Origin: Gracilibacillus oryzae
Lineage (GTDB): Bacteria; Bacillota; Bacilli; Bacillales; Amphibacillaceae
Assembly (NCBI RefSeq): GCF_009498735.1
Contig: NZ_ML762426.1
Location: 1-37,886 of the forward strand
Direction of reading: 5' to 3'
DNA length: 37,886 nt
This document shows positions 1-37,886 of this stretch, one piece after another (the stretch's first letter is position 1; the number at the start of each line of letters is the position of its first letter). Position numbers and translations under genes: made by a program. The notes under the pieces are model-generated. The model made no database searches. It was not told the origin of the DNA and saw nothing but the letters and a program-made list of their open reading frames with translations.

Positions 1-105
1 ATGTAAATGAGTAAGATCCCTCAGAGACGATGAGGTAGATAGGTTCGAGGTGGAAGCATGGTGACATGTGCAGCTGATGAATACTAATCGATCGAGGACT
101 TAACT
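1..105 (+). rRNA. 23S ribosomal RNA, 3' end (partial)
   Basis: The first ~105 bases match the conserved 3' end of bacterial 23S rRNA, including the domain VI segment ending in ACTAATCGATCGAGGACTTAA. The gene begins outside the window. The 3' boundary is placed at the end of the CTTAAC segment that normally pairs with the 5' end of the molecule, so it is accurate only to a few bases. The 5S gene follows after about 75 bases, the usual order in an rRNA operon. Confidence 0.95.
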
Positions 106-181
106 AAATTTAACATCGTTTGATACTTGTCCATATTTCTTATCTAGTTTTGATGGTATATCATACCACAATCTTATACAT

Positions 182-300
182 TGTCTGGTGACGATAGCGG
201 AGAGGTCACACCTGTTCCCATGCCGAACACAGCAGTTAAGCTCTCCAGCGCCCATGGTAGTTGGGGCCTTGCCCCTGCAAGAGTAGGACGCTGCCAGGCA
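182..300 (+). rRNA. rrf: 5S ribosomal RNA
   Basis: About 119 bases with typical Firmicutes 5S sequence, including the CCGAACACAG loop and the GAGAGTAGGACG-like 3' segment. The ends pair as expected for helix I: TGTCTGGT at 182-189 pairs with the reverse of GCCAGGCA at 293-300, with G-U pairs. No tRNA genes follow; a terminator ends the rRNA operon immediately downstream. Confidence 0.95.
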
Positions 301-303
301 AAC

Positions 304-339
304 AAAAAAGCTTTTAGAGGAAACTCTAAAAGCTTTTTT
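304..339 (+). terminator. rRNA operon terminator
   Basis: A perfect 16-bp inverted repeat (304-319 and 324-339) around a GAAA tetraloop. It ends in a run of six T. It lies 4 bases after the 5S gene, so it is a strong intrinsic terminator for the rRNA operon. It is symmetric enough to work in either direction. Confidence 0.93.
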
Positions 340-423
340 AATGTTATAATATATCTATCATACAGAATTCTTGGCAAAACTTGTCCAGACATATTAGATT
401 GTTTTAGATTGGAGTGTTATTAC

Positions 424-879
424 ATGAATCATGAAAAGATTGCAACATATTGGAACAGATTTAAAGCCGAACATCCTACTGCTCCAGATGTTTATGAAGC
501 ATGGGGATTTGGAAGCAATAGTCACCATGCAGATGAGTTAGGAAAGCTAGTAATAGAAGGTAAAAAAACAGCAACCACATCCAACTACAGATTGTATGAG
601 CTGTATTCAGAAGCTTTGCCTTACCCCGGATTACATAATATTATCCTGAATGGTGATGAAGAACCAATTGCAATAGTGAAAACAACTACTGTGGAAATTA
701 AAACATTTAATGAAGTTGAAGCAGAGCATGCCTATTTGGAAGGTGAAGGGGATAGATCTTTAGCATATTGGCGTGAGGTCCATGAAGATTTCTTTAAACG
801 AGAATATGAAGCGATAAATGAAGAATTCCATTATAAGGTACCAGTAGTATGTGAGCGGTTTGAATTGATTTATAAATGA
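424..879 (+). CDS. ASCH domain-containing protein
   Basis: A 151-residue soluble protein of the ASCH (ASC-1 homology) family, a beta-barrel fold related to PUA and thought to bind RNA or nucleotides. The N-terminal half carries the family's conserved block, a WGFGS run followed by GKKTATTS (about residues 28-53), then a P-x-P-G region and a C-terminal CERFELIYK strand. An open frame extends upstream to 181 but runs through the 5S rRNA. The start is therefore the ATG at 424, with GGAG at 411-414 as a distant ribosome site. No operon partners: it stands alone between the rRNA terminator and the convergent ytfP. Function beyond the domain is not known to me. Confidence 0.85.
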   Translation: MNHEKIATYWNRFKAEHPTAPDVYEAWGFGSNSHHADELGKLVIEGKKTATTSNYRLYELYSEALPYPGLHNIILNGDEEPIAIVKTTTVEIKTFNEVEAEHAYLEGEGDRSLAYWREVHEDFFKREYEAINEEFHYKVPVVCERFELIYK

Positions 880-904
880 TAATTGGTTGTTTGAATATGA
901 TAAA

Positions 905-935
905 ACCGCATAAAACTGAAGCAGTATTATGCGGT
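905..935. terminator. Hairpin between convergent genes
   Basis: Perfect 9-bp inverted repeat ACCGCATAA / TTATGCGGT (905-913 and 927-935) midway between the ends of the ASCH gene and the convergent ytfP. There is no long T tract on either side, so it is only a plausible shared terminator. Confidence 0.5.
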
Positions 936-962
936 ATACCATCGAATTAGATAAGTGAGTGC

Positions 963-2222
963 TTAACCTAAGCTCTCCCAAGCTGCATGCATTCCGGCGA
1001 CTCTTCCTGTTACCATAGCAGCTGTTATGTTATAACCACCGGTATATCCATGTATGTCCAGAACTTCTCCACAGAAGTATAAACCGTGCATAAGCTTTGA
1101 TTGCATTGTATTTGGAACGATTTCTTTAATAGAAACACCTCCACCAGTTACAAATGCTTTCTCTAATGGCAAACTTCCATTGACCAAAAAGGAAAAGCTT
1201 TTAAAATTATCGACAATTGCATTAATCTTTTCCCGGGAAATATTTGCGCCATTTGTTTGCGGATCAATTTCACACTTTTTTAAGATGAAATCCAGAAACC
1301 GTTCAGGTACATACCCTTTTAAAATATTTTTCAAGCTTTTCTTCGGTTGATTATTTATAATATTAACTATTTCCTCCAGTAAGTTGGATTGTTTTTGATC
1401 GGGTTTGGAATCTATTGAGACTCGTACTGACTTTTGGCCTTTCATTAATAATTTTACAATATATTGAGAACATCTTAATACTGCAGGGCCTGAAATACCA
1501 AAATGGGTAAACAACATGTCCATCCTGTGTGTAATTACTTTTTTATCTTTCTCATCATAAACAGATAAAGCAATATCTCTAAGTGCTAAACCTTGGAGGG
1601 ATTTATTACGAATAAAGCCCTCATTAGAAACAATCGGGACTTCAGTTGGGTATAGCTCTGTGATTGTATGTCCTGCTTTTTTTGCCCATGGATAGGCATC
1701 ACCAGTTGATCCAGTATGAGGAACAGATGCTCCCCCTGCTGCTATGATAACAGAATTTGTAGATATTTTTTCTCTGTTTTCTAATATGATCGTGTGTGAC
1801 TGCTCTCCATAGTCAATAGCTTTCACTGTTGTTTTTGTTCTTATTTCAACTTGTAAATTCGCTAATTGATCGAGTAAAGATTGAACGACATCTTGTGCTT
1901 TGTTACTGATTGGGAACATCCTGCCATGATCCTCCTCCTTTAAACCAACACCAAGGCCTTCGAAGAAATCAATAATATCGAAATTGTTGAAAGTAGAAAA
2001 AGCACTGTATAAGAACTTTCCATTACCCGGAATGTGCCTTATAACTTCCTCTTCTGGCAAGCGATTGGTGACATTACATCGACCTCCCCCTGAAATTGCC
2101 AGCTTCTTTCCTAATTTTGTTCCTTTATCTATAAGCAATGTTTTCGCACCTTGCTCTGCTGCAGCGATAGCTGCCATTAAACCAGATGGACCACCGCCGA
2201 TGACTACAACTTGATATGTCAT
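963..2222 (-). CDS. ytfP: NAD(P)/FAD-dependent oxidoreductase, HI0933/BaiN family
   Basis: A 419-residue flavoprotein of the HI0933-like family, called YtfP in B. subtilis. The N-terminus is a Rossmann FAD-binding fold with VVIGGGPSG at about residues 6-14. It is followed by the family-specific [13 protein letters not shown] block near residues 42-54. A second dinucleotide signature, FVTGGGVS, and the [16 protein letters not shown] segment near the C-terminus complete the flavin site. Length is normal for the family. The start ATG has a GAGG ribosome site eight bases upstream on the minus strand. It is divergent from ytgP, the arrangement I recall from B. subtilis. The physiological substrate is not established; related enzymes reduce bile-acid intermediates in gut clostridia. 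Confidence 0.9.
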
Positions 2223-2264
2223 AAAATAAACCTCATTTCTATTGCTGTTCCTTTTTCATAATAA

Positions 2265-2293
2265 ACTATAATGTAATAAGAGTAAAACAACAA
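2265..2293 (-). promoter_or_regulatory. Candidate sigma-A promoter for ytfP
   Basis: On the minus strand, TTGTTG (2288-2293) and TATAGT (2265-2270) are separated by exactly 17 bases, about 40 bases before the ytfP start. Both boxes match the sigma-A consensus well. Confidence 0.6.
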
Positions 2294-2319
2294 TTAATAC
2301 CTTATAATGACATCTTTCG

Positions 2320-2341
2320 ATAACATTCATGTAAATGTTAT
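2320..2341. repeat. Inverted repeat upstream of ytgP
   Basis: ATAACATT (2320-2327) and AATGTTAT (2334-2341) form a perfect 8-bp inverted repeat with a 6-base spacer. It sits about 50 bases before the ytgP start and overlaps a weak TATGAT -10-like box (2339-2344). It could be an operator, but in AT-rich DNA it may be chance. Confidence 0.35.
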
Positions 2342-2388
2342 GATAAAATAGTTTACGTTATATGAATATGAAGAATATAGGTGAAAAC

Positions 2389-4011
2389 ATGTCAAGGTCT
2401 AATTTTATTCGAGGAACAATGCTTTTAACAGGAGCTAGTTTCTTATCGAAGTTCTTAGGGATGATTTATATGATTCCCTTCACGAATCTTGTTGGTGAAG
2501 AAGGAATGACCTTATACGGATATGCTTATACTCCATACACTATATTATTAAGCGTATCTACAGTAGGTGTTCCATTAGCTGTCTCTAAATTTGTTTCAAA
2601 ATATAATACACTAAATGATTACTATACAAGTATGAGGATGTTTAGACTAGGTACTATCATGATGATAATAACGGGTATAGTCTCCTTTATTATTATGTAC
2701 TTAGGTGCAGATTTTATTGCTAAAATGATGTGGGATCCCAGAACAGAGGGTGAAATAACAGAGGAAGACCTTGTGAGCAGTTTACAAATGGTTAGTTTTG
2801 CTCTTCTTCTTATTCCGAGTATGTCTATCATGCGAGGATTCTTTCAAGGGAATGAATCAATGGGACCAACTGCTGTATCACAAGTAGTGGAACAAATTAT
2901 TCGTATTGCGTTTTTATTAATTGCAGTATTTTTCATAATGACGGTATATAACGATATTTCTACAGCAATCAGTTTTGCAGCATTTGCAGCTTTTGTTGGT
3001 GGAATTGCTTCATGGATTGTTTTAGCAATATATTGGATGAAGCGAAAAAATCATCTCAATCGAAAAGTTGTTGAACAAAAACACAAAGTAGAAATCCCAA
3101 AAAAAGACCTGCTTTCTGAGTTGTTTACGTATGCAGGGCCTTTTGTTCTAGTTGGAATAGCCACACCCTTGTATCAATTAATAGATCAATACACATTCCA
3201 GCACGCAATGGCAGAGATTGGATTAGAGGATATTTCAAACATAGCATATTCCAGTTTTAATGTACAAGGACACAAGCTTGTTATAATTCCTGTTACGATT
3301 GCGACAGGTTTATCTCTTGCTCTGATTCCTGAAATAACTAAAGCATTTCAAAAAAATCAACTAGAACTTGTAAAACAACAAGTCAATCAGACGATCCAAA
3401 TTATTATGTTTTTTGTATTACCAGCTGTTTTGGGTTTAATTATTCTTGCTAATGAAATATATACTGGTTTGTTTGGTGGTGACCAAATTGAGATCACAGG
3501 GAAATTGTTTGCATGGTATGCTCCTCTAGCATTAACATTTGCATTCTTTACAATTACTGCTGCAATATTACAAGGTATTGAAAAGCAACAATTTACATTA
3601 ATTAGTCTTTCAGCAGGTATCCTTATAAAGTTACTTTTGAATTCCATTATGATCCAAACATTTCAAGCAAAAGGTGCCATTATTACAACAATGATCGCTA
3701 CAACTATTGCCGTTGCAATGAATCTTTGGAAAATTCGAATGACACTAAGTCTTTCTTACAAAAGATTTATTAAGTTGTCAACATTAATGATTATATTTAC
3801 TATAATTATGTCTGTAGTACTTTTACTTGTAAAATGGCTGTTCGGTTTCTTTATAACATACGAGGATGGCCGAATAGAGGCATTTATTATTGCAATTATC
3901 GGTGTAGTGATTGGCGGAGGAATCTATATGTATCTTGGTTACACCTCCACATTGTTTGAACGAATTGTAGGCAGACGGGTAAAAATACTTGATCGAATAT
4001 TTAATCGATAG
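2389..4011 (+). CDS. ytgP: MurJ-type lipid II flippase / polysaccharide transporter YtgP
   Basis: A 540-residue polytopic membrane protein of the MOP/MVF superfamily, about 14 hydrophobic segments from end to end. The order, length and genome context match YtgP, which B. subtilis work identified as a MurJ flippase moving lipid II across the membrane for peptidoglycan synthesis. The N-terminal stretch FIRGTMLLTGASFLSKFLG is characteristic of this SpoVB-like branch. Three in-frame ATGs are possible (2362, 2368, 2389). I choose 2389 because AGGTGA lies 4 bases upstream and the protein then begins like its relatives (MSRSNF). The downstream ytzG ribosome site overlaps the ytgP stop codon, so the two are probably co-transcribed and translationally coupled. 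Confidence 0.9.
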   Translation: MSRSNFIRGTMLLTGASFLSKFLGMIYMIPFTNLVGEEGMTLYGYAYTPYTILLSVSTVGVPLAVSKFVSKYNTLNDYYTSMRMFRLGTIMMIITGIVSFIIMYLGADFIAKMMWDPRTEGEITEEDLVSSLQMVSFALLLIPSMSIMRGFFQGNESMGPTAVSQVVEQIIRIAFLLIAVFFIMTVYNDISTAISFAAFAAFVGGIASWIVLAIYWMKRKNHLNRKVVEQKHKVEIPKKDLLSELFTYAGPFVLVGIATPLYQLIDQYTFQHAMAEIGLEDISNIAYSSFNVQGHKLVIIPVTIATGLSLALIPEITKAFQKNQLELVKQQVNQTIQIIMFFVLPAVLGLIILANEIYTGLFGGDQIEITGKLFAWYAPLALTFAFFTITAAILQGIEKQQFTLISLSAGILIKLLLNSIMIQTFQAKGAIITTMIATTIAVAMNLWKIRMTLSLSYKRFIKLSTLMIIFTIIMSVVLLLVKWLFGFFITYEDGRIEAFIIAIIGVVIGGGIYMYLGYTSTLFERIVGRRVKILDRIFNR

Positions 4012-4021
4012 GAGGATGAAC

Positions 4022-4726
4022 TTGCGTCTAGATAAATTACTCGCAAATACAGGGTTTGGCAGCAGAAAAGATGTGAAGCAGTTAATTAAAAAGAAACAGG
4101 TAAAAGTAAATGAAGTTATTGTAAAAAAGGCAGATATCACAGTTAATCCTGAGGTTGATATCATTACATGTAAGGGAGAAAAAGTCGAATACCAGGAATT
4201 TATTTATTTTATGCTGCATAAACCGCCTGGCTATTTATCCGCAACAGAAGATGCCATGCAAAAGACTGTTTTAGATCTTTTAGAAGAAAAGGATAAGCTT
4301 TTAAATCCCTTTCCTGCAGGCAGACTGGATAAAGATACAGAAGGCCTGTTATTAATTACAAATGATGGACAATTAGCACATGATTTATTATCACCTAAAA
4401 AACATGTGAGAAAGAAATACTATGCCAAAATTGAAGGATTGGTTACCAAGGCTGATATCGATGAATTTAAAAAAGGAGTCGATATTGGCGGGTATGTTAC
4501 CAAACCTTCCGATTTAATTATCTTATCTGGTGATACCATTTCTGAAATAGAGGTAACTATAACGGAAGGAAAGTTCCATCAAGTAAAAAAGATGTTTGAA
4601 GCTGTTGATAAAAAAGTGATCTATTTAAAGAGGCTTTCAATGGGGTCATTAACATTAGATGAAAATCTGCCAAAAGGGAAGTATAGACAACTGACAAACG
4701 ATGAGCTAGATTCATTGAAGAAATAA
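4022..4726 (+). CDS. ytzG: RsuA-family 16S rRNA pseudouridine synthase
   Basis: A 234-residue enzyme of the RsuA/RluB/RluE group that isomerises a uridine in rRNA to pseudouridine. Residues 1-50 form an S4 RNA-binding domain (MRLDKLLANTGFGSRKDV). The catalytic motif GRLDKDTEGLLL follows, with the nucleophilic Asp at about residue 103. The start is TTG at 4022: AGGAGG lies at 4010-4015 with ideal 6-base spacing. The ATG at 4016 directly abuts that site and would be too close. The ribosome site overlaps the ytgP stop. Length is standard. Which uridine it modifies cannot be told from sequence. Confidence 0.9.
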   Translation: MRLDKLLANTGFGSRKDVKQLIKKKQVKVNEVIVKKADITVNPEVDIITCKGEKVEYQEFIYFMLHKPPGYLSATEDAMQKTVLDLLEEKDKLLNPFPAGRLDKDTEGLLLITNDGQLAHDLLSPKKHVRKKYYAKIEGLVTKADIDEFKKGVDIGGYVTKPSDLIILSGDTISEIEVTITEGKFHQVKKMFEAVDKKVIYLKRLSMGSLTLDENLPKGKYRQLTNDELDSLKK

Positions 4727-4737
4727 GCGAACAGTAA

Positions 4738-4762
4738 AAAACCAGCATAATAGATGCTGGTT
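4738..4762 (-). terminator. Terminator of ytzE (bidirectional hairpin)
   Basis: Perfect repeat ACCAGCAT / ATGCTGGT (4741-4748 and 4754-4761) with a 5-base loop. On the minus strand the stem is followed by six T, so it is a good intrinsic terminator for ytzE. On the plus strand the T tract is poor, but the hairpin may still help end ytzG. Confidence 0.8.
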
Positions 4763-4797
4763 AACAAATATATACGTTTAAAAATATAGCTTCCTTA

Positions 4798-5016
4798 CTA
4801 AGAGATTCTTACTTTTTTCTTTGTGATTTCCCAACGTCCCCGATTTGGGCTATTGACAAGCCCGTTGTAAGCTAACAAATGTAAATCTCGTTGTGCTGTA
4901 CGGTCTGTAATACCAAATTCTTCTGCTATATCACCAGTGCTGACAGCCCCATTCTCTTTAATAAATAAATAAACGGCTTTGGCACGAGATAGCATGCGGG
5001 TGGTTGATTGACTCAA
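4798..5016 (-). CDS. ytzE: Small DeoR-type HTH protein
   Basis: A 72-residue protein that is little more than a winged helix-turn-helix of the DeoR type (residues 8-60), with GDIAEEFGITDRTAQRDL as the recognition region. It lacks the C-terminal sugar-phosphate sensor domain of full DeoR regulators, as does B. subtilis YtzE, so any ligand or partner is unknown. The start codon is TTG, with AAGGAG about 8 bases upstream on the minus strand. It is convergent with ytzG and divergent from the potassium channel gene, and could regulate that neighbour or itself (inference only). Confidence 0.85.
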   Translation of the reverse strand: MSQSTTRMLSRAKAVYLFIKENGAVSTGDIAEEFGITDRTAQRDLHLLAYNGLVNSPNRGRWEITKKKVRIS

Positions 5017-5156
5017 AGAATCACTCCTTAAAAGTTATCGGTAACCATATAAAAGCATATTCAAGTTGATACTTATATTTTACACTTGTTTTATTATTTT
5101 ATCTAGTTTTTAAATTAAGAATTTACAGACAATTAAAATTTTGGGGTGATTCTTTT

Positions 5157-6164
5157 ATGTACCTTCTAAAGTTATTATTTAGAAAAACAATTCATATCTC
5201 TAATTATTTTTTATTTATTTCAAGTATTCTATTGGTGATCTTTACTTCTGTTATTATTGTTTTAGCAGAACCGGAAACTTTCCCTACAATATTTGATGGT
5301 TTCTGGTGGGTCATGACAACGGTAACTACAGTGGGTTATGGAGACTTTTATCCGGTAACTGTATTTGGACGTATTATTGGTTTGTTTTTATACATATTCG
5401 GTATTGGTTTAATCGGTATAGTTATAGGAAAAATTATTGACGCATTTGCCGTATACCGAAAGAAAAGACAGGAAGGTGATATTGTGTATAACGGGAAGGG
5501 GCACTATATAATAATTGGCTGGTCGCAAAAGGCGAAATTTGCGATTAAAGAAATGCTTACAACAGATAATACTATTGATATTATTATTATTGATCAATTG
5601 GAAACAGCGCCAATTTTAGACACGAATGTTTTTTACATTAAAGGCAATGCTTCAGAGAAAGCTACATTAGAAAAAGCGAACATAAATGAAGCCAAATCTG
5701 TATTAATTTTTGCAAATGATAATATCAGCAATGGCCAATTAGCAGATGGGCAAACATTATTAATTGCCTCGACAATTGAATCAATTGCTCCAAACGTTCA
5801 TACGATTGCAGAAATAATGCAAGAAACACATTTGAAAAATTTCCGATACATGAATGTGGATGAGTTTATTCTTTCAGATGAAACCATTTCTTCTTTATTT
5901 GTAAGATCTGCATTCAGGAAAGGTGTATCCAATATCTTCTCCCAATTGTTAAGGCGATCAAAAGGGGATGATCTGTATTATGTTCCGGTAAAGTCAGAGT
6001 GGACAACATACGGTGATGCGTTTAATGATTTACTCCAACATGGCGCTACATTGGTTGCAGACAAGAACAAATTGAATATCAACCGAATGTTAGACAAGAA
6101 AATACCTGATGATGCCGAATTATATGTCATTTGTGACAAAGAGACCCACCAAAAACTTTTATAA
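5157..6164 (+). CDS. Two-TM potassium channel with RCK domain (YugO/MthK type)
   Basis: A 335-residue channel subunit. The first transmembrane helix spans about residues 16-37. A pore helix and the selectivity filter TVGYGD follow (residues 58-63), then the second helix (about 69-95). From about residue 112 (GHYIIIGWS) there is a TrkA-N/RCK Rossmann domain, and the C-terminal part probably completes the RCK module that gates the pore in tetramers. It resembles B. subtilis YugO, which carries K+ signals in biofilms, but there is no mistic-like (mstX) gene in front. The ribosome site is GGGGTGA, 7 bases before the ATG. thpR starts 12 bases after its stop, so the two are likely co-transcribed. 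Confidence 0.92.
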   Translation: MYLLKLLFRKTIHISNYFLFISSILLVIFTSVIIVLAEPETFPTIFDGFWWVMTTVTTVGYGDFYPVTVFGRIIGLFLYIFGIGLIGIVIGKIIDAFAVYRKKRQEGDIVYNGKGHYIIIGWSQKAKFAIKEMLTTDNTIDIIIIDQLETAPILDTNVFYIKGNASEKATLEKANINEAKSVLIFANDNISNGQLADGQTLLIASTIESIAPNVHTIAEIMQETHLKNFRYMNVDEFILSDETISSLFVRSAFRKGVSNIFSQLLRRSKGDDLYYVPVKSEWTTYGDAFNDLLQHGATLVADKNKLNINRMLDKKIPDDAELYVICDKETHQKLL

Positions 6165-6176
6165 GGAGAGCTGTAA

Positions 6177-6740
6177 ATGAAACAAGGGGATCCCCATTAT
6201 TTTGTTGCAGTTAAAATTGATGAAAACACGAAAAAATTTCTAAATAAGATTCAGGAGAATATAAAAACAAAGTCGCTGCCTTTTAAAGTATGGATTCATG
6301 AGCAGGATTTCCATATTACATTACAATTCCTTGGTGCTACCAGCCAGGATAAGATAACAGAGTTAAGTGAAACTTTAATGAGCATGGAAGAGCTTCCAGC
6401 GTTTACAACAACAATCGGCCATTTGAAAACATTCGGCAAATCAGTACAGCCTAGAGTATTGTGGGTAGATGTAGAAAGAACCCAGGCAGTGAGACAGTTA
6501 CATCAATTAGTTACTGACAAGTGTAAAGAATTAGGCTTGCCAACAGATACGAGAAGCTACCAACCACATATTACTTTGGCAAAGAAATGGCATGATAAAA
6601 ACCTGCATTTCGATCAAACAATTTTAGAGGATTATCAGGAAAGAAAAATGGATATAACAGAAGTAGCGATCTATAAAATAAATTTGAACAGCAAAATCAA
6701 ATATGAGCCAATCGCTGTTTTTAGATTAGCAAGCAATTAG
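6177..6740 (+). CDS. thpR: RNA 2',3'-cyclic phosphodiesterase (LigT/ThpR)
   Basis: A 187-residue 2H-phosphoesterase. Both catalytic HxTx motifs are present: H46-I-T48-L and H131-I-T133-L. Family members hydrolyse 2',3'-cyclic phosphate ends of RNA and can ligate tRNA halves in vitro. Length is standard, and the ribosome site AAGGAG lies 8 bases upstream. It is the YtlP equivalent by context, followed 10 bases later by a conserved unknown gene. The likely operon is K+ channel, thpR and the unknown gene. Confidence 0.92.
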   Translation: MKQGDPHYFVAVKIDENTKKFLNKIQENIKTKSLPFKVWIHEQDFHITLQFLGATSQDKITELSETLMSMEELPAFTTTIGHLKTFGKSVQPRVLWVDVERTQAVRQLHQLVTDKCKELGLPTDTRSYQPHITLAKKWHDKNLHFDQTILEDYQERKMDITEVAIYKINLNSKIKYEPIAVFRLASN

Positions 6741-6750
6741 GAGTGGAAAA

Positions 6751-7686
6751 ATGGCCCAGCTCATCAAGTTAAAAAACTATATTTCACGGTATGAAACAGA
6801 CATATATCATTATCCCGGCCAATTCTCTCGTTTAAAGACAGAAAATTGGAAAAATATGAAGTCAATGTGGGTGAATCAGCAAGAGAATAAGAAAATAGAA
6901 CGAGGAAAAGAAGAGGAATCTAGCGAAGAAAGCAACTGGCGCAGATTATTCAGCCGAAAAAAAGATAATGATTATGAAGAGGAAGAACAAGAGCAAACGT
7001 ATTTACCTGAGAGTGAATTAGAACTCAAACATTATTTTTTGGATAAATTATTAGGATTTCAGCTAAAATGGGCCTCCACCACAATAAGTGAAATGTCATT
7101 TTTGGATCAAGGTTATAAAAGAGATTATTTACTGAAGTTTTTCTTGCAGAGAATCCCTGATAATTATCTATTATTGTATTATCCTGTTTTCTCATTGAAA
7201 AATCACTTAGTAGATGGTGAAATAATCGTTATTAGCCCATTAGAGGTTGAAGTTATTACAATCTTCGAGAAGACTGCCAGGAAAACCATTATAGCAAATG
7301 ATGAAAGAGTCTGGTTTACAGAAGAAAATGGTATCCAGTCTAAAGTGTTAAGTCCTGTTATTCCATTAAAGCGAACAGAAAAAATAATTCGGTCTATATT
7401 AAATAACCAGCAATTGGAATTCCCGATTAAGAGAACAGTTCTGTCAAGAAAAAATGATATAGAATATAAAGCGGAGCCATATCAAATGGAATATATTGGT
7501 CGCGGTGAATATGAAGAGTGGCTGAATCAAAAACAAAATTTAACATCCCCTCTTAAACACAATCAATTAAAAGTCGCTAATGCTATTCTCAAATATTGCG
7601 AAACAACAGCCTTCAGACGACCTGAATGGGAAAGAGAAACAGACAAAAAAGAAGACAATAATAGACAAAATTTCTATGAATTTTAG
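6751..7686 (+). CDS. Conserved hypothetical protein (YtlQ position)
   Basis: A 311-residue soluble protein with no signal peptide or membrane segment. Residues ~35-90 are a highly charged Glu/Lys/Arg-rich stretch that looks disordered. On both sides are mixed alpha/beta segments with many aromatic residues. The central part (about 95-260) looks like a compact domain that may be nuclease- or NERD-like, but I cannot show catalytic residues and do not assign a function. Its position right after thpR matches B. subtilis ytlQ, also uncharacterised. It starts at ATG 6751 with GGAG in front. Confidence 0.75.
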   Translation: MAQLIKLKNYISRYETDIYHYPGQFSRLKTENWKNMKSMWVNQQENKKIERGKEEESSEESNWRRLFSRKKDNDYEEEEQEQTYLPESELELKHYFLDKLLGFQLKWASTTISEMSFLDQGYKRDYLLKFFLQRIPDNYLLLYYPVFSLKNHLVDGEIIVISPLEVEVITIFEKTARKTIIANDERVWFTEENGIQSKVLSPVIPLKRTEKIIRSILNNQQLEFPIKRTVLSRKNDIEYKAEPYQMEYIGRGEYEEWLNQKQNLTSPLKHNQLKVANAILKYCETTAFRRPEWERETDKKEDNNRQNFYEF

Positions 7687-7741
7687 AAAAATATCAATTA
7701 ATACTTGAAATTATGTCTAGTTTTGCGGTAATCTATTATTA

Positions 7742-7770
7742 CTATTCCCTATTTTAATTAATAGGAATAG
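7742..7770. repeat. Inverted repeat upstream of ytmP
   Basis: CTATTCCCTATT (7742-7753) and AATAGGAATAG (7760-7770) pair over 11 bp with one bulged base. No T tract follows. It lies in the 155-base gap before ytmP and could be a weak terminator for the preceding operon or an operator. Confidence 0.4.
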
Positions 7771-7841
7771 CTAAAGTTATTTCTACCAATACGAAATGAT
7801 AATTAATTAATAGATTATGTGAGGAATTGAGGGTGACAACT

Positions 7842-8645
7842 GTGGAACATATTTTAGGAGATGACTGGACAATTGAACCAGCTGGTGGTTCAACGGGTGC
7901 AGCATATTACGCACAATCAAATAATAAGCGGTTGTTTTTAAAACGTAACTCTTCCCCTTTTTTAGCAGTATTATCCGCACAAGGAATTGTACCGAAATTA
8001 GTCTGGACAAAGCGTTTAGAAAATGGTGATGTTGTTACTGCCCAACAATGGCTTGAAGGTAAAGCATTAAATGTGGAAGAAATGCAGCATCCTAAAGTAG
8101 CTTCATTGCTTAGCAAGATTCACCATTCCTCAGAACTTTTAGATATGCTTTTAAGAATAGAGAAAACAACAGTTACTCCTGAAAACAGCTTAGCAATGGT
8201 AAAAGAAATTTTCGAAAGTACGAATGAACTGAAGGATTCTCTTCTGTTATACAAAGCTAATAAATTTTTGGAAACTCGTGCCTATTTAATGCCGGTAAAC
8301 GAGACAGTTGTATGCCACTGTGATCTTAATCACCATAATTGGATGCTTTCCCAAAATGGTGAATTGTTTTTGATTGACTGGGATAATGCACGTGTTGGGG
8401 ATCCAGCTATGGATATTGGCAGAATACTGCAGTCTTATATACCGAAGGATGATTGGGATCTGTGGCTAAGTTACTATGGCATGGAAAATAGTCATCATCT
8501 GATGCAAAGAGTTCACTGGTATTTAATCATCGATGAAATCGTTGGCTACGCTTGGTCTGTAAAGCAAAACAGGGAGAAAGAAGCTAATTCCCACCTCAGA
8601 GAATTAAATCAGCTTCTTTACCAAGTTAGTAATTGGAATCTTTGA
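7842..8645 (+). CDS. ytmP: Aminoglycoside/choline kinase-like phosphotransferase YtmP
   Basis: A 267-residue protein of the APH/choline kinase fold. The catalytic loop is visible as VCHCDLNHHNWML (HxDxxxxN type) and the metal-binding segment as LIDWDNARVGDPAMDIGR, so the kinase site looks intact. The substrate is unknown; relatives phosphorylate small alcohols or amino sugars. Three starts are possible (TTG 7827, GTG 7833, GTG 7842). I choose GTG 7842 because GAGGGTGA, close to a full ribosome site, lies 5 bases before it. The end overlaps the convergent ytzH by 20 bases. Confidence 0.82.
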   Translation: MEHILGDDWTIEPAGGSTGAAYYAQSNNKRLFLKRNSSPFLAVLSAQGIVPKLVWTKRLENGDVVTAQQWLEGKALNVEEMQHPKVASLLSKIHHSSELLDMLLRIEKTTVTPENSLAMVKEIFESTNELKDSLLLYKANKFLETRAYLMPVNETVVCHCDLNHHNWMLSQNGELFLIDWDNARVGDPAMDIGRILQSYIPKDDWDLWLSYYGMENSHHLMQRVHWYLIIDEIVGYAWSVKQNREKEANSHLRELNQLLYQVSNWNL

Positions 8646-8907
8646 TTGATTGCAGCCATTGATTAAAGGATGCCTGGTGACGTAAAATATGTTGTTCCAT
8701 TTCAGAAGAATTTGCACCATTTACTCCGTACTGTCTTATATTTTCCATATGTTGAGATAATGGAAAATGTAAGGCATTTTGTTGTTGAATGGAATGAATC
8801 AGCCTGGCGATTTGTTCACATTCAGCGTTACTTCCACAACCTTCTTCTGCATGTAAACTCAGTAAGTCATGCAGGAGCTCTAATTGGTGTTGTACGTTTA
8901 AAGTCAT
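8626..8907 (-). CDS. ytzH: YtzH-like small helical protein
   Basis: A 93-residue, probably all-helical protein of the YtzH family, function unknown. It has two Cys (in EEGCGSNAECEQ) and many His and Gln. The ribosome site is AGGTGA 6 bases before the ATG. Its 3' end overlaps the 3' end of ytmP on the other strand by 20 bases, so the two messages can pair. The ytmP, ytzH and trmB order is as I recall from B. subtilis. Confidence 0.85.
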   Translation of the reverse strand: MTLNVQHQLELLHDLLSLHAEEGCGSNAECEQIARLIHSIQQQNALHFPLSQHMENIRQYGVNGANSSEMEQHILRHQASFNQWLQSIKDSNY

Positions 8908-9016
8908 ATTTCATCACCTCAGTTATAGCTTTAACTTTTTGTAGAAAACTATACTGATTCGTTTTTGAACGGAATTTGAAAATGCAAAAAACTGTTGATA
9001 AGAAGGGTGTAATTTT

Positions 9017-9655
9017 ATGAGAGCAAGGCATAAACCATGGGCAGATGATTACTTGAAAGAAAATGCAGATATTGTTGACCAAACACCAACAGACAGAAAA
9101 GGGAATTGGTCAAGTGCATTTTCCAACAGTCAGCCAATACATTTAGAAATAGGAACTGGAAAAGGCCAGTTTGTTTGCGGAATGGCAAAACAATTTCCTG
9201 AAACAAATTTTATCGGTATGGAAGTTGTGAAAAGTATAATTGTTTCAGCTGTTGAGAAAGTGAACGAAACAGACTGTGAGAATATACGTTTAATTAATGA
9301 AAATGCAGAAGATTTGTTAGAAATTTTTAAGCCTGGTGAAATTGATACTATTTATTTAAACTTTTCCGATCCTTGGCCTAAAAACCGGCATGAAAAAAGA
9401 CGTTTAACATACCGAACATTCTTAGAAAGTTATAAGACAATACTGAAAGAAAATGGAAAGCTTGTTTTAAAAACAGATAATCAAGGATTATTCGAATATT
9501 CTCTTGTAAGTTTTTCGCAATTTGGATGCAGATTAGAAGAGGTATCTCTTGATTTACATGCAATGGAAGATCCGACGAATATTATGACGGAATATGAAGA
9601 GAAGTTCTCAGCAAAAGGACAACCTATCTACCGTGCTGTTGTGACTTTCACATAA
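9017..9655 (+). CDS. trmB: tRNA (guanine-N7)-methyltransferase
   Basis: A 212-residue SAM-dependent enzyme that methylates G46 in the variable loop of many tRNAs. The SAM-binding motif EIGTGKG is at residues 44-50. The family's hallmark NFSDPWPKNRHEKRRL follows in the middle. A C-terminal TEYEEKFSAKGQPI stretch is also typical of TrmB. Length matches the family. The ribosome site is AAGGGTG, 7 bases before the ATG. It is monocistronic, with a terminator directly after it. Confidence 0.96.
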   Translation: MRARHKPWADDYLKENADIVDQTPTDRKGNWSSAFSNSQPIHLEIGTGKGQFVCGMAKQFPETNFIGMEVVKSIIVSAVEKVNETDCENIRLINENAEDLLEIFKPGEIDTIYLNFSDPWPKNRHEKRRLTYRTFLESYKTILKENGKLVLKTDNQGLFEYSLVSFSQFGCRLEEVSLDLHAMEDPTNIMTEYEEKFSAKGQPIYRAVVTFT

Positions 9656-9685
9656 AAAAACTGCCTGGAGTCGGCAGTTTTTTTT
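9654..9685 (+). terminator. trmB terminator
   Basis: AAACTGCC and GGCAGTTT arms around a 7-base loop (TGGAGTC), flanked by seven A before and eight T after. It is a strong intrinsic terminator on the plus strand, and its symmetry lets it serve the convergent ytzB as well. Confidence 0.93.
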
Positions 9686-9688
9686 GCT

Positions 9689-10006
9689 TTAGCGGGAGTC
9701 CTGTGATTTTGTTTTAATTATTGTACCTGTTTTAGCATCTACAAAAAATTCTAACGGAATATGATTACCATCAATATGTTTCGTTATCCCGCCGTGATAG
9801 ACCTCATAGTTCAGTTCATTCAGATATATTTGTTCACGTTTCATATAGATCCATGAACCACTAACATCATAATGTTGTTGAAACTTTTTCTTCGTCATTT
9901 TCAAGACAACCTCTGGTTTCATCCATAACTCTTCTTGCCTTGTCTTTATTGCATAGCCAATTAAAAATCCGATACCTGCAGCTGCCAACATTTGCTTCAT
10001 TTTCAA
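9689..10006 (-). CDS. ytzB: PepSY-domain membrane protein YtzB
   Basis: A 105-residue protein with a short N-terminal hydrophobic segment (about residues 5-20, MLAAAGIGFLIGYAI) that anchors or exports it, then a PepSY-like domain ending in FFVDAKTGTIIKTKS. PepSY domains often restrain extracellular proteases, but no partner is visible. The start is TTG at 10006 with AGGTGA 5 bases upstream; an ATG six bases in is a close alternative. The open frame continues to 10162 but overlaps the divergent ytoP promoter, so I reject the longer form. It is convergent with trmB. Confidence 0.85.
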   Translation of the reverse strand: MKMKQMLAAAGIGFLIGYAIKTRQEELWMKPEVVLKMTKKKFQQHYDVSGSWIYMKREQIYLNELNYEVYHGGITKHIDGNHIPLEFFVDAKTGTIIKTKSQDSR

Positions 10007-10088
10007 TTTATTCACCTCTATATGCAGATTAGCAAAACATATAATATGTCTATAGTTTAAAAATAAACAATCACAAATTGCAAGTATT

Positions 10089-10116
10089 TTTACTAACATG
10101 AAAAAAGTGTTATAGT
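10089..10116 (+). promoter_or_regulatory. Candidate sigma-A promoter for ytoP
   Basis: TTTACT (10089-10094), a 16-base spacer and TATAGT (10111-10116), about 30 bases before the ytoP start. The match is moderate. Confidence 0.45.
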
Positions 10117-10146
10117 AAAAAAAACAATAAAAGAAGGTGTTTGAAA

Positions 10147-11214
10147 TTGAATCAAGAAACAATGCAGTTATTTAAGACACTGACAGAGCTTCCTGGAGCA
10201 CCAGGAGATGAACGTGATGTGCGTCAGTTTATGCGCCAGGAACTGCGCAAATATGCAGATGAGGTAATACAAGACCGTTTAGGTGGTGTATTTGGAGTCA
10301 AAAATGGGGAAGGGCCTAAAGTGCTTGTAGCAGGTCATATGGATGAAGTGGCATTTATGGTAACACAAATTACGGAAAATGGTATGATCAGATTCCAGCC
10401 ATTGGGAGGTTGGTGGTCTCAGGTACTGCTTTCGCAAAGAGTTGAAATTTATACAGCAACAAGCAAAGTTATCGGAATTGTAGGCTCGATTCCTCCTCAC
10501 AATTTAACTGCAGAAGAGCGAAGAAAACCGATGGAACAAAAAAATATGCTGATTGATGTAGGAGCAGACGATAAAGCTGATGCAGAAAAAATGGGAATAA
10601 AGCCAGGACAATCTATTATTCCTGTTTCTCCATTTACTCCAATGGCAAATAATAAGAAAATACTAGCAAAGGCATGGGACAACAGATACGGCTGTGGTTT
10701 AGCAATAGAATTATTAAAAGAACTAGAAGATGAGAAGCTGAACAATCAATTATATTCAGGTGCAACCGTCCAAGAGGAAGTAGGTTTGCGGGGAGCTAAA
10801 GTTGCTGCAAACTTTATTAAGCCAGATATTTTCTATGCATTAGATGCATCTCCGGCAAATGACATGTCAGGTGATAAAAAAGAGTTCGGACAATTAGGCA
10901 AAGGAGCTTTGTTAAGAATATTTGACCGTTCCATGATTACACATCATGGAATTCGAGAGTTTATTCTGGATACAGCAGAAACTCACAATATCCCTTACCA
11001 GTATTTTATTTCTCAAGGTGGAACGGATGCTGGATCTGTTCATTTAGCTAACAATGGTATTCCTTCAGCAGTTATAGGTATCTGCTCACGTTATATACAT
11101 ACACATGGTTCCATCATTCATGTCGACGATTATGCGGCAGCAAAAGAGCTTTTAGTTCGGTTAGTAAGAGCTACAGATCAAACTACTGTTAATACGATAT
11201 TAGAAAAAGGATAA
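10147..11214 (+). CDS. ytoP: M42 family metallopeptidase (glutamyl aminopeptidase type)
   Basis: A 355-residue cytosolic aminopeptidase of the tetrahedral M42 family (PepA/FrvX-like). Metal ligands are in AGHMDEVAF (His64, Asp66), AWDNRYGCG (Asp), [10 protein letters not shown] (Glu pair, the first being the catalytic base), [10 protein letters not shown] (Asp) and the C-terminal [11 protein letters not shown] (His). The start is TTG 10147, with AAGGTG at 10134-10139 and 7-base spacing; TTG 10141 would sit on the ribosome site. A TATAGT box (10111-10116) with TTTACT 16 bases upstream is a reasonable promoter. The DUF84 gene follows after 7 bases. Confidence 0.92.
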
Positions 11215-11221
11215 ATAGAAG

Positions 11222-11761
11222 ATGAAAGTAATCATCGGTTCAACTAATAAAGCGAAACGACAGGCTGTTCAGACCGTTTTCGGAGCTGAAATAGTAAAGA
11301 GTGAGCCAGTACCGTCCAATATAAAGGAACAGCCTATGTCAGACGAAGAAACAATGGAAGGTGCAATTAACCGTGCTCAAAATTGCCATGTGCTTCACCC
11401 GGACGCAGTATGTATTGGTTTAGAAGGTGGAGTAACCTATATTAGAAACCAGCTCTATTTATGTAATTGGGGAGCATTAGTATCTCCTGGTGGAAGAGTT
11501 TACGTAGCAAGTGGTGCGAGAATTCCATTACCGAAAACGATTGAAGAAAAAATAAATGATGGTATCGAACTAGGAAAAATTATGCAAGATCTCACAAATG
11601 TGGCAAATATCCGGCAACATTCAGGTGCTATTGGCATATTAACCAACCATTGGGTTTCAAGAGAAACGATGTTTGTTCATGTCGTTAGATTGCTGAAAGG
11701 CCAACTGGAGTCAGAAATGTTGGGGTTTAACTCTTGTACTGCTAAAGAAAACAAAGTATGA
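11222..11761 (+). CDS. DUF84 inosine/xanthosine triphosphatase-like protein
   Basis: A 179-residue protein of the DUF84/YjjX family, related to the ITPase fold. It begins KVIIGSTNKAKRQAV, the family's nucleotide-binding start, followed by a conserved D-E-E-T-M-E-GAINRA region. GLEGGV is in the centre. Family members such as YjjX hydrolyse non-canonical purine triphosphates; whether this one prefers ITP or XTP is not visible. It starts 7 bases after ytoP, with AAAGGA overlapping the ytoP end, so it is in the same operon. Confidence 0.85.
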   Translation: MKVIIGSTNKAKRQAVQTVFGAEIVKSEPVPSNIKEQPMSDEETMEGAINRAQNCHVLHPDAVCIGLEGGVTYIRNQLYLCNWGALVSPGGRVYVASGARIPLPKTIEEKINDGIELGKIMQDLTNVANIRQHSGAIGILTNHWVSRETMFVHVVRLLKGQLESEMLGFNSCTAKENKV

Positions 11762-11805
11762 TGGAAAAAGGGGGAAAATAGGACTAAATTTTCAGGAGGA
11801 ATACG

Positions 11806-12333
11806 ATGAAACAAGAAATGGCTGGGCTAGTTGTTATTTTATTATTGCTAGCTGCATTTATAGGAATCAGCGTATGGAGTATTGTCCCAACTGAGCAAGT
11901 TTTAGAGGAAGCTGTAGATATCGCAGAAGAACAATTTCAGCAAGAAAAACAATCTGCTAATCATAATGTGACGAACTTTTCTTTATATTTGCCCGAAGGA
12001 TTTGAGGTAGAGGAAGAGAAATCAAACAATCTAGTCATTACCCGCGAAAACCAAACCTATATTCTTTTCTATAATTCATTTGAGGATGAAACGAGCAATT
12101 TGAATTACCAGGCAGTACAGGAATCAGGCAACCAGTTAAAATTAGAGTCTTTTGAAGATAACAACAGATTTAGTTATATTAGTATTATTGAAGAAGATAG
12201 TCATTCTGTTCAATTGCAAATTGGTGTTGGCGGTGTGAAGGTAACAACAATCAGTCAGATGGACCAGCTGGTTTACGATGCAGAGCAGATGATGAAAATG
12301 GCGAATTCAATTGCATATGAAGACCATAGTTAG
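11806..12333 (+). CDS. Membrane-anchored hypothetical protein
   Basis: A 175-residue protein I do not recognise. Residues 5-27 are a single hydrophobic segment (AGLVVILLLLAAFIGISV) with no lipobox, so it is an N-terminal anchor. A Glu/Gln-rich linker (about 30-50) leads to a predicted extracytoplasmic beta-rich domain with LPEGFEVEEEKSNNLV. That layout resembles small DUF4367- or LolA-like outside domains, but I would not assign one. The ribosome site is AGGAGG, 6 bases before the ATG. It sits between the DUF84 gene and ytpP in what looks like one operon. I do not recall it at this place in B. subtilis. Confidence 0.75.
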   Translation: MKQEMAGLVVILLLLAAFIGISVWSIVPTEQVLEEAVDIAEEQFQQEKQSANHNVTNFSLYLPEGFEVEEEKSNNLVITRENQTYILFYNSFEDETSNLNYQAVQESGNQLKLESFEDNNRFSYISIIEEDSHSVQLQIGVGGVKVTTISQMDQLVYDAEQMMKMANSIAYEDHS

Positions 12334-12347
12334 AGGAGTAGATATCA

Positions 12348-12665
12348 ATGGAACACTTACAATCAGAAGAGCAATTTCAACAATTGACAAAATCAGATAA
12401 AGTAATTTTCTTATTTACAGCAGGATGGTGTCCAGATTGCCGTGTAATTGAGCCTTTTCTGCCAAAAATTGAGGAAAAGTATTCAAGCTACCAATTCATC
12501 TCCGTAGATCGGGATCAATTTATAGATATTTGTGCAGAATATGACATATTTGGTATACCAAGTTTTTTAGCTTTTGATAAAGGTGAGGAAATTGACAGGT
12601 TTGTTAGTAAAGATCGTAAAACAAAAGAGGAAATTGAATCCTTCTTAACAAATTTATTCTCATAA
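12348..12665 (+). CDS. ytpP: Thioredoxin-like protein YtpP
   Basis: A 105-residue cytosolic thioredoxin-fold protein. The active site is WCPDC (Cys28 and Cys31), and the cis-Pro is in IPSFLAF. The CPDC centre differs from CGPC of classical thioredoxins and is typical of the YtpP group, which may act on specific substrates. It starts 14 bases after the preceding gene with GAGGAG in front, and is followed by a terminator. Confidence 0.92.
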   Translation: MEHLQSEEQFQQLTKSDKVIFLFTAGWCPDCRVIEPFLPKIEEKYSSYQFISVDRDQFIDICAEYDIFGIPSFLAFDKGEEIDRFVSKDRKTKEEIESFLTNLFS

Positions 12666-12671
12666 TAAATT

Positions 12672-12700
12672 GAGCTTATCGATAAAGATAAGCTCCTTTT
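12672..12700 (+). terminator. Terminator after ytpP
   Basis: GAGCTTATC / GATAAGCTC (12672-12680 and 12687-12695), a perfect 9-bp stem with a 6-base loop, followed by CTTTTC. It closes the ytoP-ytpP operon. Confidence 0.8.
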
Positions 12701-12713
12701 CATTTGATGTTCC

Positions 12714-12743
12714 TTGCTTTCCCGCAATGGGAAATGCTAAAAT
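12714..12743 (+). promoter_or_regulatory. Candidate extended -10 promoter for ytpQ
   Basis: TTGCTT (12714-12719), an 18-base spacer and TAAAAT (12738-12743), preceded by the extended -10 dinucleotide TG at 12735-12736. It lies between the ytpP terminator and the ytpQ ribosome site, where a promoter is needed. Confidence 0.6.
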
Positions 12744-12781
12744 GTAGCTGATTGTTTTCTTCCTAAAAGGAGGACGTAGAA

Positions 12782-13588
12782 ATGAAAATGACAACATTAA
12801 AAATGAAAGAGAAATTAGACAAACTTTTTCAAAAAGATGGATGGCGAGTGTCATTTATAAGAGATAAAGATACTTATCGCGTAGAGTGGGAGGCTTCCAA
12901 ACAAGGAGTATCAATTAAGATACCAAATGTTATTGCGAAGTTTGAACAAAGAGGAGAAGCTGCACTAGATGAGCTATACTATCATGTTAGTGAATCATTA
13001 AAAATGATGAACAAAGAGCATCACTTGAATGGCAAAGAGAAGAACATATTTCCTGTCATTCGTGCAACATCTTTTCCAAAGAAAACGAAGGCTGGTGTCA
13101 AATTAGTATTCACAGAACACACAGCAGAAACAAATGTTTATTATGCTTTGGATTTAGGCTCAACTTACCAGCTTATTGATGAAGAAATGCTTGAGGTACA
13201 AGGATGGACTAAGGACAGGCTGAAGGAAATATCACTTTTTAATGTGCGCTCTTTACCAGTTGATCCAAAGAAAGATACGGTTGCTGAGAATGATTTCTAT
13301 TTTATTTCACCACAAGATGGCTATGATGCCAGTCGTATTTTAAACGAATCGTTTCTGGAAGAAATGAAGGCTAACGCGATAGGCGAATTGCTTGTAGCTG
13401 TCCCGCATCAGGATGTTTTAATTGTGGCTGATATACAGAACCAGACAGGATACGATATAATAGCACAAATGACAATGAAGTTTTTTGCGGACGGACGTGT
13501 GCCGATTACTTCCTTGCCGTTTGTCTATGATGAAAAGAAACTGGAACCAGTCTTTATCCTTGCAAAAAATAAACCAAAAGATAAATAG
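12782..13588 (+). CDS. ytpQ: DUF1444 family protein YtpQ
   Basis: A 268-residue cytosolic protein of the DUF1444 family found across Bacilli; its biochemical role is unknown. No signal peptide, membrane segment or catalytic motif is evident. It begins a new transcription unit behind the ytpP terminator and leads into ytpR 20 bases downstream. The ribosome site AAAGGAGG is optimally placed. The conserved neighbourhood ytpP-ytpQ-ytpR supports the assignment. Confidence 0.88.
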
Positions 13589-13608
13589 GGAAAGGAAGAA
13601 TAGAGTTA

Positions 13609-14214
13609 ATGTACGTATTTTATAATAATAAAGGGATTGGGGATGTTTTACTGATTCCCCTAAAATCAATTGATCATGCTAAGTTCACTTATGAGACATA
13701 TAATGATGTTGTGAAAATAATCGATAATGAGACGAAGGAAGTAATTGGCTATAATCTTTTTCAAGCTTCTTCCTATTTCTCCACATTAGAAAACGGCAAA
13801 TTGAAGTTAGATGAGCAATTGTTAGAGGAACTACAAGGGATTTTTAAGAAAAATGATGTTGAAGGTACTTTAGACATCGATTTATCACCAAAATTTATTG
13901 TTGGACATGTTATCGATATAGCACCGCATGAGAATGCCGATAAACTTCGTGTATGTCAAGTGGATGTAGGCACTGAGAAGCTGCAAATCGTTTGTGGCGC
14001 ACCAAACGTGGATAAGGATCAAAAGGTAGTCGTTGCTAAAATTGGGGCGATTATGCCTAGCGGATTGGAAATCAAGCCATCTAATTTAAGAGGAGTAGAT
14101 TCATTTGGTATGATCTGTTCTCAAAAAGAATTAGGCCTGCCAAACGCACCAAAAGAAAAGGGGATTTACGTCCTGCCGCAAGATACAAAAACAGGAAAAG
14201 AGTTTGCAGTATAA
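13609..14214 (+). CDS. ytpR: tRNA-binding (EMAP/OB-fold) protein YtpR
   Basis: A 201-residue protein. Residues ~90-195 form the EMAP II/Csaa-type OB fold that binds tRNA, seen as [29 protein letters not shown], and [11 protein letters not shown]. The domain is also found at the N-terminus of bacterial PheT. The N-terminal 90 residues are specific to the YtpR group and do not resemble a catalytic domain. It probably binds tRNA free of a synthetase, but the function is unproven. It is co-transcribed with ytpQ and followed by a terminator. Confidence 0.9.
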
Positions 14215-14245
14215 ACCTTTGTCATCTGACAGAGGTTTTTCTTTT
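14213..14245 (+). terminator. Terminator after ytpR
   Basis: AAACCTTTGTC and GACAGAGGTTT arms (14213-14223 and 14228-14238) with a 4-base loop, then a T-rich tail. The stem begins inside the ytpR stop codon. Confidence 0.85.
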
Positions 14246-14287
14246 CCTTGTTATTTCTTATGGCAACTATTCATAGCTGCGGATTCG

Positions 14288-14296
14288 TGATAAAAT
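14288..14296 (+). promoter_or_regulatory. Candidate extended -10 for sftA
   Basis: TGATAAAAT fits TGnTAtAaT (extended -10), about 60 bases before sftA and after the ytpR terminator. The -35 region is poor, with TTCATA at only 15 bases. Confidence 0.4.
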
Positions 14297-14356
14297 GATA
14301 TGGATAGAAAAACAAATCGTACCATTTATATATGCAGGAAGTGAGAGTGAAGTACG

Positions 14357-16420
14357 ATGTGGAAAAACATTAAAAATAAATGGGACCATTTATTTGAAGA
14401 TGATTCTGTTGAAGTGGAAGAAATCAAAGAAATGAAAGAAATTCATCATAATATAGAGAACAGCCGATTGTATGGTGCGAAATCAATTGAGACAAAAATA
14501 GCTTATCAGTACCCAAAAAATATTCAGCCAGTCTATCATCAGAATAAGAAAAATAGTGAAAAAATAAAGCGCAATGAAACAGCACAACTAAAAAAAGATA
14601 CCACTGAGGTTTCATTAAATAAACCATTCACTGTCAGCCATGTACCATCACCAATTCATGGCTTTAACTTGGAAAAAATAGTGAAAAAACAAAATATCGA
14701 AGTAAATGATAATAAGAGAGAAGAATCGGTTAGAGAAACAAACCGTAAAGCCGAAATTGAGATACACGAACAAGACAGTAAAGCAAAGATGAAAGAAGTA
14801 AATAATGAGATAAAGGATATAAAAAGAGAAACACACAGTAAATTTATCGCGAATGAAAGCCAATTACCAACAAGTGAGCAGATAAGGAAAGACAAAAATG
14901 AAGAGAACAACGAAGCAAACGAGGAACATATAAAATTGGATGAGCCGGAATCAAGTCTGTATCATGCCTCTGAATCAGAGCAATTTCAGCATGTACATAA
15001 GCAAAGAGAAGAAAGGTCTGCGGCAAATCAGCCAGAACGTGAAAGAAATAAAATTACCAAACGACCGATAAATGTGATGATGACACCGCGAGATAAAAGA
15101 AAAATGCTGGAACGTTCGAAACAACTCGAACATTCACAAAATACACAAGCCGTTATCACCAAAAAGGTACCTTATCACTTGTTAAATGACACACCAAGTC
15201 AACCTGTTCTGGAGCAATCTAATTGGGTTAAACAGCAATCAGAAACGTTGCAATTAACTTTAAACCATTTTAATATTAAAGCAACAGTAATAGGAGCAAC
15301 ACAAGGTCCATCTGTTACCAGGTTTGAAATTCAGCCTGAGCCAGGTGTGAAAGTGAGTAAAATCAAGAACTTGAGTGATGATATTAAGTTGAATTTAGCA
15401 GCAAAAGATATTCGGATGGAAGCACCAATCCCTGGGAAAAATGCGATTGGAATTGAGGTGCCTAACGATGTGTCTCAACCTGTCTTTTTACAAAAAATGC
15501 TTGAATCAACTACTTTTCAAGAGCCAAATTCACCGTTAACTGTTGCTTTAGGTGCGGACATTGAAGGCCAGCCAATTGTAACAGATCTGCAAAAAATGCC
15601 GCACGGCTTAATCGCTGGAGCGACGGGTTCAGGAAAAAGTGTTTGTATCAACACCATTCTTATAAGTTTATTATATAAAGCAAATCATGAAGAAGTTAAG
15701 TTTCTGCTGATTGATCCTAAAATGGTTGAACTTACACCATATAATGATATTCCGCATTTAGTTGCCCCTGTAATAACAGATGTAAAGGCAGCTACCTCTG
15801 CGTTGAAATGGGCAGTTAATGAAATGGAAGAAAGGTATCAGAAATTTGTGAAAGAAAGTGTAAGAGATCTTTCCAGATATAATGAAAAAATGGACCGCCA
15901 AAATCGACCTGGAGATAAATTGCCATATTTAGTCATTGTTATTGACGAATTAGCAGATTTAATGATGACATCTCCCCAGGATGTGGAAGATGCCATCTGC
16001 CGTATCGCCCAAAAAGCAAGGGCTTGCGGAATCCATTTATTAATTGCGACCCAGAGACCTTCTGTTGATGTTATCACTGGTCTGATTAAGGCGAATGTTC
16101 CGACTAGAATTGCTTTTAGTGTTTCCTCACAAGTGGATTCCAGAACAATATTAGATGTGGCAGGAGCGGAGAAGTTATTAGGAAAAGGCGACATGCTATT
16201 TATAGAAAATGGTTCCGGGGAACTAAAAAGAATACAAGGTGCATTTGTTTCTGATGAAGAGATAGAAAGAATAACAAATTATGTGAAAAAGATGGCAGCA
16301 CCGAATTATTTGTTTGAGCAGGAACAATTAATTGAACAAGTATCCTCCTCAGCAGAGGTTGACGAACTATATGATGAAGCGATTGACTTTGTTATGGAAC
16401 ATAATGGAGCGAGTGCATAA
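14357..16420 (+). CDS. sftA: FtsK/SpoIIIE-type DNA translocase SftA, lacking its last domain
   Basis: A 687-residue ATPase that helps clear DNA from the division septum. SftA is the soluble FtsK relative of Bacilli. Residues ~1-270 are a charged, low-complexity linker without membrane segments, as expected for SftA rather than SpoIIIE. The motor domain follows, with Walker A GATGSGKS at 421-428 and Walker B VIVIDELADLM around 526-536, and RPSVDVITGLIK after it. The frame stops at TAA 16418-16420, just where the C-terminal winged-helix gamma domain should begin. The missing 49 residues are intact in the same frame directly after the stop (see the next entry). The protein as read would be able to pump DNA but would lack sequence-directed loading. 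B. subtilis SftA is about 950 residues, so the N-terminal linker here is also shorter. Confidence 0.88.
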   Translation: MWKNIKNKWDHLFEDDSVEVEEIKEMKEIHHNIENSRLYGAKSIETKIAYQYPKNIQPVYHQNKKNSEKIKRNETAQLKKDTTEVSLNKPFTVSHVPSPIHGFNLEKIVKKQNIEVNDNKREESVRETNRKAEIEIHEQDSKAKMKEVNNEIKDIKRETHSKFIANESQLPTSEQIRKDKNEENNEANEEHIKLDEPESSLYHASESEQFQHVHKQREERSAANQPERERNKITKRPINVMMTPRDKRKMLERSKQLEHSQNTQAVITKKVPYHLLNDTPSQPVLEQSNWVKQQSETLQLTLNHFNIKATVIGATQGPSVTRFEIQPEPGVKVSKIKNLSDDIKLNLAAKDIRMEAPIPGKNAIGIEVPNDVSQPVFLQKMLESTTFQEPNSPLTVALGADIEGQPIVTDLQKMPHGLIAGATGSGKSVCINTILISLLYKANHEEVKFLLIDPKMVELTPYNDIPHLVAPVITDVKAATSALKWAVNEMEERYQKFVKESVRDLSRYNEKMDRQNRPGDKLPYLVIVIDELADLMMTSPQDVEDAICRIAQKARACGIHLLIATQRPSVDVITGLIKANVPTRIAFSVSSQVDSRTILDVAGAEKLLGKGDMLFIENGSGELKRIQGAFVSDEEIERITNYVKKMAAPNYLFEQEQLIEQVSSSAEVDELYDEAIDFVMEHNGASA

Positions 16421-16570
16421 TTGTTACAGCGTCGATTTAAAATTGGCTATAATCGTGCTGCACGGTTAATTGATTCAATGGAGCAGGATGGCATTATTTC
16501 CGGGCAAAATGGCAGCAAACAAAGGGAAGTATTAATTAATCGACATGACTATAATAATATGTACTCTTAA
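16421..16570 (+). pseudogene. sftA: Detached gamma (winged-helix) domain of SftA
   Basis: Reading on in the sftA frame past the TAA gives 49 residues with the FtsK gamma signature, [18 protein letters not shown] followed by SKQREVLI, and then a natural TAA at 16568-16570. In relatives a Ser or similar residue joins the two parts, and TAA is one base away from the Ser codon TCA. The simplest reading is a C-to-A nonsense mutation or a sequencing error. Separate expression from TTG 16421 is possible but no ribosome site is visible. Readthrough is another option. Confidence 0.85.
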
Positions 16571-16867
16571 TTTTTTGAAAGTCACGTTTACTTCAACTGG
16601 TTTCCCCATTGTCTTCTTTGGCACTTGTTCAATATAAGATATTCCTTTATGATAGACAGAGGTATTTTTTATATACCAAATACGAACTGTCGTTCAGTTT
16701 CAGATGACAAGCCTTGTTTTTCTGATGAGTGAAGAACAATTAGAGATATTGTTGAATAGAATGAGATAACAGTTTTGATTTAGACTAAAAAAGGATGTAT
16801 ATTAAAACATTAAGTAACGGTTTTGATCGTTGAATTTATTTATGATTATATTTTGGAGGTTCATTTT
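16571..16867. other. sftA-murC gap with possible gene remnant
   Basis: A 297-base stretch with no convincing gene. On the minus strand, 16532-16693 is open for 53 residues without an early start codon and reads like a protein end (RIWYIKNTSVYHKGISYIE, then PKKTMGKPVEVNVTFKK). It overlaps the sftA 3' end. I do not recognise it. A 21-codon plus-strand frame at 16704-16769 has no ribosome site. The rest is AT-rich and should contain the murC promoter, but I cannot pick one confidently. Confidence 0.4.
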
Positions 16868-18163
16868 ATGAAAGTTTACCATTTCATTGGTATTAAAGGA
16901 ACTGGTATGAGTGCACTAGCTCAAATTCTTTTTGATACAGGACTGAATGTGCAAGGCTCAGATATTGAGAAGCACATTTTTACACAAGAAGCACTTGAAA
17001 AGAAAAATATCCCTATTTTACCTTTTTCAAAAGAAAATATAACAGATGACTTAGTTATTATTGCAGGTAATGCATTTAAAGATGACCATGAGGAAATTAA
17101 GGAAGCCAAGAGGCTGGGTTTGCCTTTCTACCGGTATCATGATTTCTTAGGTGAATGGTTAACGAAATACACTAGTATTGCTGTAACAGGCGCACATGGA
17201 AAAACTTCAACGACTGGTTTATTAGCACATGTGTTAAATGAAACTTATCCAATATCTTATCTAATTGGTGATGGGACAGGTTGTGGTAATGCAGACAGCC
17301 AATATTTTGTTTTTGAAGCTTGCGAGTATAGAAGACATTTCTTAGCATACCATCCTGATTATGCGATTATGACAAATATTGACTTTGATCATCCTGACTA
17401 CTTTGCTGATATTCAAGATGTTTATTCATCTTTTCAAGAAATGGCTGATAATGTTAAGAAAGGTATTGTTGCTTGCGGGGATGATGAGTATTTGCAATCA
17501 ATCCAGGCAAAAGTACCGGTAGTTTACTATGGATTAAATGAGAACAATGATTTCCAAGCAAAGAACATCCGCGTGGAAGATGAGAAAACAACCTTTGATG
17601 TCCATGTTCGTAATGATTATTATGATACATTCCAAATCAATGGTTTCGGTACACATAACATATTAAATGCATTGGCTGTTATTGCGATCTGCCAATATGA
17701 AGACATGAATCCAGAGGATATTAAGAAAATGGTGACATTTCAAGGAGTAAAAAGAAGATTCTCTGAAAAAAATTATCAGGACCAAATATTGATTGATGAT
17801 TATGCTCATCATCCAAAAGAGATTGAAGCAACGATTGAAGCTGCTAGTAAGAAATACCCGAATAAAGAAATTGTCGCTATTTTTCAGCCACATACGTATT
17901 CCCGGACTAAAACTTTCTTAAAAGAATTCGGCCAATCACTTTCACAAGCAGATGCCGTTTATTTATGTGATATCTTTGGTTCTGCACGTGAAAAAGAATC
18001 GAGTCTGACTATTGATGATTTACAGGCTCTAATTGCAGGTAGTGAGATCTTAAAGTTGGAAGAAGTGAAAGTATTACAAAACCACAAGGATAGCGTGCTG
18101 GTATTTATGGGTGCGGGAGATATACAGAAATATCAGGAAGCATATGAAGAAATTCAGAATTAA
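16868..18163 (+). CDS. murC: UDP-N-acetylmuramate--L-alanine ligase
   Basis: A 431-residue Mur ligase that adds the first L-alanine to UDP-MurNAc in the cytosolic part of peptidoglycan synthesis. The N-terminal Rossmann domain has [14 protein letters not shown]. The ATP-binding P-loop is TGAHGKTS at residues 107-114. The central DYAHHP and QPHTYSRT segments are typical of MurC. Length equals that of B. subtilis MurC. A longer frame starts at TTG 16823, but the ATG at 16868 has GGAGGT 7 bases upstream and gives the standard N-terminus MKVYHFIG. It is monocistronic, with a hairpin after it. Confidence 0.96.
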
Positions 18164-18172
18164 TTGATTGGA

Positions 18173-18240
18173 AAAGAAGGAAAAATGACACTTCTTGTGG
18201 AATTACATTACAGGAGGAAGATTTTTTCCTTCTTTGTCTT
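18173..18240 (+). terminator. Long-loop hairpin after murC
   Basis: AAAGAAGGAAAAA (18173-18185) pairs perfectly over 13 bp with TTTTTCCTTCTTT (18223-18235). The 37-base loop contains a second partial stem (CTTCTT against AGGAGGAAG). A T-rich stretch follows. It probably terminates murC, and lies just before the sigma-B promoter of ytxG. Confidence 0.6.
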
Positions 18241-18246
18241 TTTATT

Positions 18247-18272
18247 GTTTATATTTTACGATGTTCGGGTAT
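18247..18272 (+). promoter_or_regulatory. Sigma-B promoter of ytxG-ytxH
   Basis: GTTTAT (18247-18252), a 14-base spacer and GGGTAT (18267-18272). The consensus for sigma-B in Bacilli is GTTTAA-N12-15-GGGTAT, so the -10 box is perfect and the -35 box has one mismatch. It is 57 bases before the ytxG start. In B. subtilis this operon is a known general stress (sigma-B) target. Confidence 0.82.
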
Positions 18273-18328
18273 AACAAAATTATAATTATTTAAAATATTA
18301 TTAATAGTACATATTGAGGAGTGAAATT

Positions 18329-18748
18329 GTGGAAATATTGGGATATTTAGCAGCCATAATAGCAGCACTGGCATTCGCCATATTAGTGTTTTTCTTAGTG
18401 AAAGTATTAAAAGAAACGCAAAGAACAATGTCGAATGTTGCGGACACATTAGAAGGATTAGAAAAACAAATGGAGGGTATCACACTAGAAACAACAGCAC
18501 TATTAAATAAAACCAATAGACTTGCTGATGACATCAATGACAAGACAACACGTTTGAATACCCTTGTGGATGGCGTAAAGAATATTGGAGACAGTGTAAA
18601 AGAGTTTACGCAATCCATTAAAAATGTATCCCACACAGTAAACAGAGTTGCTGAAGAAAATAAGGAAAATACAGCTCAAGCGATCAAATGGAGCACAGTT
18701 GTGTTTGAAATGTTTAAAAAAAATAAAAAAAACAAATTGGAGGAATGA
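18329..18748 (+). CDS. ytxG: DUF948 general stress protein YtxG
   Basis: A 139-residue protein with one N-terminal transmembrane helix (about residues 5-27) and a long cytoplasmic coiled coil (about 30-115), ending in a Lys-rich tail. This is the DUF948 layout of YtxG. The start is GTG at 18329 with GAGGAG at 18316-18321 and 7-base spacing; TTG 18314 lies in front of that site and is rejected. ytxH begins 3 bases after its stop. It is expressed from the sigma-B promoter 57 bases upstream. Molecular function is unknown. Confidence 0.9.
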   Translation: MEILGYLAAIIAALAFAILVFFLVKVLKETQRTMSNVADTLEGLEKQMEGITLETTALLNKTNRLADDINDKTTRLNTLVDGVKNIGDSVKEFTQSIKNVSHTVNRVAEENKENTAQAIKWSTVVFEMFKKNKKNKLEE

Positions 18749-18751
18749 GAA

Positions 18752-19195
18752 ATGACACACCAACAAAATAACTATGAGGAAAATAACCAGAATATTAATA
18801 GTAAAGACTTTTTAATCGGCTCACTAATTGGAGGTATTGTAGGTGCTTCTTTAGCATTAATTTTCGCACCTAAGTCCGGGAAAGAATTACGCAGTGATAT
18901 TAACCATGGCGCTCATTATGTAAAAGACCGTGCGAATGAATGGAAAGAAGTAGCTTATGATAAAGGTAATGAATGGAAAGGTTATGCACAGGAACAGTCT
19001 AACCAATTAGGTCAAGTGGTATCTGAAAAATCTCAAAACTTAACAAACAAATTAAAAGAAACAAAAACGACTATTCAGGACAAGATGAAAGGTCAGCAAG
19101 AGCCGGAAGAAGCTGCCGAAGAAGTAGCAAGAGCTATTGACGATGCTGCAAAGGCATTTGACGAAACAGATGATGACAATGTTACTAATATCTAA
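18752..19195 (+). CDS. ytxH: YtxH family general stress protein
   Basis: A 147-residue protein. A glycine-rich hydrophobic segment at about residues 20-43 (GSLIGGIVGASLALIFAPKSG) is the YtxH family hallmark and likely inserts in the membrane. The rest is a charged amphipathic helix region with repeats of NEWK and KD-type, and an acidic C-terminus. It is co-transcribed with ytxG (3-base gap, GGAGGAATGA ribosome site). A terminator separates it from ytxJ. Confidence 0.92.
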   Translation: MTHQQNNYEENNQNINSKDFLIGSLIGGIVGASLALIFAPKSGKELRSDINHGAHYVKDRANEWKEVAYDKGNEWKGYAQEQSNQLGQVVSEKSQNLTNKLKETKTTIQDKMKGQQEPEEAAEEVARAIDDAAKAFDETDDDNVTNI

Positions 19196-19245
19196 GATAA
19201 AAAACGGTCAAAGCTAAGTCTTATCTTCATTATTCTCTTAACAGA

Positions 19246-19280
19246 AAAAAACTGCCCAGTGTCACAATAGGGCAGTTTTT
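19246..19280 (+). terminator. Terminator between ytxH and ytxJ
   Basis: AAAAACTGCCC / GGGCAGTTTTT with a 12-base loop, A-rich in front and ending in five T. The B. subtilis ytxGHJ genes are described as one operon. Here this hairpin should reduce readthrough into ytxJ, and I see no clear separate promoter for ytxJ. Confidence 0.85.
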
Positions 19281-19315
19281 CCATATATAAATCAAAGAAA
19301 GAGGTGCAGTTTCTA

Positions 19316-19633
19316 ATGATAAAGGATATAAATGATATAACAGCATTGCAGGAAATCGAAGAACAACAGAGCAAATTTTTACTTTTAAAACACAGTTTAA
19401 CATGTCCTATCAGCAGTGCAGCCAATAAAGCATATGAGAATTACGGTAAAACAACGGATAATCCTACCTATCGATTATATGTCCAAACATCACGTGAATT
19501 ATCTGCACATATTGCAAATAAATATAATATCAAACATGAATCACCACAAGTTTTAAAAATAGAAAACCAAAAAGTTACCTGGCATGCATCCCATTATGAT
19601 ATTACGGAAGAAACATTGCTGGAAAATAGCTGA
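19316..19633 (+). CDS. ytxJ: Bacillithiol-linked monothiol protein YtxJ
   Basis: A 105-residue thioredoxin-fold protein of the DUF2847/YtxJ family. The active-site-like motif is HSLTCPISS with a single Cys (Cys30), so it is a monothiol protein. The family is proposed to act in bacillithiol redox chemistry. The cis-Pro region is ESPQVLKI. The start is ATG 19316, with AAGAGGTG 9 bases upstream; the GTG at 19304 lies in the ribosome site. It is the third gene of the ytxGHJ block but sits behind a terminator. It is convergent with the FtsA-like gene, whose end is only 1 base away. Confidence 0.9.
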   Translation: MIKDINDITALQEIEEQQSKFLLLKHSLTCPISSAANKAYENYGKTTDNPTYRLYVQTSRELSAHIANKYNIKHESPQVLKIENQKVTWHASHYDITEETLLENS

Positions 19634-19634
19634 A

Positions 19635-21758
19635 TTAACTTTCAATGACTACTTTAATCTTATCGCCTTGTGTTAATGGATCAAAAAATGAGACTGGGTT
19701 TTCATTTCTGAGCATCGTCACTTTGCCTTTAGCTTTTGACAAATCAATGGAAACAAATCGAAAGATATCCTGAAAGATAAAAGGCGTGTCTTTTATCTTT
19801 TTGATTTGTAACTTATCCTGATCGTGAAGCGGATCATCTGCGTTCAGTATTTCTCCATTACGGAATACTTCCATTAACGGTTTTGTAATTTTAAGTGGCT
19901 GATCATTGTAAATAATATCAATTGATTTCTCAAAAGAGATTTGCAGTTCTGCACTTAAATTATGTAATTTAGGCTGGTTTTCATTTATAATTTCCAGCCT
20001 GTCTCCGTCTTTTAAGTAATAGTTCTCAGACACTGATTGTCCATTGACTAAAATTATTGTTTTGTATTCATCCATTACTACTTTCCGATCATCTACCCAT
20101 ATGTGAAAGGTACGGTTTTGTTCAGCAATTTGATTCACCTTGTTTATATCCATTTTCTGATCAAACTGAATCTTATCCCCATCTTTTAATAGATAATCTC
20201 CATTTGTAATTTGTTTATTATTCACAATAATGGATGGTTGCAATGTCTGCTTTTCCTGATTAACAAAAATAGTAATTGGCTTAAGATCACCGACAAATTC
20301 CGAAATTGTTATCTCAGGGCTATTCCCATCTTCTCCAGGTAACACTTGTAAAACATCCCCATTTTTAATTACCGAATCAACAGAAGCTTTTTCTCCATTA
20401 ATCAGGATATCGGGGGCTGTTCCAAAACTTCCTGGAATGGTTACACTTTTATTGTTAAAAGTAACGATATAGGCCATACCTGGACGCCCATATAATTTTT
20501 GTATCTTTATTCCCGCTGCCAGCAAAGCATCTGCCATCGTTAATTGTTTCATTTCAAATAATCGAACCATTCTCTCGTTAACTGTTACACTAATATAATG
20601 AACAGGATTTTGTTTGGCTGCAATCGCAATACCGATTGGGGTGATGAATTCAGGGCCTACTGGTATAGCTGCATTTGGTTCAAGTAACTGAATAGCATCA
20701 ACTCCACGGATTGCTACACGGTTGACAGGCAATTTTAATTTGATTGCTAGTCGCTTGGCTAGTTCAGGAGTTTGACTTCCACCTCCGACAAGCATAACAG
20801 CTTTAGGAGCATGTCCGTTTAACAGGTAAATTTCTTCAGCAATAGCTGAAGCTAAATTATCAACAGATGGTAAAACAGTCTCTATTACTTCTTCATATGT
20901 AACTTCTTGTTCAAATCCTAATATGTCCTGAACTGTTGCTTTTTTATTTAATGTGATATCTTTTTTAAATTGTTCTGCCTGGTTAAAGTCTAATAGATAA
21001 TGATCACTAATTGTCTCCGTTATTTCATCTCCGGCTAGAGGGACCATACCATAAGCTGAAACAGTTCCTTCCGATGTAATGGCAATGTCACTAGTACCTG
21101 CTCCAACATCAACTAGCGCCACATTTAATCTTCTCATCGATGGAGGCATTAAGACATGAATAGCTGCAATAGGTTCTAATGTTAAAGCCTCCAAGTGGAG
21201 ATTGGCACGGTTTAGAGCTGACAATAATGACTCAACCACAACTTTAGGCAAGAATGTCGCAATTATTTCTACCTTTGCTTCTGTTCCCTGTTGATCAATT
21301 AATGAACCAATAATTTCTTCATCAAGTGTGTAATTTAGAACGGAATACCCAACACAGTAATAATGAGAACTCTTTTCCAGATTTTCTTCTTGAGCTAATT
21401 CGTATTGAGCTTTTTGTACTGCTTCCAATTCTAAGAATAAGATATCTTCTTCATTCATCAATGGCTGCTTTTCTATATTTTTTATTGCATGGATTCTTTT
21501 TGTTTTTAAGGCTCTTCCGGCGGCTGCTACACATACTTTTTCTAATATAATCTCGTGTTTTTGTTCTAAATGAAGTTTCACCCGCTGAATGACCTTGGAA
21601 ACAGAGACGACATCATGAATTTGACCATCCAGCATGGAACGCTCATTATGTTCTACTGCATAGTAATCAATAACCTGATATTTTTCTCCTGTTTTATCTA
21701 ATAATAATCCGACAACAGATCTAGTCCCGATATCTAGTGCAAACATTTGTTCAGACAT
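19635..21758 (-). CDS. FtsA/PilM-like ATPase with tandem C-terminal repeats
   Basis: A 707-residue protein, much longer than classical FtsA (~420-440). Residues 1-~380 form an actin-like fold: phosphate-1 MFALDIGTRS near the start, phosphate-2 VALVDVGAGTSD in the middle, and the adenosine motif VMLVGGGSQTPE about residue 320. From about residue 385 there is a chain of ~50-62-residue units. Each ends in a loop with Asp in G/Q-D-x-(I/L/V), at D468, D528, D586, D648 and D699. Most have an N-(G/N/K) turn about 20 residues earlier (INGEK, VNNKQ, VNGQS, RNGEI). They look like beta-grasp (ubiquitin/ThiS/TGS-like) modules. There is no C-terminal amphipathic membrane-targeting helix as in FtsA. It is divergent from aroA. 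Similar annotated FtsA-domain proteins occur in other Bacilli; function unknown to me. Confidence 0.82.
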   Translation of the reverse strand: MSEQMFALDIGTRSVVGLLLDKTGEKYQVIDYYAVEHNERSMLDGQIHDVVSVSKVIQRVKLHLEQKHEIILEKVCVAAAGRALKTKRIHAIKNIEKQPLMNEEDILFLELEAVQKAQYELAQEENLEKSSHYYCVGYSVLNYTLDEEIIGSLIDQQGTEAKVEIIATFLPKVVVESLLSALNRANLHLEALTLEPIAAIHVLMPPSMRRLNVALVDVGAGTSDIAITSEGTVSAYGMVPLAGDEITETISDHYLLDFNQAEQFKKDITLNKKATVQDILGFEQEVTYEEVIETVLPSVDNLASAIAEEIYLLNGHAPKAVMLVGGGSQTPELAKRLAIKLKLPVNRVAIRGVDAIQLLEPNAAIPVGPEFITPIGIAIAAKQNPVHYISVTVNERMVRLFEMKQLTMADALLAAGIKIQKLYGRPGMAYIVTFNNKSVTIPGSFGTAPDILINGEKASVDSVIKNGDVLQVLPGEDGNSPEITISEFVGDLKPITIFVNQEKQTLQPSIIVNNKQITNGDYLLKDGDKIQFDQKMDINKVNQIAEQNRTFHIWVDDRKVVMDEYKTIILVNGQSVSENYYLKDGDRLEIINENQPKLHNLSAELQISFEKSIDIIYNDQPLKITKPLMEVFRNGEILNADDPLHDQDKLQIKKIKDTPFIFQDIFRFVSIDLSKAKGKVTMLRNENPVSFFDPLTQGDKIKVVIES

Positions 21759-21821
21759 AGTCGAATTCCCTCTCTCAATCTTATATATTTTTAATTTTCT
21801 ATAAAATATTGTAACTTACTG

Positions 21822-21850
21822 GTGACAAGTTGCTAAATATTAGCTATAAT
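21822..21850 (+). promoter_or_regulatory. Sigma-A promoter of aroA
   Basis: GTGACA (21822-21827) and TATAAT (21845-21850) with a 17-base spacer, a near-consensus promoter 69 bases before aroA. On the minus strand the same place reads TTGTCA (21823-21828), a good -35 for the divergent FtsA-like gene, although its -10 is weak. The two promoters would then share the same DNA. Confidence 0.72.
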
Positions 21851-21918
21851 AATTCCTAATATCATATAGAAAGTATAACACTTTTGAGAAATTTAAAATA
21901 GGAGCAGGGGGATATAAT

Positions 21919-22986
21919 ATGAGTAATGAACAATTGGATCAGCTTCGTGGTAAGCTTGACGAGATTAATTTAGAGATCTTGGACTTAATTAACAAACGTG
22001 CTGAATTGGTAAAAGAAACTGGTCAAGTGAAAGAAAAACAAGGGGCTAATCGTAGCTATGATCCTGTTAGAGAGCGTGATATGTTAAATCTAATCACGAA
22101 GCATAACAATGGACCATTTGAGAACTCTACAATTGTTCATTTGTTCAAAGAAATTTTCAAGGCAGGGCTTGAATTACAGGAGGATGATCATTCTAAAGCA
22201 TTGCTAGTATCCCGTAAGAAAAAAGCGGAAGATACTGTTATTGATATAAATGGAGATAGATTTGGTGACGGTAACCAGCATTTTATCTTTGGTCCTTGTG
22301 CAGTAGAAACTTATGAGCAAGTAGCGGAAGTTGCTGCAGCGATCAAAAAAGAAGGATTAAAATTGATTCGAGGTGGAGCGTTTAAACCGAGAACTTCACC
22401 ATATGACTTCCAGGGACTAGGTTTCGAAGGTCTGGAAATATTGAAGCGCATTGGTGAAGAATATGGATTAGCAGTAGTAAGTGAAATCGTTAATCCTGTA
22501 CATATTGAAGAAGCAATCAATTATATTGATGTGATTCAGATTGGTGCAAGAAACATGCAGAACTTCGAATTGCTTAAGGCTGCCGGTGAAACAAATAAAC
22601 CTGTATTGTTAAAACGTGGTATGTCTGCAACTATTTCAGATTTCATTAATGCTGCAGAATATATTAATTCAAAAGGAAATGGCCAAATTATCCTTTGTGA
22701 ACGTGGGATTAGAACATATGAGAAAGCAACTAGAAATACATTAGATATTACTGCAGTACCTATTTTGAAACAAGAAACGCATTTACCGGTAATGGTAGAC
22801 GTTACTCACTCTACTGGAAGAAGAGATTTATTACTTCCTGCAGCTAAAGCTGCTTTAGCAATTGGTGCAGATGGTGTGATGGCAGAAGTACACCCTGACC
22901 CAGCTGTGGCATTGTCAGATGCGGCACAACAAATGGATATTCCAACATTCCATAACTTTATGGATGAGCTTTTGAAGAGAAACTAA
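21919..22986 (+). CDS. aroA: Bifunctional chorismate mutase / DAHP synthase
   Basis: A 355-residue fusion enzyme. Residues 1-~85 are an AroQ-type chorismate mutase ([19 protein letters not shown] at the start, [13 protein letters not shown] at its end). Residues ~105-355 are a KDPG-type DAHP synthase barrel with [34 protein letters not shown] and the C-terminal [24 protein letters not shown] synthase is the first step of the aromatic pathway. The fused mutase lets chorismate or prephenate give feedback control in Bacillus. It is called AroA (or AroG) in B. subtilis. The ribosome site GGAGCAGGGGG is upstream and a terminator follows. Confidence 0.95.
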
Positions 22987-23013
22987 TTTATCCTACAATC
23001 AGATAATGATAAA

Positions 23014-23050
23014 CTGCCCCTTGCACTGTTTGCAGGGGCGTTTGTCGTCT
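23014..23050 (+). terminator. Terminator after aroA
   Basis: CTGCCCCTTGCA and TTGCAGGGGCG arms around a short loop, with one bulged base, followed by TTTGTCGTCTTC. The GC-rich base makes a stable hairpin. Confidence 0.82.
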
Positions 23051-23226
23051 TCTTTCGCATTAAATTGAAGCCGGAAACCTTAAAAAAACGGTAAACTATT
23101 AGTAATGAATGATAAGAAAGAGTGACGTATTCGCAGAAAAAAAGAGCGAATGCGAGTTTTGTTAAGCATAATTATGAAAATAATTATGAAATTTAATGTT
23201 TAAAATGTAAATTTAATGCCGATTTT

Positions 23227-23235
23227 TGTTATAAT
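23227..23235 (+). promoter_or_regulatory. Extended -10 promoter for ccpA
   Basis: TGTTATAAT is a perfect extended -10 (TG-n-TATAAT). The -35 region is weak. It gives a leader of about 95 bases. Confidence 0.6.
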
Positions 23236-23337
23236 AGTAATGATGTACATATTGATTACACTATTCGAATGAAAAATCGTAATGTATGCTGAACACAATA
23301 AACTATATGATTGAGTTAATAGATGGAGGTTTTAATA

Positions 23338-24339
23338 ATGAATATAACAATTTATGATGTCGCAAGAGAAGCAAACGTGTCAATGGCAACTGTTTCTCGT
23401 GTAGTGAACGGAAATCCAAATGTAAAACCAGCAACACGGAAAAAAGTATTAAATACGATTGAGCGTTTAGGATACCGTCCAAATGCAGTGGCAAGAGGGC
23501 TTGCAAGTAAAAAAACGACAACAGTAGGGGTTATCATTCCTGATATCTCTAGTATCTTCTTTTCAGAATTAGCTAGAGGGATTGATGATATCGCAACAAT
23601 GTACAAATACAATATTATATTAAGTAATTCTGACATGAATAAAGAAAAGGAAATACGCTTAATTAATACGATGTTCGAAAAGCAAGTAGATGGATTAATT
23701 TATATGGGAGCAACCATTACGGATGAACATGTACAGCAATTAAAAACTTCGCCAGTACCTGTTGCACTTGCAGCAACGATTGATCCGACAGAAACAATTC
23801 CATCTGTTAACATCGATTATGAGCAAGCTGCTTATGAAGCGACTTCCTACCTAATCGATAATGGGACACCACAGCCGATTTATGTAACAGGAGTAGAAGA
23901 ATCGGAAGTAAATAAAAAGAAATATCAAGGATATGTTCGAGCAATTGAAGAATCAAATGGTTCAGTAAATAATGATTATATTATTAATGTGGATTTTTCT
24001 TATGAATCAGGAATTGATGCAGCTAACCAGATTACGGAAATGGATAATTATCCTAAGGCAGTTTTTGCAGCAACAGATGAGTTAGCATTAGGTGTCATTC
24101 ATGGATTGCAAGACAAAGGAATTAAAGTTCCGGAAGATGTGGAAGTGTTCGGCTTCGATAACACAAGGTTAGCGACAATGGTACGTCCAACCCTATCAAC
24201 TGTTGTACAGCCGATGTATGATATAGGGGCTGTTGCGATGCGTCTTTTGACTAAGTTTATGAATAAAGAAAATGTTGAAGAGAAAAATGTCGTATTACCA
24301 CATCAAATTGTCAAAAGAAACTCAACAAAAGAGAAATAA
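23338..24339 (+). CDS. ccpA: Catabolite control protein A
   Basis: A 333-residue LacI-family regulator, the master of carbon catabolite control in Firmicutes. It binds cre sites together with HPr-Ser46-P. The N-terminus has the LacI HTH ([21 protein letters not shown], residues 3-23) and the hinge helix ([11 protein letters not shown]). A periplasmic-binding-like core follows to about residue 325. The sequence and the aroA-ccpA-motPS context identify it as CcpA rather than another LacI paralogue. The start is ATG 23338 with GGAGGT 7 bases upstream. It probably controls the nearby acu genes, which carry a cre-like site. Confidence 0.96.
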
Positions 24340-24348
24340 TGCCGATAA
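24322..24348 (+). promoter_or_regulatory. Candidate sigma-D promoter for motPS
   Basis: TCAA (24322-24325), a 15-base spacer and GCCGATAA (24341-24348). The sigma-D consensus is TAAA-N15-GCCGATAT, so the -10 box matches 7 of 8 and the -35 box 3 of 4. The promoter overlaps the ccpA stop codon. Sigma-D drives motility genes, which suits motPS. Confidence 0.55.
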
Positions 24349-24364
24349 TGTAGATATAGGGTGT

Positions 24365-24394
24365 TTATACTATATAAATTGAAAAATAGTATAA
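24365..24394 (+). repeat. Inverted repeat in the motPS leader
   Basis: TTATACTAT (24365-24373) and ATAGTATAA (24386-24394) form a perfect 9-bp stem with a 12-base loop, followed by no T tract. It lies just after the candidate sigma-D start point. It could be a weak ccpA terminator, an operator, or an RNA leader structure. Confidence 0.5.
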
Positions 24395-24485
24395 GTAGAG
24401 CTCGGAATACCATTGTATAATTGGTGGTAATTCAAGCTTTACTAGCCTATATTAATGCTTTTCATACATTAGGGAGAGAGAACAA

Positions 24486-25307
24486 ATGAAGAAGAGAGAT
24501 ATTTTTACTCCGATCGGTATTACAGTTGGGTTCATTATGGTCATGTTTGGGATCATTTCCAGTGGTGGTATGGGTGGATTTACTGGTTTTATGGACTTTG
24601 CGTCTATCTTAATCGTTTTAGGTGGTCTAGTTGCAGCAATACTCGTAAACTTCAATCTGGAGCAAATAAAATCATTGAAAAATGTTTTTATGGAAGCTTT
24701 TAATAAAAATGACCATGACTTACCTAACTTGATTGCACTTTTCGAAAGGTTATCAGACAGAGCAAGACGGGAAGGGCTGTTAGCTTTAGAGAATGAACTA
24801 GAGGAAGTAGATGACCCATTTATCAAAAAAGGGATCTTGCTTGCGATTGACGGAATCGAACCTGAAGTAATCAATGATATTATGAATGCTGAAATCGAAG
24901 CAATGGAAGAAAGACATTATCATGGCAGGCAGATTTTGGACAAAGCTGGAGAATATGCACCTGCATGGGGGATGATTGGAACATTAATTGGTTTAATATT
25001 AATGCTTCGGAATCTTCAGGATCCTGCATCACTTGGACCGAGTATGGCAGTGGCTCTGTTAACCACTTTTTATGGCTCTCTTTTGTCAAACCTTGTCTTC
25101 ATCCCTATGGCGGGAAAGCTAGAATCTAAGACAAGCCAAGAAGTATTCATCAAGCAAGTGATTATTGAGGGAGTTATCGGGGTACAATCAGGGCAAAATC
25201 CACGAATACTAAAAGAAAAACTTAGTGCATTTTTATCTGAAAAGGTGAAAACAAAACAAAGTGATGAACAAGAGGAAGTTGTGGAGGAAGCTTTGAATGA
25301 GGCGTAA
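24486..25307 (+). CDS. motP: Flagellar motor stator protein MotP
   Basis: A 273-residue MotA-family stator subunit with four transmembrane segments (about 7-28, 37-55, 155-175, 185-207) and a large cytoplasmic loop that touches the rotor. It pairs with MotS to form an Na+-driven channel; MotPS is the sodium-type stator of Bacillus, useful at high pH or salt. The identification as MotP rather than proton-type MotA rests on its place after ccpA and its partner. motS overlaps its 3' end by 11 bases. The ribosome site is GGGAGAGAG before ATG 24486. Confidence 0.93.
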   Translation: MKKRDIFTPIGITVGFIMVMFGIISSGGMGGFTGFMDFASILIVLGGLVAAILVNFNLEQIKSLKNVFMEAFNKNDHDLPNLIALFERLSDRARREGLLALENELEEVDDPFIKKGILLAIDGIEPEVINDIMNAEIEAMEERHYHGRQILDKAGEYAPAWGMIGTLIGLILMLRNLQDPASLGPSMAVALLTTFYGSLLSNLVFIPMAGKLESKTSQEVFIKQVIIEGVIGVQSGQNPRILKEKLSAFLSEKVKTKQSDEQEEVVEEALNEA

Positions 25308-26100
25308 AGTGAAAAAACAACGTCCACAGCCTAAAGGAGCACCAAAATGGATGGTAACATATTCCGATATGATTACACTTGTCCTCGTTTTCTTTATTCT
25401 CCTCTTTACAATGTCACAAATAGATGCAGAGAAATTTAAAGAAGTTGCACTTTCTCTGCGCAGTAACAGTATTTTCGATTCAATGCCTGCTATTATGGAA
25501 GAACAAACAATAGTTGATGATAGTTCGACAGATATCACAGACATACAGCAAGGTAATAATCAAAATGATACGCAAAATATTATGGAAGACAACAATCTCG
25601 ATAGTGTACCGGATAAAAATGATACAATCCGGGAAGATAAAGAAACACTAGATGAGTTATTAGCGGAAGTCGAATCTTATTTAGATAAAAATGAATTGAA
25701 CAATGTGATCTCTGCAACAAGAACAGACCAAGGTGTAGTACTGGTATTACAAGAAAATGTTCTATTTGAATCTGGGGAAGCCGAAGTTTTGGATCCGGCC
25801 AAGCCTTTCCTTGATAAAGTTAGTACATTAATATCCAATATTTCTAATCAAGTAAGAGTAGAAGGCCATACAGACAATCGACCAATTTCCAACTACCGCT
25901 TTCCATCTAATTGGGAGTTATCGGCAGCAAGAGCCAGCAGTGTCATTCGTTATATGTTAGCAACTAATGACTTTGATGAATCACGATTTATTGCAACAGG
26001 ATTTGGTGACACAAGACCGGTTGCACCGAATACTTCAGCGGAAAATTGGAGTAAGAACAGAAGAGTAGAGATTGTGATTTTAGAACAAGAAGAAATATAA
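25297..26100 (+). CDS. motS: Flagellar motor stator protein MotS
   Basis: A 267-residue MotB-family subunit. One transmembrane helix (about 20-42) carries the ion-binding Asp24 in TYSDMITLVLVFFILLF. Tyr22 and the residues around it fit the sodium type, but this is not decisive. After an acidic Asn/Asp-rich linker, an OmpA-like peptidoglycan-binding domain (about 145-265) has VEGHTDNRP and LSAARASSV. The start overlaps motP, so the two are translationally coupled. A strong terminator follows the stop codon. Confidence 0.94.
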   Translation: MRRKVKKQRPQPKGAPKWMVTYSDMITLVLVFFILLFTMSQIDAEKFKEVALSLRSNSIFDSMPAIMEEQTIVDDSSTDITDIQQGNNQNDTQNIMEDNNLDSVPDKNDTIREDKETLDELLAEVESYLDKNELNNVISATRTDQGVVLVLQENVLFESGEAEVLDPAKPFLDKVSTLISNISNQVRVEGHTDNRPISNYRFPSNWELSAARASSVIRYMLATNDFDESRFIATGFGDTRPVAPNTSAENWSKNRRVEIVILEQEEI

Positions 26101-26133
26101 GTGCTGATTCTTTTAAGATTCAGCACTTTTTTT
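26099..26133 (+). terminator. Terminator after motS
   Basis: AAGTGCTGATTCTT and AAGATTCAGCACTT (26099-26112 and 26115-26128) pair with one mismatch, followed by TTTTTTT-like sequence. It is a strong intrinsic terminator that begins inside the motS stop codon. Confidence 0.92.
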
Positions 26134-26270
26134 CGTTTTATCACAGCGCTAACCGTCTGTAATACCCCCACTAATCAAAGTCTCACTTTATGTAACAAGC
26201 TATTCGATAGCCAATCATCTTCCTCACGGTGTTACTTTTAAGGTTATTTTTCACTGTAAAGCCTGAGTTA

Positions 26271-27455
26271 CTAAGGTTTTACGCCATCACTATCTGATTT
26301 TTTTGCTATTTTTGTAAATTTAAGAACTTGTTCTAAGATTTCATTATTATAATCTGTTATTTCTTTTCTCCTTGGTATTGATTTATACTGGCTGACTGGA
26401 TCACTCCAGCTATCTGGTAAAGGGCATGGTGCTTTACTTTGCCATAGCCTGTGCCACTCTTGATTAATAGAACCAGTAAATGGCTCATTATTGTTAAGGA
26501 TCTGCCACAGTTGGGCCCATGCTCTCGGGACGACCCGCCAGATATCATATCCGCCGCCACCTAATGCAACCCACTTACCTTGGCAATACTGATGAGCTAA
26601 TTGGTGTATTTTCTTCGGTATTTCTTCAAAAATTCTGCAGGTACAATGCATGTGTGTTAATGGATCTAGAAAGTGACTGTCAACTCCGTGCTGGCTAATA
26701 ATAATATCCGGTCTGAAAAACTCACAGATCTCATCCATTCCTTGATGAAAAGTATCTAGATAAGAATCGTCTTCTGTAAAAGCATCTAACGGAAAATTAA
26801 AACTATAGCCAAAACCTTCCTTAATGCCTCTCTCATTCACTTTTCCAGTACCGGGGTACAAGTATCTTCCTGTCTCATGAAAGGAAACTGTACAAACATT
26901 GGAATCATTATAAAATAAGTGCTGGACACCATCTCCATGATGTGCGTCTGTATCAATATATAATATTTTGAAATTATAATTTTGCTGCAAATATTTAATT
27001 CCAATTGCAATATCATTAAAAATGCAAAAGCCTGCAGCACGATCCGGGAAACCATGATGAAGCCCACCACCCAGATTAAGTGCATGGATAACATCATGAT
27101 TAGCAACAAGTTCGCATGCTTTTATGGTACCTTCTACAAGAGACATTGCTGCATGAAACATCCCCTTGAAGGCAGGCGTATCAGCAGTGCCTATTCCATA
27201 TTTTTCCGGATTGTCTATTTCAGAAAGCTCACTGGCTTGCTTTATCACATTTATATATTCTTTCGTATGAACTAATTCCAAGATAGTAGGACTGATGGTA
27301 TCTGGTTCAATAATGTCGTCCTCTGATAAAGCATCATGTGTGTATAATAAATCTTTCGTTAGCAAAATTCTTTTCTGATTAAATGGATGATTTTCATGGA
27401 AGGAATATTGCAGAAACTGATCTGAATAAACAAAAGCTGTTTTACTGAAACTCAT
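26271..27455 (-). CDS. acuC: Acetoin utilization protein AcuC (class I deacetylase-like)
   Basis: A 394-residue member of the histone deacetylase superfamily. The zinc and catalytic residues are in LHHGFPDRAAGFCIFND, DTDAHHGDGVQ and SQHGVDSHFLDPLT, and ALGGGGYD near the end holds the final Gly-rich loop. In B. subtilis AcuC removes the acetyl group that AcuA puts on acetyl-CoA synthetase. There are two adjacent ATGs (27458 and 27455 tops). I choose the second because GGAGG then has 6-base spacing. It overlaps the acuB end by 14 bases. It is the last gene of the acuABC operon and convergent with motS. Confidence 0.94.
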   Translation of the reverse strand: MSFSKTAFVYSDQFLQYSFHENHPFNQKRILLTKDLLYTHDALSEDDIIEPDTISPTILELVHTKEYINVIKQASELSEIDNPEKYGIGTADTPAFKGMFHAAMSLVEGTIKACELVANHDVIHALNLGGGLHHGFPDRAAGFCIFNDIAIGIKYLQQNYNFKILYIDTDAHHGDGVQHLFYNDSNVCTVSFHETGRYLYPGTGKVNERGIKEGFGYSFNFPLDAFTEDDSYLDTFHQGMDEICEFFRPDIIISQHGVDSHFLDPLTHMHCTCRIFEEIPKKIHQLAHQYCQGKWVALGGGGYDIWRVVPRAWAQLWQILNNNEPFTGSINQEWHRLWQSKAPCPLPDSWSDPVSQYKSIPRRKEITDYNNEILEQVLKFTKIAKKSDSDGVKP

Positions 27456-28095
27456 CATCTTCCTCCCTAATTGGATAGATCATTTCATATTCCGTCTTTT
27501 CAAAATCCTGCATAATAACCAATGGATTCATTGTCTGAATTCGAAACACTAGTATCATATAGCCATCATACGTGGGTGATGGATATGAGTAAACGGATAC
27601 AATTTTAATTTTTCTTTTGGCAATGATTTGACTAACATTTGCCAAAACACCAACAGTATCAGGTACTTTAATTTCTATTTGTGTGCTGGGGCTATGAGTA
27701 CCTGTCAGCTGAATAAAGGTATAAAGCATATCTTTTTCTGTAACGATTCCAACCAGCTTTTTATTATAAATAACTGGCAAACAAGCAATTTCATGTTCAT
27801 AAAATATAGTGGCAATATCTTCAAAATATTCATAAGGATGTGTTGTAATAACACGACTAGTCATTATACTGCCTATTGATTGATTGAGTATATTCTGATC
27901 AAATTCTTTATCAAAAATAGAAGGAGCAGCATCACGTAGATCGCGGTCTGAAACAATTCCAATTACGTGTCTTTCTTCATTAATGATGGGGATATGACGG
28001 ATATGATGCTGCTTCAGTAATTGAATGGCATCAGCAATTCTATCATCCTGTGCTAAAGTGAAAACATTCCTTTTCATAATTTCTTTTACTAACAT
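27442..28095 (-). CDS. acuB: CBS-ACT domain protein AcuB
   Basis: A 217-residue protein with two CBS domains (about 1-60 and 72-132) that probably bind adenine nucleotides, then an ACT domain (about 135-210). It is part of the acuABC operon that controls acetyl-CoA synthetase activity, but its own role is not settled. The ribosome site AAGGAG is 8 bases before the ATG. It starts 12 bases after acuA and overlaps acuC. Confidence 0.94.
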   Translation of the reverse strand: MLVKEIMKRNVFTLAQDDRIADAIQLLKQHHIRHIPIINEERHVIGIVSDRDLRDAAPSIFDKEFDQNILNQSIGSIMTSRVITTHPYEYFEDIATIFYEHEIACLPVIYNKKLVGIVTEKDMLYTFIQLTGTHSPSTQIEIKVPDTVGVLANVSQIIAKRKIKIVSVYSYPSPTYDGYMILVFRIQTMNPLVIMQDFEKTEYEMIYPIREEDDEFQ

Positions 28096-28107
28096 ATTTT
28101 TTACTCC

Positions 28108-28731
28108 TTATTCATTTAAAAATCGAAGTTTATCAAATAGTTGCTGGTCTTGTTCCGTTACATTCTGACCGATCCTTACCATTAAGCAATTAGCTGGGTG
28201 TGACATAATTTCCGGATCATTGGTTGGGGCTGGAAGTAAACCCCCTTTGTTCATCATTTTTTCCATTATTTTACGATAATCCCAAACACTCAATTTCGTT
28301 TCATTTATATCCCACTGCCAATAGTACTCAGTTGATATAATGATATAGTTTTCTATAAAGGGATCACTTACAGCGAGTTCAATCAGCTTGGAACCTAAAT
28401 GAGACCCACGATATTCTTTGGCTACTTCAATAGCACCTAACTCTATTAAATTTTCCATTTGAAACTTTGACCATCTTTCAATTGGATCAGGATATAGAAA
28501 CGTAACATAACCAATAATGAGATTTTGATCCAAAGCGATTAAAATTCTGCCTTCGTCTAGTGACGCAATTTCTTTTAATGCTTCTAATTGTTTTAATGGA
28601 GGACGAAACGCGTGCAATTGACTATGGATTTCCAGTTCACTTAATTGATTGGATGACACAGGACCTGTTAATAAAATATCACCGAATTCTGTATTCACCT
28701 TTTTAGATAACGCTTTCTTTTTGTGAAACAA
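28108..28731 (-). CDS. acuA: Protein acetyltransferase AcuA
   Basis: A 207-residue GNAT enzyme. The acetyl-CoA-binding motif A is seen as IEVAKEYRGSHLGSKLIELA (about residues 98-117). In B. subtilis AcuA acetylates and inactivates acetyl-CoA synthetase AcsA. The start codon is TTG, with GAGGTGA 7 bases upstream on the minus strand, and the protein then begins MFHKKKALSKK. In B. subtilis acsA is the divergent neighbour; here that place is taken by a penicillin-binding protein gene on the same strand. A cre-like site lies inside its first codons. Confidence 0.93.
   Translation of the reverse strand: MFHKKKALSKKVNTEFGDILLTGPVSSNQLSELEIHSQLHAFRPPLKQLEALKEIASLDEGRILIALDQNLIIGYVTFLYPDPIERWSKFQMENLIELGAIEVAKEYRGSHLGSKLIELAVSDPFIENYIIISTEYYWQWDINETKLSVWDYRKIMEKMMNKGGLLPAPTNDPEIMSHPANCLMVRIGQNVTEQDQQLFDKLRFLNE
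28705..28718. promoter_or_regulatory. Candidate cre (CcpA-binding) site at the acuA start
   Basis: AGATAACGCTTTCT matches TGAAAACGCTTTCA in 11 of 14 positions, including the AACGCTTTC core. It lies 13-26 bases inside acuA and could act as a roadblock. acuABC is a CcpA target in B. subtilis, and ccpA is nearby. Confidence 0.55.
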
Positions 28732-28754
28732 CAGATAATCACCTCATTTCTTAT

Positions 28755-28760
28755 AGTATA
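28755..28760 (-). promoter_or_regulatory. Possible -10 box for acuABC
   Basis: On the minus strand TATACT lies about 25 bases before the acuA start. The -35 region is T-rich (TTTCTT at 17 bases) and weak. Confidence 0.35.
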
Positions 28761-28773
28761 CAGGAAAAAAGAA

Positions 28774-28813
28774 GGAAAAGAAAAGGAAGACCTCATTAAA
28801 TATGAAGCCCTCC
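28774..28813 (-). terminator. Terminator of the PBP gene
   Basis: On the minus strand GGAGGGCTTCAT and ATGAGGTCTTCC pair over 12 bp (three G-U pairs) with a 5-base loop (28785-28813). A run rich in T follows. It separates the PBP gene from acuABC. Confidence 0.78.
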
Positions 28814-28823
28814 TGTATCTCAA

Positions 28824-31793
28824 TTATTCACCATTTTCAGTGCTATCAGGAGTCTCACCTGTATTCTGGTCGCCCTCAGGTGTTTCCTGGTTATTTTCGT
28901 TCGTATTCTCAGAGTTCTGATCATTATTAGTTTCTGTATTTTCATTAGTTTCTTCATCTGGGGAGCTTGTCTCTCCCTCATCTGAAGAGAAGTCTCCAAA
29001 GATAACTCTTTGTGATCGGCCTGACTCATTCCCGTGATAGTCAACAGCCTTCACAACATAAACAGCATTTTGATTCGGGACAGTAAAGCTGAGTTCAGCC
29101 GTACTGCCTATTCTTTGAAAACTAACATCATCCGGGCTGCTTGAACGGTAAATTCTGTAGCCCACAACATCTGGGCTGCCAGAATTAGTCCAACTGATTG
29201 TTTGCCCGCTTATAGAGACATTATTAGGGGCTGAAGGTGCCTGCCCGTCATTATTCCCGATACTGCTAGTCGAACTAGGAAATTGAATATTCGACCAGCC
29301 ACCACTAGCATTAAATGGGATCAGCTGTTTAATATTACTCAGACGATCATATCCCATGTCTTCTAACCACTCAGGATTAAAAATGTAGCCATTTCCTTCT
29401 GTAAATTCAGCTGGAGTATTTTCGCCTGCTTGAAGAGCATTATCGCCAATCATTACATAATTTTCCCTTATCAAACTATAATCCTGTTTCGTCGGAACAT
29501 AGTTTGCATTATAAATGTCAGAGCGAACTAAACCGAGCTGACTACATTCATCAGATGGTAATAGACCAGATGTTGCGCAATAGCTTCTTGATACGATTCC
29601 ACCAGGTTGTTCAAATGGCTGTGAAGGTGCCATTAATTCAGGCCTTATCTCTGTTGCTGCATTGACGAGCTGTGCCCAGAACACATTGTTTCTGGTACTA
29701 TAGCCTGTATCCAGTGTCTGGTTATAATCATAACCCATCCAGCTTCCTAGAGTTACATTAGGATTCGTAGCAACAAACCAAGTATCACGCCAATCATAGG
29801 AAGTTCCTGTTTTACCAGCCCAATCAACACTTGGATTATTAAGTGCAGATCTTGCTGCTGTCCCAGTACCATTTGATAACACATCACGCATCATATCTAC
29901 TGTTAAATAACTGGTTTGTGGGCTGAATACTTCCACTGGAGTGGATTCATGCTGATAAATCACTTCACCATCTTTTGTTTCAATTTTCTCAATCATATAC
30001 CCATCCACAAATTTTCCACCATTCCCAAATGTGGCATAAGCATTCGTATTTTCTTCAACAGTTACACCATATAAAGTACTGCCAAGTGTTATGGACATGT
30101 TCTCATAATCACTTCTGCCATCTTCATGAGAGAGTGCCTCAAATCCCATTTTTTCTAAGTACTTCTCTACAGGATTCTGGTCAATAATTTTAGAGTATAC
30201 CTGTAATGCAGAAATGTTATGTGATTTATATAAGGCTTCTCTTACGGAAACAAGACCGTAATATCTTCCGATGACATAGTTGTTTGGCGGTTCATCATAA
30301 CCTCTAAACGATGCTTTCACATCAGCCACAACTGACCCTGGCTGCACAACTCCTAAATCCATTGCTGGAGCATAAGTAACCAGTGGTTTCATTGTACTTC
30401 CGTTTGGTCTTCTTACATCAGTTGCGTGGTTTTTCTGAGAGATAGCAAAGTCTCGGCCGCCGACAAAGCTGAGAATTTTACCAGAACTATTTTCAATAAG
30501 CACACTACCTACTTGGACAGGCTGGTTTCCTAGTGGAACTTCCTTGCCTGTTTCTGGATCAGTAACCATAATAGGCTTGTTGTTTCGTTCATTTCTTGCC
30601 GGTTTTTCCACGCCATAATTATTATATTGATTTGAAACTGTTTGGAAAACATCATACAGTTCCTTGTCAATAGTTGAGTGAATTCTCAGTCCACTGCTCG
30701 CAAGTTCTCTTTCTGCTCTGATTTGATATTCTTCCATCAAGATCGAACTGTTCTCCAGATCTTCAAGAGTATATCCATCTTGCTCTGCTAAGTGTTCGAT
30801 AAGAATACTAGTTGCTCTGTTTTCCAATTCATTTACTAAATACGGATAATCTTCCAGAACTGATTCTTCGGGAGCTTTAAAATCAGCAACGATATCGTAA
30901 TTAACTGCTTCATCATGTTCGGCCTGTGTAATATAACCAGCTTCCAGCATTCTGCTGAGCACAGATTTTTGTCTTGTTAATCCCGGTTCTAAGCCTTCCG
31001 CATCTTTCACACCACCTCCATTTAAAAAAGGTGTGTAATAGGAAGGACTTTGGGGTAAACCTGCAATATAGGCTGCTTGTGCTAAGTTTAAATCGCTGGC
31101 ATTCACGCCAAAAATACCTTGCGCAGCAGTTTGAACGCCTGCAATGTTCTGACCTGATGAGTTTCGGCCAAATGGGACAATATTCAAGTATGCTTCTAAA
31201 ATTTCGTCTTTTTCAAAGAATTTTTCTAAACGCATGGCAAGCAGTATTTCTTTTGCCTTACGTTCAAATGAGACTTCATTTGTCAGAATCTGATTTTTGA
31301 TAATCTGCTGGGTAAGTGTACTACCACCCGTTTTTGTAGCTGAGTTGGTAACTTCCTGAAATACGGCACGAAGGATTGCTTTGGGTACAATTCCTTTGTG
31401 TGTTTCAAAGTACTGATCTTCTGTTGCAATTACTGCCTGCTGAACATACGGATTGACCATGTCTAATGATATCTCATCACGTAACAAGTCTGTACTTACT
31501 TCAGATAAGAACTGATTGTTTGCAAAGTAAAATTCTGAAGTTTCTTCATAATTATAAATAGCTGCAGTCATTTCGTCTTTTGATTGGATTTTTTCTTCAT
31601 CAACTAAAGATGCGAAATATCCTGCACCTATTCCACCGACGAAAAATGCTCCGATTATTGCTATTGAGATAAATAGCAAAGTAATGTTCCATATAATATG
31701 ATATCCAATTCTGGATGTTTTCTGTATTGTCTGCTTCTTCCAAGTAGTACGAATAAAATCCAAGCATTTTTGCATGAATTCCTTTATTTTCAT
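28824..31793 (-). CDS. Class A penicillin-binding protein with FnIII domain
   Basis: A 989-residue bifunctional peptidoglycan synthase. After a short cytoplasmic part, one transmembrane anchor lies at about residues 38-63. The glycosyltransferase (GT51) domain follows, with the catalytic Glu125 in EDQYFETHKG and the GGSTLTQQIIKN motif. The transpeptidase domain has Ser466-x-x-Lys in GSTMKP, SHN in YKSHNISA, and KTGT at about 661-664. A fibronectin type III domain (about residues 850-930) comes next, and the tail is rich in Asn, Glu, Ser and Thr. Start: TTG 31817 is open, but ATG 31793 has GGAGGG 8 bases upstream. It is similar in layout to PonA/PBP1. A monocistronic unit with its own promoter and terminator. 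Confidence 0.94.
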   Translation of the reverse strand: MKIKEFMQKCLDFIRTTWKKQTIQKTSRIGYHIIWNITLLFISIAIIGAFFVGGIGAGYFASLVDEEKIQSKDEMTAAIYNYEETSEFYFANNQFLSEVSTDLLRDEISLDMVNPYVQQAVIATEDQYFETHKGIVPKAILRAVFQEVTNSATKTGGSTLTQQIIKNQILTNEVSFERKAKEILLAMRLEKFFEKDEILEAYLNIVPFGRNSSGQNIAGVQTAAQGIFGVNASDLNLAQAAYIAGLPQSPSYYTPFLNGGGVKDAEGLEPGLTRQKSVLSRMLEAGYITQAEHDEAVNYDIVADFKAPEESVLEDYPYLVNELENRATSILIEHLAEQDGYTLEDLENSSILMEEYQIRAERELASSGLRIHSTIDKELYDVFQTVSNQYNNYGVEKPARNERNNKPIMVTDPETGKEVPLGNQPVQVGSVLIENSSGKILSFVGGRDFAISQKNHATDVRRPNGSTMKPLVTYAPAMDLGVVQPGSVVADVKASFRGYDEPPNNYVIGRYYGLVSVREALYKSHNISALQVYSKIIDQNPVEKYLEKMGFEALSHEDGRSDYENMSITLGSTLYGVTVEENTNAYATFGNGGKFVDGYMIEKIETKDGEVIYQHESTPVEVFSPQTSYLTVDMMRDVLSNGTGTAARSALNNPSVDWAGKTGTSYDWRDTWFVATNPNVTLGSWMGYDYNQTLDTGYSTRNNVFWAQLVNAATEIRPELMAPSQPFEQPGGIVSRSYCATSGLLPSDECSQLGLVRSDIYNANYVPTKQDYSLIRENYVMIGDNALQAGENTPAEFTEGNGYIFNPEWLEDMGYDRLSNIKQLIPFNASGGWSNIQFPSSTSSIGNNDGQAPSAPNNVSISGQTISWTNSGSPDVVGYRIYRSSSPDDVSFQRIGSTAELSFTVPNQNAVYVVKAVDYHGNESGRSQRVIFGDFSSDEGETSSPDEETNENTETNNDQNSENTNENNQETPEGDQNTGETPDSTENGE

Positions 31794-31822
31794 TAGTAAA
31801 ACCCTCCATTTCCCCAATAGAT

Positions 31823-31831
31823 ATTATACCA
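31823..31831 (-). promoter_or_regulatory. Extended -10 promoter for the PBP gene
   Basis: On the minus strand TGGTATAAT is a perfect extended -10 box, about 30 bases before the ATG. The -35 is weak, as is usual with an extended -10. Confidence 0.68.
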
Positions 31832-32103
31832 TAACAGTCAATAAATGAAGCGTTTTTCTGTAAAATTTAAGAAAGTAAAACAAGGCAGATTAGTTCAGCT
31901 TTTTAAATGGCTTGAGAGAGGGAAGAAGCAGGACTGAAGCATTTGAACTTGCAGTTGATTTTTAAAAAAAGAGATCGACCCGCCAATGAATCAGCAAATT
32001 ATAACTTTAATCTGTTACGCTTTGAGCAGGTTTAGTTAAAAAACAATTGCATTAAATATTTTTTTATGTTAATAATGTTATTAATAACTTTATATTATAT
32101 AAA
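31832..32103. other. PBP-tyrS intergenic region upstream of the T-box
   Basis: About 270 bases with no supported gene. A 30-codon plus-strand frame (31845-31937, basic) lacks a ribosome site. The segment 32040-32103 is very AT-rich and should hold the tyrS promoter. A 12-bp perfect palindrome GTTATTAATAAC sits at 32077-32088, and TATATT (32091-32096) is a possible -10. I cannot choose a -35 with confidence. Confidence 0.5.
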
Positions 32104-32303
32104 CGTTGAACGATTGAAGTAGTGACATGATTCCCTGTGATAGAGAGCTGGTGTTTGGTGGAAACCAGTATACAATCATGAAATGAATTACGGTCGGGAG
32201 TTTCTTCTGGAAAGAAGACGGTGTGGGTGCATCGTTAGTTCCTTAAGTGGCAATATTTATATTGCAACAAGGGTGGTACCGCGAGTAATCTCGTCCCTTT
32301 TTT
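32104..32303 (+). promoter_or_regulatory. Tyrosine T-box riboswitch leader of tyrS
   Basis: Stem I is formed by CGATTG (32111-32116) with CGGTCG (32191-32196), and ACATGATT with AATCATG further out. The distal part has the family's GATAGAGAGCTGGTG and GGTGGAAACCAG. The specifier loop holds TAC (32189-32191), a tyrosine codon. The T-box core GGGTGGTACCGCG is at 32271-32283. Its TGGT pairs with the ACCA end of tRNA-Tyr. A terminator stem (CGAG/CTCG with AAGGG/CCCTT) ends in six T at 32298-32303. Uncharged tRNA-Tyr would favour the antiterminator and switch on tyrS. Confidence 0.94.
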
Positions 32304-32359
32304 GGGAGGAGTTTTTTTGTGTTTTAATTTAGAAATTATTAAGATAAGGAGTGAGTATT

Positions 32360-33634
32360 GTGCATATTTTAGATGATTTAGCACAAAGGGATCTGATACA
32401 GCAAACAACAGATGATGAAGGCCTACGAAAACATTTAGAGGAGAATGTGGTGACATTATATTGCGGCTTTGATCCGACCGCTGACAGCTTGCATATTGGT
32501 CACCTTTTGCCAGTACTGATGCTAAAAAGATTCCAACAAGCAGGGCATCGTCCCATTGCCTTAATTGGCGGAGGAACAGGTCTGATTGGAGATCCTAGTG
32601 GACGCTCAACGGAAAGAACATTGAACAGTGTGGAAGTAGTAAAAGGGTTTAGTGAGCGTATTAAAGAACAACTTGCAGGCATTTTGCATTTTGATGATAG
32701 TGAAAATGGTGCGGTTGCACGTAATAACTATGAATGGCTATCATCACTTACTATGATTGAATTCCTCAGAGATGTAGGAAAGCATTTCAGTATAAATTAC
32801 ATGCTGGCAAAAGATTCGGTAGAGTCTCGTTTAGAGAACGGTATTTCCTTTACAGAGTTTACTTATATGATCTTACAATCATTTGACTTTATGAATCTGT
32901 ATGATAAAGAGAACTGTACATTGCAAATTGGTGGCAGTGACCAGTGGGGGAACATTACTGCTGGGATGGAATTAATCCGTCGCACCAGATCAGAGCAAGG
33001 GGAAGAAGAAGCGAAAGTGTATGGCCTTACTGTGCCGCTTATTACAAAAAGTGATGGAACAAAGTTCGGTAAAACAGCTGGTGGTGCTGTATGGCTCGAT
33101 CCTGAGAAAACAACGCCATACGAATTTTACCAATTCTGGATCAATACAGATGACCGTGATGTGATCCGCTTTATTAAATATTTCACCTTTTTAGAATTAG
33201 AAGAAATCAATGAATTGGAGAAAGAACTGGAAACAGCTCCAGAGAAACGTGTTCCACACCGCCGCTTAGCAGAAGAGATGACAAAGCTTGTACATGGAGA
33301 TGCAGCATTAGAGCAGGCGGAGAAAATTACCGAAGCTTTATTCAGTGGTGATATAAAGAGCTTGAATGCATCTGAAATCGAGCAGGGGTTCAAGGATGTT
33401 CCGTCAACAACAGTAGAAGAAAAAGATCTTCCATTAGTTGATTTAGTCGTTTCTGCTGGTCTTGCTCCATCTAAGCGTCAGGCTCGTGAAGATATCAAAA
33501 ATGGTGCGGTTTATATTAATGGAGAAAGAAATCAGGAAATCGATTATCGCCTCAAGGAAACAGACCGAATTGAAGATAAATTTACCATTCTGCGTCGCGG
33601 TAAAAAGAAATACTCATTAATCCGCTATAATTAA
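32360..33634 (+). CDS. tyrS: Tyrosine--tRNA ligase
   Basis: A 424-residue class I synthetase that charges tRNA-Tyr. HIGH is at residues 45-48, the KMSKS-like KFGKT at 235-239, and the C-terminal S4 RNA-binding domain covers about 358-424. Length matches other bacilli. The start is GTG at 32360 with AAGGAG at 32346-32351; a GTG at 32351 overlaps the ribosome site. It is preceded by a tyrosine T-box and is a single-gene unit. In B. subtilis rpsD lies next to tyrS; here a palindromic element and the cyd operon follow instead. Confidence 0.96.
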   Translation: MHILDDLAQRDLIQQTTDDEGLRKHLEENVVTLYCGFDPTADSLHIGHLLPVLMLKRFQQAGHRPIALIGGGTGLIGDPSGRSTERTLNSVEVVKGFSERIKEQLAGILHFDDSENGAVARNNYEWLSSLTMIEFLRDVGKHFSINYMLAKDSVESRLENGISFTEFTYMILQSFDFMNLYDKENCTLQIGGSDQWGNITAGMELIRRTRSEQGEEEAKVYGLTVPLITKSDGTKFGKTAGGAVWLDPEKTTPYEFYQFWINTDDRDVIRFIKYFTFLELEEINELEKELETAPEKRVPHRRLAEEMTKLVHGDAALEQAEKITEALFSGDIKSLNASEIEQGFKDVPSTTVEEKDLPLVDLVVSAGLAPSKRQAREDIKNGAVYINGERNQEIDYRLKETDRIEDKFTILRRGKKKYSLIRYN

Positions 33635-33640
33635 AAAAGT

Positions 33641-34260
33641 GAGGGTGGGACAAAACACCCCAAAATACGAATGATAGAGGATTTTAAAACTTTATTCGCA
33701 TCTATCCTTTTCCTATATAAGTTACTTACTGCACATAATAGGGATTATGTGCAGTAACATTTTTAGAGTAGTTTTTGAAATCTACAGTGTGCAAGGATGT
33801 CGCTTCGTCCGGCCACTTCGCTTTCCGTGGGCTCGGCGGTCTGCTAACTTTACAAAGAAGAGCACTTTGTAAAGTGGATCTTCACCTCTCGCTGTCCCAC
33901 AGGAGTCTGCGTGGCCGGCCTACGCTTTAGAATTGCTCTACAATGGTTGTGACAGAAGAATCGTTTAGCTCATATCAATCAAACTGCTACTTCCTATAAA
34001 CATTGTTGAGTTTCATTCAAGCGCAGTCCGATTGCGGAGACTCCTGTGGGAACAGGGCGAGCTGAAGATCCACTTGGTGAAGCGGGTTTCTTCAACAAGT
34101 TAGCTGAGGCCGTCCCCACGGAAAGCGAAGCAATCGGACGTAGCGGCGTTATTGCACTCTAATCATATCAAAATATTTACTGCACATTATCCCTATTATG
34201 CGTCTTTTTTTTAAAAACAATCTTATTTTGGGTGGAACATAATAGTTTTGTCCCACCCTC
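33641..34260. repeat. 620-bp nested palindromic element
   Basis: The ends are a perfect 16-bp inverted repeat, GAGGGTGGGACAAAAC (33641-33656) and GTTTTGTCCCACCCTC (34245-34260). The two halves are imperfect reverse complements almost throughout, with a ~90-base unpaired centre (about 33927-34019). Each half also folds on itself. Left: CCGGCCAC (33809-33816) with GTGGCCGG (33911-33918), enclosing ACTTTACAAAG with CTTTGTAAAGT (33847-33857 and 33865-33875). Right: GTCCGATTGC (34026-34035) with GCAATCGGAC (34130-34139), enclosing ACTTGGTGAAG with CTTCAACAAGT (34072-34082 and 34090-34100). A separate hairpin around TTACTGCACATAAT (33727-33758) recurs near the right end. There is no transposase. 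It is GC-rich in the arms compared with the genome. It lies between convergent tyrS and cydS and can end both transcripts. It is probably a member of an interspersed repeat family. Confidence 0.85.
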
Positions 34261-34261
34261 T

Positions 34262-34363
34262 TTATTCATCGTACGTATTATTCCGCGATACAAACCAAAA
34301 GCAAAAGATAACGGATATAATCACAACAAGAAACGGTGCGTAAAAGTAAATAAATTCCTTCAT
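34262..34363 (-). CDS. cydS: Cytochrome bd oxidase small subunit CydS
   Basis: A 33-residue single-pass membrane protein, MKEFIYFYAPFLVVII... ending in a short acidic tail (NNTYDE). Sequence, size and position match CydS of Geobacillus cytochrome bd: the YAPF/YAPM-VVV start, one helix, and D/E-rich end. It starts 16 bases after the cydB stop on the same strand, with AGAAGG as a ribosome site. In Geobacillus CydS it stabilises the haem b558/b595 side of the enzyme. Too short for routine gene calls. B. subtilis YthC may be the equivalent. Confidence 0.82.
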   Translation of the reverse strand: MKEFIYFYAPFLVVIISVIFCFWFVSRNNTYDE

Positions 34364-34379
34364 ATTATCGCCTTCTTCC

Positions 34380-35402
34380 TTACTTGATTTTTCCTTGGAT
34401 ATAGTCTTTGTTTAATAAAAACAGCCGCAGTATTAACAACACTGATGGAATTAATAAACAGAATCCAGCTACAAAAGCAATGATTAATGCAATTGCCATT
34501 GCTTCACTTGTAAAACCTTCTGTAATGGTCAAATGAGGATAGAGTAAATATGGATAATGAGAAATTCCATATGCAAAAAATGCAATTAAAAATTGAAATA
34601 CTAATACATGAAAGGCTAATCCATAGCTGCGCCTTAACCAGATAAGTCTAGTTGTAATAAGAAAAAGCACAAACGAAATAAGGAACATCCACCACAAATC
34701 AACCAGTCGGGCAAAATGCTCAGGGTTATGCATTCTTAATTCGACGATTATACCCGTTGCTGTCAGGATTGCTGGTAATGACCAGCTTAAAGCATATTTA
34801 CGCATTAATTCTGTTGCAGGCTCATCTTTTGCTACACTTGCATACCAAGTCAGAAATACTGCAGAAATATAAAGCACACTAGTCAAACTTAAAATCACAA
34901 TACTCCATGTTAATGGACTTGTGAACAAAGTAAGATAATCTAAAATAATTCGTGAATCTTCTATATAAACGAATCCACCTTCTGAAATAGTTAATACAAT
35001 GGAAAGCGAAGCAGGGATAAACAGACCAGAAAAGCCATAAAGATATGTCCAAAAGTTACTCTTCAATTTTCCATATGTGGAAAAAGCGTAGTAGGATCCT
35101 CGTATCGCTAATAATACAACTGAAATGCTTGCCGGTACTAAAAGAATCGTGCCATAGAAATACGCAGTACTTGGAAAAAAGCCGACAATTCCTACAAAGA
35201 AGAAAACAAGAAAGACATTCGTAACTTCCCAGACAGGTGATAAATAACGCTGGATAATATTACTGATGATATGCTGCTTATTTGTCAGAACACTGTAGGC
35301 ATTGAAGAATCCTGCGCCAAAGTCAATTGAAGCAATAATAATATAGCCAAATAAAAACATCCACAATACTGATATTCCAATTAATTCATATGACAAGATC
35401 AT
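34380..35402 (-). CDS. cydB: Cytochrome bd oxidase subunit II
   Basis: A 340-residue polytopic membrane protein with about eight or nine helices, of the CydB family; FGYIIIASIDFGAGFF near residues 18-33 is the characteristic first segment. Together with CydA it forms the quinol oxidase that reduces oxygen to water with high affinity. Length matches the YthB/Geobacillus CydB type. It overlaps the end of cydA by 4 bases (ATGA-type junction), so translation is coupled. cydS follows it. Confidence 0.94.
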   Translation of the reverse strand: MILSYELIGISVLWMFLFGYIIIASIDFGAGFFNAYSVLTNKQHIISNIIQRYLSPVWEVTNVFLVFFFVGIVGFFPSTAYFYGTILLVPASISVVLLAIRGSYYAFSTYGKLKSNFWTYLYGFSGLFIPASLSIVLTISEGGFVYIEDSRIILDYLTLFTSPLTWSIVILSLTSVLYISAVFLTWYASVAKDEPATELMRKYALSWSLPAILTATGIIVELRMHNPEHFARLVDLWWMFLISFVLFLITTRLIWLRRSYGLAFHVLVFQFLIAFFAYGISHYPYLLYPHLTITEGFTSEAMAIALIIAFVAGFCLLIPSVLLILRLFLLNKDYIQGKIK

Positions 35403-36733
35403 CCCCCTCCTTTCCTATCTGCTAATTCTCGTTCGATCGGATTTGACCGGAACATCCGGACTAAAACAATGGCACTTGCCAGACCCAGTACAATATAAAG
35501 TCCGATAAATAAATAGAGCATCAAATCAACTTGGTCGCTTGTTGTTGCAGCATCTTCTGTCCTCAATATCCCTCGCAGTACCCAAGGCTGCCGTCCAACT
35601 TCTGCCAGCCACCAGCCAGCTTCAATGGCGATCATGGAGAGTGGTCCTGATGCTACAATTAACCATAGAAAGAACCTCCGATGGATAAATTTCTTTTTTA
35701 AAAATTTCCCGATTAAATATACCAGTCCTAAGAAAGTGACTCCCATACCAATCATCACCATAATATTAAACAAATAATGAATATAGAGTGGCGGAATGTT
35801 TTCTGCCGGAAATTTATCTAAACCTATAACTTCAGCTGTAGGAGTACCATGTGCAAGGATGCTTAATGCATAAGGTATTTTAATTGAGTATTTTACTTCA
35901 TCTCCATTTTGCAATATACCGAAAAGAGTGAGTGATGCACTTTCTTCTGTATCAAAGTGCCATTCCATTGCTGCTAGTTTCTCTGGCTGGTACTCTGCTA
36001 GATACTTGCCGGCAAAATCCCCAATGACGGCAGCTGCTATGGAAAAAACTAAACCTACTTTTATTGTAAGTAATAAAGCTTTTTTGTGGTAAACATGGTT
36101 GGAACCCTTGAGCATTCGATAGGCTCCAATTGACGCAAGAATAAAAGCAGAAGTCATATAGGCAGTCGCAAGCACATGAGCAACTTTTGTTGGCATAGAT
36201 GGGTTAAACATAGCCAATATCGGCTGCACATTGATTAGATTGCCATTGGCGATTTCAAATCCTTGCGGTGAATTCATAAACGAATTAACCATCGTAATAA
36301 ATATGGCAGAGCATGAAGCACCGATTGCGACCGGAATAAGGATAAGCATGTGTTTTCGCTGATCTTCAAAGCGATCCCATGTATATAAATAAATCCCTAA
36401 GAAAATGGCCTCAAAGAAAAAAGCAAATGTTTCCATAAACAATGGAAGTGCGATTGCATTTCCGGCTAATTCCATAAAAGTAGGCCAAAGCAGATTTAAT
36501 TGCAAACCAATCGCAGTCCCTGTAACAACTCCGACAGCGACAGTAATAATATAACCTCTTGTCCATCGTCTCGCTAACAGGATATAATGCTCGTCCTGTC
36601 TTTTGATTCCAAGCCATTGCGCTATAAAGATCAACAGGGGAATTCCAACACCGACTGTTGCATAGATAATATGAAATGTCAGAGTTAGTTCTGTTAACAT
36701 CCTGCTGTACAATACTGCTTGTTCATTATCCAT
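35399..36733 (-). CDS. cydA: Cytochrome bd oxidase subunit I
   Basis: A 444-residue membrane protein of nine helices that holds the haems. His21 and His186 are the expected haem ligands, and Glu101 and Glu108 lie in the proton path (MET...FFE). A GRQPW motif near residue 384 is conserved in all CydA. The Q-loop between about residues 240 and 320 is short, as in the Geobacillus/YthA branch rather than E. coli. The ribosome site AAAGGAGA is 6 bases before the ATG. It heads cydA-cydB-cydS. No cydCD transporter genes are in the window. Confidence 0.95.
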   Translation of the reverse strand: MDNEQAVLYSRMLTELTLTFHIIYATVGVGIPLLIFIAQWLGIKRQDEHYILLARRWTRGYIITVAVGVVTGTAIGLQLNLLWPTFMELAGNAIALPLFMETFAFFFEAIFLGIYLYTWDRFEDQRKHMLILIPVAIGASCSAIFITMVNSFMNSPQGFEIANGNLINVQPILAMFNPSMPTKVAHVLATAYMTSAFILASIGAYRMLKGSNHVYHKKALLLTIKVGLVFSIAAAVIGDFAGKYLAEYQPEKLAAMEWHFDTEESASLTLFGILQNGDEVKYSIKIPYALSILAHGTPTAEVIGLDKFPAENIPPLYIHYLFNIMVMIGMGVTFLGLVYLIGKFLKKKFIHRRFFLWLIVASGPLSMIAIEAGWWLAEVGRQPWVLRGILRTEDAATTSDQVDLMLYLFIGLYIVLGLASAIVLVRMFRSNPIERELADRKGGG

Positions 36734-36746
36734 AAAAATATCTCCT

Positions 36747-36854
36747 TTATCCCATAACCATTCTGCGAAAAATAGAAATTCCTATTATAAATGCAACTAA
36801 GAATATTAAAATGACCAGTTTTCTTTCGTGTTTGCGATAAATAGGAAACACCAC
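36747..36854 (-). CDS. Possible small membrane protein before cydA
   Basis: A 35-codon frame from GTG 36854 to TAA 36747. It has a basic start (YRKHERK), one hydrophobic helix (LVILIFLVAFIIGISIF) and then RRMVMG. Its stop codon overlaps the cydA ribosome site (TAAAGGAG), which is typical of coupled genes. The frame is open further upstream, to a TGA about 20 codons earlier, with no ATG. No good ribosome site precedes the GTG. I do not recognise it; it may be a real small subunit, a remnant, or chance. Confidence 0.4.
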   Translation of the reverse strand: MVFPIYRKHERKLVILIFLVAFIIGISIFRRMVMG

Positions 36855-37086
36855 TTTCGTATAAGTTCTGCACTTATCATTCGCGCGCTTTACAGCTTTT
36901 ATACATTCCTGTTTTCATTTATAGGAAGGATATGCCTATTTATTTCAGTTAATTTATTCCTCAGATGGTGGTATAATTAAAATTCCGCTTTTTTTTGAAA
37001 ACAAGCTAGATACGATTCTGAAATTTGCAGGATAAATTGATAAGAAAACGGGTATAAGAAAGCAAGAAGGTAAGAGGGAGAGTGAG
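36855..37086. other. cyd-symporter divergent region
   Basis: 232 bases between two divergent units. The right part holds the symporter promoter. On the left side I found no clear sigma-A promoter or Rex-type TTGTGAA-N-TTCACAA operator for the cyd operon. Confidence 0.5.
36969..36977 (+). promoter_or_regulatory. Extended -10 promoter for the symporter gene
   Basis: TGGTATAAT is a perfect extended -10, with TTAATT 17 bases upstream as a weak -35. It gives a leader of about 105 bases before ATG 37087. Confidence 0.6.
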
Positions 37087-37886
37087 ATGATGGAAGTAAT
37101 AGAGAACTTTCTAAATGAACTAGTGAATGGTGGAAATGATATCTTATGGAATAAAGGAGTACTTATATGCTTACTATTAGGTGCCGGACTTTATTTTACG
37201 ATTAGATCCAGATTTGTCCAGTTTAGACTATTTGGGGAAATGTTTAAGGTTATTAAAGAAGAAGCAAAAGAACAAAGCGGGAAAAAAGGGACCAATGCCT
37301 TTCAAGCTTTTAGTATTACAATCGCTTCTCGTGTAGGGACAGGTAACTTATCTGGTGTCGCTTTAGCAGTAGCAGCGGGCGGACCTGGTGCAGTTTTTTG
37401 GATGTGGGTAGTTGCTTTAATTGGGATGGCAACAGCCTTTATTGAGAGTATGTTAGCACAGGTATATAAAGAATCTGATAAAGACGGCTTCCGTGGCGGT
37501 CCATCTTATTATATGGAGAAAGCTTTAGGACAAAAGTGGCTGGGAGTACTATTTTCTATCTTAATAACTATTTCTTTTGGTTTTGTCTTTAATGCTGTCC
37601 AGGCAAATACAATTTCGGGTGCAGTAGAGGAAGCATTTCAAATTGATCCAATCTGGACTGGACTGGTTTTAGTAATTTTAGCAGGATTAATTGTCTTTGG
37701 CGGAATTAAACGAATTGCATCTGTTGCAGGGGTCATTGTGCCTGTGATGGCTGTTATTTATATGCTTGTTGCATTTTATGTTGTGTTTACGAACTTATCA
37801 GCAATCCCAGAAGTATTTGGAATGATTTTTAGTAATGCATTTGGCGGAATGAGAGAGGTATTTGCTGGAGGAGCTGGTGCAGCATT
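37087..37886 (+). CDS. Sodium:alanine/glycine symporter family protein (partial)
   Basis: The first 266 residues of an AGCS-family symporter (AlsT/GlnT/DagA type), cut by the window end. At least five hydrophobic segments are visible. Family signatures include YFTIRSRFVQFR near residue 35, AFQAFSITIASRVGTGNLSGVA, and the GGPSYYMEKALG and FGGIKRIASVAG blocks. It moves alanine, glycine or glutamine with Na+; the substrate is not readable. Two ATGs are in tandem (37087 and 37090). The ribosome site is AGGGAGAGTGAG. It is divergent from the cyd operon. Confidence 0.93.
   Translation, partial: MMEVIENFLNELVNGGNDILWNKGVLICLLLGAGLYFTIRSRFVQFRLFGEMFKVIKEEAKEQSGKKGTNAFQAFSITIASRVGTGNLSGVALAVAAGGPGAVFWMWVVALIGMATAFIESMLAQVYKESDKDGFRGGPSYYMEKALGQKWLGVLFSILITISFGFVFNAVQANTISGAVEEAFQIDPIWTGLVLVILAGLIVFGGIKRIASVAGVIVPVMAVIYMLVAFYVVFTNLSAIPEVFGMIFSNAFGGMREVFAGGAGAA

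Follow-up and report, generated by a model that had tools for sequence, protein, structure and literature searches.

What kind of sequence occupies the space between the convergent tyrS and cydS-like genes of Gracilibacillus oryzae, where a large palindrome carries the same nested hairpins in both of its arms? An initial annotation, made from the letters of the window alone (the window being the whole stretch of 37,886 nt analysed), had offered three readings: a non-autonomous mobile element of the MITE type, a structured RNA, or a bidirectional terminator. These readings are weighed here against the fold of the locus, its copies in related genomes and the sites that the copies occupy.

The element between tyrS and cydS

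The annotated coordinates, 33641-34260, and the nested-palindrome reading were borne out, the element having perfect 16-nt ends and complementary arm blocks. It fills the interval between the two convergent genes, and its parts are as follows.

33641..34260, no strand: whole composite element, 620 bp, starting 6 bases past the tyrS stop and ending 1 base before the cydS stop codon (34262-34264)
33641..33656, plus strand: left terminal inverted repeat, GAGGGTGGGACAAAAC, 16/16 complementary to the right end
34245..34260, minus strand: right terminal inverted repeat, the perfect 16-nt partner of the left end
33734..34200, no strand: inner module bounded by CATAATAGGGATWATGTGCAGTAA, with copies elsewhere 92% and 87% identical
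32351..33634, plus strand: neighbouring tyrS, stop at 33634, named from the initial annotation and a reading of the translation rather than a family search
34262..34363, minus strand: neighbouring cydS-like small gene, 33 aa, convergent to tyrS, named from the initial annotation
33726..33757, plus strand: 14-bp perfect hairpin followed by CATTTTT, terminator-like, reading with tyrS
33642..33661, minus strand: 6-pair hairpin and T-run at the left end, terminator-like, reading against tyrS

Arm blocks of 65, 59, 54 and 31 nt show 74%, 71%, 70% and 87% complementarity, respectively, which agrees with the inverted homologous halves of about three-quarters identity described initially; the outer stems named there are present in the left arm (CCGGCCAC/GTGGCCGG) and in the right arm (CCGATTGC/GCAATCGG), and the inner stems are exactly as given, including one mismatch. 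No ORF of 60 aa or more overlaps the element, in keeping with its description as lacking a protein. The GC-rich arms were likewise correctly recognised, the G+C content being 0.575 and 0.583 in the two hairpin units and 0.32-0.35 in the linker and outer parts, against 0.362 for the window. The copy in the window is therefore short and non-coding, with terminal inverted repeats, as MITEs are. The 12-mer core of the left end has 2 matches in the window versus 0.14 expected, and ends resembling TGGGACA are shared by part of the relatives in the same genome and by the copies of another genome of the genus, G006. Judged by eye, the inner module is reversed relative to its outer flanks in two of the three other long copies (L016, L017, L018), as if flipped between its inverted arms.

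Fold and covariation of the hairpin unit

Each arm holds one unit, recognised by a covariance model (R1).

33800..33926, minus strand: left hairpin unit, 127 nt, outward-reading, 118 bits with R1, among the 30 model-building rows
34020..34146, plus strand: right hairpin unit, 127 nt, outward-reading, 143.3 bits with R1, also a model-building row
33927..34019, no strand: linker between the divergent units, 93 bp
34026..34035, plus strand: P1 stem of the right unit, 5' strand, pairing with 34130-34139
34130..34139, plus strand: P1 stem of the right unit, 3' strand
33911..33920, minus strand: P1 stem of the left unit, 5' strand, pairing with 33807-33816
33807..33816, minus strand: P1 stem of the left unit, 3' strand

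The unit is a single long hairpin, in which a two-pair foot is followed by a 3x3 GNA/GNA loop and the variable stem P1. A conserved GACTCC.../...GGAAAGC lies beyond P1, and the stems P2 and P3 lead from there to an inner hairpin that is again variable. Folded alone, the two units are more stable than dinucleotide shuffles (z of -2.81 and -3.18), and the fold of the whole 620 nt reaches a z of -16.5 (20 shuffles). A single transcript of the whole element would fold arm against arm, so the unit folds are expected only when one arm is single-stranded or transcribed alone.

For the alignments, 79 units were found, of which 19 were dropped (15 with a fixed-site insertion, 2 at contig ends and 2 from a deleted copy), leaving 59 rows (A1) after the loss of one more, degenerate unit. 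The alignment of 30 rows from which R1 was built (A2, plain MAFFT) omits the AGCTGGGG-type units, whose P1 is misregistered in A1, and some others, and the structure scored on it was the fold of the window's right unit. In A2, 94.0% of the cells pair, and 27 of the 43 pairs and 170 cells are changed on both sides, compared with at most 46.8% pairing, 13 pairs and 38 cells when the partners were slid by 1-3 columns; the covariation score was reached by none of 500 shuffles, and the number of further pair types by one. Run unaided, RNAalifold returned largely the same helices, with 34 pairs of which 24 are doubly changed. Furthermore, in a third alignment (A3) of 72 matches (71 distinct) from 57 searched sources, 37 of 43 pairs and 649 cells are changed on both sides, versus at most 23 and 123 in slid controls; A3 shares rows with A2 and was fitted to the model structure, so that its counts lean towards that structure.

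The paired changes had been taken initially as the mark of selection on structure, with the reservation that they might not exceed what the inverted symmetry explains. They do exceed it, since the two arms have different P1 stems and each of these still pairs inside its own unit; P1 as a whole has been replaced from one lineage to the next, and likewise from arm to arm of a single element, with pairing retained. The major base averages 0.83 in unpaired columns and 0.71 in paired ones, the former being the better conserved, and conservation of at least 90% is found in 18 of 32 unpaired versus 22 of 81 paired columns. G-U cells number 134 and A-C cells 46, with 58 of the former belonging to one conserved U-G pair and 28 of the latter to one pair that is out of alignment in a G+C-rich subtype; once both extreme pairs are removed, the counts are 75 vs 17, and A-G plus G-A mismatches are also frequent (78). 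The excess of G-U over A-C cells indicates that the outward-reading strand of the unit is the folding strand. These alignments demonstrate, on statistical grounds, that the unit is under selection for folding as one strand, and the shape of that fold was maintained by selection as the repeat spread into many related bacteria.

Some units deviate in length. In 15 of the 79 units, which belong to several P1 types (for instance L018:2177, L033:1964, L034:2031, L067:2441, and L070:2093 and 2366), one point of the 3' arm holds an additional hairpin of about 57-61 bp with a short direct repeat on either side. Some units of about 183 nt in the genus genome G002 may carry the same hairpin, judging by length only.

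Copies, layout and mobility

Searching the genome and its relatives for dispersed copies, a check proposed with the initial annotation, returned many of them, and the single-copy outcome considered there does not hold. R1 finds 63 units in the own genome, and a DNA search gave 70 matches, including three long copies (92, 87 and 89% identical over the main blocks) and about thirty places with a core of about 92 bp alone. Three contigs, C2 (position 1), C9 (end) and C32 (end), terminate inside an element copy, and the draft assembly therefore probably undercounts full-length copies. The DNA search matched 12 of 12 other genomes of the genus and none of 8 genomes of other genera. With R1, all 16 genus genomes gave from 12 to at least 150 matches each; under stricter filters, the model matched 89 of 120 genomes of the order (55 of 73 genera), the other 31 having no match at the threshold used, and 62 of 299 genomes of the class (24 of 118 genera; E 1e-6), 47 of the 62 lying outside the order. 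The exact 36-mer pattern of the core is found in 18 stretches of Halobacillus, Planococcus, Sporosarcina, Gracilibacillus, Caldibacillus and Bhargavaea records. Carriage by phages or plasmids was set aside: a blastn search with a 347-base query matched no phage record and one plasmid record, from Radiobacillus kanasensis.

The units are arranged in divergent pairs. Among the best 150 candidates per genome, 80 of 81 neighbouring units less than 1 kb apart in four genomes are divergent (G002, 50/51; G007, 14/14; G010, 8/8; G006, 8/8), the exception being one tandem among the 51 close pairs of G002; in G005, which has 12 units, no neighbouring units are closer than 3 kb. The linkers of the 50 divergent pairs of G002, a complete genome, measure 84-89 bp in 41, 121-124 in 6, 142 in 2 and 302 in 1, and the same divergent layout with an 88-bp linker was found in Gracilibacillus. 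Judged by eye, the two units differ in P1 type at 19 of 20 G002 loci. Solitary units also occur, 43 of 144 in G002 having no neighbour inside 1 kb at the model threshold, and many AGCTGGGG-type units of the own genome lack a partner recognisable by eye. A clear departure from the divergent pair was seen in another family, in a genome of about 2.4 Mb: there, in L253, three units stand in tandem with a 189-bp period (409-507, 598-696 and 787-885). Divergent promoters in the linker were not supported: sigma-A-like promoters show no excess in 41 linkers, with 8 on one strand and 9 on the other vs 7.9 in base-composition shuffles. Both the class-wide spread and the divergent pairing go beyond what the initial annotation could see.

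The outer ends are less uniform. In the G002 copies inspected (L208-L227), the ends are two different sequences with a common TTCGCAGTTTRT, unlike the TGGGACA of the window; universal TGGGACA ends were consequently rejected, and this difference suggests that the same core recruited different ends.

Mobility was assessed most directly in G006, which has the composite at the same tyrS site and at seven others. All eight close pairs carry a decayed IS200-type tnpA in the linker, with gaps of 554-783 between the paired units. In five aligned copies the insertion point is identical by eye, and the copies can be matched from about AGACTGGGACAGAA as far as TTCTGTCCCAGTCT, beyond which their outer flanks are unrelated. 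Since the linkers of eight composites, each at a site of its own, all contain an IS200, the IS200 entered one composite, which then spread whole, and these copies thus show that the composite moves as a unit in G006. In L176, the IS200 measures about 673 bp and the remaining linker about 110 bp.

The element is absent at the tyrS-cydS site of six relatives (G001, G002, G003, G005, G008 and G009; no unit match up to E 1), which have there a short sequence with a terminator-like hairpin (by eye). The comparison with empty sites proposed initially was thus borne out as regards absence and not as regards exactness, because the tyrS ends of these relatives are 69-75% identical and their sites are not exact empty sites. 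Past tyrS in G004 (L140), there stands what resembles the remnant of a unit, made up of its P1 stem and the earliest conserved bases, as an internal deletion would leave it. Short direct repeats (7-8 bp) were found no more than 12 nt from the ends in 2 of 8 G006 copies vs 0 of 56 cross-pairs, and no more than 20 nt from them in 3 of 8 vs 1 of 56, the right end of L245 being poorly located; no clear target duplication is present in 6 of 8 G006 copies at 12 nt, nor around the copy in the window.

Dispersed copies at unrelated sites, inverted ends, relatives' sites free of the element and an IS200 carried to eight sites together favour the MITE-type reading put forward at first. We consider it probable that the element is a non-autonomous mobile composite repeat, MITE-like and with a REPIN-like layout, whose structured unit is under selection. 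Its core would consist of two conserved hairpin units placed divergently around a short A+T-rich linker, and its outer ends would be inverted repeats whose sequence varies with the lineage (here GAGGGTGGGACAAAAC). The ends, the unit hairpins or both would be recognised by a transposase acting in trans, and copies would persist mainly beside gene 3' ends. The unit itself would act as a folded single strand, either RNA or extruded DNA, in the service of propagation rather than of the host.

Alternative readings and known systems

The structured-RNA reading of the initial annotation is upheld in part, through the covariation, the G-U bias and kinship with an Rfam family. The family tsr24 (RF02577) is the only one matching inside the element with E below 1, at the right unit, where it scores 35.9 bits (E 5.3e-6) against a cut-off of 50. 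The tsr24 model scores 54.0, 53.9 and 46.8 bits on the three units of L253, two of them above the cut-off, and 29.6-34.0 bits, all below 50, on four other loci (Gracilibacillus, Caldibacillus and others); on the Gracilibacillus copy L126 (34.0 bits), model positions 1-238 span the linker and one unit. As judged from these alignments, the Rfam entry appears to be a fragmentary record of this repeat. The two are alike in that the model aligns over linker plus one unit; they differ in that tsr24 is filed as one Staphylococcus aureus sRNA, while the window and most copies score below 50. In the main text of one study, tsr1-tsr39 are novel S. aureus sRNAs from that group's earlier work, and tsr24 itself is absent from that main text (PMC7392542).

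These observations leave some room for a unit whose main function is that of a small RNA or 3'-UTR module working for the host, made by read-through or from its own promoter and folding into the conserved hairpin, its dispersal being secondary. The covariation with conserved unpaired positions, the G-U bias, the two L253 units above the tsr24 cut-off and the reported status of the tsr series as sRNAs (PMC7392542) are in line with a host RNA. The 12 to at least 150 matches per genus genome at differing sites are the habit of a mobile repeat, the linkers show no excess of promoters, and the 31 genomes of the order without a match also argue against a host function, so that this reading seems doubtful. 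With a similar degree of reserve, we suggest that a class-wide structured RNA of the Bacilli might behave as a selfish gene pair: two divergent folded copies with different P1 stems in each mobile composite, in which spreading, or control of the mobilising enzyme, would depend on the folded RNA as well as on the DNA ends, and of which tsr24 of S. aureus would be a relic.

A bidirectional transcription terminator is unlikely, and the initial suggestion to that effect retains weak support. Each strand has one hairpin with a T-run, and the element occupies the interval in which six relatives have a short terminator-like hairpin; the units themselves, however, lack a T-run, the matching 16-nt ends are 588 bases apart, and the 2 hairpin and T-run sites in the element region (one on each strand) compare with 0.7 in shuffles. 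Of 61 sites, 22 lie between convergent gene pairs and 6 between divergent ones, as a terminator would have it, but 33 lie between codirectional genes; these are raw counts with no intergenic background, and no enrichment is claimed from them (mechanical ORFs of 80 aa, several of them overlapping the element; one contig-edge site and L019-L021 were excluded).

As for the mobilising enzyme, none was linked to the repeat among the IS200, RAYT and PF13751 candidates. One alternative is a REPIN-like element of giant size that owes its movement to a REP-associated tyrosine transposase (RAYT): the layout, an inverted pair of palindromic units around a spacer, is the same, and the own genome has one RAYT gene above the curated cut-off.

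C24:14556-14888 (L155:1099-1890), minus strand: RAYT gene of the own genome, NF047646, 84.8 bits vs a cut-off of 80, the sole PF01797 match of this genome

Nevertheless, this reading is improbable: G002, G004, G011 and G022 hold 140 to at least 150 unit matches each and have no PF01797 match at E 0.001; no unit lies within about 1.5 kb of this RAYT locus, of L157 (69.8 bits, below the cut-off), or of the long-frame Y1 loci L156, L165, L166 and L177, the RAYT gene thus not being flanked by units; and the units measure 127 nt vs 20-40 bp for the REPs described in PMC3733652. RAYT is accordingly unsupported as a partner. An IS1182-type transposase (PF13751) was also discarded, having no match in the own genome and matching 4 of 16 genus genomes, the copy-rich G002 not among them.

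Template-switch correction, which turns imperfect palindromes perfect, could in principle produce paired changes with no selection, but this is very improbable here, as it would erase the internal loops and bulges that stay conserved and unpaired across genera, and it gives no reason to expect more G-U than A-C cells. Least credible is that the tnpA found in all eight close G006 pairs belongs to the autonomous parent, the other copies being deletion derivatives: among 30 order loci of tnpA relatives the pair flanks the G006 site only, one other having a single 18-bit match; of 25 genus Y1 loci outside G006, 23 are free of units and the other two each have a single one at a distance of over 1 kb; across 75 loci searched with six queries (one of which, from L180, is not a tnpA), matches better than E 0.3 were confined to seven G006 loci; and an ordinary linker remains once the IS200 is removed. 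No intact unit-tnpA-unit element was seen in another genus, and IS200 was rejected as the parent, since its relatives stand alone and the insertion behaves as a passenger in G006.

Several known systems resemble the probable composite repeat. Bacterial MITEs, such as RUP, ERIC, bcr1 and the like, are also small, non-coding and dispersed, with inverted ends; here, in contrast, two internal covarying hairpins recur with different outer ends, and target duplication is mostly not seen. REPINs, or RAYT-moved REP doublets, are likewise non-autonomous and present in many copies as an inverted palindrome pair around a spacer, whereas the 127-nt unit has conserved internal loops and several copy-rich genomes have no RAYT-type match. 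IS200/IS605 elements use terminal hairpins, and one is nested in the G006 copies; they carry their own Y1 transposase between the ends, while the window copy has no ORF, the tnpA of G006 is a nested passenger and IS200 relatives are free of unit pairs. Intergenic stem-loop repeat families of related genera were described by Cozzuto et al. (2008), including Bhal-1 of Bacillus halodurans (74 bp, 36 copies) and the Sta families of S. aureus, each, as presented in that account, in one species (PMC2267715); compared by description, not by sequence, these families may be fragments of the present repeat. In open-licence PubMed Central (ISfinder, subscription papers and supplements lying outside it), the core strings of the element returned no paper, its end strings nothing related among the matches listed, and tsr24 as a word unrelated papers only. 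The repeat works like a MITE or a REPIN, yet it has a unit, a structure and a spread of its own.

With 12 to at least 150 matches in each genus genome and 55 of 73 genera of the order represented, the repeat makes up a sizeable part of these genomes, and Rfam 15 represents it only as one S. aureus RNA, an orphan sRNA annotation that is now tied to a mobile repeat. Its covariation is strong enough to define the structure without experiments. Furthermore, the repeat is a genome-wide marker for its mobilising enzyme, and the question of why a non-coding mobile element retains an RNA-like fold becomes testable in harmless soil and marine bacilli.
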